This document shows positions 1 to 44,202 of a stretch of 44,202 nt of DNA, piece by piece (position 1 is the first letter of the stretch; each line of letters starts with the position of its first letter). The stretch covers positions 985-45,186 of the forward strand of contig PFFW01000148.1 in NCBI GenBank assembly GCA_002781745.1, in the 5' to 3' direction. The notes beneath the pieces are model-generated. The model saw only the letters and a program-made list of their open reading frames with translations. It was not told the origin of the DNA and did not search any database. Origin of the DNA: Rhodospirillales bacterium CG15_BIG_FIL_POST_REV_8_21_14_020_66_15 (GTDB taxonomy: Bacteria > Pseudomonadota > Alphaproteobacteria > Rhodospirillales > Casp-alpha2). Both the position numbers and the translations under genes were made by a program.

Positions 1-139
1 CGGCGACGCCTCGCGCGCCAAGGTGGACGCGGCGCTGGACCTCGGGATCAGCGTGATCCTCATCGATCCGCCGCCGCCGCCGCCGCCGCCCCGTGCGGAG
101 ACGGTCGAGGTCGCCCTCGCCTGGCTGGACAGGTTGTAA
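1..139 (+). CDS. cobK: Precorrin-6A reductase (CobK/CbiJ), C-terminal fragment
   Basis: Only the last 45 codons are in the window; the gene begins upstream. The readable tail runs GDASRAKVDAALDLGISVIL and then, after a run of eight prolines encoded by CCG/CCC repeats, ends in WLDRL and a TAA stop at 137-139. This matches the C-terminus of CobK/CbiJ, the NAD(P)H-dependent reductase of the precorrin-6A macrocycle, where the 'K..AA..LG..V..I.RP' segment is typical. It converges on cobM with a gap of 6 bp, and the whole neighbouring minus-strand cluster makes the corrin ring, which supports the call. The polyproline run replaces the short 'RP' of most homologues and may slow translation. Confidence 0.8.
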   Translation, partial: GDASRAKVDAALDLGISVILIDPPPPPPPPRAETVEVALAWLDRL

Positions 140-145
140 GGAGGC

Positions 146-907
146 TCAGGCCTTCCTGGGGCGCAGCACGTGATGGTGACCGGCGGCGTAGAGCGCCGAA
201 TCGTCGAACGCCGCTTCGCCCAGCGCCCGGCCCACCAGGATCAGGGCCGTGCGGGTGAACCCGGCCGCCTTCACCTTGCCGCGGATGTCGGCCAGCGTGC
301 CCTCGACCACCTGCTGGTCGGGCCAGGAAACCCGGTAGGCGACGACCACGGGGCAGTCCGCGCCGTAATGCGGCGTCAGTTCCCGCACGACCTTGGCAAG
401 GTTGTTGACCGACAGGTGGACGGCCAGGGTCGCGCCGCTGCGTCCCAGGGTTTCCAGGTCCTCGCCCTCGGGCATTTCCGAGGCGCGCACCGCCGTGCGC
501 GTCAGGATCACGGTCTGGCTGACCTGCGGCAGCGTCAGTTCGCGCTTGAGCGCGGCGGCGGCGGCGGCGAAGGCGGGCACGCCCGGCGTCACGTCGTAGG
601 CGATCCCCAGGGCGTCGAGCCGGCGCATCTGCTCGGCGATGGCGCCATAGAGCGACGGATCGCCCGAATGGACGCGGGCGACGTCCTGTCCCGCCGCGTG
701 GGCGGCCGCCATCTCGGCGACGATTTCGTCCAGGGTCAGGGGCGCCGTGTCGATCACCCGCGCCCCCTCGGGCGCCTCGGCCACCACCTCGGCCGGGACC
801 AGTGATCCCGCGTACAGCACCACCGGCGACGTCCGGATCAGATTGAGCCCGCGCACGGTGATCAGGTCGGGCGCGCCCGGTCCGGCGCCGATGAAGTGGA
901 CGGTCAT
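146..907 (-). CDS. cobM: Precorrin-4 C11-methyltransferase
   Basis: 253 residues, the usual length for CobM/CbiF. The enzyme transfers a methyl group from SAM to C11 of precorrin-4 (or the cobalt form). The N-terminus [20 protein letters not shown] is the standard SAM-dependent tetrapyrrole methylase start (GxGPGxPDLxT), and '[17 protein letters not shown]' and '[24 protein letters not shown]' are the further family motifs, the latter characteristic of the C11 branch. The ATG overlaps the stop of the upstream cbiG-cobJ fusion by 4 bp (904-907), so it is the last gene of the minus-strand cob operon. Membership of the family is certain; C11 specificity rests on overall similarity and on context. 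Confidence 0.92.
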
Positions 908-2730
908 GTGCCGGTCTCCCGTTTCCCCATCTTCCCGGCGTAGCCGCGCGGCGTATAGACCCAGCGCCGCGTGCCGCGCGTGACGGCGCGGGTATCGCTT
1001 GAGCCGATCATCACCAGGGTCAGCATGTCGACCCTGTCGGCGTGCAGGTCCGTGAGTTCGATGACATCGACCCGCTCGCCGTCGCGACCCAGGTTGCGGG
1101 CCAGGATCACCGGCGTCTCTGCCGGGCGGTGGGCGAGCAGGATGTCGCGCGCTTTCTCCAGCTGCCAGCGCCGGCGCCGCGACACGGGGTTGTAGAGGGC
1201 CATGACGAAATCGCCCTCGGCGGCGGCGGTCAGGCGCTTCTCGATGACCTCCCAGGGCGTCAGCAGGTCCGACAGGGACACGGCGCAGAAATCATGGCCC
1301 AGGGGCGCCCCTGCCCGCGCGGCGGCGGCCTGCAGGGCGCTGACCCCGGGCTCGATGTCGACGGCGACGCGGTTCCAGCGCGGGTCGTCGGCGCGGTCGA
1401 TCAGCTCGACCACCAGCGTCGCCAGGGCGTAGACGCCCGGGTCGCCGGAACACACCAGGGCAACCCGTTTTCCCTCCGCCGCCAGGTCGAGGGCCGTGCG
1501 CGCCCGCGCCTCTTCCTCCGACAGGTCCGACGAATGGAGCGCTTTGCCTTCGGCCGCCGGCCCCAGCAGGCCCAGGTAAAGGCCGTAGCCGACCAGGTCC
1601 GTCGCTTCCGCCACGGCGCGGCTGACGGCGGGCGTGCGCCACAGGGGCGTGCCCGGTCCGGTGCCGACGACGGTCAGCCGCCCCCGTGCCCGGCCCACGG
1701 AACCGGCGTCGATGTTTTGGGCCGCCCGCGCGACGGCGCAGGTGGCGCGGGCCGATTTCGTCTTGGCGACGATCAGTTGGCCGTCCGGTCCGGCGGCGGC
1801 CAGCGCCGCCCCTTCGGCGACGCCGTGGCAGCCGACCTCCTTGAACACGACCTCCGACGGATGGGCGAGGCGCGGGGTCTCCGCCTCCAGCCGGCCCGCG
1901 TCGAAGAACCGCACGGGTGCACCCAATGCGTTGCCCAGGTCGTTCACGGCGGCCTCGTCCATCTTCACGTCGATCGAGGCGACGCAGGCGACGGCGCCGG
2001 GCGCCAGGCCATGCTTCGCCAGGGTCTCGATGACGAGGTTTTGAACCTCGGCGGGACCGGCGTCCCGTTCGCAGCCGACGCCGACGGCCAGCACCGGCGG
2101 ATGCAGGACAAGGTCCTCGGTGTCGCCGGGGGCGCGGTCGGTGACCAGGATGCCCGGCCCGGCGGCGGGATCGACGGGCAGGCCCGCGTCCTCGAGCCAG
2201 CCCGCGTCCCCGGCCTCGACGGTCAGGCGCACGGGCTCCCCGGCAAGCAGGGCGGCGGCGACGGCCAGCGATTTCTTGCGGTTGGCGACGGTCCAGCCCG
2301 CGGGGGGGTCGTCCACGCCGATGCCGTGGCGCAGGTCGCCCGTTGTGGTGACGGCGGCGGCGATGCCCAGTTCCCTGGCGATCTCGCGGGCCAGCGCGTT
2401 GGCCCCCGAGTGTCCGCCCAGTAGCGGCACCACGGCGCTCGCGTCCTCGGCCACGGCGAGGACCGGGGGCTCGGCAACCTTGTCGGCCAGCAGCGGGGCG
2501 AGGGCGCGGATCAGGATGCCCGAGGCGAACACGCCGATCACCGGATGCCCGGCCGCGAACAGGCGCGCCGCGTGGGCCGTGGTCTCGGCGAAGAAATCGT
2601 CGGCCTCGGCGACGCGGCCGACCCGGCCGTGGACCAGGGCGCCCGGCACGGCGCGTTGCAGGCGGCGGGCGAGGGCCGCGCCCGGCTCGGTCACGGCCAG
2701 GAGCACCGGCGGCTTGGCGGACGCGGTCAT
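904..2730 (-). CDS. cobJ: CbiG-CobJ fusion: cobalt-precorrin-5A hydrolase + precorrin-3B C17-methyltransferase
   Basis: 608 residues from ATG 2730, which overlaps the cobI stop by 4 bp; reading further upstream would run into cobI, so this start is preferred. Residues about 8-135 are the CbiG N-terminal domain ([28 protein letters not shown] at 105-111). Residues about 213-338 are the CbiG/CobE C-terminal domain ([34 protein letters not shown]). From about residue 351 follows a complete CobJ methylase ([43 protein letters not shown]). CobJ methylates C17 with ring contraction; CbiG opens the resulting lactone and releases acetaldehyde in the cobalt-early route. The fusion joins two enzymes acting one after the other. 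CobJ-CbiG fusions are known in alphaproteobacteria, so this is uncommon rather than new. Confidence 0.93.
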
Positions 2731-3467
2731 GACCGGTCCTCCAGGACCTCGACCTCTTCCGGCGAGCGCACCAGGATCATGGAGAAATAGGGGGCGGTGT
2801 CGGGCGCCTTGGCAAGCGGCAGCACCTTCTGGTTCGCCATGGTCGCGTGCTCCACGTATTGCGCGCGGTCGAGCCGGCCCAGCTTGGCGATCACCGCCCG
2901 CACCTTGGGCAGGTGGCGGCCGACCTTCATGATGGCGGCGGCCTCCGATCCGGCCAGGCGGGTTTCCAGTTCCGCCGCGTCGAGGGGGCCCGGGATCACG
3001 GTCAGAACCTGGTTGCGCGACACCAGGGGGGCGCCCGCCACGGCGGCACAGGCGGCGAGCGACGACACGCCCGGCACGACCTCGGTCGGGAAATCCTCGG
3101 CCAGGCGCAGGAACAGGTACATGAACGAGCCGTAGAGGAACGGATCGCCCTCGCACAGGATGGCGACGTCGCGGCCGGCGGCAAGGTGGCCCGCGATCTC
3201 CGTCGCATAGGAATCGTAGAGGTCGTTGGCGGGAAAGCGGCCCGGCACCATGGGCGTTACGACGGCGATCTCGGTCCTGCCCGCCGGGATATGGGGCGCC
3301 GCGATGGCGCGGGCCAGACTGTCCGCCCCCTCGGCCGCCGGATAGGCGATGACGGGAGCTTGGGCGATGACCTTGACGGCCTTCAGCGTCAGCAGGTCCG
3401 GGTCGCCCGGCCCGACGCCGACACCGTAGAGTGTTCCGGGCGACGTCACGGTTTCACCCATGCCCAT
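2727..3467 (-). CDS. cobI: Precorrin-2 C20-methyltransferase
   Basis: 246 residues from ATG 3467; a second ATG lies two codons in (3461) and neither has a clear ribosome site, so the start is uncertain by 6 bp. CobI/CbiL methylates C20 of (cobalt-)precorrin-2, committing it to B12. Seen motifs are GTLYGVGVGPGDPDLLTLKA at the N-terminus, 'AILCEGDPFLYGSFMYLFLRL' and 'VVPGVSSLAACAAVAGAPLVSRNQ', plus 'IMKVGRHLPKVRAVI' and the late 'YFSMILVR', all typical of CobI. The start overlaps the 3' end of cobL by about 20 bp, and the stop overlaps the start of cbiG-cobJ, so the three are translated from one message. Confidence 0.92.
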   Translation of the reverse strand: MGMGETVTSPGTLYGVGVGPGDPDLLTLKAVKVIAQAPVIAYPAAEGADSLARAIAAPHIPAGRTEIAVVTPMVPGRFPANDLYDSYATEIAGHLAAGRDVAILCEGDPFLYGSFMYLFLRLAEDFPTEVVPGVSSLAACAAVAGAPLVSRNQVLTVIPGPLDAAELETRLAGSEAAAIMKVGRHLPKVRAVIAKLGRLDRAQYVEHATMANQKVLPLAKAPDTAPYFSMILVRSPEEVEVLEDRS

Positions 3468-4660
3468 TGCAGCACGTCCATCAGGGGCCGCAGGCCCGTA
3501 AGGTCGCCGACGGCGTCCGCGCGGGCGACGGCGATGCGGGCAAGGTCGCCGCCGCGTTCGCGGTGGTGGCGGATCAGCGTCTCCTGGGCCTCCAGCGTCA
3601 CGCCGTTGGCGACCAGACGCCCGCCGGGCTTCAGCGCCGCCGCCGCGCCTTCGATCACGCCCGCCCGCGACAGGCCGCCGCCGACGAACACGGCGTCGGG
3701 GGCGGGTCCCAGGTCCGCGAAACACGCGGGTGCCTCGCCCCTCACGAGGCGAAGGTGCGGCACGCCCAGGTCTTTCGCATTGGCTTCGATGTCGTCGAAG
3801 CGGGCGGGGTCGCGCTCGATCGCCACGGCGGCGCTTCCCGCCGCCGCGCGCAGCCACTCGATCGCGACCGCGCCGGATCCGGCGCCCACGTCCCACAGCA
3901 GCTGCCCCGGCAGGGGCTGCAGGCGGGCCAGGGTCGCCGCGCGCACCTCGCGCTTGGTGATCTTGCCGTCGTGGCGAAAGGCCGCTTCCGGCAGGCCGGG
4001 TGCTTCAGGCCAGAATGTCGCGCCGGGGCTCGGCCGCAGGTGAAAGGCGATGACGTTCAGGTCCTTCACGCGGCGGCCCTCCCATTCCCCGGCGACCGTG
4101 TCGAAGCGTCCTTCGTCGGGCCCGCCCATGTGCTCGAACACGGTCATGGGGCTTTCGTCGAAGCCGCGTTTGCACAGAAGTTCGGCCGCCTGCCCGGGGG
4201 TCTCTCCGTCGCGCGCCAGGATCAACAGGCGCAGGCCCGGCAGCAGGTGGCGGTTGAGGACCTCGACCGGGAAGGCATGGCAGCTCATGGTGCGCACCGT
4301 GCCGTCGGCGAGCGACCAGCCCATGCGCGCGGCCAACAGGGCGAACGCGCCGGGGGCGGGCAGGATCTCCATGGCGTCGATGCCGAAGCGGGCGACGAGT
4401 TTCCGGCCGATCCCGAAGTTCAAGGGATCGCCCGAGGCCAGCACGCAGACCCGCTTGCCCGCCTGCGCCGCGATGGCCTCGACCCCGGCTCCCATGCCGT
4501 CGCCCCAGGTCACGCGCGGGCGGCCATCCCGGGCCAGCTTGCCGAGATGGCGCTCGCCGCCGACCAGGAGCTCGGCCCGGTCGATAAGCGCGCGGGCGCG
4601 CGCACCCAGGCCGTCCAGCCCGTCCTCGCCGATGCCGACCACGGCAAGCCATCTATCCAT
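3446..4660 (-). CDS. cobL: Precorrin-6Y C5,15-methyltransferase (decarboxylating), CbiE-CbiT type
   Basis: 404 residues, the normal size of the bifunctional CobL. The N-terminal half is a CbiE-type methylase (LAVVGIGEDGLDGLGARARALI; VLASGDPLNFGIGRKL; LPAPGAFALLAARMGW) and the C-terminal half from about residue 225 is the CbiT class I methyltransferase (LARLQPLPGQLLWDVGAGSG, then VAIERDP and PDAVFVGGGLS). It methylates C5 and C15 and removes the C12 acetate carboxyl. The ATG overlaps the cobH stop by 8 bp and its own 3' end overlaps cobI. No odd residues were noticed. Confidence 0.94.
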   Translation of the reverse strand: MDRWLAVVGIGEDGLDGLGARARALIDRAELLVGGERHLGKLARDGRPRVTWGDGMGAGVEAIAAQAGKRVCVLASGDPLNFGIGRKLVARFGIDAMEILPAPGAFALLAARMGWSLADGTVRTMSCHAFPVEVLNRHLLPGLRLLILARDGETPGQAAELLCKRGFDESPMTVFEHMGGPDEGRFDTVAGEWEGRRVKDLNVIAFHLRPSPGATFWPEAPGLPEAAFRHDGKITKREVRAATLARLQPLPGQLLWDVGAGSGAVAIEWLRAAAGSAAVAIERDPARFDDIEANAKDLGVPHLRLVRGEAPACFADLGPAPDAVFVGGGLSRAGVIEGAAAALKPGGRLVANGVTLEAQETLIRHHRERGGDLARIAVARADAVGDLTGLRPLMDVLQWAWVKP

Positions 4661-5291
4661 CGGTCTGCTCCGGGCTCGGGGGCAGGGCGTTGACCCCGGC
4701 CGCGGCGAGCGCGCTGCCGCCGCGCCGGCCGGTCAGGGTGGCGAAGGGGATGCCGCCCGCATGGTCGATCAGCGCCCGCTTGGATTCCGCGGCGCCGATG
4801 AAGCCCACGGGAAAGCCCAGGATCACCGCCGGGCGGGGCGCCCCTTCGGCGAGCAGTTCCAACAGGCGGTAGAGCGCCGTCGGCGCGTTGCCGACGGCGA
4901 CCACGGCGCCCGCCAGGTGCGGGATCCAGGCGTCGACGGCGGCGGCCGACCGCGTGGTGCCTGATTCCCTTGCGCGCTCGGCGACGCCCGCGTCGTTCAG
5001 GGTGCAGACGATCCGGTTGCCGGCGGGAAGCCGCGAGGCGATGACGCCGCGGGCGACCATCTCGGCGTCGGCCAGGACGGGTGCTCCCGCCTGCAGGGCC
5101 GCCGCCCCGGCTTCGGCCGGTCCGCCGGACAGGACCAGGTCCGCCGCGATGTCGGTCATGCCGCAGGCGTGGATCAGGCGGACCGCAAGGGTCCGCTCGG
5201 CGCCGGCAAAGCGCGCAAGGTCCGCCTCCGCCTCGATGGCGGCGAAGGACCGGCGATAGATCTCCGCCGGGTCGCGGACGTAGTCGAACAT
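4653..5291 (-). CDS. cobH: Precorrin-8X methylmutase
   Basis: 212 residues from ATG 5291 (MFDYVRDPAEIYRRSFAAIEAEADL); reading further upstream would add about 48 residues of Thr/Pro-rich shadow of the cbiX His tail, so this start is clear. CobH/CbiC moves the C11 methyl to C12 to give hydrogenobyrinate or cobyrinate. The catalytic histidine lies in 'LAVRLIHACGMTDIAADLVLS', and 'AGAPVLADAEMVARGV', 'VAVGNAPTALYRLLELL' and 'VILGFPVGFIGAAESKRAL' are the family blocks. The gap to cbiX upstream is 19 bp, so the two are probably cotranscribed. Confidence 0.95.
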   Translation of the reverse strand: MFDYVRDPAEIYRRSFAAIEAEADLARFAGAERTLAVRLIHACGMTDIAADLVLSGGPAEAGAAALQAGAPVLADAEMVARGVIASRLPAGNRIVCTLNDAGVAERARESGTTRSAAAVDAWIPHLAGAVVAVGNAPTALYRLLELLAEGAPRPAVILGFPVGFIGAAESKRALIDHAGGIPFATLTGRRGGSALAAAGVNALPPSPEQTDG

Positions 5292-5310
5292 CGGACGCGG
5301 CCTCCGGCGC

Positions 5311-6345
5311 TCAGGCTTCGGCGTCGTGGGTATGCGGGTGTTCGTGCCCGTCGCCATGACCGTGATCGTGGGAATGGCCATGGTGGTGGTGATGGCCGTG
5401 CTTGCCGTGATGCACGCCGCGGTCCGCTGCCCCATGGCCGTCCGTGCCGACGCCGACCACGTGGTGGTGGTGGCCGACCTGCGGCGCGCCGTGGTCGTCC
5501 TCGTAGCCGACGATCCGTTCGCGATACTTGCACAGCAGGCAGTTCATCCGGTTGTCGCCGTTGAGCGCTTCCTCGACCCGTTCGGCGAAGCAGTCGATCA
5601 GGTCCGCATGGTCGTTCAGATAGCTGGCCTTGACGATCTCGATCCCGGGATGGGCCGCCGCGCAGTCGTCGGCCCAGCGGTAGATGCGATTGACCAGGAT
5701 ACCCGTGAACAGGAAGTAGGGGAACACGATGACGCGCCTGAAGCCGAGGCGGACCGCCTTGTTCAGGCCCGCGTCGACAAGCGGATAGGCGACGCCGGAA
5801 TAGCTGACCTCGGCCCAGCCGAAGTCCATGCCTTCCCACAGCATGCGCGCGACCTTGTTGACGTTGGAATTGGCGTCGGGGTCGTTGGTGCCGCGTCCGA
5901 CCACCATCAGAAGCGTGTCCGCGCGGGCGACCTCGCCGTGCGCCGCGTTGGCCTGCGCCTCCGCCTCCTCGATGCGGATGCGGGCGGCGCGCAGCAGCCT
6001 GGCGTCGATCGCCAGTTCGCGCCCGAAGCGCACGTCGAGGTCAGGATGCGCGTGGGCGAAGGCGTTGATCTCCGACGGCAGGTCGTTCTTCACGTGGCCC
6101 GCCGCGAACAGCATGCCCGGCACGCAGACGATGCGCCTGACACCCTTGTCCTTCAGCTTGTCGAGCCCCGTGCGGATCACGGGCGTGGCGAATTCCAGGA
6201 ATCCGCTCTCGACCTCGTATTCGGGGAACCGCCTGGCCAGATGGCCCGCCAGGGCGCCGAACTCGTCGACGGCCCCCTGGTCGCGGCTGCCGTGGCCGCA
6301 GATCATGATGCCGGTCTTTTCGGTGGTGTCGGTCAAGTTGGGCAT
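5311..6345 (-). CDS. cbiX: Sirohydrochlorin cobaltochelatase, long CbiX with MxCxxC motif and His-rich tail
   Basis: 344 residues: two fused chelatase-like halves (about 8-130 and 142-262) followed by a tail. The active-site histidines are probably His18 (ICGHGSRDQGA) and His84 (FAAGHVKND). Residues 267-272 read MNCLLC, the MxCxxC motif reported as a redox centre in long CbiX of Bacillus megaterium, and residues 292-340 are dominated by His with Gly and Asp, probably a cobalt store or buffer. It inserts Co(II) into sirohydrochlorin, feeding CobI. It is the first gene of the minus-strand cob cluster. Its presence, with cbiG downstream and no cobG in the window, points to early cobalt insertion. 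Confidence 0.93.
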   Translation of the reverse strand: MPNLTDTTEKTGIMICGHGSRDQGAVDEFGALAGHLARRFPEYEVESGFLEFATPVIRTGLDKLKDKGVRRIVCVPGMLFAAGHVKNDLPSEINAFAHAHPDLDVRFGRELAIDARLLRAARIRIEEAEAQANAAHGEVARADTLLMVVGRGTNDPDANSNVNKVARMLWEGMDFGWAEVSYSGVAYPLVDAGLNKAVRLGFRRVIVFPYFLFTGILVNRIYRWADDCAAAHPGIEIVKASYLNDHADLIDCFAERVEEALNGDNRMNCLLCKYRERIVGYEDDHGAPQVGHHHHVVGVGTDGHGAADRGVHHGKHGHHHHHGHSHDHGHGDGHEHPHTHDAEA

Positions 6346-6370
6346 TCGCTTGGTCCTTGCCTTCGAGCGA

Positions 6371-6392
6371 CCGCCGGCGCCATTGCCGGCGG
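6371..6392. other. Hairpin in the cbiX 5' leader
   Basis: A perfect 8-bp stem (CCGCCGGC / GCCGGCGG) with a 6-nt loop, lying between the TPR gene and cbiX, about 26 bases before the cbiX start. No T-run follows on either strand, so it does not look like an intrinsic terminator. It could shape translation of cbiX. No cobalamin riboswitch consensus was found around it. Confidence 0.4.
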
Positions 6393-6487
6393 CATGGTTC
6401 GTCCCTTTCCCGGCTGGTCATGGCCTCCGGGCGGGAAAGAGGGCCGACTATACAGGTTTCCCAGTGGGGGAAAAGGTTGACGCCGCG

Positions 6488-7801
6488 TCAACCGGCGGAC
6501 ACGGGTCGGCCGTCCGGATCGGCGATGTCCCCGTAGGTTTCCTCCGGAATTCCGTCCGCGTCGGGGTCGGGCGGAGGCTCGACGGGGCCTTCCTCTCCGG
6601 CGCCGGTCTCGGAATCCGTCTCGGCCGCCTCCGGCTCCGGCGGCGGCAGGCCGGCCTTGCGTTCCAGGTCCTGGGCGTCCTCCTCGCGCCCCAGCGCGCG
6701 CAGCGCCGCCGCCAGGTTGACCTGGCTGAGGGCGAGCGAGGCGTCGCCCGGCATCAGGCGCTTCTCCTTGATGGCGACGGCGCGGCGGAACAGGGGCTCG
6801 GCCGCCTGGGTCTTGCCGCGGCGCCGGTAATGGAGGCCCAGGTTGTTGAGCACGGCGGCCACGTTCAGGTGGTCGTCGCCCCAGGCGGCCTCGTCGGCGG
6901 TCAGGGCGCGCTGGTAATACTGTTCCGCCGACCGGGCGTCGCCCGCCAGGTCGCAGGCCAGGCCCAGATTGTTGAGAATGCCGCCCAGGTCGGGGTGGGC
7001 GCCCGCCTGGGCCGCCTCAAGGACATCGAGGGCGGCCGTGAAATGCCTGCGCGCGGCCTGGTAGTCCTCCCGCCCGTGGGCCAGGGCCCCCAGGCGGGCG
7101 AGGCATTCGACGCGCAGTTCCCTGTCGTCGTCCGGCGCGGCCTCGGCGGCGAGGCCGTAAAGGGTCGCGGCCTCTTCCGCGTCGCCGCGCGCGGACATCA
7201 GGTCGCCCGCCACCAGACGCGTCAGCGCCGCCGCGCGGCCGTGCACGTCGGCGGTCCAGGCATGCTTGTGGCCGGTGGTGTCCTCCTCCTCGGCGGCGCG
7301 CACCAGAAGGTTGGTGCCGCGGACGATGTCGCCCGAGGCGATGGCGCCCCGCGCCTCGTTGAGAAGCTTGGCGGCGGCCGCCGAGCCGGCGCTGACGGTG
7401 CCGAGGCGCGCGCGCAGATCGTCCAGTTCGCCGGCGAAGGACCGCAGCCGCCCGTCCCGCGCCTGGCCCTCCAGGCCGCGGGCCGCCAGCAGGTCGGCCA
7501 GGCCCTGGATCTCCGGCGTGTCGGGCAGGGGCACGGGGTCCATGGGAGGCGGGGTGGGGGAATCGTCCGCCGCCGATTGCGCGCGCAGCGTCGGCTCGGG
7601 CCGGTCGAGGCGTTCGCCGCCGCGCAGCCGCCTGCCGCCCAGCACCAGCACGGCGACCAGCGCCAGGGCGCCCGCCCCGGCTGCGGCCAGCGCCCAGGTC
7701 GGCATGGTGGCGACGGTTTCCGTCAGCGGCGCCCACAGGTTCGCGGTCGCGTCGAGAAGCCCGTCGCGGATCAACGAAATGTCCGACAGAAACTGTTCCA
7801 T
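6488..7801 (-). CDS. Membrane-anchored TPR protein
   Basis: 437 residues from ATG 7801 (MEQFLSDISLIRDGLLD). One transmembrane segment at about residues 34-56 (WALAAAGAGALALVAVLVLGG) is followed by RRLRGGER, suggesting that the rest faces the cytoplasm. From about residue 210 the chain is built of tetratricopeptide repeats of the kinesin-light-chain sort ('LNNLGLACDLAGDARSAEQYYQRAL', 'LNNLGLHYRRRGKTQAAEPLFRRAV'), and the C-terminal 60 residues are acidic and rich in Pro/Glu. TPR proteins hold other proteins together; the partner here is unknown. The adjacent HD-GYP and unknown genes on the same strand may be functionally linked, but a 144-bp gap separates it from the next gene. Confidence 0.8.
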   Translation of the reverse strand: MEQFLSDISLIRDGLLDATANLWAPLTETVATMPTWALAAAGAGALALVAVLVLGGRRLRGGERLDRPEPTLRAQSAADDSPTPPPMDPVPLPDTPEIQGLADLLAARGLEGQARDGRLRSFAGELDDLRARLGTVSAGSAAAAKLLNEARGAIASGDIVRGTNLLVRAAEEEDTTGHKHAWTADVHGRAAALTRLVAGDLMSARGDAEEAATLYGLAAEAAPDDDRELRVECLARLGALAHGREDYQAARRHFTAALDVLEAAQAGAHPDLGGILNNLGLACDLAGDARSAEQYYQRALTADEAAWGDDHLNVAAVLNNLGLHYRRRGKTQAAEPLFRRAVAIKEKRLMPGDASLALSQVNLAAALRALGREEDAQDLERKAGLPPPEPEAAETDSETGAGEEGPVEPPPDPDADGIPEETYGDIADPDGRPVSAG

Positions 7802-7945
7802 GGCGGAAAAAGGTACCCGTCCGGGCCGCGTTTGGACAGGGGATTGGCCCAAGGGCTTGCCTGCGGCGCAACGCGGCGGGACGGCCCGTGGCGCCGCGCC
7901 GTTCCGAGACGGCCCGGTCGGCGCCGCCGATTCGCGCCGCCCGTT

Positions 7946-8701
7946 CTATGCCATGGGGCGGAAGGCGGGATAGTCGAAGGGCAGGGCCCGTGCGCGCAGC
8001 ATCTCCTGGCGGCGGGCACGCTCGTCCTCGTCGTCGATGTTGCGCTGGATGAACGCCTCGACCGTGTCGGCGAGGGCATGAAGGGACAGCAGGCGTTCGA
8101 TCAGGTCGCGCTGGCGAAGGGCGGGATGGCCGCGGCCCGTGGCCGGGATTTCGGCGAGCGGCACCGGCCGCCCGTCGATGGCGAGCGCCCCGCGGGCGCC
8201 GATGTAGGCCCCGGCGCGAGTCACGGCGGGGCCGAACTCGGCCTCCATCCGCAGGTCCGCCAGTTCGCCGTAGACGTAGTTGCCGCGCCCCGTCTCCGTC
8301 ATGTGCATCCGGGTAAGCTGCGTGTCGGTCAACCAGTTGACGAACAGGGTCACCGTCGTTCCCGGCGCCGGATGCAGGGTCGCCGGGATCGACCCGTAGC
8401 CCGCGAAATGGGCCGAATAGACGCTGTCGAAATCGTTCAGGCGGACCCGGACCACGGGCACCGCGCCGTCCTCGGGCATGGCGAATTTCCAGCTCAGCGC
8501 CGACGGCGACTGGTTGGAGCCGCAGGCGATCACCGGCGTGCGGCCCGAAAGATCGCCGAGATCGGCGTCGCGCGCCACCGGGCGGACGTCGCCCGCGTGG
8601 ATGACGAACGAGCGGTCGGGAACGTCGTAGGGATAGGCCAGCGCCCGGGTGACGGAGCGGGGACGGCGCGGACGGTCGGGGGCGGGCGGCGGCTTATTCA
8701 A
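7946..8701 (-). CDS. Protein of unknown function, possible gamma-glutamylcyclotransferase-like fold
   Basis: About 251 residues. I do not recognise a characterised family. The segment 'TPVIACGSNQSPSAL' resembles the glycine-containing N-terminal loop of gamma-glutamylcyclotransferase-like folds (YGSN), and 'VYSAHFAGYGSIPATLHPAPG' is also compatible, but a catalytic glutamate cannot be placed with confidence. The C-terminal 60 residues are helical and charged (HPALRQRDLIERLLSLHAL ... EDERARRQEMLRARA). There is no ATG near the N-terminus; a TTG at 8701, overlapping the stop of the HD-GYP gene by 8 bp, is the only sensible start. Such an overlap implies translational coupling to the HD-GYP protein. 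Confidence 0.6.
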   Translation of the reverse strand: MNKPPPAPDRPRRPRSVTRALAYPYDVPDRSFVIHAGDVRPVARDADLGDLSGRTPVIACGSNQSPSALSWKFAMPEDGAVPVVRVRLNDFDSVYSAHFAGYGSIPATLHPAPGTTVTLFVNWLTDTQLTRMHMTETGRGNYVYGELADLRMEAEFGPAVTRAGAYIGARGALAIDGRPVPLAEIPATGRGHPALRQRDLIERLLSLHALADTVEAFIQRNIDDEDERARRQEMLRARALPFDYPAFRPMA

Positions 8702-10484
8702 GGTATTTGGCGATGTCCACGTCGTCGATCTGGTAGGGCTCCAGGAAGCGGTCGGCGTATTCCTTGTACACGCCCGACGTCAGGAACAGCTTGAACAGCT
8801 CGCCGTCGATATGCGCGTCCTTCTTCATGAAGGACATGATCTTGATGCTGTCCGACAGCTTCTTGGGGTCCTTGTAGGGGCGGTCGGCGGCGGTCAGCGC
8901 CTCGAAGATGTCGGCGATCGCCATGATGCGCGCCGGGACCGACATTTCCCGTTCCGTCAGCTTCCGCGGATATCCCGTGCCGTCCATCTTTTCGTGGTGG
9001 CCGCCCGCGTATTCCGGCACCCGTTTCAGGTGCTTCGGGAACGGCAGCTGCTCCAGCATGATGATGGTCTGCACGATGTGGTCGTTGATCTTGAACCGCT
9101 CTTCCTCGGTCAGCGTGCCGCGGGCGATGCACAGGTTGTAGATTTCGCCGAAGTTGTATTTGTGCTCGGGGATGTTCAGCTTGAACCCGAACGGGTTGTC
9201 GGGCTGGGCGGCCGGCTCCAGCGCGTCGCGGTAGACGACGTGGTCCTCGCGGTCCTCAAGCAGGTCTTCCTTGGCGGGCAGGGGCTTGGGCGGCGTGCGG
9301 TCCTTGCGCTTGCGCTCGTCGAAGGACAATCCCAGACGGTCGTCCAGCGTGCGGGTCCATTGCATCTTGCCGATCTCGCGGATGCGCTCCTGGTGCTCGG
9401 GCGCCATGAATTCGTCGCCCACGTTGGCCCGCGCGACGAATTCGTAGTCGTCGTCCAGCTTGGCAAGCCGCTCGTCCAGGGCCGCCTTCAATTCCGCCGG
9501 ATCGCCCCCGCCTTCGGCCAGCGCCTTGTAGTATTCGACCTCGGCCTCGCGCTTCATCACCTCGAAACGCATGCGGATCTCGTGGATGCGGTTGTAGATG
9601 GTTTCCAGCTTGACCGCCTTGTCGACCACGTATTCCGGCGTCGTCACCTTGCCGCAGTCATGCAGCCACGCCCCGATGTGCAGTTCGTACCACTGCTCCT
9701 CGGTCAGCTCGAAATCCTTGAACGGCCCCTCGTGGTCGTCGCAGGCGGCCTTGGCCAGCATCTTGGTCAGCTCGGGCACGCGCTGGCAGTGGCCGCCGGT
9801 ATAGGGCGACTTGGCGTCGATGGCCGACGCGATCAGTTCGATGAAGCTCTCGAGCAGCCGGCGCTGGCCGTCCAGCAATTGCTGGTTGTCGAGCGCCACG
9901 GCGGCCTGGGAGGCGAGCGCCTCGACCAGCGGCTGAATCTCCTTCGAGAACTCGATGACCTCGCCCGTCGCCTTGTCCGTGGCGTTGAGCAGCTGGATCA
10001 CGCCGATGATCTCGTCCTGGCTGTTCTTCAGCGGCACGGTCAGGAACGACTTGGACCGGTAGCCGGTGCCCTCGTCGAACTTCTTGGTGCCGGAAAAGTC
10101 GAAGTGCTCGGCCTCGTAGGCGTCCCTGATGTTGATCGATTCGCCGGTCAGGGCGCAGTAGCTGGCGATGTTCTTCTGGTTCGGCTGGCCGGTTTCCGGA
10201 TCGTACATGCGGATCGGCGGGAAGGTGATGTCCTTCCCCGTGGTGCCGCCCAGCGCGATCTTCAGCGAGTCCGTGCGCATGATCTCGAACTTCAGCGCGT
10301 CGTCGTCGGTCTTGATGTAAAGGGTTCCGCCGTCGGCGTCGGTCAGGTCCTTGGCTTCCAGAAGGATCTTTTCCATCAGCCGGTTGGTGTCGCGTTCCGC
10401 CGAGAGCGCGATGCCGACGTCGATCAGGCGCTGAAAATTCTTCAGCGCCGCATCGCTCCCCGCGGTCTTCACGTCACCGGACAT
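8694..10484 (-). CDS. GAF / HD-GYP domain protein, probable c-di-GMP phosphodiesterase
   Basis: 596 residues. A GAF sensor domain spans about 16-200 (FQRLIDVGIALSAERDTNRLMEKIL ... TVPLKNSQDEIIGVIQLLNA). The HD-GYP domain follows: His232 in TGGHCQRV, the metal-binding HDCGK at 275-279, HHE at 496-498 and DGTGYP at 501-506. HD-GYP enzymes hydrolyse cyclic di-GMP to GMP using a di- or tri-iron centre. Two things differ from the common form: the isoleucine of HDIGK is cysteine, and roughly 150 charged residues (about 295-445) are inserted between HDCGK and the HHE motif. All the metal ligands that I can place seem to be present. No transmembrane segment is seen. ATG 10484 lacks an obvious ribosome site. 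Confidence 0.88.
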   Translation of the reverse strand: MSGDVKTAGSDAALKNFQRLIDVGIALSAERDTNRLMEKILLEAKDLTDADGGTLYIKTDDDALKFEIMRTDSLKIALGGTTGKDITFPPIRMYDPETGQPNQKNIASYCALTGESINIRDAYEAEHFDFSGTKKFDEGTGYRSKSFLTVPLKNSQDEIIGVIQLLNATDKATGEVIEFSKEIQPLVEALASQAAVALDNQQLLDGQRRLLESFIELIASAIDAKSPYTGGHCQRVPELTKMLAKAACDDHEGPFKDFELTEEQWYELHIGAWLHDCGKVTTPEYVVDKAVKLETIYNRIHEIRMRFEVMKREAEVEYYKALAEGGGDPAELKAALDERLAKLDDDYEFVARANVGDEFMAPEHQERIREIGKMQWTRTLDDRLGLSFDERKRKDRTPPKPLPAKEDLLEDREDHVVYRDALEPAAQPDNPFGFKLNIPEHKYNFGEIYNLCIARGTLTEEERFKINDHIVQTIIMLEQLPFPKHLKRVPEYAGGHHEKMDGTGYPRKLTEREMSVPARIMAIADIFEALTAADRPYKDPKKLSDSIKIMSFMKKDAHIDGELFKLFLTSGVYKEYADRFLEPYQIDDVDIAKYLE

Positions 10485-10523
10485 ATCGCACCAATGAGGT
10501 CGTCTTTTCCCGCCGTGCCCCGG

Positions 10524-10554
10524 GGGGAATCAGGCCATTCCGGCCGGATTCCCC
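10524..10554. other. Inverted repeat in the HD-GYP / ubiD divergent region
   Basis: GGGGAATC (10524-10531) and GATTCCCC (10547-10554) form a perfect 8-bp stem, with a second perfect GGCC/GGCC stem inside (33-36 and 42-45 of that block). It lies 40 bases upstream of the HD-GYP start and 210 bases upstream of ubiD, so it could be an operator or a leader hairpin of either. The rest of the 279-bp gap shows no clear promoter; a second GC-rich hairpin (CCCGGCGG-AG-CCGCCGGG, 10727-10744) stands just before the ubiD ribosome site. Confidence 0.4.
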
Positions 10555-10763
10555 GCAAAATCCTAAACCGCCGATGTTTTACAGGGTGTTAATGTGATGA
10601 ACCGGCCGGGAAAGGGTATCCGCCTTTGCCGCCCATGACAACTGAACGCGGTCGCGGGTGTCTGCGCACGGGGGCGGGGAATTTTCGCCTTTTGCCCAAT
10701 GGATTCAGCGGCTAACGTCGGGCCGCCCCGGCGGAGCCGCCGGGCGCGCCAGGAGACACGCAA

Positions 10764-12290
10764 ATGGCCTACGCCTCGCTCAGGGATTTCATCTTCAACC
10801 GGCTCGAGCCGGCGGGGCGCCTCGTGCGCGTCAAGACCCCCGTCACGCCGGACCTGGAGATGACGGAAATCCAGACCCGTCTGATCGCCGAGGGCGGCCC
10901 CGCCGTGCTGTTCGAAAACACGGTTCGACCCGATGGCGGCCCCTACGGCATGCCCGTCCTGGTCAACCTGTTCGGCACGGTGGAGCGCGTCGCCTGGGGC
11001 ATGGGGCGCGAACCGCACGAGCTGCGCGAGGTCGGCGAGACGCTGGCCTTTCTGCGCCAGCCGGAACCGCCGGAAAGCCTGCGCCAGACCATGGAGATGC
11101 TGCCGCTTCTGAAGACCATGGTCGCCATGAAGCCCAAGACCGTGTCGTCGGCGCCCTGCCAGGAGATCGTGCTGACCGGCGACGACATCGACCTAGCGGC
11201 CCTGCCCGTGCAGACCTGCTGGCCGGGCGAGCCGGCGCCGCTCATCACCTGGCCGCTGGTCGTCACCCAGGGGCCCGAGGCGGGACAGAAGGGCGGCGAC
11301 AGGCGCGACGCCTTCAACCTGGGCATCTACCGCATGCAGGTGACCGGACGGAACACCACGCTGATGCGCTGGCTCAAGCACCGCGGCGGCGCGCAGCACC
11401 ACGCCCGGTGGAAGGAGACGCGGCGCGAGCCGCTGCCCGCCGCCGCCGTGATCGGCGCCGACCCGGGCACCATCCTGGCCGCCGTCACGCCCGTGCCGGA
11501 TACGCTTTCCGAATACCAGTTCGCGGGCATGCTGCGCGGCAAACGGGTCGAACTGGTCGACTGCAAGACCGTGCCGCTGAAGGTCCCGGCCGGGGCCGAG
11601 ATCGTCATCGAGGGCCATGTCTCGCTCGAGGATTACGGCGACGAAGGGCCCTACGGCGACCACACGGGCTATTACAATTCGGTCGAACCGTTCCCCGTGT
11701 TCACGGTCTCGGCCGTCACCATGCGCCGCGATCCGATCTATCTCTCGACCTACACGGGCCGCCCGCCCGACGAGCCCGCGATCCTGGGCGAGGCCCTGAA
11801 CGAGGTCTTCGTGCCGCTGTTCCGCCAGCAGTTCCCGGAGGTCGTGGATTTCTGGCTGCCGCCCGAGGCCTGCTCCTACCGCGTCGCCGTGGTCAGCATG
11901 AAGAAGGCCTACGCCGGGCATGCCAAGCGCATCATGATGGGCGTGTGGTCCTACCTGCGGCAGTTCACCTATACCAAGTTCGTGATCGTCGTGGACGCCG
12001 ACATCGACGCGCGCGACTGGAAGGACGTGGTGTGGGCGGTCTCGACCAACGTCGATCCGGCGCGCGACGTGACGATGATCGAGAACACGCCCATCGACTA
12101 CCTGGATTTCGCCTCGCCCGAGGCGGGCCTGGGCAGCAAGATGGGGATCGACGCGACGGCCAAGATGGGCGCGGAAACGCGGCGCGACTGGGGCCGCAAG
12201 ATCCGCATGTCGGATGACGTGATCGACGAGGTCACGCGCAAATGGGCCGATTACGGCCTGCCCGGTTCGGGCAAGCCGATCTGGAAATAG
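10764..12290 (+). CDS. ubiD: UbiD family decarboxylase (3-octaprenyl-4-hydroxybenzoate carboxy-lyase)
   Basis: 508 residues, a usual length for UbiD. The start is well placed: AGGAG at 10751-10755 stands 8 bases before ATG 10764. UbiD enzymes use prenylated FMN (made by UbiX, not in the window) to decarboxylate the polyprenyl-hydroxybenzoate of ubiquinone synthesis. Family blocks include '[22 protein letters not shown]', '[17 protein letters not shown]', '[14 protein letters not shown]', '[17 protein letters not shown]' (with the glutamate region of the active site) and '[27 protein letters not shown]'. The presence of ubiA 2.2 kb away supports a ubiquinone role over one in aromatic acid catabolism. 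Confidence 0.9.
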
Positions 12291-12295
12291 CGATC

Positions 12296-12334
12296 GAAAG
12301 AAAAAGAAAGGGCCGGCCGCCTATTGGCTGGCCC
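12296..12334 (-). terminator. Intrinsic terminator of the S24 regulator gene
   Basis: On the minus strand a 9-bp stem (arms 12326-12334 and 12310-12318, one G-U pair, 7-nt loop) is followed by a T-rich tract (TTTCTTTTTCTTTC, complement of 12296-12309). The stop codon of the regulator lies in the loop. Read from the + strand the same hairpin could also help to end ubiD transcripts, but there it lacks a T-run after the stem. Confidence 0.75.
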
Positions 12335-12953
12335 AGACGATGCGGGAGATCCATTCGACCTGGGAAAGCTCGAGCGAGCGGTCCTCGTGGACCGGGTTGA
12401 GGGACTGCAGGTCGATGTGCCGCGCCGTGCGGCGGATCAGCACCTTGGCCATGACCTCGCCCTCGGTGGTCTTGACCACGACCCGGTCGCCGCGGCGCAC
12501 CGAGGCATGGGGGGCGACGATGATGGTGTCGCCGTCGCGGAACACGGGCTCCATGCTGTCGCCGTTGATTTCCAGGGCGAAGGCGTTGGGGTCGTTCAGG
12601 CCGGGGAAGGGGATTTCGTCCCAGCTGCCGCCCACGGGATAGCCGGCGTCGTCGAAGAAGCCCGAATTGCCCGCCTGGGCGAAACCGATCAGCGGAATGT
12701 TGCGGTAGACGCCGCCGCCCTCCGTCTCGTCCACGTAGGACACCCATTCCGACAGACTGGCCCCCGTGGCCTGCAGGATCTTGGCGATGCTCTCCGTCGA
12801 CGGCCAGCGCAGCTTGCCGTCGCGGGTCGTCCGCTTGCTCTTGTTGAAGGTGGTGGGGTCGAGCCCGGCCTTGCGGGCGAGGCCCGAGGTCGACAGGCCG
12901 TGCTCGCGCGCCAGCCGGTCCACCGCATGCCATACGCTAGAATGCCGTAACAT
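12321..12953 (-). CDS. S24 family transcriptional regulator (LexA/CI-like, HTH + self-cleaving domain)
   Basis: 210 residues. The N-terminal third is a helix-turn-helix domain ('LAREHGLSTSGLARKAGLDPTTFNKSKR'). The C-terminal part from about residue 85 is a peptidase S24 domain: Ser133 in INGDSMEP and Lys170 in EVMAKVL are spaced by 37 residues, exactly as in LexA (Ser119/Lys156), and Ala94-Gly95 in 'FAQAGNSG' is a candidate cleavage site. Known relatives repress phage or SOS-type genes and cut themselves when RecA is activated. The gene has its own terminator and is divergent from a three-gene operon with an SOS box, so it probably controls that operon, itself, or both. It is not LexA itself, as the HTH and linker differ. 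Confidence 0.85.
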   Translation of the reverse strand: MLRHSSVWHAVDRLAREHGLSTSGLARKAGLDPTTFNKSKRTTRDGKLRWPSTESIAKILQATGASLSEWVSYVDETEGGGVYRNIPLIGFAQAGNSGFFDDAGYPVGGSWDEIPFPGLNDPNAFALEINGDSMEPVFRDGDTIIVAPHASVRRGDRVVVKTTEGEVMAKVLIRRTARHIDLQSLNPVHEDRSLELSQVEWISRIVWASQ

Positions 12954-12962
12954 GGGAACATT
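12951..12962 (-). promoter_or_regulatory. Candidate operator AATGTTCCCATG over the S24 regulator start
   Basis: Read on the minus strand this is AATGTTCCCATG, including the start codon of the regulator. The + strand copy at 13141-13152, AATGTTCCAATG, differs in one base of twelve and sits just before the divergent operon; an 8-base partial match (CATGGGAA) lies at 13102-13109 inside the promoter. Each gene therefore carries the same element at its 5' end. A short palindrome TTGT-AAG-ACAA lies next to this copy. Binding by the S24 regulator is inference. Confidence 0.45.
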
Positions 12963-13097
12963 GTCTTACAATCTGGCGAAAATTTCCATAGCGAATCGAC
13001 CGGGGCGGCCATGCGCCGCGGTACGGGCGGAACCGCAGGGACGGGCCGGATATCCCGATTGAAAGGACAGATATAGGATTTATAGCCTAAAAAATAA

Positions 13098-13130
13098 TTG
13101 ACATGGGAATTTCAAGGCGCGTATCTGTAT
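13098..13130 (+). promoter_or_regulatory. Probable promoter of the SOS-box operon
   Basis: A perfect -35 hexamer TTGACA (13098-13103) is followed after 18 bases by TATCTG (13122-13127), a poor -10. The region is much more AT-rich than its surroundings. A LexA box begins 6 bases after the -10, which would place it over the transcription start, a normal position for repression. Confidence 0.5.
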
Positions 13131-13132
13131 TT

Positions 13133-13147
13133 GTTCTCTAAATGTTC
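13133..13147 (+). promoter_or_regulatory. LexA (SOS) box, GTTC-N7-GTTC
   Basis: GTTC (13133-13136), seven bases TCTAAAT, GTTC (13144-13147). This is exactly the direct-repeat LexA operator known in Alphaproteobacteria, which differs from the enterobacterial CTG-N10-CAG. It lies just downstream of a TTGACA promoter and 34 bases before the GTG start of the three-gene operon. The motif has eight fixed bases, so chance occurrence in a window of this size is quite possible, but the promoter position makes this one credible. Confidence 0.7.
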
Positions 13148-13180
13148 CAATGTGTCCGGCGACAAGGAGCGCGCCTTCCC

Positions 13181-13543
13181 GTGAAACGCAAACGCTACAT
13201 CCCGCGGCCCCTTCCCGGCGGCGCGGCCCGGCCCTTCGAGACGGCCGAGGAAGCCTGGTTCTGGTTCATCCGCGCCCATAAGGCGCGTCGCGACGGCCGA
13301 CGGTTCGAGGCCGGGGGCGGCATGGTCCGCCCCTGCGAGGCCGACGACGTGTACCTGGCGGCATTGACGCTGGTGCGGGCCGGGGTGCTGCGGCTGCTGC
13401 ATTTGCGCACGCTGCTGGACTTCGGCGTCCGGGAACGCGCGCCCGATGCCCGCGTCGGCGACGAAGCCCAGGCGGCCCGCCTGTGGGACGAGGCCCTCGA
13501 CCGCATGGCGACCGTCCTGCGCAGGAAAGGCATCCTGGCGTGA
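13181..13543 (+). CDS. Unknown protein, first gene of the SOS-box operon
   Basis: 120 residues from GTG 13181, with AAGGAG at 13164-13169; an upstream in-frame ATG at 13142 would lie inside the SOS box and is rejected. The protein is basic at its N-terminus (MKRKRYIPRPLPGG) and then mostly helical ('TAEEAWFWFIRAHKARRDGRRF', 'RPCEADDVYLAALTLVRAGVLRLLHLRTLLDFGVRERAPD', 'EAQAARLWDEALDRMATVLRRKGILA'). From memory, proteins with the pattern 'AWFW...RPCEPDDV...LWREAL..L...L..KGI' occur near phage-like genes in Rhodospirillales, but no function is known to me. The size and charge would suit a small DNA-binding or regulatory protein; that is a guess. Its TGA overlaps the GTG of the next gene. Confidence 0.75.
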   Translation: MKRKRYIPRPLPGGAARPFETAEEAWFWFIRAHKARRDGRRFEAGGGMVRPCEADDVYLAALTLVRAGVLRLLHLRTLLDFGVRERAPDARVGDEAQAARLWDEALDRMATVLRRKGILA

Positions 13544-13944
13544 CCGGCGAGGCGGCGCCCGTGGCCGGGCCGGACCTGGCCGTGGTGGCCTTTACCGGCC
13601 GGGCCACCTTGCCCTGGCTGCGGGTGCTGCGGCCCGGGTTCCGCCATTGTTTCGTGCTGCTGCGCACGCGCGGGCAGTGGCTTTATTACGACCCCATGGC
13701 GCATTACACCTTGGCATCGGTCATCGGGGCCTATCCGCTGCTGGGCCTCCTGCGGGTGTTCCGCGGCCAGGGCTGCCGCGTGCGCCTGGCGCGTCCCCGC
13801 GTGCCGCCGCCGCGGGCGCTCGCCTGGCGGCCCTATACCTGCGTCGAGGCGGCGAAGCGCGTGCTCGGCCTGCGGGAGCCCTGGGTGTTTACTCCCTGGC
13901 AGCTCTACCGCCGGTTGGGCAGGCGGCGGCCGGGTGGTGTATGA
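13540..13944 (+). CDS. Unknown small protein, possible permuted papain-like hydrolase
   Basis: 134 residues from GTG 13540 (GTGA overlap with the preceding stop; AGGAAAGG ten bases upstream). No signal peptide. His36 in 'GFRHCFVLLRTRGQWLYYDP' and Cys101 in 'YTCVEAAKRVLGL' stand in the His-before-Cys order of the circularly permuted NlpC/P60 (YiiX/LRAT-like) thiol enzymes, and Asp51 could be the third polar residue. The 'FVLL..RGQWLYYDP' strand pair fits that fold. Such enzymes cleave peptide or acyl bonds. The assignment is from motif order only; a structural protein with the same fold is equally possible. The gene is translationally coupled to its neighbour, hence part of the same operon. 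Confidence 0.7.
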   Translation: MTGEAAPVAGPDLAVVAFTGRATLPWLRVLRPGFRHCFVLLRTRGQWLYYDPMAHYTLASVIGAYPLLGLLRVFRGQGCRVRLARPRVPPPRALAWRPYTCVEAAKRVLGLREPWVFTPWQLYRRLGRRRPGGV

Positions 13945-13992
13945 TGGGGACGATGGAGAGCCCCGGCCGGCACCGGAGCGAAAAAGCCCGTC

Positions 13993-14517
13993 ATGGCCCT
14001 TGTCACGGAACCGGAAAACGATGACGCCCGCGCCGTGCGCGCCGCCGCGGCGATCCTGAACCTGAGCGAATACGACCTTTTCCAACTCGCCTTCGAACGC
14101 TGGTGGGGCCGCCCGCCCCGGAACGGCGAACTGGAGCCCGCCTTCGTCGCCTTCCTGTTCGACCAGGGCACGCCCCACTGGGCCCGCCATTTCGCGCGCC
14201 GGGTGCTCGACGAGGCCGAGGCCGGCACCCTCGACCGCGCGGCCTTGGGGGCCGGGCGCTTCAAGCGGGTCGTGCCGTTGCCGACGCGGGCCCGCCCGCC
14301 GCTGTCCGTGACCCTGCTGTTGCTGGCGGTCTATGTGCTGGGGGCCGCGGCAATTCATTACAGAATCGAATTGAAATCGCAGGCCTGCGATGTCCTGGCG
14401 CGCGGCGGCTGGCCCGCCCTCATCGCCGCCGCCCTGGTCGAGGGCGAGGGGGCGCTGTGCGGAAAGGGACGGACGGAGGTCAGCCCGCCGGCGCCGCCAG
14501 CAGGCGGCCCGCGATGA
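13993..14517 (+). CDS. Unknown protein with one membrane segment, third gene of the SOS-box operon
   Basis: 174 residues from ATG 13993, 48 bp after the second gene. The N-terminal domain (about 8-90) is helical and hydrophilic ('AAAILNLSEYDLFQLAFERWWGR', 'LFDQGTPHWARHFARRVLDEAEAG') and is followed by a basic stretch and one hydrophobic segment at about 102-122 (LSVTLLLLAVYVLGAAAIHY). The tail ends in Pro/Gly-rich sequence. The topology suggests a small cytoplasmic domain with a membrane tether near the middle. It overlaps the 3' end of ubiA, on the other strand, by 38 bp. No family is recognised; small membrane proteins of SOS or phage operons often stop division or permeabilise the membrane, but nothing here shows that. 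Confidence 0.7.
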   Translation: MALVTEPENDDARAVRAAAAILNLSEYDLFQLAFERWWGRPPRNGELEPAFVAFLFDQGTPHWARHFARRVLDEAEAGTLDRAALGAGRFKRVVPLPTRARPPLSVTLLLLAVYVLGAAAIHYRIELKSQACDVLARGGWPALIAAALVEGEGALCGKGRTEVSPPAPPAGGPR

Positions 14518-15412
14518 TGGCGACCAGAACGATCAGCCCGAGGTCGCGGTTCGACTTGAAGCGCGCCAGGCAGACCTTGGCGTCATCGAGATCGAGGCCG
14601 CGCACCTGCCAGGCGAGATGCAGGGCACCGGCCGCCAGTCCGGCATAGTAGGCCCCGTGCAGGCCCGCGAGGTGGCCGGCGGCCGCCAGCAGGGCCACGG
14701 TCCCGCCGTAGAAGGCCCACAGCCAGGACCTGGTCGCGTCGCCGAACTTCAAGGCCGTCGACTTCACGCCGATCAGCACGTCGTCCTCCTTGTCCTGGTG
14801 GGCGTAGATGGTGTCGTAGCCGAGCGTCCACAGGACGCCCGCGGCGTAAAGGACGACGGCGGGCGCGGCGAGGCCGCCCGTGACCGCCGACCAGCCGACC
14901 AGGGCGCCCCAGTTGAAGGTCAGGCCGAGCACCAGTTGCGGCCAGTAGGTGACCCGCTTGGCGAACGGATAGATCGCCACCAGGGCCAGCGACGCCGCCG
15001 CCAGGACCACGGTGTAGGCGTTGAACTGCAGCAGCACGACGAGACCGATGCCGAGCTGCAGGGCCAGGAAGGCGAAGGCGTGAACGACGCTCACCTGCCC
15101 CGAGGCGATGGGCCGGCCGGCGGTGCGGGCGACCTGCTTGTCGAAATCCCGGTCGGCGATGTCGTTGACCGTGCAGCCGGCGCCGCGCATGACGAGCGCG
15201 CCCAGGGCGAACAGAATCATGTACCAGGGGTCGGGCCAGCCCGCCGAAGCGAGCGCCAGCGACCACCAGCAGGGCAGCAGCAGCAGCCAGGTGCCGATGG
15301 GCCGGTCCATGCGCGCCAGCCGCAGGTAGGGACGCAGCGGCGCCCAGGCCAGGCGGTCGATCCAGCCGCCCGTCGGGATGTCGCTGGCGGAAACCTGTTG
15401 TCGCTCGTCCAT
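14480..15412 (-). CDS. ubiA: 4-hydroxybenzoate polyprenyltransferase
   Basis: 310 residues from ATG 15412, preceded by an open stretch that overlaps rsmE and is not used. UbiA is an integral membrane prenyltransferase that joins the polyprenyl chain to 4-hydroxybenzoate. The first aspartate-rich motif is 'RGAGCTVNDIADRDFDKQVARTAGRPIASG' and the second is 'LGYDTIYAHQDKEDDVLIGVKSTAL'; the 'RLARMDRPIGTWLLLLPCWW' start is also typical. About eight or nine hydrophobic segments are visible. It lies tail-to-tail with the SOS-box operon and back-to-back with rsmE (51 bp between starts, so promoters overlap). Confidence 0.95.
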   Translation of the reverse strand: MDERQQVSASDIPTGGWIDRLAWAPLRPYLRLARMDRPIGTWLLLLPCWWSLALASAGWPDPWYMILFALGALVMRGAGCTVNDIADRDFDKQVARTAGRPIASGQVSVVHAFAFLALQLGIGLVVLLQFNAYTVVLAAASLALVAIYPFAKRVTYWPQLVLGLTFNWGALVGWSAVTGGLAAPAVVLYAAGVLWTLGYDTIYAHQDKEDDVLIGVKSTALKFGDATRSWLWAFYGGTVALLAAAGHLAGLHGAYYAGLAAGALHLAWQVRGLDLDDAKVCLARFKSNRDLGLIVLVAIIAGRLLAAPAG

Positions 15413-15463
15413 GATGCCCTTTAATAGGGGCCGGACCGGGGCGAGGGGAAGGGAAAATCCGCC

Positions 15464-16201
15464 ATGGCGGCAGGCATCCGCCTTTACATCGACGGAACCT
15501 TGCGTGACGGCGCGGCCGTCGACGCGACGCCGGAGCAGGCCCACTACCTGGGCCGCGTCATGCGGCTGGGCCGCGGCGACGCCGTCGTCCTGTTCAACGG
15601 CCGCGACGGCGAATGGCGCGCGGAGATCGAGGACCTGGGCAAGCGGTCTTGCCGCCTGGCGGTTCTCGGGAAGCTTCGGGACCAGGCAGAGGCGCCGGGA
15701 CCCTGGCTCGCCTTCGCGCCGGTGAAGAAGACGGGCACCGACTTCATCGTCCAGAAGGCGACGGAACTGGGGGCCTCGCGCCTGATGCCCGTCGCCACGG
15801 CCAACAGCCAGACCGCGCGCCTCAACACCGAGCGCCTGCGTGCCACCGCCGTCGAGGCGGCGGAGCAGTGCGAGCGCCTGTCCGTTCCGCAAGTGGACGA
15901 CATGGCGGACCTGGAAGCCCTTCTCGCGGCCTGGCCCGAGCGGCGCCGCCTGTTCGTGCTGGACGAAACGGGCGGCGGCCGGCCGCTTGCGGCGGCGGCG
16001 CGGGCGGGCGAAAACGCGGCGGGCGGCGCGGTCGGATTTTTGGTCGGTCCCGAAGGCGGCTTTCAGGCGCGGGAGCTTGACAGGTTTGCTAAGCTTCCCT
16101 TCATCATCCCGGTTATGCTGGGTCCCCGCATCCTGCGCGCCGAAACGGCCTGCCTTGCCGCCCTTGCGGTGTGGCAGGCGGTTGCGGGCGACTGGAAATG
16201 A
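15464..16201 (+). CDS. rsmE: 16S rRNA (uracil-1498-N3)-methyltransferase
   Basis: 245 residues, the usual length. RsmE methylates U1498 of 16S rRNA and has a SPOUT (trefoil-knot) fold. The N-terminal PUA-like part is '[47 protein letters not shown]', and the SPOUT part has '[23 protein letters not shown]', '[12 protein letters not shown]', '[15 protein letters not shown]' and '[17 protein letters not shown]', the SAM-binding knot. Starts at ATG 15464. It is followed after 62 bp by gshA, with which it may be cotranscribed. Confidence 0.95.
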
Positions 16202-16263
16202 CCAGATATAGGTACGGTGTCGTCCTTCCCGGCGCCGCCCCTCCAACGACGAAAGATCCGGCC

Positions 16264-17631
16264 ATGGCCAATGACAGTTCCCCCAAATCCCACCCGGTCA
16301 CCGACAAGGCGGCCCTGGTCGAATACCTGGCGGCGGGATGCAAGCCCGAACGCGAATGGCGCATCGGCACCGAGCACGAGAAATTCGCCTACGACCTGAA
16401 GACCCTGCGCCCGCTGACCTACGACGGCACACCGGGCGTGCGCCAGATGCTGGAGGCATTGACCCGCTTCGGCTGGCAGCCGGTCCTGGAAAAGGGCAAC
16501 GTCATCGCGCTGTCCAAGCCCGACCGCAGCTCGATCTCGCTGGAGCCGGCGGGGCAGCTGGAACTGTCGGGCGCGCCGCTCGAGACCATCCACCAGACCT
16601 GCGGCGAGGTGACCCAGCACCTGAAGCAGGTCAAGACCGTGGCCGGCGAACTGGGCATCGGGTTCCTGGGTCTTGGCTACAACCCCAAATGGCCGATCGA
16701 GGACATGCCCTGGATGCCCAAGGGCCGCTACGCCATCATGCGGGAATACATGCCGACGCGGGGCTCGCTCGGCCTGCACATGATGCAGTCGACCTGCACC
16801 GTGCAGGTCAACCTGGATTTCCCGTCCGAAGACGTCATGCGCCAGATGTTCCGCATCGCGCTGGCGCTGCAGCCCATCGCCACGGCGCTGTGGGCCAACT
16901 CGCCGTTCCGCGAGGGCAAGCCCAACGGATATCTGTCCTACCGCTCGCACATCTGGACCGACGTCGATCCGGACCGCTGCGGCACCCTGCCCTTCGTGTT
17001 CGAGGACGGCTTCGGGTTCGAGCGCTACGTCGACTACATGCTCGACGTGCCCATGTACTTCGTCTACCGCGACGGCGCCTACATCAACGCCGCGGGGCAG
17101 TCGTTCCGCGACTTCATGGCGGGCAGGCTGCCGGCCCTGCCGGGCGAACTGCCGACCATGAAGGACTGGGAGGACCACCTGACCACCGCGTTTCCCGAGG
17201 TGCGGCTCAAGACATTCCTGGAAATGCGCGGCGCCGACGGCGGGCCCTGGGCCAGGCTGTGTGCGCTGTCGGCGTTCTGGGTCGGGCTGCTGTACGACAC
17301 GCAGGCCCGCGACGCCGCCTGGGACCTCGTCAAGGACTGGACCGCGGAGGAGCGCGAGGCCATGCGCCGCGACGTGCCCCGGACCGCGCTCAAGACCCCG
17401 TTCCGCGACCGCCAGGTCAAGGAGATCGCCTGCGAGGCCTTGTGCATCGCCCGCCTGGGGCTGAAGAACCGCGCCCGGCTCGACGCCGTGGGCCTGGACG
17501 AAAGCCACTTCCTGCAGCCCATGTACCACATCTGCGATTCGGGCCTGACCCAGGCCGAGGAACTGCTGGTCGCCTACGAGCGCCGCTGGAAGGGCAACAT
17601 CGACCCCGTGTTCACGGAGTATGCGTACTAG
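16264..17631 (+). CDS. gshA: Glutamate-cysteine ligase, alphaproteobacterial/plant type
   Basis: 455 residues from ATG 16264 ([28 protein letters not shown]). It joins glutamate and cysteine with ATP, the first and limiting step of glutathione synthesis. '[24 protein letters not shown]', '[24 protein letters not shown]', '[24 protein letters not shown]' and '[28 protein letters not shown]' mark the family shared by alphaproteobacteria and plants, distinct from the E. coli GshA. The length and the ends look complete. No regulatory site is evident. It sits between rsmE and lysS on the same strand, with gaps of 62 and 71 bp. Confidence 0.94.
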
Positions 17632-17702
17632 CCCGGCGCCCTTGCTCTCGGGCCGTCGCGGCGGTAGGTTCCGGCTCCGTTTTCGCCCGAGAAGGCCCGA
17701 CC

Positions 17703-19376
17703 ATGACCGATCTGCGTACCCTTGCCGAAACCACCAACGCCTGGCCCTTCGCCGAGGCCCGCGACCTTCTGAAGCGGCTCAAGGGCAAGGTTCCGGAAAA
17801 AGGCTACGTGCTGTTCGAAACGGGCTACGGCCCCTCGGGCCTGCCGCACATCGGCACCTTCGGCGAGGTCGCGCGCACGACCATGGTGCGCCATGCGTTC
17901 GCCACGCTGACCGACATGCCGACCAAACTGTTCGCCTTTTCCGACGACATGGACGGGCTCAGGAAGGTGCCCGACAACCTGCCCAACCAGGACATGCTGC
18001 GCGAGTATTCCGAGGAAAAGGACGCCGACGGCGTGATCCGCCGCAACGGCTCGCCGCTGTCGGCCATTCCCGATCCGTTCGGCGCCTATGAAAGCTTCGC
18101 CCGCCACAACAACAAGAAGCTGTGTGCCTTCCTCGACGAATTCGGCTTCGACTACGACTTCAAGAGCGCCACGGAGACCTACGCCTCGGGTGCGTTCGAC
18201 GACGTTCTGGTGCGCTGCCTGGAGCGCGAGGCCGACGTGCGCAAGGTCGTCACGCCGACCCTGGGCGAGGTCCGGCGCAAGACCTATTGTCCGTTCCTGC
18301 CCGTCGTCACGCGCTACGACGACCGCCTCGCGATCGAGCGCAGGCAGGTCCTTCACCACGTGATGGTGAAGGAGGCCCGGGTCGCCGACGGCATCGCCGT
18401 GTTCCAGGAGGTCGACCCGCCCACGGGCGACCCGGTGGGCGATCCGTTCGAGCATCCCGTGACCGGCGGGCACTGCAAGCTGCAGTGGCGCGTCGACTGG
18501 GCCATGCGCTGGGCCGCGTTCGGCGTCGACTACGAGATGTACGGCAAGGACCTGATCGAATCGGCCCGGCTGTCGGGCGCGATCTGCCGCATCCTCGGCG
18601 GCACGCCGCCGGCCGGTTTCAACTACGAACTGTTCCTCGACGAGAACGGCGAGAAGATCTCCAAGTCGCGCGGCAACGGCCTCAGCATGGAGGAATGGCT
18701 CGCCTACGCGCCGCCGGAAAGCCTGGCGCTGTTCATGTTCCAGAAGCCCAAGACGGCGAAGCGCCTGTACTTCGACGTGATCCCCCGCAACGTGGACGAC
18801 TACCTGTCGCATCTCGCCGCCTATCCGGACCAGGACCCGGCCCAGCAGCTCGCCAACCCGGTCTGGCACATCCATTCCGGCACCCCGCCGGAGCCCCAGG
18901 CGGCGCTCGGCTATTCCATCCTGCTCAACCTCGTGGGCGTGTGCGGCACCGAGGACAAGTCCGTCCTTTGGCACTTCATCTCGCGCTACCGCCCCGACCT
19001 GACGTCGGAGAACGCGCCGTTCCTCGACGGCCTGGTCGCGACGGCCATCGACTACTACCGGGACTTCATCAAGCCGGCCAAGGTCTACCGCGCGCCGAGC
19101 GAGGCCGAACGGGCGGCCCTTCGCGACCTCGCCGACACGCTCAAGGCCATGGACCCCAAGGCCGAGGCCGAGGACCTGCAGACCCAGGTCTACGAGGTCG
19201 GCAAGCGCCACGGCTTCGAGAACCTGCGCGACTGGTTCAAGGCGCTCTACGAAATTCTCCTGGGCCAGTCCCAGGGCCCGCGCATGGGCTCCTTCATCGC
19301 GCTCTACGGGGTTAACGAGACTGTCGCCCTGATCGAGCGGGCACTCAAGGGCGAGGATCTGGCGGCGAGCGCGTGA
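17703..19376 (+). CDS. lysS: Lysyl-tRNA synthetase, class I
   Basis: 557 residues from ATG 17703. This is the class I (archaeal-type, LysK) enzyme, not the class II LysRS of most bacteria; the class I form is the normal one in many alphaproteobacteria. The HIGH-like motif is in '[21 protein letters not shown]' and the KMSKS-like motif in '[22 protein letters not shown]'. '[23 protein letters not shown]' and 'HYxM' type tRNA-contact regions agree with the family. It charges tRNA-Lys. The end at 19376 is the last high-GC coding before an AT-richer islet; no clean terminator with a T-run follows, although a 7-bp hairpin lies at 19418-19440. Confidence 0.95.
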
Positions 19377-19754
19377 TTCAATATTTAGTGTTCGGAACCT
19401 CAGGCAAACCCTGGCAAAATCAGGTTATTCCTTCCTGATTCAGCGTGTGGAGTGGGTATATCTTGTGGAAACTGTGAATTACGGGCACAAAATGGCCGAA
19501 GCGGTCCTTGACGAACCGACTCGTTTCTAATTCAATCTATTGTGACGGCTTGGAAAGGCGAAGGGTCGCTCGATGCCCCACATCGGCGACCCTCCATAGT
19601 CTTTCGCGAGCCCCCGCAAGACTGCACGTCGGGAGCGGGAGCGGCACAAAACCAGCTGGAGTGAATCATCCCAGTACACCGAGTGTCAAGCCCGACGTCT
19701 CCTTAAACCGCCTGGGTATGTAGCCCCGGCACATGACATAGGAGTCTAAACGTC
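19377..19754. other. Hairpin-rich noncoding stretch before the Cas2-like gene
   Basis: 378 bases with no supported gene and visibly lower GC than the flanks. It contains a 7-bp hairpin AATCAGG/CCTGATT (19418-19440); a 13-bp stem with one bulged T and a 5-nt loop (19562-19593); and an 8-base perfect complement pair ACGTCGGG/CCCGACGT (19626-19633 with 19691-19698). A frame from 19375 to 19533 is open but has no start of its own and overlaps the lysS end. The region may be the leader of the downstream gene, a structured RNA, or remains of an inserted element. No tRNA-like or CRISPR-like repeats were seen. Confidence 0.5.
19562..19593. other. Strong 13-bp hairpin with a bulge
   Basis: AGGGTCGC (19562-19569), a bulged T, CGATG, loop CCCCA, CATCG, GCGACCCT (19586-19593): all 13 pairs are Watson-Crick. 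Neither side has a T-run of terminator quality. It stands alone in noncoding sequence, 160 bases upstream of the Cas2-like gene, and may be part of a structured RNA or a recognition hairpin in single-stranded DNA. Confidence 0.55.
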
Positions 19755-20033
19755 ATGGCTAACTTTTTTGTAACCTACGACCTCAATGGTTCACATCCGA
19801 CGCACCAGGATATGGATGACCATATCAAGGGTATCTGCCCTGTGCATGGGCGTGTGCTGGAAACTGTGTGGTACGTTCAGTACCAGGGTTCATCTGTACA
19901 GCTTCGTGACCGATTGCGGACGATCATGGGCAGCGAAGACTTGCTTCTCGTGATTGAGGCGAGTGATGCCGCATGGACCCGCCTTCTGGTTGATAGCGAA
20001 TCGCTGATCAATGCATGGAGGAATGCCGCTTAA
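19755..20033 (+). CDS. Small Cas2/VapD-like protein (SinR family)
   Basis: 92 residues from ATG 19755, after a weak GGAG at 19741. The sequence starts MANFFVTYDLNGSHPTHQDM, which matches, from memory, the small proteins named SinR family in databases; they are thought to share the ferredoxin-like fold of Cas2 and VapD, with an early Asp after the first strand (YDLN). 'RVLETVWYVQYQGSSVQLRDRLRTIMGSEDLLLVIEASDAAWTRLL' completes the family pattern. Cas2 and VapD members are often nucleases, but activity of this group is not established. Codon use has many A/T third positions unlike all neighbours, suggesting recent acquisition. There is no cas1, CRISPR array or partner toxin nearby. It is a single-gene unit with its own terminator. 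Confidence 0.75.
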   Translation: MANFFVTYDLNGSHPTHQDMDDHIKGICPVHGRVLETVWYVQYQGSSVQLRDRLRTIMGSEDLLLVIEASDAAWTRLLVDSESLINAWRNAA

Positions 20034-20038
20034 CTAAG

Positions 20039-20076
20039 ATGTCCCCGGGCTTGTAGTCCGGGGACATACTTTATCT
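20039..20076 (+). terminator. Intrinsic terminator after the Cas2-like gene
   Basis: A perfect 10-bp stem (ATGTCCCCGG, 20039-20048; CCGGGGACAT, 20058-20067) with a 9-nt loop starts 6 bases after the stop codon, followed by ACTTTATCT. The stem is stable; the U-tract is only fair. It may also serve in reverse for tldD. Confidence 0.7.
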
Positions 20077-20126
20077 CTGCGCGCTCTATATCGCGTGCTT
20101 AAACACAACCCATTGGCAATCTAAAA

Positions 20127-21560
20127 TTACGCCCCTGTCCCCCCGACGGTAAGCCGGTCGATGAGCAGCGTCGGCTGCCCCACGCCCACCGGCACGCCCT
20201 GGCCGTCCTTGCCGCAGGTGCCGATGCCGGGGTCCATCTCCATGTCGTTGCCGACCATGGCGACGCGGGTCAGCACCTCCTTGCCGTCGCCGATCAGGGT
20301 CGCGCCCTTGAGGGGCCGGCCGATCCTGCCGCCCGTAATCTCGTAGGCCTCGGTGCAGGAGAACACGAACTTGCCGGAGGTTATGTCGACCTGGCCGCCG
20401 CCGAACGAGACGGCGTAGATCCCCTTCTTCACCGAGGCGAGGATTTCCTTCGGGTCCCTGTCGCCCGCCGGCATGTAGGTGTTGGTCATGCGCGGCAGCG
20501 GCTGGTGGGCGTAGCTTTCGCGCCGCCCGTTGCCCGTGGGCGCCATGCCCATGAGGCGCGCGTTGGTGCGGTCCTGCATGTAGCCCTTGAGGATGCCGTC
20601 CTCGATCAGCACCGTGTTCTCGGCGGGGGTGCCCTCGTCGTCGATGGTGAGGCTGCCGCGGCGGTCGGCGATGGTGCCGTCGTCGACCACGGTGACGCCC
20701 GGGGCCGCCACGCGCTGGCCCATCAGGCCCGAGAACACCGACGTCTTCTTGCGGTTGAAGTCGCCTTCGAGCCCGTGGCCGATCGCCTCGTGCAACAGGA
20801 TGCCGGGCCAGCCGGGGCCGAGCACCACCGGCACCTCGCCCGCGGGGGCGGGGACCGACCGCAGATTGACTTCCGCCTGGCGGAAGGCCTCGTCGACCAC
20901 ATGCTTCCAGGCGGCCGGGTCCAGGTAGCGTTCGTAGGTCACGCGCCCGCCCGCACCATGGCCGCCCGATTCCATGCGGCCGTCCTGTTCCAGCACGACG
21001 GAGACGTTCATGCGCACCAGCGGGCGGATGTCGGCGACCCGGTGGCCGCCCGCGCGGACGATCTGAACGGCCTGCCAGTTGCCCAGGATCGACGCCGAGA
21101 CCTGGCGCACGCGGGCGTCCTTGTCTCTTGCGTATTTGTCGATGGCGCGCAGCAGCGCGACCTTGTCCTGGAAATCGACCAGGGCCAGGGGATTGTCCTC
21201 CATGTAGAGCGCACGGTTGGTGCCCTGGGGGGGCGCGGCCAGGGCGCCCGTGTGGCCGCGGCGCACGGCCTTCACCGTTTCGCCGGCGCGGGCGATGGCG
21301 GCCTCCGACAGCTCGGACGCATGGGAATAGCCCGTGCTTTCGCCGGCGATGGCGCGCAGGCCGAAGCCCTGGGCGGTGTCGAAGCTGGCGGTCTTGATCT
21401 GCCCGTCGTCAAGCACCAGGCTCTCGGACTGCCGGTATTCCAAAAACAGTTCGCCGTCGTCCATGCCGGTCAGCGCGTCGTCCAGAAGGCCCTGCACGCG
21501 GCCCCGGTCCATGCCGGTGCGGTTGAAGAACAGGTCGTCGGTGGCGGCAAGGTCGGTCAT
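20127..21560 (-). CDS. tldD: Metalloprotease TldD
   Basis: 477 residues. TldD is the catalytic subunit of the TldD/TldE (PmbA) protease, which in E. coli matures microcin B17, degrades CcdA and trims peptides. The zinc motif is HEAIGH at 257-262 within 'PGILLHEAIGHGLEGDFNRKKTS', as in TldD and not in TldE. 'TVVDDGTIADRRGSLTIDDEGTPAENTVLIEDGILKGYM' and 'VSFGGGQVDITSGKFVFSCTEAYEITGG' are further family blocks. The partner pmbA lies 8 kb away at 29525. The gene is divergent from a DUF3422 gene with a 109-bp gap that must hold both promoters; no clear hexamers were picked out. Confidence 0.96.
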   Translation of the reverse strand: MTDLAATDDLFFNRTGMDRGRVQGLLDDALTGMDDGELFLEYRQSESLVLDDGQIKTASFDTAQGFGLRAIAGESTGYSHASELSEAAIARAGETVKAVRRGHTGALAAPPQGTNRALYMEDNPLALVDFQDKVALLRAIDKYARDKDARVRQVSASILGNWQAVQIVRAGGHRVADIRPLVRMNVSVVLEQDGRMESGGHGAGGRVTYERYLDPAAWKHVVDEAFRQAEVNLRSVPAPAGEVPVVLGPGWPGILLHEAIGHGLEGDFNRKKTSVFSGLMGQRVAAPGVTVVDDGTIADRRGSLTIDDEGTPAENTVLIEDGILKGYMQDRTNARLMGMAPTGNGRRESYAHQPLPRMTNTYMPAGDRDPKEILASVKKGIYAVSFGGGQVDITSGKFVFSCTEAYEITGGRIGRPLKGATLIGDGKEVLTRVAMVGNDMEMDPGIGTCGKDGQGVPVGVGQPTLLIDRLTVGGTGA

Positions 21561-21669
21561 GGCATCCCCTGGGATCGAAATGAATGGGATTGAAAATTAT
21601 GGAGCGCGGAACGGCCCGGTCCTGGTTATATAGGGGCCGCTCTTCCTGTTTTCGAGTATACGGGTGACC

Positions 21670-22974
21670 ATGTTCAAGGAACATCCCCTGCGCCGCGCCC
21701 TGGCCGAAGAAATCCACGCCCGCCCGCCCGCCGATCTGGCGGCGCCCGTGCAGGTCTCGCACATCGCGCTGATCTCGGGCGAGGACGGCATGGCGCCCCA
21801 CGTCGCGCACCTGGAGACGCTGTGCAAGCACTTCCGCGTCTCCCCGCCGGCGGCGGACGCGACCCATTTCTCGACGGAACTGGGCGACCTCCGCCTCAAG
21901 TGGGAGCGCCACACGGAATTCTCGACCTTCACCATCCTGCGCCCGGGCGCCTTCGCCCAGCCGTTCAAGGGCACGGCCATCGACGGCCTGCCCAAGGACT
22001 GGCTGTCGGACCTGCCGGGCCAGGTCATCGCCGCCTGCCACGTGGCGGTCGAGAACACGGGCGGCGCCGGCCGCGCCATGGCCGAGATCGCCGGCCTGTT
22101 CGACAACAACCCCATGACGGGCTCGACGGTCGCGGGGGGCAAGGCGCGGTTCTGGACCGACTATCAGCTTCACGCCGACGGCTTTTACCGGTTTCTCCTG
22201 GACGTCGACGTCATCAGCGCGCCGAGCCTGGGGCGCCTGGTGCAGCGCATCCTGGAGATCGAGACCTACCGCATGATGGCCATGCTGGCCTTTCCGCTGG
22301 CCCGGGAATCGCGGCCGCGTCTGGCGGCGGTGGAGACCCGGCTGGGCGGCATCATCGCCCGCCTGGGCACCCGCGAGGCGGTCGAGGACGAACGCCAACT
22401 GCTGGACGACCTGTCGTCGCTGGCCGCCGAGACCGAGGCCGTCAACGTGGCGACGGCCTACCGTTTCGCCGCCGCGCGGGCCTATCACGAACTGATCAGG
22501 CGGCGCATGGCCTCCATGCGCGAGGAGCGGCTTGAGGGCGTGCTTCCCGCCATGGACTTCCTCGACCGCCGCTTCGCGCCGGCCATGGAAAGCTGCGAAA
22601 ACCTGTCGACCCGCCTGGAAAGCCTGTCGGGCCGCATCGCGCGGGCGACGTCCCTGCTCAGGACTCGGGTCGACGTGGCGCTGGAGGCCCAGAACCGCGA
22701 CCTGCTGGAATCCATGAACCGCCGCGCGCGCCTGCAGCTTCGCCTGCAGGAAACCGTGGAAGGCCTGTCGGTCGTCGCCATCAGCTATTACCTGCTGTCC
22801 CTCGTTTCATACCTGGCCAAGGGGGCGAAGACGGCGGGTCTGTCGTCCGTCGATCCCTACGTCGTCGTCTCGGCCGCCTTCCTGCCCGTGGTCGCCGGCA
22901 TCTGGTTCGGCGTGCGCCGGATGCGCCGGGTGATCGAAAAATCGACGGGCGGGAAGCCGCCCGCCGACCCCTGA
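21670..22974 (+). CDS. DUF3422 family membrane-anchored protein
   Basis: 434 residues from ATG 21670; a GTG two codons earlier is also possible. The start 'MFKEHPLRRALAEEIHARPPADL' and the 'GSTVAGGKARFWTDYQLHADGFYRFLL' region are typical of DUF3422 proteins, which are common in proteobacteria and have no known function. The centre is long, charged and helical (about 195-360, probably coiled coil), and the C-terminus has two hydrophobic segments, 'GLSVVAISYYLLSLVSYLA' and 'VVVSAAFLPVVAGIWFGV', separated by about 15 residues and ending in a basic tail. This suggests a cytoplasmic protein held by a C-terminal membrane hairpin, a topology somewhat like the CorA transporters. Confidence 0.85.
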   Translation: MFKEHPLRRALAEEIHARPPADLAAPVQVSHIALISGEDGMAPHVAHLETLCKHFRVSPPAADATHFSTELGDLRLKWERHTEFSTFTILRPGAFAQPFKGTAIDGLPKDWLSDLPGQVIAACHVAVENTGGAGRAMAEIAGLFDNNPMTGSTVAGGKARFWTDYQLHADGFYRFLLDVDVISAPSLGRLVQRILEIETYRMMAMLAFPLARESRPRLAAVETRLGGIIARLGTREAVEDERQLLDDLSSLAAETEAVNVATAYRFAAARAYHELIRRRMASMREERLEGVLPAMDFLDRRFAPAMESCENLSTRLESLSGRIARATSLLRTRVDVALEAQNRDLLESMNRRARLQLRLQETVEGLSVVAISYYLLSLVSYLAKGAKTAGLSSVDPYVVVSAAFLPVVAGIWFGVRRMRRVIEKSTGGKPPADP

Positions 22975-23038
22975 GCGCCGGGGGCGGACGCGTCCTTCAC
23001 CCTTGACCTTTTCCCGGCCGGGTGTATGTTCCGAGCCT

Positions 23039-23093
23039 CGTGGTGATTTGTTCGACCAGCTTGCGGCCACGTTAAAAATCCCGCTAAACGGTC
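23039..23093 (+). promoter_or_regulatory. SAM-II riboswitch
   Basis: The consensus is easy to follow: CGTGG (23039-23043) pairs with CCACG (23067-23071) as P1; the following GTTAAAAA and GCTAAA (23083-23088) are the conserved A-rich joining segments. The pseudoknot helix is also present: GACC (23054-23057) with GGTC (23090-23093), and AGC (23058-23060) with GCT (23083-23085), leaving AAAC bulged. This class binds S-adenosylmethionine and is found before met genes in Alphaproteobacteria. Here it precedes metZ by 84 bases, so high SAM should lower metZ expression. Confidence 0.93.
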
Positions 23094-23106
23094 TGTGGCG
23101 TTCTCG

Positions 23107-23138
23107 CCCTGACCCTTTTTCGGCGGTCGGGGTTTTTT
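23107..23138 (+). terminator. Riboswitch-controlled intrinsic terminator before metZ
   Basis: Arms CCCTGACC (23107-23114) and GGTCGGGG (23125-23132), eight pairs with one G-U, 10-nt loop, followed by TTTTTT (23133-23138). It lies between the SAM-II aptamer and metZ. The left arm can instead take part in a competing hairpin at 23090-23114 (GGTC with GACC outside, GGCG with CGCC inside), which shares GGTC with the riboswitch pseudoknot. The three structures are therefore mutually exclusive in the way expected for transcription attenuation. Confidence 0.85.
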
Positions 23139-23176
23139 GTGGCCGGGCCGGACCCGGAATGCAGAGAGAGCGTGCG

Positions 23177-24382
23177 ATGACAGACGACAAAACCGATCCC
23201 GAATCCTGGCGCCCGGCGACCCAGATGGTGCGCGGCGGCACTTTTCGATCCAACTTCGAGGAAACGTCGGAGGCCATCTTCGCGACCTCGGGCTACGTCT
23301 ACGGCTCGGCCGAACAGGCGGAGCAGGCCTTCAAGGGCGAGGTCGAGCGCTATATCTATTCGCGCTACGCCAACCCGACGGTCTGCATGTTCGAAAAGCG
23401 CATGGCGCTTTTGGAGGGGGCGAAATTCGGCATGGCCTTCGGCAGCGGCATGGCGGCCATGTTCGGCTCGCTCGCCAGCTTCGTCAGGGCCGGGGACCGC
23501 GTCGTCGCCTCGCGGGCGCTGTTCGGCTCGTGCCTCTACGTGATTCAGGATCTTCTGCCGAAGTACGGGGTCGAGTCCGTGCTGGTCGACGGCACCGACC
23601 TGGCCCAGTGGGAGCAGGCGCTGTCGGAACCGGCCAAGGCCGTGTTCCTGGAAACGCCGTCCAACCCCTGTCTCGACATCATCGACGTCCAGGCCGTGGC
23701 CGACCTGACGCACAAGGCGGGCGGCCGGCTGATCGTCGACAACGTGTTCGCCACGCCGGTGCTGCAGAAGCCGCTGACCCTCGGCGCCGACATCGTCATG
23801 TATTCGACCACCAAGCACGTCGATGGCCAGGGCCGGTGCATGGGCGGCGCGCTGCTGACCGACGACGAGGATTATTACAACGACCACCTGGTGCCCTGGA
23901 TGCGTCACACCGGCCCGGCCATGAGCCCGTTCAACGCCTGGACCATGCTCAAGGGGCTGGAGACGCTGGACATCCGCGTGCGCCAGCACTGCGTCAACGC
24001 CCAGGCGTTGGCCGAATTCCTCGAAGGACGGCCGGGCATCGTCAAGGTCCTCTACCCGACCCTGAAATCCCATCCGCAGCACGACCTCGCCATGAAGCAG
24101 ATGGCGGCGGGTTCGACAATGCTGTCCTTCGAATTGGCGGGCGGCAAGGCGGCCGCGTTCCGGTTCCTGAACGCCCTCAACCTGGTCGACATCTCCAACA
24201 ACCTGGGCGACACCAAGAGCCTGACCACCCATCCGGCGACCACGACGCATCAGCGCCTGACGCCAGAGGACCGCGCGGCGCTCGGTATCGGCGACGGGCT
24301 GGTCCGCCTGTCGGTGGGGCTGGAGGACGTGGAAGACCTGAAGGAAGACCTGGCGCGGGGGCTGAAGGCGGCGAACGGGTAA
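23177..24382 (+). CDS. metZ: O-succinylhomoserine sulfhydrylase
   Basis: 401 residues from ATG 23177. This PLP enzyme of the Cys/Met metabolism family makes homocysteine directly from O-succinylhomoserine and sulfide. 'TQMVRGGTFRSNFEETSEAIFATSGYVYGSAEQAE' is the MetZ-type N-terminus, and the PLP lysine is Lys213 in 'YSTTKHVDGQGRCMGGALL'. 'ETPSNPCLDIIDVQAV' and 'LVDISNNLGDTKSLTTHPATTTHQRL' are further family motifs; close relatives such as MetB or MetY are less likely, given the N-terminal sequence and the SAM-II riboswitch upstream, which is often found before metZ in this class. Confidence 0.94.
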   Translation: MTDDKTDPESWRPATQMVRGGTFRSNFEETSEAIFATSGYVYGSAEQAEQAFKGEVERYIYSRYANPTVCMFEKRMALLEGAKFGMAFGSGMAAMFGSLASFVRAGDRVVASRALFGSCLYVIQDLLPKYGVESVLVDGTDLAQWEQALSEPAKAVFLETPSNPCLDIIDVQAVADLTHKAGGRLIVDNVFATPVLQKPLTLGADIVMYSTTKHVDGQGRCMGGALLTDDEDYYNDHLVPWMRHTGPAMSPFNAWTMLKGLETLDIRVRQHCVNAQALAEFLEGRPGIVKVLYPTLKSHPQHDLAMKQMAAGSTMLSFELAGGKAAAFRFLNALNLVDISNNLGDTKSLTTHPATTTHQRLTPEDRAALGIGDGLVRLSVGLEDVEDLKEDLARGLKAANG

Positions 24383-24430
24383 CGCAAATCCCGAGCGGGC
24401 CGACTTCAGGCCCGCGACGACGATTTGCGT
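24382..24430. terminator. Nested inverted repeat between metZ and the rhodanese gene
   Basis: ACGCAAATC (24382-24390) pairs perfectly with GATTTGCGT (24422-24430); inside, GCGGGCC (24395-24401) pairs perfectly with GGCCCGC (24409-24415). It begins at the last base of the metZ stop, between convergent genes. There is no U-run straight after it on the + strand (AAACAG), but TTTTTT occurs 22 bases on. A second hairpin, GCGGTCG-AAAT-CGGCCGC (24475-24492), followed on the minus strand by GAAAGTTGTTTT, may end the rhodanese operon. Confidence 0.55.
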
Positions 24431-24505
24431 AAACAGAAAACCGAGCGGTCTATTTTTTGCGCAAAACAACTTTCGCGGTCGAAATCGGCCGCTCAGGTTT
24501 TGCGG

Positions 24506-24928
24506 CTATTTCTGCACCCAAGGCAGGCCGTCGACCTTCCAGCCGCCGACGGTGCCGCGGTGCTGGCCCGCGTCCTTGTCGCCTTCGAAGCCGGTCAGCA
24601 CGTTGTAGGACCTGGCGTAGCCGGCCTGCGTCGCGGCCTTGGCGGCGGCGATGGAGCGCACGCCCGAACGGCACAGGAACAGCACCGTCGCGTCCTTGTC
24701 GGGAACCTGGTCGTCGAGGTCGTCGGTGAATTCCGTATTGATCTCGCCCGTCGGGAACAGAACCCAGGAGATCATCTTCAGTTCCTTGCCCAGATCCGAC
24801 AGGTCGGGCAGGCCGACATAGGCCCATTCGGCATGGGTGCGCACGTCGACCAGCACCGCCTTGGGGTCCTTTCGCAGCATCTCCCAGGCTTCCTTGGGGG
24901 TGATGTCTCCGGCGTATCCGTCGCTCAT
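24506..24928 (-). CDS. Rhodanese-like domain protein
   Basis: 140 residues from ATG 24928 (MSDGYAGDITPKEAWEMLRKDPKAVLVDVRTHAEW); another ATG at 24964 would add 12 residues. Single rhodanese domain with the active-site loop 'FLCRSGVRS', Cys86, as in single-domain sulfurtransferases. 'VLVDVRTHAEWAYVGLP' is the first CH2 motif. It probably carries persulfide sulfur; the acceptor is unknown. It is the last gene of the minus-strand korA-korB-fprA group (53 bp after fprA), which suggests a link to iron-sulfur or ferredoxin metabolism, and its other neighbour metZ uses sulfide. Confidence 0.88.
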   Translation of the reverse strand: MSDGYAGDITPKEAWEMLRKDPKAVLVDVRTHAEWAYVGLPDLSDLGKELKMISWVLFPTGEINTEFTDDLDDQVPDKDATVLFLCRSGVRSIAAAKAATQAGYARSYNVLTGFEGDKDAGQHRGTVGGWKVDGLPWVQK

Positions 24929-24981
24929 GGTTCGCTCGCTCGTCGGTTCGGTGAGGCGGCCCATGTATCGCCCAGGGTGCC

Positions 24982-26307
24982 TTATGCGTCCAGCACTTTC
25001 AACATTTCCGGGACGGTGACGAACTTCTCGCGCGGGCGGACGCTGCCTTCGGCGCGGGCGATCTCGGCGGCCTCGATCTTCTTCCAGTCCTCGAAGGTGA
25101 CAACGCGCACGCCGCGCTCCTTGAGAAGGGGCGCCAGCGCCGCGCGGCCCGGCCTGCCGTGCGCGGGTCCGTGGGCGATCTCCTTGAAGTCGGCACGGAT
25201 GTATTCGGCGACGGTCACCCCGTCGGGCCGGTTGGACGAGATCACCCCCGTCGGCCCGCGCTTGATCCAGCCGACGGCGTACAGCCCGTCGTCGACCCGG
25301 CCGTCGTCGTTGGGGATGATCCCCGCCTTGTCGTCGAACGGCGCGCCCTCGACGGGGTCCGATCGGTAGCCGATGGCGGCGATCACCAGGCCGCAGGGGA
25401 TCTCGAACAACTCACCGGTGCCCCGGGCCCGGCCGTCGACCACGTTCGTGCGTTCGAATTTCACCGCTTCGACCCGGTCGTCGCCCAGGATTTCCACGGG
25501 CTGGGCGAAAAATTCGAAATGGATGCGCTTGGGCTTGGCGGCGGGGTCGTTCCCGGCGTATTCGCGCAGGCTCGCCAGGTTGCGCTCGGTCAGGCGCCTG
25601 TCGCGCGGGTCCATGTCGTCGGGCACGGAATCGGGCAGCTGTTCGGCGCGCGCCAGCGGCACCGCCTGTTCAAGCTCGCCCAGTTCGCGCAGTTCCACAT
25701 TGGTGAATTTGGCCTCCAGCGGGCCGCGCCGGCCGGTCATGTAGACGTCGGCGAGGGGCGACGCCGCGATGAGTTCCATGGCATGGGCGGCGATGTCCGC
25801 ATGGGCCATGCCCTCGCGGGAGCGCACCAGCACGCGGGCGCAGTCCAACGCCACGTTGCCGTTGCCGATGACGACGGCGGTCGCGGTGTTCAGGTCCGGC
25901 GCCAGGTCGCTGAAATCCGGGTGCCCGTTGTACCAGCCGACGAAGGCGGCGGAACCGTGCACGCCCTCCTTGTCGGCGCCCGGAATGGTCAGCTTGCGGT
26001 CGCCGGGCGCGCCGACGGCCAACACGACGGCGTCGTACATTTCGCGCAGCTCGACCAGGCTGACGTCCTTGTTGACCTCGACGTTGCCGAAATAGCGAAC
26101 CGCGTCGAACCGGGCCGTCTGCTCGTACTTGCGCGCAACCTTCTTGGTGGTCTGATGGTCCGGCGCCACGCCCCCCCGGATCAGGCCGTAGGGCGTGGGC
26201 AGGCGTTCGATGATGTCGACCTGGACGTCGCAGCCGCCGTCGACCAGGGCGTCCGCCGTATAGAACCCGGCAGGGCCCGAGCCGACGATGGCGACGGTGA
26301 TGGTCAT
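24982..26307 (-). CDS. fprA: Ferredoxin-NADP reductase, FprA/adrenodoxin reductase type
   Basis: 441 residues. 'MTITVAIVGSGPAGFYTADALVDGG' is the FAD-binding fold, 'PTPYGLIRGGVAPDHQTTKKV' is the signature of the FprA/adrenodoxin reductase family, and 'ATAVVIGNGNVALDCARVLVRS' the NADP-binding fold. 'YAVGWIKRGPTGVISSNRPDG' is the second FAD contact. The enzyme moves electrons between NADPH and ferredoxin. It lies 30 bp after korB, so it should be cotranscribed with the 2-oxoacid:ferredoxin oxidoreductase and could turn the reduced ferredoxin made there into NADPH, or the reverse. Confidence 0.93.
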   Translation of the reverse strand: MTITVAIVGSGPAGFYTADALVDGGCDVQVDIIERLPTPYGLIRGGVAPDHQTTKKVARKYEQTARFDAVRYFGNVEVNKDVSLVELREMYDAVVLAVGAPGDRKLTIPGADKEGVHGSAAFVGWYNGHPDFSDLAPDLNTATAVVIGNGNVALDCARVLVRSREGMAHADIAAHAMELIAASPLADVYMTGRRGPLEAKFTNVELRELGELEQAVPLARAEQLPDSVPDDMDPRDRRLTERNLASLREYAGNDPAAKPKRIHFEFFAQPVEILGDDRVEAVKFERTNVVDGRARGTGELFEIPCGLVIAAIGYRSDPVEGAPFDDKAGIIPNDDGRVDDGLYAVGWIKRGPTGVISSNRPDGVTVAEYIRADFKEIAHGPAHGRPGRAALAPLLKERGVRVVTFEDWKKIEAAEIARAEGSVRPREKFVTVPEMLKVLDA

Positions 26308-26337
26308 CTGCGCTGCCGGTCCCCCCAGATGCCCCGG

Positions 26338-27360
26338 TCAGTCCACGGTCCAGGTCCGCCCGGAACGGAGCAGCCTGTTGAAGTCGGGCTTCTCTGCCGG
26401 GGTGTGGGCCCGCACCAGGTCCGTCACCTCGTCGTCGTAGCACGGTCCCGGCGCGCAATAGAGCACGCCCAGCGCCACCGGCAAGGCCGGCGGCTCCATA
26501 TGGGCCAACAGGGTGGCGATCATCCTGTTGGTTTCGTCGTGGACCAGGACGTCGGCCTCCGTCACGCCGTTCTCGCCGAGGGTGACGACTTCGAGCGACA
26601 GGGTCCGCGGGTTCAGGCGCAGGCCCTTTTCCCCGTCCTTGCCGAAGATCAGCGGCTTGCCGTGCTCCACATAGATCTGCCGGTCCGAGGCCAGGTCGCG
26701 CGCCGTGAAGGTCTCGAACACGCCGTCGTTGTAGACCTTGCAGTTCTGGAAGATTTCGACGAACGAGGTGCCGATGTGGGCATGCGCACGGGCCAGAATG
26801 TCCGGCAGATGCTTCTGGTTGCTGTCGACGCCGCGGGCGACGAAGCGGGCTCCGGCGCCCAGCGCGAACACGGTGGCCGAGGCCGGATTGTCGAGCGAGC
26901 CCCAGGGCGTGGAGGGCGAGCGGGTGCCCTGACGGGAAGTGGGCGAGTACTGGCCCTTGGTCAGTCCGTAGATCTCGTTGTTGAACAGCAGGAACTGCAC
27001 GTTCACGTTCCGCCGCAACAGGTGGAACAGGTGGTTGCCGCCGATCGACAGCGCATCGCCGTCGCCCGAGATCACCCACACGTCGAGGTCCGGATTGGCC
27101 AGCTTCAGCCCCGTGGCGAAGGCCGGCGCGCGGCCGTGGATGGTGTGGAATCCGTAGGTCTTCACGTAATAGGGAAAGCGCGCGGCGCAGCCGATGCCCG
27201 ACACGAACACCGTGTTCTCGGGCCGGGCGCCGATGTCGGCCAGCGTCTTCTGCACGGCCTTCAGGATGGCGTAGTCGCCGCAGCCGGGGCACCAGCGCAC
27301 TTCCTGGTCCGTGGCGAAGTCCTTGGCGGTCAGCGTTTCGGGCGGGGTGACGACGTTCAT
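26338..27360 (-). CDS. korB: 2-oxoacid (2-oxoglutarate):ferredoxin oxidoreductase, beta subunit
   Basis: 340 residues. The thiamine-binding and iron-sulfur subunit: 'EVRWCPGCGDYAILKAVQKTL' holds the CxxC, and 'DVWVISGDGDALSIGGNHLFHLLRRNVNVQFLLFNNEIYGLTKGQYSPTS' is the TPP-binding GDG...N motif. 'YCAPGPCYDDE' near the C-terminus supplies further conserved residues. Together with KorA it oxidises 2-oxoglutarate (or pyruvate) with CoA, reducing ferredoxin; the direction in the cell cannot be read from the sequence. Starts 18 bp after the korA stop. The length fits the two-subunit KorAB type without a separate ferredoxin-like delta subunit. Confidence 0.92.
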   Translation of the reverse strand: MNVVTPPETLTAKDFATDQEVRWCPGCGDYAILKAVQKTLADIGARPENTVFVSGIGCAARFPYYVKTYGFHTIHGRAPAFATGLKLANPDLDVWVISGDGDALSIGGNHLFHLLRRNVNVQFLLFNNEIYGLTKGQYSPTSRQGTRSPSTPWGSLDNPASATVFALGAGARFVARGVDSNQKHLPDILARAHAHIGTSFVEIFQNCKVYNDGVFETFTARDLASDRQIYVEHGKPLIFGKDGEKGLRLNPRTLSLEVVTLGENGVTEADVLVHDETNRMIATLLAHMEPPALPVALGVLYCAPGPCYDDEVTDLVRAHTPAEKPDFNRLLRSGRTWTVD

Positions 27361-27378
27361 GTCAGGTCTCCAGCCATC

Positions 27379-29253
27379 TCAATTTTCAAGTCTGGCGCGG
27401 ATGGCGTCTTCGATTTCGGCGATCTTGAAGGGCTGTCCCGATACCTTGTTCAGGCCCTCGGCCGGGACCAGGTATTCGGCGCGCAGCACGTTGACGAGCT
27501 GCCCGTGGTTCATCTCCGGCACCAGGACCCGGTCGAAGCCCCTTAGAAGCTCGCCCAGATTGGCCGGGAACGGCCAGATGTGGCGCAGGTGGATGTGGCT
27601 CACGTCAAGGCCCTGCGTGCGCAGGTTCGACACGGCGCGGCTGATCGGGCCGTAGGTGGAGCCCCAGCCGACCACGGCCAGTTTGCCGCTCGCGTTGCCG
27701 TCCTCGACGCCCTGGGGGGGAATGTCCCTGGCGATGCCGGCGATCTTGGCGAACCGGGTATCGGTCATCTTCTGATGGTTGGCGGGGTCGTAGGAGATGT
27801 TCCCCGAGTCGTAGTCGCGCTCGATCCCGCCGAGGCGGTGCTCCAGGCCCGGCGTGCCGGGGACGGCCCAGGCCCGGGCGAGCGTTTCCGTGTCGCGCAG
27901 GAAGGGGTGGAAGCCTTCCGGGTCGGTGCGGAAGGCGACCGGAATCTTGGCGTAGTCGTTGATGTCCGGGACGCTCCAGGGCTCGGCCGCGTTGCCGATG
28001 TAGCCGTCGGTGAGAAGGAACACCGGCGTCATGTACTTGAGGGCGATGCGCACGGCCTCGATGGCGGCCTCGAAACAGTCCGACGGCGAACGCGCCGCCA
28101 GCACGCACAAGGGGCTGTCGGCGTTGCGGCCGAGAACGGCCTGGTACAGGTCCGACTGCTCCGTCTTGGTCGGCATGCCCGTGGACGGTCCGGCGCGTTG
28201 CGAGTTGACGATGACCATGGGCAGTTCGGTCGAGATGGCGAGGCCGATGGCCTCGGTCTTCAGCGCGATGCCCGGGCCCGACGACGACGTGACGCCGAGC
28301 GAGCCGCCGAACGACGCGCCGATGGCGGCGCAGGCGGCGGCGATCTCGTCCTCGGCCTGGAACGTGACGACGTTGTGGTCGATCATCTTCGACAGCGAAT
28401 GCAGAAGCTGCGACGCCGGCGTGATGGGGTAGGACGCGAACACCATCTTGATGCCCGCCAGGTGCGTGCCCGCGGCCAGGCCCCAGGCCAGCGCCTCGGA
28501 CCCCGTCACCGTGCGGTAGGTGCCGGGCGCGATCTCGGCGCGGTCGACGTGGAAGGCGTGGATGCCGTCCGGCAGTTCCATGGTTTCGGCGACCGTATGG
28601 CCGGCGTCCATGGCGGCGGCGTTGGCGGCGGCCAGTTCCGGGCGCGCCTTGAACTTGGCGTTCAGCCAGTCGGCCGTCGGCTTGCGCTCGCGGTCGTACA
28701 GCCAATAGACGAAGCCCAGCGTCCAGAAATTCTTGCAGCGCAGGGCCTCCTGCTTGGACAGGCCCGTGTCCTTCAACGCCTCCAGGGTCAGCTTGGAGAT
28801 GTCGAGGGCGATCACGTGATAGCCCTCCAGGCTGCCGTCTTCCAGCGGATTGGCGGCGTAGCCCGCCTTGCGCAGGTCGCGCTCGCCGAAGCTGCCCGTG
28901 TCGGCGATGACGATGCCGCCCGGCTTCAGGCCGCCCAGCTCCACCTTCAACGCCGCCGGGTTCATGGCGACCAGCATGTCGAAGGCGTCGCCCGCGGTCT
29001 TGATCACGCGCGACCCGAAATTGATCTGGAACGACGACACGCCGAAGGTCGTGCCGGCCGGCGCCCGGATTTCCGCCGGAAAGTCGGGGAAGGTCGCGAG
29101 GTCGTTGCCGGCGAAGGCCGTGGCAAGGGTGAACTGCCCGCCCGTCAACTGCATGCCGTCGCCGGAGTCGCCCGCGAAGCGGACGACCGCGGATTCGACG
29201 GTTTCACGGAGGGAGGGGTCTAGGTCGCTTTCGGCAAGTGCGGTGTTGGACAT
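27379..29253 (-). CDS. korA: 2-oxoacid (2-oxoglutarate):ferredoxin oxidoreductase, fused gamma-alpha subunit
   Basis: 624 residues from ATG 29253 (MSNTALAESDLDPSLRETVESAVVRFAGDSGDGM); another ATG at 29268 would add 5 residues. The N-terminal 200 residues are the gamma domain ('VRFAGDSGDGMQLTGGQF', 'MNPAALKVELGGLKPGGIVI') and the rest is the alpha domain ('FASYPITPASQLLHSLSK', 'EDEIAAACAAIGASFGGSLGVTSSSGPGIALKTEAIGLA', 'NSQRAGPSTGMPTKTEQSDLYQA'). This is the architecture of KorA of the aerobe-compatible KorAB enzymes of actinobacteria and alphaproteobacteria. It heads the korA-korB-fprA-rhodanese operon; the 271-bp divergent region before pmbA must hold its promoter. Confidence 0.93.
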   Translation of the reverse strand: MSNTALAESDLDPSLRETVESAVVRFAGDSGDGMQLTGGQFTLATAFAGNDLATFPDFPAEIRAPAGTTFGVSSFQINFGSRVIKTAGDAFDMLVAMNPAALKVELGGLKPGGIVIADTGSFGERDLRKAGYAANPLEDGSLEGYHVIALDISKLTLEALKDTGLSKQEALRCKNFWTLGFVYWLYDRERKPTADWLNAKFKARPELAAANAAAMDAGHTVAETMELPDGIHAFHVDRAEIAPGTYRTVTGSEALAWGLAAGTHLAGIKMVFASYPITPASQLLHSLSKMIDHNVVTFQAEDEIAAACAAIGASFGGSLGVTSSSGPGIALKTEAIGLAISTELPMVIVNSQRAGPSTGMPTKTEQSDLYQAVLGRNADSPLCVLAARSPSDCFEAAIEAVRIALKYMTPVFLLTDGYIGNAAEPWSVPDINDYAKIPVAFRTDPEGFHPFLRDTETLARAWAVPGTPGLEHRLGGIERDYDSGNISYDPANHQKMTDTRFAKIAGIARDIPPQGVEDGNASGKLAVVGWGSTYGPISRAVSNLRTQGLDVSHIHLRHIWPFPANLGELLRGFDRVLVPEMNHGQLVNVLRAEYLVPAEGLNKVSGQPFKIAEIEDAIRARLEN

Positions 29254-29316
29254 GAATAAGCAATCCATTAGCAATCATCCGGCGTCATACATAACGGCGG
29301 CTGCAAAGGGGGCGAA

Positions 29317-29411
29317 CGGCCGGTCCATGCCCGGCCGCCGATGCCATGAAGAACCGCCCTGCGAGGCCGTTACTTCATTGTTTCGATTTATCTAGTCCAT
29401 GCATTGATGCA
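29317..29411. promoter_or_regulatory. Palindromes in the korA / pmbA divergent region
   Basis: The 271-bp gap between korA and pmbA is AT-richer in its middle. It contains a perfect 7-bp GC hairpin, CGGCCGG-7 nt-CCGGCCG (29317-29337), and a perfect short palindrome TGCAT-TG-ATGCA (29400-29411) that could be an operator. No FNR-type TTGAT-N4-ATCAA is present. The regulator is unknown. Confidence 0.3.
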
Positions 29412-29524
29412 GAACAACCACAGTTTAATTAGTGTTTCCGGCCACATTCCGCTGGCCCCCATGTGCCTGCGGACCATATGTAGTGCCTGACCCCCACCGG
29501 CAGGAACAACCGAAACGGACCGAC

Positions 29525-30868
29525 ATGACCGCTAGCTCCAATTTTATCGATCGAGTTCAATCACTTATCGCGAAGGCCGAGGCCCTGGGCGCCGACGCGG
29601 CGGATGCGGTCTTCGTGCGGTCCGCCGCGCTGTCGCTGTCGCAGCGGCTCGGCAATCCCGAAGATTTGATGCGATCCGAGGACAACGACCTGGGCCTTCG
29701 CGTGTTCATCGGCAAGCGCCAGGCGGTGGTTTCGTCGTCGGATATGTCCGATTCGGCCCTTGACGAGCTGGCCGAACGCGCCGTCGCCATGGCCCGCAAC
29801 GTGCCCGAGGATGCGTACTGCGGCCTCGCCGATGCGGACCAGCTGGCGGCGAGCATCCCCGACATCGACGACTTCGATCCGACCGAGCCCTCGGCCGAGG
29901 ACCTGATCCGGCTTGCCGCGCGGACCGAGGACGCGGCGCGCGCCGTCCCCGGCGTGACCAATTCGGAAGGGGCGAGTGCGAGCTGGAGCGCCACCGAGAT
30001 CGCGCTCGTCACCTCCACGGGGTTCGCCCAGACGCGCCGCGCCTCGCGCCACAGCGTCGGGGTCTCGGTCCTGGCCGGGGACGGCACGGCGATGGAGCGG
30101 GACTACGACTTCGCGACAACGGTCTATGCCGCCGACCTGCCCGACGCCGGGGCGATCGGCAGATCGGCGGGCGAAAAGGCGGTAAAGCGCCTGAACCCCC
30201 GCAAGGTTCCGACCTCTCAGGTGCCGGTGATCTTCGACCCCAGGGTCGCCAATTCCATCGTCGGCCATCTGTCGTCCGCCATCAACGGGGCCGCCGTGGC
30301 GCGCGGCACGACCTTCCTGAAGGACGCCATGGACAAGGACGTCTTCCCCTCGGGCATTACCATCGTCGACGACCCGCACCGCCGCCGCGGCCTGCGCTCC
30401 AAGCCGTTCGACGGCGAAGGCGTGGCGACCCGGCGCCTGAACGTGGTCGAGGGCGGCAGGCTCACGACCTGGCTGCTCGACTGCCGCTCGGCCCGGCAAT
30501 TGAAACTCGTGACCACGGGCCACGCCGCGCGCGGCACCTCGTCGCCGCCGTCGCCGGGTGCCTCGAACCTCTACATGGCGCCGGGCAATGTTTCGCCGAA
30601 CGAGCTGATCGGCGGGATCAAGAAGGGCCTCTATGTGACCGAACTGATCGGCATGGGCGTCAACGGCGTCACCGGCGACTATTCGCGCGGCTGCTCCGGC
30701 TTCTGGATCGAGGACGGTGAACTGGCCTTTCCGGTCAGCGAGCTGACCATCGCCGGCAACCTGAAGGACATGTTCAAGGCCGTCACCCCGGCCGACGATC
30801 TGGAATTCAAATACGGCACCAACGCGCCGACCCTGCGCATCGACGGCATGACCGTGGCCGGGAAATGA
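29525..30868 (+). CDS. pmbA: TldE/PmbA family protein, partner of TldD
   Basis: 447 residues from ATG 29525. The sequence lacks the HExxxH zinc motif, as expected of TldE/PmbA, and has the family blocks 'GADAADAVFVRSAALSLSQRLGNPEDLMRSEDNDLGLRVFIGKRQAVVSSSD', 'NSEGASASWSATEIALVTSTGF', 'VIFDPRVANSIVGHLSSAINGAAVARGTTFL' and 'YSRGCSGFWIEDGELAFPVSELTIAGNLKDMF'. In E. coli TldD and TldE form a heterodimeric protease in which TldE shapes the chamber. Its tldD is at 20127. It is followed after 4 bp by an NADP-dependent reductase, probably in the same transcript. Confidence 0.94.
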   Translation: MTASSNFIDRVQSLIAKAEALGADAADAVFVRSAALSLSQRLGNPEDLMRSEDNDLGLRVFIGKRQAVVSSSDMSDSALDELAERAVAMARNVPEDAYCGLADADQLAASIPDIDDFDPTEPSAEDLIRLAARTEDAARAVPGVTNSEGASASWSATEIALVTSTGFAQTRRASRHSVGVSVLAGDGTAMERDYDFATTVYAADLPDAGAIGRSAGEKAVKRLNPRKVPTSQVPVIFDPRVANSIVGHLSSAINGAAVARGTTFLKDAMDKDVFPSGITIVDDPHRRRGLRSKPFDGEGVATRRLNVVEGGRLTTWLLDCRSARQLKLVTTGHAARGTSSPPSPGASNLYMAPGNVSPNELIGGIKKGLYVTELIGMGVNGVTGDYSRGCSGFWIEDGELAFPVSELTIAGNLKDMFKAVTPADDLEFKYGTNAPTLRIDGMTVAGK

Positions 30869-30872
30869 CGGC

Positions 30873-31898
30873 ATGACTACGAACCGCCAGATCATTTTCA
30901 AATCCCGGCCCGAGGGCTGGGTGACCCCGGACACCTTCGGCGCCCGCGAGGTGCCGCTGCCCGGCCTGGGCGAACGCGACGTGCTGGTCCGCGCGATCTA
31001 CATGTCGCTCGACCCCTACATGCGGGGGCGCATGGACGCCGCCAAGTCCTACGCCGCCGGCTTCCAATTGGGCGAACCGCTGCAGGCCCGCGTGATCGGC
31101 GCGGTCGCGGCATCGCGCAATTCCGACTATGCCGAGGGCGCGCTGGTCTTTGGCACCCTCGACTGGGCCGACTACACCCTGGTGCCGGGCGGCAAGGGGC
31201 TGCGCGCGATCGACCCGGCCGCCGCCGGGGTGCCGCTGACCTGGCACCTGGGCGCCCTCGGCATGCCGGGCATGACCGCCTGGGTCGGCCTCGGCTTCGC
31301 CGAGCCGACGCACGGCGACACCCTGTTCGTCTCCGCCGCCTCGGGCGCCGTCGGTCAGATCGTCGGCCAGATCGGCCGCCTGCGCGGCTGCCGCGTCGTC
31401 GGTTCGGCCGGCACCGACGCCAAGGTGGATTTCCTCAAGAATGACCTCGGCTTCGACGCGGCCTTCAACTACCGCACGGCCGGGCCGGACATCCTGTCGG
31501 CCTTGCAGGCCGCCGCGCCGGGCGGCCTCGACATTTATTTCGACAACGTCGGCGGCGCGGTGCTGGAGGCCGCCCTCGACGCCGCCAACCGCTTCGCCCG
31601 CTTCGTCGAATGCGGCATGATTTCGCAGTACAACCTGACCCGCGACGAGACGCCGGGCATCCGCAACATGACCCATGTGGTGCGCAAGGCGATTCGCATG
31701 CAGGGCTTCATCGTGTCCGACCACGCCGACCGGCGCGCGGACTTCGAGGCCGAGATGATCCCCTGGCTCAAGGCCGGCAAGGTCAAATACCGCGTCGACG
31801 TGGCCGAGGGGCTGGAGAACGCCCCCACTGCCTTCATCGCCATGCTGAAGGGCGGGAATTTCGGCAAGCAGGTGGTGCGGATCGGCCGGGAGCCCTGA
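30873..31898 (+). CDS. NADP-dependent oxidoreductase, medium-chain (CurA/YncB-like)
   Basis: 341 residues, starting 4 bp after pmbA. It belongs to the zinc-free medium-chain dehydrogenase/reductase superfamily: 'VLVRAIYMSLDPYMRGRM' at the N-terminus, the nucleotide-binding 'TLFVSAASGAVGQIVGQIGRLRGCRVVGSAGTDAKVDFL' and 'GGLDIYFDNVGGAVLEAAL' are the hallmarks of the leukotriene B4 12-hydroxydehydrogenase / CurA branch, which reduces the double bond of alpha,beta-unsaturated carbonyls with NADPH. The natural substrate cannot be told. The gene ends in front of a long compound hairpin. Confidence 0.88.
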   Translation: MTTNRQIIFKSRPEGWVTPDTFGAREVPLPGLGERDVLVRAIYMSLDPYMRGRMDAAKSYAAGFQLGEPLQARVIGAVAASRNSDYAEGALVFGTLDWADYTLVPGGKGLRAIDPAAAGVPLTWHLGALGMPGMTAWVGLGFAEPTHGDTLFVSAASGAVGQIVGQIGRLRGCRVVGSAGTDAKVDFLKNDLGFDAAFNYRTAGPDILSALQAAAPGGLDIYFDNVGGAVLEAALDAANRFARFVECGMISQYNLTRDETPGIRNMTHVVRKAIRMQGFIVSDHADRRADFEAEMIPWLKAGKVKYRVDVAEGLENAPTAFIAMLKGGNFGKQVVRIGREP

Positions 31899-31912
31899 AC
31901 CTCCGCACCCTA

Positions 31913-31963
31913 GTGGATAGACTCCGACACTTCGCTCCCGCGAACTGTCGGGGGGCTATCCAC
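31913..31963. repeat. Long compound hairpin between convergent genes (possible REP-like element)
   Basis: GTGGATAG (31913-31920) pairs with CTATCCAC (31956-31963); CCGACA (31924-31929) with TGTCGG (31946-31951); TTCGC (31931-31935) with GCGAA (31940-31944), loop TCCC. About 19 Watson-Crick pairs are broken only by a 3 x 4 internal loop and a C/C mismatch. It lies 15 bases after the reductase stop and 46 bases before the end of the lipid kinase gene. There is no U-run. It could terminate both genes or be a copy of a dispersed palindromic repeat. Confidence 0.55.
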
Positions 31964-32009
31964 GAGGAAGGAAGCGGCCGGAAAACAAAGGACGGCCCGG
32001 GAGAAACGC

Positions 32010-32930
32010 CTATGCCGGGACCAGCATGTCCAGGCGGTCGGCGGAAACGCGCGCGGCGAGCGGCAGGCGCGCGACGATGTCGCCGTCGCCCTGCACGGGC
32101 TCGCCGGCCATGCCCTCGACGACGATCGAGGTCGCCGGCACGACCTCGTAGTCGGGCAGCCTGTCGAGCCGCCCCAGCACCATCCAGGCGGCGTAGCGCA
32201 GCGCACTCCACGGTCCCACCGACTTGAACAGGCAGACATGCAGGCGGGGATCGCCGAGGCGCGCGTCCTTGGCGCAGACGAAGCGCCCGCCGTAGAAATG
32301 GCCGTTGGCGATGACGGCCGAGCCCACGTCGTAGGCCTTGCCGTCGACGGTCAGCCGGTAGGGCCGGAAGCGGAAGCGGAAGAACCCGCGCAGCGTCTCC
32401 CACACGTAGGCGAGCTTGCCGATCAGGCGCTTCAGGCCCGCGTCGACCGAGGCCACCACATGGGCGTCGAAGCCGACGCCCGCCATCTGCACGAAGCGCC
32501 GGCCGTTGACCTCGCCCAGGGTGATGGGCCGCGTGCACCCCAGCGCGATGGTCCGCGCCAGGCCGTCGTCGTCCCCCGGCAGGCCCAGTTCGGCGGCCAG
32601 CACGTTGGCGGTGCCGAGCGGGATGATGCCGAGCGGCACCTGCCGTCCCGCCAGGCCGTTGATGACCTCGTTGATGGTGCCGTCGCCGCCGGCCGCGACG
32701 ATCGCGTCAAAGGGGCCCGCGGGCGTTTCCCGCGCCGCGCGCTCGGCGTCGCCGCGGGCGGCCGTTTCATAGAGCGTCACATCGGCGCCGAATGCCCGCA
32801 TGCGGGCCAGCACACGGTCCAGCCGCGCGCGCCGGCGCATCCCCGCCGTCGGGTTGAAGATCACAAGGACCTTGCGAGGTGCCGCCGGCAGCGTATCCGG
32901 TTCCCCCGGCAGGGCGTTCGAATCCGGCAT
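32010..32930 (-). CDS. Diacylglycerol kinase family lipid kinase
   Basis: 306 residues from ATG 32930. 'KVLVIFNPTAGMRRRARLDRVLARM' and the ATP-binding 'FDAIVAAGGDGTINEVINGLAGRQVPLGIIPLGTANVLAAELGLP' are the DAGK/LCB5 catalytic motifs (GGDGT). The C-terminal beta-rich half is present ('VEGMAGEPVQGDGDIVARLPL'). The enzyme probably phosphorylates a lipid such as diacylglycerol; some relatives (YegS, BmrU) have other substrates. It is divergent from the envelope cluster, with 174 bp of AT-richer sequence between the two starts, and the lipid theme is shared. Confidence 0.9.
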   Translation of the reverse strand: MPDSNALPGEPDTLPAAPRKVLVIFNPTAGMRRRARLDRVLARMRAFGADVTLYETAARGDAERAARETPAGPFDAIVAAGGDGTINEVINGLAGRQVPLGIIPLGTANVLAAELGLPGDDDGLARTIALGCTRPITLGEVNGRRFVQMAGVGFDAHVVASVDAGLKRLIGKLAYVWETLRGFFRFRFRPYRLTVDGKAYDVGSAVIANGHFYGGRFVCAKDARLGDPRLHVCLFKSVGPWSALRYAAWMVLGRLDRLPDYEVVPATSIVVEGMAGEPVQGDGDIVARLPLAARVSADRLDMLVPA

Positions 32931-33104
32931 GATAAGGCGTCGTGTCCCAGAAATATGGCACTTTTGTTTCGACTATAATTTCAATTTCATTTCGCGTGTA
33001 TGAAGTTTTCATGACAGGACAGGAAAGTATTGGCGAACATATTGCCGATTACATAAAAGATCACACTAAATATAGGACCCGCGTCAACAACAATCGTGGA
33101 CACC

Positions 33105-33974
33105 ATGAACGCCGTGCAGCCGGCCCAACCGAAGACGCCCCTTCGCTTCCGCGCCATCTGGATTTCCGACGTCCATCTGGGCACGCGCGGCTGCCAGGCG
33201 GAAATGCTGCTCGACTTCCTCAAGCATACGGACTCCAAGTACCTCTACCTGATCGGCGACATCGTCGACGGCTGGCGCATGCGCCGCGCCTGGTACTGGC
33301 GCCAGGCCCACAACGACGTGATCCAGAAAATCCTGCGCAAGGCGCGCAAGGGGACGCGCGTCATCTACGTGCCCGGCAACCACGACGAAAACTTCCGCGA
33401 CTTCACCAACCACCGCTTCGGCCGCGTCGCGGTGCTGAACGAGGCCACCCATACCATGGCCGACGGGCGGCGCTTCCTGGTCATCCACGGCGACCAGTTC
33501 GACGGCGTGGTGAAGTACGCCAAGTGGTTGGCTTTCCTCGGCGACAATGCCTACAACGCGGCCCTCATGCTGAACCTGTGGCTGAATATCGCGCGGCGCA
33601 AGCTGGGGTTTTCCTACTGGTCGCTCTCGGCCTTCCTCAAGCACAAGGTCAAGAACGCGGTGGAGTTCGTGTCCAGCTTCGAGTCCGCCGTGGCCGGCGA
33701 GGCGCGCAAGCGGGGGGTCCAGGGCGTCATCTGCGGCCATATCCATACGGCTGAAATACGCGACATGGACGGCATCCTCTACTGCAACGACGGCGACTGG
33801 GTCGAAAGCTGCACCGCCCTGGTCGAACACGAAGACGGCCATCTGGAGATCCTCAAATGGGCGGAACTGCGCGGCCTGTCGTTCCTGAGAGAGGAAGAGG
33901 AATGCGACTCCTCATCGTCACCGACGCCTGGTTTCCCCAAATCAATGGCGTCGTCCGAACCCTCGACACGCTGA
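33105..33974 (+). CDS. Metallophosphoesterase, UDP-2,3-diacylglucosamine diphosphatase-like
   Basis: 289 residues from ATG 33105; a GTG three codons earlier (33096) is an alternative. Calcineurin-like phosphoesterase with all motifs: 'ISDVHLGTRG', 'YLIGDIVDGWRMRR', 'VIYVPGNHDENF', 'LVIHGDQFDGV' and 'GVICGHIHTAEI'. It resembles LpxH, which cleaves UDP-diacylglucosamine in lipid A synthesis, and sits at the head of an envelope gene cluster, but alphaproteobacteria often use LpxI instead, so the substrate is open. The last 73 bp overlap the start of the glycosyltransferase gene in another frame; the tail after 'LREEEE' is Ser/Pro-rich and probably unstructured. Confidence 0.88.
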   Translation: MNAVQPAQPKTPLRFRAIWISDVHLGTRGCQAEMLLDFLKHTDSKYLYLIGDIVDGWRMRRAWYWRQAHNDVIQKILRKARKGTRVIYVPGNHDENFRDFTNHRFGRVAVLNEATHTMADGRRFLVIHGDQFDGVVKYAKWLAFLGDNAYNAALMLNLWLNIARRKLGFSYWSLSAFLKHKVKNAVEFVSSFESAVAGEARKRGVQGVICGHIHTAEIRDMDGILYCNDGDWVESCTALVEHEDGHLEILKWAELRGLSFLREEEECDSSSSPTPGFPKSMASSEPSTR

Positions 33975-34903
33975 GGCAGGGCCTGGAACGGCGCGGTCAC
34001 CGGGTGCGCCTGGTGACGCCGGACCGGTTCCGCACCGTGCCCTGCCCGACCTATCCGGAAATCCGCCTGGCGCTGTTTCCCGGCCGCCGTGTCGCGCGGA
34101 CCATCGAGGATTTCAGGCCGCAAGCCATTCATATCGCGACCGAGGGGCCTTTGGGCATGGCCGCGCGGGCCCATTGCCTGAAAAAAGGCTATCCCTTCAC
34201 GACCGCCTACCACACGCGGTTTCCCGAATACATCCATGCCCGGGTGCCGCTGCCGCTTGACTGGCTTTACGCCGTGATGAGGTGGTTCCACGGGCCGTCC
34301 TCGGCGATCATGGTGGCGACCCAGACCATCGAGGACGACCTCAAGGCGCGCGGTTTCAAGCCGCCCGTGCGGCGCTGGTCGCGCGGCGTGTGGACGGACC
34401 TGTTCCGGCCGCGCGACAAGGCGTTCCTGGACGGTCCCCGGCCCATCAGCCTGTTCACCGGGCGCGTCGCCGTGGAAAAGAACATCGAGGCGTTCCTCAA
34501 ACTGGATATCCCCGGCACCAAGGTCGTGGTCGGCGACGGTCCGCAATTGGATGACCTGAAGCGCCGGTATCCGGCCGTGCGCTTCGTCGGCGTGAAGGAG
34601 GACGAGGAATTGGCCCAGTATTTCGCCGCCGCCGACGTCTTCGTGTTCCCGTCCAGGACCGACACCTTCGGCCTGGTCCTGCTGGAGGCCATGGCCTCGG
34701 GCGTGCCGGTCGCCGCCTATCCCGTGCCGGGCCCGCTTGACGTGGTCGACCGGTCGGGCGCGGGGGTGCTGTCGGACGACCTGGCGGCGGCGGTCCGGGG
34801 CGCGCTTGCCATCCCGCCCGAGGTCTGCCGCAGGCACGCCCTCAAGTACTCCTGGGAGGCCAGTTTCGACCAGTTCGAGGGCAATCTGCACGTGTTTCGC
34901 TGA
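33902..34903 (+). CDS. Glycosyltransferase family 1 protein (GT-B fold)
   Basis: 333 residues from ATG 33902, preceded by an AGAGGAAGAGGA ribosome site within the upstream gene. N-terminus 'MRLLIVTDAWFPQINGVVRTLDTLRQGLERRGHRVRLVTPDRFR' and the donor-binding 'SLFTGRVAVEKNIEAFLKLDIPGTKVVVGDGPQLDDLKRRYP...FVGVKEDEELAQYFAAADVFVFPSRTDTFGLVLLEAMASGVPVAA' are those of GT4-type enzymes, like the GDP-mannose-dependent alpha-mannosyltransferases acting on lipid acceptors. No membrane segment. Acceptor and sugar are unknown. It starts 73 bp before the end of the metallophosphoesterase gene, so the pair is translationally coupled and may modify the same lipid. Confidence 0.9.
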   Translation: MRLLIVTDAWFPQINGVVRTLDTLRQGLERRGHRVRLVTPDRFRTVPCPTYPEIRLALFPGRRVARTIEDFRPQAIHIATEGPLGMAARAHCLKKGYPFTTAYHTRFPEYIHARVPLPLDWLYAVMRWFHGPSSAIMVATQTIEDDLKARGFKPPVRRWSRGVWTDLFRPRDKAFLDGPRPISLFTGRVAVEKNIEAFLKLDIPGTKVVVGDGPQLDDLKRRYPAVRFVGVKEDEELAQYFAAADVFVFPSRTDTFGLVLLEAMASGVPVAAYPVPGPLDVVDRSGAGVLSDDLAAAVRGALAIPPEVCRRHALKYSWEASFDQFEGNLHVFR

Positions 34904-35020
34904 GCCCCTGAGGTTCCCCTTATAAATCCCTGAAATCACGCGGGATTCTTGGCCTTTCCGGAGCCGCGTGGTAAAAGGTCCAACCGTCGATCAAGGAACA
35001 ATCGGAAGGATCCGAGGCCC

Positions 35021-36838
35021 GTGGCGTCCGCCATCCACACGCACCCGCCCGCCCACGCCTCCACGGCGAGCCTGCTCGGCCGCCTGTTCAAGGAAAGCAT
35101 GCGGGGCTACGCGCGCTGGTTCTTCGCGGCGCTTGCCTGCATGACGCTCATGGCCGGGGCCACGGCGATCAGCGCCTGGCTGATGGAGCCGGTGGTCAAC
35201 GACATCTTCGTCAAGCGCAACGAGGACATGCTGATGCCCGTCGGCCTGGCCGTGTTCGCCGTGTTCATCGTCAAGGGCCTGGCCAACTACGGACAGGCGA
35301 CCCTGATGGCCTACGTGGGCCTGCGCATCGTCACCGACAACCAGAACCGCCTGTTCGACAAGCTGTCGCGCATGGACGTGAAATTCTTCCAGGATTCCAA
35401 CACGGGCGGGCTGATCTCGCGCTTCCTGGTCGACATCAACCAGATGCGCGGCGCCGTCTCCAACGCCTGGACCAGCCTGGGCAAGGACACGATGACGCTG
35501 ATCGGCCTGATCGGCGTCACCTTCTACCAGGACTGGCAGTTGGCGCTGATCGCCTTCTTCATTTTTCCCGCGGCGTTGCTGCCGATCGTCAAGCTGGGCC
35601 GGCGCATGCGCAAGGTGACGGCCAACACCCAGCGCGAAATGGGCCTGTTCACGACGCTGCTGGAACAGACCATCCAGGGCATCCGCGTGGTCAAGGCCTA
35701 CTCCATGGAGGCCTACGAGCGGGCCCGCGTCGGCGAGATCGTTGAGCGCATCTTCAACCTCACCATGAAGGCCGAGCGCACGCGGGCGCTTTCCAGTCCG
35801 ATCATGGAAACGCTGGGCGGCGTCGCCGTCGCCATCGTCATCTTCTATGGCGGCTACCGGGTAATCCATGGCAACACGGATGCGGGTTCGTTCTTTTCCT
35901 TCATCACGGCGCTGCTGCTCGCCTACGAGCCCATGAAGCGGCTCGCCAACCTGAACGCCGCCCTGCAGCAGGGATTGGCCGGCGCCGACCGGCTGTTCCA
36001 GATGCTCGACATGGAGCCGGCCATCAAAGAGGCGCCGGGTGCGCGCGCGCTTACCCAGCCGGTCAAGGGCGCCATCGAGTTCCGGGGCGTCCACTTCGCC
36101 TATGGACCCGACAAGCCGACCCTGCGGGACCTCTCCCTCACCGTGCCGGCGGGCAGGACCGTGGCCCTGGTCGGGCCGTCGGGGGCGGGCAAGTCGACGA
36201 TCCTCAACCTGATCCCCCGGTTCTACGACGTCACCGAGGGCGCGGTCCTGGTCGACGGCGAGGACGTGCGCGGCCTGACGTTCGGCTCCCTGCGTGGCGC
36301 CATGGCCCTGGTCAGCCAGGAAGTCACCCTGTTCGACGACAGCGTACGCGCCAACATCGCCTATGGCCGCGCCGGGGCGACCGAGGAAGAGATCGTCGAG
36401 GCCGCCAAGAACGCCGCCGCCCATGACTTCATCGCGGCCCTGCCGCAGGGCTACGACACCCTGGTCGGCGAGCAGGGGGTGAAGCTCTCGGGCGGGCAGC
36501 GCCAGCGCCTCGCCATCGCGCGGGCCATGCTGAAGAACGCGCCGATTCTGCTGCTGGACGAGGCGACCTCGGCGCTCGACACGGAATCGGAACGCCAGGT
36601 GCAGGCGGCGCTCGACACGCTCATGACCGATCGCACGACCCTGGTCATCGCCCACAGGCTGTCGACCGTGGTGCGGGCCGACCTGATCTGCGTGATCATC
36701 GACGGGCGGGTCGCCGAACAGGGTACGCATGCGGAACTGCTGGCCCGGGGCGGTCACTACAGGCATCTCTATGAACTCCAGTTCGCCGGCGACGCGCCCG
36801 CCGACGGCGCTCGCCAGGCGGCCGCGCGGTTCACCTGA
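35021..36838 (+). CDS. msbA: ABC transporter, fused permease and ATPase (MsbA-like)
   Basis: 605 residues from GTG 35021, chosen because GGAAGGA (35004-35010) stands ten bases before it; no ATG is near. The N-terminal half is a six-segment transmembrane domain ('WFFAALACMTLMAGATAISAWLM', 'LALIAFFIFPAALLPIV', 'VAVAIVIFYGGYRVI'). The ATPase has Walker A GPSGAGKST (about 385-393), signature LSGGQRQRL (about 488) and Walker B ILLLDEATSALD (about 507). MsbA flips lipid A-core across the inner membrane, and the cluster of waaA, lpxK and acyltransferase genes downstream supports this over drug export. A following DUF374 gene starts 2 bp after the stop. Confidence 0.9.
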   Translation: MASAIHTHPPAHASTASLLGRLFKESMRGYARWFFAALACMTLMAGATAISAWLMEPVVNDIFVKRNEDMLMPVGLAVFAVFIVKGLANYGQATLMAYVGLRIVTDNQNRLFDKLSRMDVKFFQDSNTGGLISRFLVDINQMRGAVSNAWTSLGKDTMTLIGLIGVTFYQDWQLALIAFFIFPAALLPIVKLGRRMRKVTANTQREMGLFTTLLEQTIQGIRVVKAYSMEAYERARVGEIVERIFNLTMKAERTRALSSPIMETLGGVAVAIVIFYGGYRVIHGNTDAGSFFSFITALLLAYEPMKRLANLNAALQQGLAGADRLFQMLDMEPAIKEAPGARALTQPVKGAIEFRGVHFAYGPDKPTLRDLSLTVPAGRTVALVGPSGAGKSTILNLIPRFYDVTEGAVLVDGEDVRGLTFGSLRGAMALVSQEVTLFDDSVRANIAYGRAGATEEEIVEAAKNAAAHDFIAALPQGYDTLVGEQGVKLSGGQRQRLAIARAMLKNAPILLLDEATSALDTESERQVQAALDTLMTDRTTLVIAHRLSTVVRADLICVIIDGRVAEQGTHAELLARGGHYRHLYELQFAGDAPADGARQAAARFT

Positions 36839-36839
36839 C

Positions 36840-37568
36840 ATGCTCAAGAAGGTCCTCAAAAGCGACGCCGTCAGGCGGCTGCTGTGCTGGCTGGGCTCGC
36901 TGTATATCCGCCTGGTGCACGCCACCGGGCGCTGGCAGGTGGTGGGCGGGCAGAGCGCCCGCGACCGCTGGGCCGCGGGCAAGCCGTTCATCCTGTGCTT
37001 CTGGCACGGCCGGCTTCTGATGATGCCCTACTGCTGGCCGCGCGACCGGACGATCCACATGCTGATCTCGCGGCATCGGGACGGCCAGATCATCGCCCGC
37101 ACGGTCGGCCATTTCGGTATCAGGACCGTGGCCGGATCGTCGTCCCGTGGCGGCGCGCCGGCGCTGCGCGCCATGGTCAAGGCGCTGAAAACCGGCGACT
37201 GTGTCGGCATCACGCCCGACGGCCCGCGCGGCCCGCGCATGCGGGCGTCCGACGGGATCGTCAACCTGGCGCGCCTGGCCGGGGTGCCGATCATCCCGGC
37301 GACCTTCGGCGCCGAACGCGGGCGGCTGCTGCAAAGCTGGGACCGCTTCCTGGTCGCCTGGCCCTTCGGGCGCGGAGTGATCGTGTGGGGGGACCCGATC
37401 GAGGTGGCGCGCGACGCGGATGCGGACGGGTTGGCGGCCGCCCGCGCCGAGGTCGAGAACGCCCTCAACGCCATCACCGCCGAGGCCGACAGGCTGACCG
37501 GCCGCGATCCGGTGGCGCCCGCCGATACGCCGTCTCCCGCTCCGGCCGATGCCGGGGAGGTCCGCTGA
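36840..37568 (+). CDS. DUF374 lysophospholipid acyltransferase family protein
   Basis: 242 residues from ATG 36840. 'KPFILCFWHGRLLMMPYCWPRDRTIHMLISRHRDGQIIARTVGHFGIRTVAGSSSRGGAPALRAMVKALKTGDCVGITPDGPRGPRM' is the DUF374 signature; the 'HGR' and 'TPDGPRGP' motifs are those of the glycerol-3-phosphate/lysophospholipid acyltransferase fold. In several alphaproteobacteria this family is encoded beside waaA and is thought to add a fatty acid to lipid A or a phospholipid. The tail after residue 220 is Pro/Ala-rich. Its TGA overlaps the ATG of waaA by one base. Confidence 0.9.
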   Translation: MLKKVLKSDAVRRLLCWLGSLYIRLVHATGRWQVVGGQSARDRWAAGKPFILCFWHGRLLMMPYCWPRDRTIHMLISRHRDGQIIARTVGHFGIRTVAGSSSRGGAPALRAMVKALKTGDCVGITPDGPRGPRMRASDGIVNLARLAGVPIIPATFGAERGRLLQSWDRFLVAWPFGRGVIVWGDPIEVARDADADGLAAARAEVENALNAITAEADRLTGRDPVAPADTPSPAPADAGEVR

Positions 37569-38848
37569 TGCTGGGGCTCTACCGCGCGCTGACCACCCTG
37601 GGCGGTCCGATCATCCAGGTCTATCTCGGTCGCCGCCTCAAGGCTGGAAAGGAAGACCCGCACCGCTTCAACGAGCGCCTGGGAATCGCCGCGCTGCCGC
37701 GCCCCGCGGGTCCCCTGATCTGGCTGCACGGGGCCAGCGTGGGCGAGGCCCTGTCGCTGCTCGTCCTGATCGGCCGGCTGCGCAAGGCTGTCCCCCGGGC
37801 CAATATCCTGGTCACCACGGGCACGGTGACCTCGGCCCGCCTGTTGTCCGAACGCCTGCCGACGGGCGCCGTGCATCAGTACGTGCCCGTGGACCGCCTG
37901 GCCTACGTGCGCCGCTTCCTCGACCACTGGCGGCCCGACCTGACGCTGTGGGCCGAATCGGAATTCTGGCCCAACCTGATTTCGGAAACCGCGGCCAGGG
38001 GACATCCCCTGATCCTGGTCAACGGCCGCATCTCGCCCCGCTCGTTCAAGGGGTGGTCGCGGGCGCCCGGGTTCATCGCCCGGCTGCTTTCGGGCTTCGC
38101 GCTCTGTCTGGGCCAGACGCAAGGCGACGCCGAACGGCTTAGGGCTCTGGGCGCGCCGGAGGTTCGCTCCGTGGGCAACCTGAAGTTCGCGGCCGACCCC
38201 CTGCCCGCCGACACGGAGGCCCTGGCCGCCCTTCAGTCCGCCGTCGCCGAACGTCCCCTGTGGCTCGCCGCCAGCACCTGGCCCGGCGAGGAAGACATTG
38301 CCTGGCGCGTCCACCGCGACCTGGCGGCGACGCATCCGGGGCTCCTGACCGTCATCGTGCCGCGCCACCCGGGCCGCGGCGCCGAGGTCGCGGCCGGCCT
38401 TGCCGCCGAAGGCGCGCGGGTCAGACGCCGCGCGGCGGGCGCCCTGCCGGACGCCGGAACCGATGTCTATGTCGCCGACACCATGGGCGAACTGGGCCTG
38501 TTCTTCTCCCTGGCGTCCGTCGTGTTCATGGGCAAATCGCTGTCGACGGACGGCGGGCAAAACCTGCTGGAGCCGGCGCGCCTCGGCTGCGCCGTGCTGC
38601 ACGGTCCGCGCATGACCAACTTCGCCGACATGGCCGCGCGCATGGCCGCCGCCGGGGCCTCGGCGGGCGTCGCCGATGCCTTGGGCTTGCGGGATGCCGT
38701 CGGCCGCCTGCTCGCCGATCCGGCCGAGGCGGCGGCGCTGGCCGAGCGTGCGCGATCGTTCGCCCAGGCCGAGGCCGGGGTGATCGACCGCCTGATGGCG
38801 GAACTCGCCCCCTATCTGGACCGCCTCGACGGCGGGGGGGCGCCGTGA
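37568..38848 (+). CDS. waaA: 3-deoxy-D-manno-octulosonic acid (Kdo) transferase
   Basis: 426 residues from ATG 37568. WaaA (KdtA) adds Kdo from CMP-Kdo to lipid IVA at the inner membrane. 'LGIAALPRPAGPLIWLHGASVGEALSLLVLIGRLRK' contains the catalytic glutamate (SVGE), and 'VPVDRLAYVRRFLDHWRPDLTLWAESEFWPNLI', 'LVNGRISPRSFKGW' and 'FFSLASVVFMGKSLSTDGGQNLLEPARLGCAVLHGP' are the donor and acceptor regions of this GT-B enzyme. An N-terminal membrane anchor (LGLYRALTTLGGPIIQVYLG) is present. The stop overlaps the lpxK start. Confidence 0.95.
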   Translation: MLGLYRALTTLGGPIIQVYLGRRLKAGKEDPHRFNERLGIAALPRPAGPLIWLHGASVGEALSLLVLIGRLRKAVPRANILVTTGTVTSARLLSERLPTGAVHQYVPVDRLAYVRRFLDHWRPDLTLWAESEFWPNLISETAARGHPLILVNGRISPRSFKGWSRAPGFIARLLSGFALCLGQTQGDAERLRALGAPEVRSVGNLKFAADPLPADTEALAALQSAVAERPLWLAASTWPGEEDIAWRVHRDLAATHPGLLTVIVPRHPGRGAEVAAGLAAEGARVRRRAAGALPDAGTDVYVADTMGELGLFFSLASVVFMGKSLSTDGGQNLLEPARLGCAVLHGPRMTNFADMAARMAAAGASAGVADALGLRDAVGRLLADPAEAAALAERARSFAQAEAGVIDRLMAELAPYLDRLDGGGAP

Positions 38849-39837
38849 AGGCGCCCGGGTTCTGGTACGGCGAGCGGGTCTCCGCCCTGGGCGCGGTGCT
38901 GTCGCCCCTGGGTCTCGTCTACGGCTGCGCGACGGCGCTGCGTCAACGCCTGGGCAGGACCGAAAACGCGGGCGTGCCGGCCGTCTGCGTCGGCAACCTG
39001 ACCGCGGGCGGCGCCGGCAAGACCCCCGTGGTGATCGATATCGCCCGCCGCCTGGCCGCCACCGGCCGGCGGCCCCATGTGATCAGCCGCGGCTACGGCG
39101 GCACGGCCGGGGCGCGCGCGCCGCGCCGCGTCGATCTGGCGGCGGACACGGCGGCCCAAGTCGGGGACGAGCCCCTGATGATCGCCAGGACCACGCCCGT
39201 GTGGGTCGGCGCCGACCGGGCGGCCGCGGCCCGCGCCGCCGTAGCCGGCGGGGCGGACGTGCTGGTCCTCGACGACGGATTCCAGGACCCGTCGCTGGCC
39301 AAGGACGTTTCCATTGTCGTCGCCGACGGCCGCCACGGCTTCGGCAACGGCTTCATGGTTCCGGCGGGGCCCTTGCGCGAAACCCTGCGCGCCGGCCTGG
39401 CCCGCGCGAACGCATTGGTCATCATCGGCGACGACGCCTGGGGCGTGGCCGACGCGGCCGCCCGCTTCGGGCCCGAGGGCTTGCCGGTGCTGACGGCGCG
39501 CGTCGTCCCGGGGCCCGAGATCGCGCGGATTTCCGAAATCCTGGGCGTTGCCTTCGCAGGCATCGGCCATCCTGAGAAGTTCTTCCGGACGCTGCGCGAC
39601 AACGGTTGCCGTCTGGCGGGAACGCAGGCGTTTCCCGACCACCATCCCTATTCCGAAGGGGACCTGGACGCTCTCCGCCGCCGGGCGGAGGCGCTGAAGG
39701 CCCGCCTGGTGACCACGGAAAAGGACCTGGCGCGCATCCCGGCCGAGCGGCGGGCGGGCATTGAAGTCTTGACAATCACCCTGCAATGGGACGACGAAGC
39801 GGCCCTCGACCGATTGCTTCAACCCGTCAATCCCTGA
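38845..39837 (+). CDS. lpxK: Tetraacyldisaccharide 4'-kinase
   Basis: 330 residues from GTG 38845, overlapping the waaA stop by 4 bp. LpxK phosphorylates the 4' position of the lipid A disaccharide. 'PAVCVGNLTAGGAGKTPVVIDIARRL' is the P-loop, followed by 'PHVISRGYGGTAG', 'QVGDEPLMIARTTPVWVGADRAAAARAAV', 'DVLVLDDGFQDPSLAKDVSIVVAD' and 'MVPAGPLRETLRAGLARANALVIIG', all of the LpxK pattern. Residues near the N-terminus form the membrane-associated segment (ALGAVLSPLGLVYGCATAL). The next gene follows after 16 bp. Confidence 0.96.
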   Translation: MKAPGFWYGERVSALGAVLSPLGLVYGCATALRQRLGRTENAGVPAVCVGNLTAGGAGKTPVVIDIARRLAATGRRPHVISRGYGGTAGARAPRRVDLAADTAAQVGDEPLMIARTTPVWVGADRAAAARAAVAGGADVLVLDDGFQDPSLAKDVSIVVADGRHGFGNGFMVPAGPLRETLRAGLARANALVIIGDDAWGVADAAARFGPEGLPVLTARVVPGPEIARISEILGVAFAGIGHPEKFFRTLRDNGCRLAGTQAFPDHHPYSEGDLDALRRRAEALKARLVTTEKDLARIPAERRAGIEVLTITLQWDDEAALDRLLQPVNP

Positions 39838-39853
39838 TCAGGCTGCGTTTTCC

Positions 39854-40759
39854 ATGGCCCACGTGCCGGCCCCGCTGAACAGATACCTTTTCCACCCCGT
39901 CGAGGCGGCGGCGGCGTTCGCCGTCTACATGTTCTTCCGCTTTCTGCCCCTGGATTGGGCATCGGCGCTGGGCGGGTTCCTGGGCCGCACCATCGGACCC
40001 CGCTTGCGCTTGTCCAACCGGGCACGCCGGAACCTGCGCGCCGCCTATCCCGAGATGGCCGAAGCGGATATTAAACGCATTGTGCGTGGCATGTGGGACA
40101 ACCTGGGCAGGGTCGCCGCCGAGTTCCCGCATCTGGACGAGATCGAGGTTTATGGCGGCGACGGCCGGGTGCGGGTCGAGGGCGCGGAATACGTCGATCA
40201 GCTGCGCGACGACGGCGAGCCGGGGATTTTCTATTCCGCCCATATCGGCAACTGGGAGATCCTGGCCCTGGGCGCCACGCAGCGCGGCCTGCCGCTCGAC
40301 CGGGTCTACCGGGAGGCCAACAACCGCCTGGTGGAATGGCTGTACCAGCACGGCCGCGCCGCCGTCGAGGGGGCGCTGATCCCCAAGGGGCCGCAGGGTG
40401 TGCGCCAACTCCTCAACATCTTCCGCGCGGGCAGCCACCTGGGCATGCTGGTCGACCAGAAGATGAACGACGGCATTCCCGTGCCCTTCTTCGGGCGCCC
40501 GGCCATGACCGCGCCGGCCCTGGCCGAACTGGCGCTGCGCCACGGGTGCCCGGTGGTGGGCGCGCGGGTGACGCGCCTGAAGGGGGCCCGGTTCAAGATG
40601 ACGGCCCTACCACCCCTGCGCTTCGAGAAGACCGGCGACCACAAGGCCGATGTCCTCAAGGCGATGACGCAAATCAACGCCCAGGTCGAAACATGGGTAC
40701 GCGACACCCCGGAACAATGGCTGTGGCTGCACAACCGCTGGCCGGGCGGCGAGGAATAA
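39854..40759 (+). CDS. Lauroyl (LpxL-like) lipid A acyltransferase
   Basis: 301 residues. 'VEAAAAFAVYMFFRFLPLDWASALGGFLGRTIGPRLRLSNRARRNLRAAYPEMA' and the catalytic HX4E motif in 'FYSAHIGNWEILALG' place it in the LpxL/HtrB family of late acyltransferases, which use acyl-ACP to esterify lipid A in the inner membrane. 'LGMLVDQKMNDGIPVPFFGRPAMTAPALAELALRHGCPVV' is the second conserved region. It follows lpxK by 16 bp and is the last gene of the envelope cluster. Whether it is LpxL or LpxM cannot be told. It ends 18 bp from the convergent M23 peptidase. Confidence 0.92.
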   Translation: MAHVPAPLNRYLFHPVEAAAAFAVYMFFRFLPLDWASALGGFLGRTIGPRLRLSNRARRNLRAAYPEMAEADIKRIVRGMWDNLGRVAAEFPHLDEIEVYGGDGRVRVEGAEYVDQLRDDGEPGIFYSAHIGNWEILALGATQRGLPLDRVYREANNRLVEWLYQHGRAAVEGALIPKGPQGVRQLLNIFRAGSHLGMLVDQKMNDGIPVPFFGRPAMTAPALAELALRHGCPVVGARVTRLKGARFKMTALPPLRFEKTGDHKADVLKAMTQINAQVETWVRDTPEQWLWLHNRWPGGEE

Positions 40760-40777
40760 GGCCCTCGGACCCGCTTC

Positions 40778-41608
40778 CTATTCGCCGGGCTTCTGCGGCG
40801 CGACCAGCAGGGCCGGGTCCAGGTGCGTGTTGAACCAGCTTACCCCCCAGTGCAAATGCGGGCCCGTAACCCGGCCCGTCGCCCCCACGGTGCCGATCTG
40901 CATGCCTTTGGTGACGAATTCGCCCTCGTTCACCGTGGTCGCGTCCATGTGGATGTAGACGGAGGTCAGGCCCAGGCCGTGGTCGATCATCACCGTCTTG
41001 CCGGTGAAGAACATGTCCTGGTTGACCAGGGCGACCACGCCGTCGCCCATGGCCTTGACCGGCGTGCCGCGCGGCGCGGCGACGTCGACGCCGTTGTGGG
41101 GGGCGCGCGGCTTGCCGTTGAGGATGCGCTGGCTGCCGAACACGCCGGACACGCGGCCCTCGACCGGCCACATGAAGCCCGTGTCGAAGAAGGTCTTGAG
41201 CGTCGCCCGCCGGCGCACCTCGGCGATTCGGGCCTGGTCCATCTTGATGCGGGCCAGATCCTCGGGCCTTGTCGGCGTCACCTTGCGTTCCGGCAGGCCG
41301 TCGATGCGCTGGATCTTGTATCTGCGCTTTTCGATCGTGAGTTCCCGCGTCTCCGGCAGGCCTTCGGGCGGCTCCGCGCGCAGCACCGCCTTGGCCTTGG
41401 CGTTGCGCCCGAAGCCGATGATGAAGCTGCCGTCCGGCGCCACCGCCACGGGTGTTCCGTCGAGCGTCAGCCTGGCGCCCGGCGCCGCCTTGCCGGTGAC
41501 AAGCCCGCCCTGAACCAGGTTGCCGGCAAGCTCCAGCGCACGGGCCGGCTGCCCGCCCGCCGTGAAAAGAACCGCCGCGAAAAGAAAGGCACGAAGAAAG
41601 TGGATCAC
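40778..41608 (-). CDS. Exported M23 family metallopeptidase (LytM domain)
   Basis: 276 residues from GTG 41608 (overlap GTGA with the xseA stop). A signal peptide is visible ([24 protein letters not shown], likely cleavage before LELAG). The LytM catalytic domain has HxxxD in 'PHNGVDVAAPRGTPVKAMGDGVVALV' and HxH in 'GPHLHWGVSWFNTHLDP', so zinc ligands appear complete and the enzyme should cut peptidoglycan peptide bridges in the periplasm. Residues 25-130 form a separate beta-rich region, 'TRELTIEKRRYKIQRIDGLPERKVTP'. Translational coupling to xseA appears to be a matter of gene packing. Confidence 0.92.
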   Translation of the reverse strand: MIHFLRAFLFAAVLFTAGGQPARALELAGNLVQGGLVTGKAAPGARLTLDGTPVAVAPDGSFIIGFGRNAKAKAVLRAEPPEGLPETRELTIEKRRYKIQRIDGLPERKVTPTRPEDLARIKMDQARIAEVRRRATLKTFFDTGFMWPVEGRVSGVFGSQRILNGKPRAPHNGVDVAAPRGTPVKAMGDGVVALVNQDMFFTGKTVMIDHGLGLTSVYIHMDATTVNEGEFVTKGMQIGTVGATGRVTGPHLHWGVSWFNTHLDPALLVAPQKPGE

Positions 41609-43074
41609 AGAAGCCGCCCCTGCCGGTCGTCGCCGGGCTTGTCCGTCTTGGGAGTGGTGGACCTCTTGGTCCGTTCCTTGGGCGGGGCGTCGTCGCCCGC
41701 CACCGTCACCGGCCGCGCGCCGTCCCGCAGGCGAACGTCCAGGCGATCGCCCGGCTTCAGCCCCTTGACCGAGGTCACGGGCGCGCCGTCCCGGTCGGTC
41801 ACCAGGGCGAACCCGCGTTCCAGCACGCGCTCGTAGGAGTAGCTATCCAGCAGGGCCGCCGCCTGACCCAGGCGGTTGCGCGCACGGTCCACGGCGGCCC
41901 GCCCGGCGGCCCTGAGCGCGCGGGTCTCGGCGGCAAGGCGGCGCGCCTCCATCTGGATCACCTTGTCGGGGCGGATCAGGCCGGCGGCGGCGGAGTTGAG
42001 GCGCGCGCGGCGCCGCTCCAGCCCGGCCCCCAGCGAATGGCCCAGGCGGCCGGTCCAGTCGTCGAGCCGCTGCGCCCGTTCCTGCAGCATCCTGGCCGGG
42101 TTGGGCAGGGCCCTGGCGGTGGCGTCCAGATGGCGGCGGTGGTCGGTCAGCCGCCGGGACACGGCGGCGGCGATGCGCTGGCCGTCCTCCATGACCTGGG
42201 CCAAAAGGTCCAGACGCACGGGCACGGCCATCTCGGCCGCCGCCGTCGGCGTCGGCGCGCGCCGGTCGGCGGCGAAGTCGGCCAGGGTCGTATCCGTCTC
42301 GTGCCCGACGGCCGAAATCACGGGGACCCCGCACTCGGCGATGGCGCGGACCACCTCTTCCTCGTTGAAGGCCCACAGGTCCTCCAGGCTGCCGCCGCCG
42401 CGGGCGACGATGACCACGTCCGGGCGCGGCACGGGACCGCCCGCCTTGATCCCATCGAAACCGCGCAGCGCGGCCGCGACCTGCGCGGCGGCGCCGTCGC
42501 CCTGGACCAGCACGGGCCACAACAGGACATGCACGGGGAAACGGTCGGCAAGGCGGTGCAGGATGTCGCGGATCACCGCACCCGTGGGCGAGGTCACCAC
42601 GCCGATCACCTCCGGCAGGTAGGGCAACTCGCGCTTGCGCTCGGGCGCGAACAGGCCCTCGGCCTCCAGCTTGCGGCGGCGGTCCTCCAGCAGTTTCAGC
42701 AATGCCCCTTCGCCGGCCAGTTCCATGTGGTCGACGATCACCTGGTATTTGGAGCGCCCGGGATAGGTGGTCAGCCGCCCGGTGGCGATGACCTCCATCC
42801 CGTCCTCGGGTTTGAGGCCCAGGCGTCCGGCCGTGCCGCGCCAGCACACGCCGTCGATGACGGCCTCGGCATCCTTGAGGGAGAAATAGAGATGGCCCGA
42901 GGCGGCGCGCTTGAAGCCCGAGAGTTCTCCCCGGATTCGCACCCACTGGAAGTTCTCCTCGACCGCGTGTTTCACGGCCTGGGAAATCTCGGAAACCGTG
43001 AAGACAGGCAGGTTGTGGCTGAACCCCGTTTCGCCGGGTTGACTCTGCGCGGTGCCGCTGGGATTGTCCTTCAT
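41605..43074 (-). CDS. xseA: Exodeoxyribonuclease VII large subunit
   Basis: 489 residues from ATG 43074. '[59 protein letters not shown]' is the OB-fold domain that binds single-stranded DNA. The catalytic domain has '[30 protein letters not shown]', '[68 protein letters not shown]', and the C-terminal half is long coiled coil, as in XseA. With XseB (not in the window) it degrades single-stranded DNA. It is divergent from purD, 101 bp apart. Confidence 0.96.
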
Positions 43075-43175
43075 GGGCGCAGTATGCAAGCCTCAGTGAA
43101 CGGACACAATACGGGTGGAGCGGGGCCCGGCCCCGGGCTCGACGATCCGCCGGAACGGGGAGGATTCGGAACGCG

Positions 43176-44202
43176 ATGAAGGTACTAGTGGTCGGTTCCG
43201 GCGGCAGGGAGCATTCCCTTTGCTGGGCAATCGCCAAATCCCCGAAATGCAGCGAACTGTTCTGCGCCCCCGGCAACGCGGGCACCGCGGCGCTGGCCAG
43301 GAACGTGGACGTCGCCGCCGAGGACCTGGACGGCATCGTCCGGTTCGTCAAGGACGGCGCCATCGACTTCGTGGTGGTCGGCCCCGAAGCGCCCCTGGTC
43401 GCGGGCCTGGTCGACCGGCTGGACGCGCTGGGCGTCAAATCCTTCGGGCCGACGGCCGCCGCCGCCGAACTGGAGGGGTCCAAGGCCTTCACCAAGGACC
43501 TGTGCGCGAAATACGACATCCCGACCGCCGATTACGACCGCTTCGACGAACCGGACGCGGCCAAGGAATACATCCGCACCCACGGCGCCCCCATCGTGGT
43601 CAAGGCCGACGGCCTGGCCGCAGGCAAGGGCGTCATCATCTGCCGCAACGAGAACGAGGCCTACGCGGCGGTCGACCAGATCATGATCGAGGAAGCCTTC
43701 GGCGAAGCCGGGGCCGAGATCGTCGTCGAACAGTTCCTGGAGGGCGAGGAGGCGAGCTTCTTCGCCCTGGTCGACGGCGAGACGGCGCTGCCGCTGATCG
43801 GCGCCCAGGATCACAAGCGGGCCCATGACGGGGACGAGGGGCCCAACACGGGCGGCATGGGGGCCTATTCCCCCGCACCGGTCATCGACGACGCCATGGC
43901 GGCCCGCGTGATGGCCGAGATCATCGAGCCCACCATCCGCGGCATGGCCGCCGAGGGCCGGCCCTACAAGGGCGTGCTGTACGCCGGGCTGATGATCGAC
44001 GACGAGGGCCCCAAGCTGATCGAATACAACGCCCGGTTCGGCGACCCGGAATGCCAGGTCATGATGATGCGGCTCAAGTCCGACCTGTTGGAGGTCCTGC
44101 TTGCCTGCGCCGAGGGCAGGCTCGCCAAGACCCGGCTGGAATGGCGGGACGAAACCGCGATGATCGTCGTCATGGCCGCCAAGGGCTATCCCGGCAAGTA
44201 CC
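43176..44202 (+). CDS. purD: Phosphoribosylamine-glycine ligase, 5' part (cut by the window end)
   Basis: 342 codons of about 420 are present, from ATG 43176 with GGGAGGA (43158-43164) upstream; the rest lies beyond 44202. PurD joins glycine to phosphoribosylamine with ATP, the second step of purine synthesis. N-terminus '[24 protein letters not shown]', ATP-grasp '[18 protein letters not shown]', '[28 protein letters not shown]' and '[31 protein letters not shown]' are all of the GARS type. The whole readable part is in one frame without interruption. Confidence 0.96.

Follow-up and report, generated by a model that had tools for sequence, protein, structure and literature searches.

A LexA-box locus with a divergent S24 repressor as the putative switch of a domesticated podovirus-type particle in Rhodospirillales

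Introduction

Between ubiD and ubiA, contig PFFW01000148.1 of Rhodospirillales bacterium CG15_BIG_FIL_POST_REV_8_21_14_020_66_15 (assembly GCA_002781745.1) carries a promoter with a LexA box and, divergent from it, the gene of an S24 repressor. What does this arrangement control? We analysed the locus in a window of 44,202 nucleotides (positions 985 to 45,186 of the contig) and in its relatives. The S24 gene, the LexA box and two further genes, A and B, were confirmed, and a third gene, C, lies outside the unit (Table 1). In our preferred reading, to which we give a probability of about 60%, S24-A-B acts as a switch for a podovirus-type particle that has been domesticated and resembles a gene transfer agent (GTA): DNA damage would induce A, and A the particle in trans.

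Table 1. Features of the locus in the window and of the virion and lysis genes on contig C48 of the same genome.
Feature	Position	Strand	Basis
S24, HTH and peptidase-S24 repressor, RogA-like	12321..12953	-	PF00717, 3.8e-24
TAGGATTTATAGCCTA dyad, presumed S24 operator	13074..13089	.	AGGA-type elements conserved in gaps
A-B promoter	13098..13127	+	TTGACA 13098-13103, 18 bp spacer, TATCTG 13122-13127
Further GGGAA after the presumed S24 operator	13105-13109		
LexA (SOS) box, GTTC-N7-GTTC	13133..13147	+	sequence; exact form kept in 23/49 relatives
Gene A, predicted Q21-like antiterminator, 120 aa	13181..13543	+	VIA-align rows, W-x-W...RP-C-DD signature
Gene B, predicted permuted-papain cysteine hydrolase, 134 aa	13540..13944	+	invariant His36, Cys101
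Gene C, small protein beside ubiA, outside the unit	13993..14517	+	rare at B loci
Terminase (TerL)	C48:13095-14618		phrog_38
Portal	C48		phrog_332
Capsid	C48		similarity; family phrog_3437 in L091
Tail	C48		phrog_394 and phrog_376
Fibre	C48		phrog_1640
Holin and endolysin	C48		similarity to G010

Results

Extent of the unit

The original prediction described three coupled genes with a terminator at the S24 end, inserted between ubiD and ubiA. Coupling holds for A and B, as the stop of A overlaps the start of B in GTGA. A lack of conserved linkage to S24 had been named as a refuting result; for these two genes the linkage was found: A is present in 56 of 60 B loci, and in 51/60 the S24 midpoint lies at most 1.5 kb from the B start, divergent to A-B. 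The linkage does not extend to C. This gene starts 48 bp after B, is present at 2/60 other B loci and stands tail-to-tail with ubiA in all three genomes where it was found among the loci examined. Thus C goes with ubiA, and a three-gene operon is rejected. Searches of C against Pfam, PHROGs, NCBIfam and PADLOC returned chance-level rows only. The terminator after S24 proved weak, none being found there in the scan (fold z -1.42). Finally, of 95 loci outside the window's genus, 15 have ubiD upstream of S24, and the idea that the unit was recently inserted between ubiD and ubiA is rejected. The arrangement is better read the other way round: ubiD would be an old neighbour, and it is the structural genes that would have moved away in the window's genus.

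Control region of A-B

The LexA box that had been predicted, GTTCTCTAAATGTTC, is real. In the window alone its pattern is not significant (2 matches compared to 1.27 expected; 37 of 100 shuffles reach 2). Among relatives, which are not independent and five of which belong to the window's genus, exact boxes occur in 23 of the 49 gaps between S24 and A (shuffle mean 0.185, maximum 2), and a chance match is therefore rejected. These are 49 of 51 gaps, as L063 and L089 had no measurable gap; the 26/49 that carry no exact box count against our reading. GTTC-N7-GTTC also precedes lexA and recA, 164-179 bp ahead of the part of each gene that was matched and on the strand opposite to the gene. The A-B promoter carries a box of the genome's own LexA form, as expected of a member of the SOS regulon. 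The conserved position of the box lends weight to the earlier suggestion that the unit may be damage-triggered.

The second promoter hexamer, TATCTG, is weak, and the A-B promoter is absent from the list of a consensus promoter scan. With nine near-duplicates and the gaps without TTGAC left out, the distance between TTGAC and the S24 start is 112-174 bp in the window's genus and 46-60 bp in the majority of other loci. Gene A starts with GTG at 13181, and AAGGAG is found at 13164-13169.

The S24 regulator has the intact residues claimed for it (AG94-95, S133 and K170). The Ala-Gly site, Ser and Lys of self-cleaving S24 proteins are kept in 28 of 29 rows of the S24 alignment (A3; 28 of the 51 relatives plus the window) and in 28/29 class-wide loci; cleavage is predicted from these residues. 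The dN/dS of S24 is 0.03-0.09. The protein is RogA-like: in its HTH and S24 domains and its length (210 vs 213 residues) it agrees with the published description of Caulobacter RogA, which represses the GTA activators gafYZ (PMC9632790).

An AGGAA element lies at most 35 bp before TTGAC in 37 of the 44 gaps used for this count (shuffle mean 2.6, maximum 9); the window carries AGGAT, not AGGAA. Six RogA-type patterns were tried in a set of 49 gaps, from which L063, L089 and L070 were left out and to which the window was added. Four of them exceeded every shuffle, including AGG-N8-CCT (18/49; shuffle mean 1.1, maximum 7). GGNT-N4-ANCC, with 4 occurrences and a shuffle maximum of 5, was not above the shuffles, and the full RogA site GGAA-N4-TTCC was found in 0/49 gaps. 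Conservation of these elements suggests that S24 binds AGGA-type sites.

Gene A and the phage 21 Q antiterminator

In predicted fold, A best matches the Q antiterminator of phage 21 (Q21; PF06530; PDB 6p18 and others). The four best VIA-align rows are all Q21, with Z scores of 7.2-6.0 that fall below the level that VIA-align calls safe, and the next row has 3.0. The conserved W..W and RP-C-DD residues of Q21-type antiterminators are also found in A: RPCxxDD is present in 52 of 53 A members (A2 alignment; 52/56 relatives plus the window), while ten Q proteins contain W-G-x-W in 10/10 and RPxCxDD, in exact form, in 7/10. In A of the window the residues concerned include W26, W28, R50, C52 and D56. 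These ten were aligned out of eleven fetched genes, L358, an unannotated record, being left out. The pattern W-W...RP-C-DD, which was designed after both families had been seen, matches 143 of 14,374 frames, of which 136 match A and 7 match Q in blastp. A differs from Q21 in being shorter and in having its tryptophans as W-x-W.

Profile comparison does not join the two families. In hhalign, A against the ten Q proteins was not significant (Prob 0.1), which counts against the Q reading; B and S24 were equally empty in the same comparison. PF06530 is not listed for any of the 53 A2 members (Pfam, E up to 1), and a PDB profile search from A gave no route to Q. With Foldseek, A scored weakly against the Q21 fold (E 3.2) and had no match at E 0.001 or better either in the PDB or among viral models, with no Q named among the 50 viral matches listed. 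The negative hhalign and Pfam results would fit a mechanism in which A-B switched on the structural genes without Q-type antitermination, A being a promoter activator, as is GafY with sigma-70, or an adaptor; moreover, a Z of 7 may reflect an arrangement common to small helical proteins. We consider this alternative possible, if rather doubtful, in view of the distance of at least 3 Z units between the four Q21 rows and the next one and of a signature that returns A and Q, even though it was designed with both already seen. We infer that A is an antiterminator.

Gene B

His36 and Cys101 are invariant in 48 B sequences (A1 alignment; 47/59 relatives plus the window). In the model of B, H36 opens a strand and C101 opens a helix. 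The best structural row is TseH (Z 7.4), followed by 3kw0 (Z 5.6), both below the safe level of the tool. B is a predicted cysteine hydrolase of permuted-papain type. TseH is a type VI effector. Foldseek of B against the PDB found no match at E 0.001 or better; EspG is among its weak rows.

At E up to 10, neither A nor B matched a known family of Pfam, PHROGs, NCBIfam or PADLOC, and all A2 and A1 members gave only chance-level rows in Pfam (best E 0.01). As single-sequence queries, neither matched any of 50,697 phage records. A relative of B is encoded in 193 of 213 IMG/VR stretches.

Virion and lysis genes

Portal or capsid genes lie near A or B in 79/100 loci (fetched stretches), which strengthens the suggestion of a domesticated prophage control module. 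They are part of a podovirus-type virion and lysis cluster, with the linked order of divergent S24 and then A-B-portal-capsid-tail-terminase-endolysin. Isolates that combine this linked form with an exact LexA box include Terasakiella pusilla DSM 6293 (L248), Telmatospirillum sp. J64-1 (L237) and Magnetospirillum aberrantis SpK (L253). In the window's genus this cluster is apart from the switch, on contig C48 here and 57-91 kb off in three relatives. The statement that no terminase is present is thus correct for the window, where terminase, portal, holin, endolysin and scaffold-like queries had no match, and incorrect for the genome. As in a GTA, the chromosome thus carries genes of phage origin for head, tail, packaging and lysis, here on C48. 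This genome has no HK97-type capsid, which speaks for our reading; the failure to identify a small terminase speaks against it. Gene order is identical in G000 and G095. In the window's genus the structural genes are reordered and interrupted by other genes, which counts against our reading. No motif common to the separate structural operons was found, and a 15-mer before the capsid gene is restricted to the window's genus. The first 41 kb of C48, the stretch with the structural genes, contain no LexA box, as expected if these genes are switched on in trans.

Among the matches listed, the closest named phage by capsid identity is EXVC031P Hodr (46%), and HTVC010P has 30%. We take both of these Pelagibacter phages to be podoviruses. 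Their capsids are similar to that of the cluster; their records are of 34-35 kb, and A and B occur, in the single-sequence search, in no phage record.

Distribution and selection

Among 199 genomes of the order, B is found in 123, the capsid in 113 and S24 in 138. B and capsid occur together in 106, B only in 17, capsid only in 7 and neither in 69. Several counts speak against our reading: 28 genomes have S24 and no B, 13 have B and no S24, and the 17 genomes with B and no capsid include G119, of the window's genus. These 17 genomes would suit a free-standing damage response like the AlpR-AlpBCDE death pathway of Pseudomonas, in which B, with its invariant His36 and Cys101 and a type VI effector as its best row, would be lytic or toxic and the virion link historical. 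This is improbable in our judgement: the element owns a holin and an endolysin, the B-capsid association persists where the two are unlinked, and the fold and signature of A point to a regulator.

When identity to this genome is compared between genes, capsid and S24 are correlated (rho 0.74, n=97); two capsid matches with no more than 25% identity were excluded here. Across the genes compared dN/dS is 0.03-0.24, with 0.06-0.14 for the capsid, terminase, portal and tail genes, and dS is similar to that of ubiD and ubiA. On dN/dS, dS, the capsid-S24 correlation and the gene order common to G000 and G095, the genes appear to be kept by the host, under purifying selection and with probable vertical inheritance, although capsid and B are correlated less well.

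Could the cluster instead be undomesticated, with S24-A-B as the immunity region of a defective prophage in decay or of temperate podoviruses that were acquired several times? The virion genes are plainly phage, and relatives of B are frequent in the IMG/VR stretches. Some copies have decayed: G153 has stops in its capsid and B genes, G219 and G350 have them in B, and G191 in S24. These copies count against our reading, as does the weak correlation of B and capsid identities (rho 0.36, n=106); L342, in addition, is interrupted. However, a scan of a subset of ORFs at six loci (L091, L099, G000, G010, G095 and G161) detected neither an integrase nor a replication protein, and 104 of the 113 capsid-bearing genomes have a single capsid match. 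The dN/dS of the structural genes, the ubiD neighbourhood outside the genus and the failure of A and B, as single sequences, to match any phage record likewise stand against this explanation, which we regard as unlikely.

Discussion

The module, its LexA box and its AGGAA element are conserved, the virion genes are linked to it and co-occur with it, purifying selection acts, and switch and cluster are separated in the window's genus. We propose that two repressors would hold A-B off in the undamaged cell: LexA, bound close to where transcription begins, and S24, bound to AGGA-type sites around -35. When RecA is active LexA would be cleaved, and probably S24 too. Derepression of A-B would yield A, as a Q21-like antiterminator, made together with the putative cysteine hydrolase B. 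A would allow transcription to continue through the late genes, which encode portal, capsid, tail, terminase, holin and endolysin and which follow A-B in most relatives. In the window's genus these late genes lie at another locus, on contig C48 in this genome, and A would therefore have to work in trans. Particles may then be made, and may carry host DNA.

The Caulobacter GTA is wired similarly: a LexA-like HTH-S24 repressor sits over a two-gene operon that switches on a domesticated phage cluster elsewhere on the chromosome (PMC9632790), and one product of that operon, GafZ, acts as an antiterminator (PMC11150451). The GGAA of RogA sites is also part of the conserved AGGAA element described above. 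However, RogA is reportedly without the cleavage residues (PMC9632790) that S24 keeps here. The present locus also differs in its LexA box at A-B, in virion genes of podovirus rather than RcGTA type, and in the absence of the full RogA site from the 49 gaps.

In Pseudomonas, AlpR is reported to be a repressor self-cleaved after DNA damage, which frees the antiterminator AlpA to act on lytic genes. AlpA, according to that paper, has no homology to lambda Q; it acts on a lysis operon and on one other operon, whereas the genes here form a virion cluster (PMC7969949). FpGTA of Faecalibacterium is described as GTA-like, probably podovirus-like in form and encoded at two loci, although in a Gram-positive host (PMC12946183).

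We give roughly even odds to the wider proposal of a second, independent alphaproteobacterial GTA lineage of podovirus type, in this order and beyond, wired directly to DNA damage through LexA and a RogA-like repressor that control a Q-like antiterminator, and with switch and particle genes that have been split yet both kept in several genera. As we read a published table, no RcGTA-like clusters are counted in Rhodospirillales, Azospirillales and a number of related orders (PMC6821227). If the element makes DNA-carrying particles, such orders would own a GTA that is tied directly to the SOS response and has an unrelated virion. Two questions would then become testable: whether hosts have more than once brought unrelated phages under one type of repressor, and why cells should share DNA in response to damage. 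A likely role would also be assigned to two families whose members in the window have no match in Pfam, PHROGs, NCBIfam or PADLOC.

Control region of the S24-A-B unit

The exact LexA box GTTC-N7-GTTC of the original prediction is confirmed in the gap between S24 and A, where its start lies 35 bp past that of TTGACA. LexA-type boxes are not significantly enriched in the window as a whole (2 seen, 1.27 expected). Across relatives the box exceeds chance in this gap: the exact form occurs in 23 of 49 S24|A gaps of other genomes (shuffles: mean 0.185, maximum 2), a set that takes in related genomes, five of them from the window's genus. In the window's genome the motif is found 164-179 bp before the matched parts of lexA and recA, on the strand opposite to the gene, and 136 times genome-wide against 51 for a reversed control. 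The predicted TTGACA promoter holds in part: TTGACA is present, the second hexamer TATCTG is weak, and the promoter is absent from the consensus scan output. Of 44 gaps, 37 carry AGGAA within 35 bp ahead of TTGAC (mononucleotide shuffles: mean 2.6, maximum 9), and this conserved element is taken for a putative S24 site.

Coordinates of the features discussed (window positions unless a contig or fetched locus is named; C48 is a contig of the window's genome)
Feature	Position	Strand	Remark
S24	12321-12953	-	HTH and Peptidase_S24 repressor
Dyad TAGGATTTATAGCCTA	13074-13089		AGGAT here in place of AGGAA
LexA box	13133-13147
A	13181-13543	+
B	13540-13944	+
C	13993-14517	+	no known family
Capsid gene	C48:6292-7107		single match in the genome
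LexA box (L344)	C48:41506-41520		AT-rich spacer; at start of a 152-aa frame
GC-rich block around CCGGACAACCCAGGG	L325:7261-7275		upstream of capsid
Helix-turn-helix gene	L325:8242-8703	-	PF01381, 1.5e-8; below-cut-off Aca2-like match
ODP/metallo-beta-lactamase gene	L325:9426-11285	+	PF19583, 1.1e-63

Gene A most likely starts at the GTG at 13181, downstream of AAGGAG; in many named relatives similarity begins at the residue encoded there, and an alternative ATG at 13142 falls within the LexA box. Three coupled genes had been proposed. A and B, which overlap at GTGA, are indeed coupled; C, present at 2 of 60 other B loci, goes with ubiA and was rejected as an operon member. In each of the three genomes where C was found (the window's and those of L071 and L032) it adjoins ubiA tail-to-tail.

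The expected linkage to S24 is conserved, the repressor being found in the fetched stretch at 93 of 100 named or class-wide loci, and its cleavage site is intact as claimed, with Ala-Gly, Ser133 and Lys170 all retained. These residues are lost in the lineage of L037 and L050 (the former included in the S24 alignment), like Caulobacter RogA as reported. In 28 of the order's 199 genomes S24 is present and B is not; there the repressor either outlasts the element or has a different target.

Products of genes A and B

The predicted model of A is of fair quality (pLDDT 83.7). Four chains of Q21 head its structural matches (Z 7.2, 6.1, 6.0 and 6.0; next 3.0); Q21 is phage 21's late antiterminator. 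Because values at this level may, as the structure tool warns, reflect a common arrangement, ten Q proteins including that of phage 21 were aligned. They carry W-G-x-W (10/10) and RPxCxDD (7/10); the tryptophans of A read W-x-W, and 52 of the 53 A members have RPCxxDD. A pattern spanning both families, drawn up with both already known, matched 143 of 14,374 frames, which blastp assigned to A (136) or Q (7). Alignment of A against Q by hhalign did not recover the relation (Prob 0.1); the short alignment does lie at the shared motif. We consider it fairly probable that A works like Q, and do not assign it to the Q family. The predicted model of B (pLDDT 89.3) is similar to TseH (Z 7.4) and, at Z 5.6, to a Bacillus cysteine peptidase, and His36 and Cys101 are invariant in 48 sequences.

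Linked virion genes

Profile searches of IMG/VR returned 193 related stretches for B and 41 for A. Of 80 retained B contigs, twenty by visual count measure 17-20 kb, and B is often ~1.2 kb from one end. In the fetched stretch L091 a small gene comes after S24-A-B, then portal, a scaffold-like gene (named from its position), capsid and tail genes. The element extends to fibre, terminase and endolysin in two host genomes (G161 and G010), and to a holin too in G010. A portal or capsid lay in the fetched stretch, often a short one, at 79 of 100 named or class-wide loci. The podovirus-type label draws on the PHROG families to which the element's portal and tubular tail proteins belong, on its nearest capsids and on a Pfam match to T7 terminase that falls below threshold. 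Titles of records with element relatives include Magnetospirillum, Thalassospira, Telmatospirillum, Defluviicoccus, Terasakiella, Haematospirillum, Micavibrio and a Rickettsiales MAG. The capsid encoded by MT838907.1, a 5 kb unannotated Bacteriophage sp. record of human fecal origin, shares 58.5% identity with that of the window's genome.

The window itself gave no match to any virion or lysis query tried. On C48 the capsid gene has terminase, tail, portal and fibre genes around it, together with holin and endolysin genes and a scaffold-like gene truncated by the contig end. B and capsid are 91, 57 and 66 kb apart on single contigs of three same-genus relatives; in other genomes the distance is 25-36 kb (G027, G046 and, with a capsid fragment, G058) or 0.2-1.5 Mb (G158, G140 and G102). 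Both genes occur in 106 of the 199 genomes of the order, B only in 17, capsid only in 7 and neither in 69 (Fisher p 9e-29, which overstates the association because the genomes are related). Among the 106, the pair lies within 20 kb in 74, farther apart on one contig in 9 and on separate contigs in 23, the last meaning little in draft assemblies. In the linked copy of G140 (L342), frames resembling ParA and a transposase (by eye) follow the scaffold-like gene, and the capsid is 1.4 Mb off.

C48 has one LexA box, beyond the structural genes, whose 152-aa frame resembles what we take to be the repair gene mmcB. The GC-rich block is conserved in five same-genus genomes, was absent outside them among 353 loci compared, and is possibly a late promoter or leader. 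The helix-turn-helix gene stands beside the structural genes. The ODP/metallo-beta-lactamase gene sits between terminase and capsid in the window's genome and G095; G103 and G111 have homologs in the corresponding stretch.

Domestication versus decay

Aligned stretches compared with the window's genome contain no internal stops in S24, A and B (five relatives), capsid, portal and tail genes (four) or terminase (three); the sole stop, in TTA, is its own gene end, and the G111 terminase match is cut by the end of the fetched stretch. The dN/dS ratios are 0.06-0.10 for capsid, 0.08-0.11 for portal, 0.11-0.14 for terminase, 0.06-0.08 and 0.09-0.11 for tail A and tail B, 0.11-0.21 for A, 0.15-0.24 for B and 0.03-0.09 for S24, compared with 0.08-0.11 for ubiD and 0.15-0.19 for ubiA; dS is of the same order as in the latter two. 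Capsid identity to the window's genome correlates with that of S24 (rho 0.74, 97 genomes) and less with that of B (rho 0.36, n=106). Outside the genus, ubiD is upstream of S24 at 15 of 95 loci. No integrase or replication protein was found among the element proteins scanned at six loci, nor an HK97-type capsid in the window's genome. Against domestication count the decayed copies of element genes among relatives and one interrupted linked copy.

Proposed mechanism

Caulobacter RogA-GafYZ and Pseudomonas AlpR-AlpA share the proposed control logic and use other parts; the cleavage residues kept in S24 are reported missing in RogA (PMC9632790). PMC12946183 describes an element of Faecalibacterium as GTA-like and the first such with podovirus-like morphology, and PMC6821227 apparently gives no RcGTA-like clusters for Rhodospirillales or Azospirillales. 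Titles and abstract openings in open-licence PMC yielded no report of a podovirus-type GTA in these orders, nor of one under LexA and antitermination, and an excerpt of PMC7860042, on Magnetospirillum prophages, does not mention the element.

The most likely overall mechanism is a damage switch. Two repressors, LexA and S24, would act on one A-B promoter, with LexA reporting DNA damage; S24 may also report damage, because its cleavage residues are retained. With both repressors off, A and B would be produced, and A would load onto RNA polymerase at late promoters. The genes for head, tail, packaging and lysis would then be expressed, in cis in most relatives and in trans in the window's genome.
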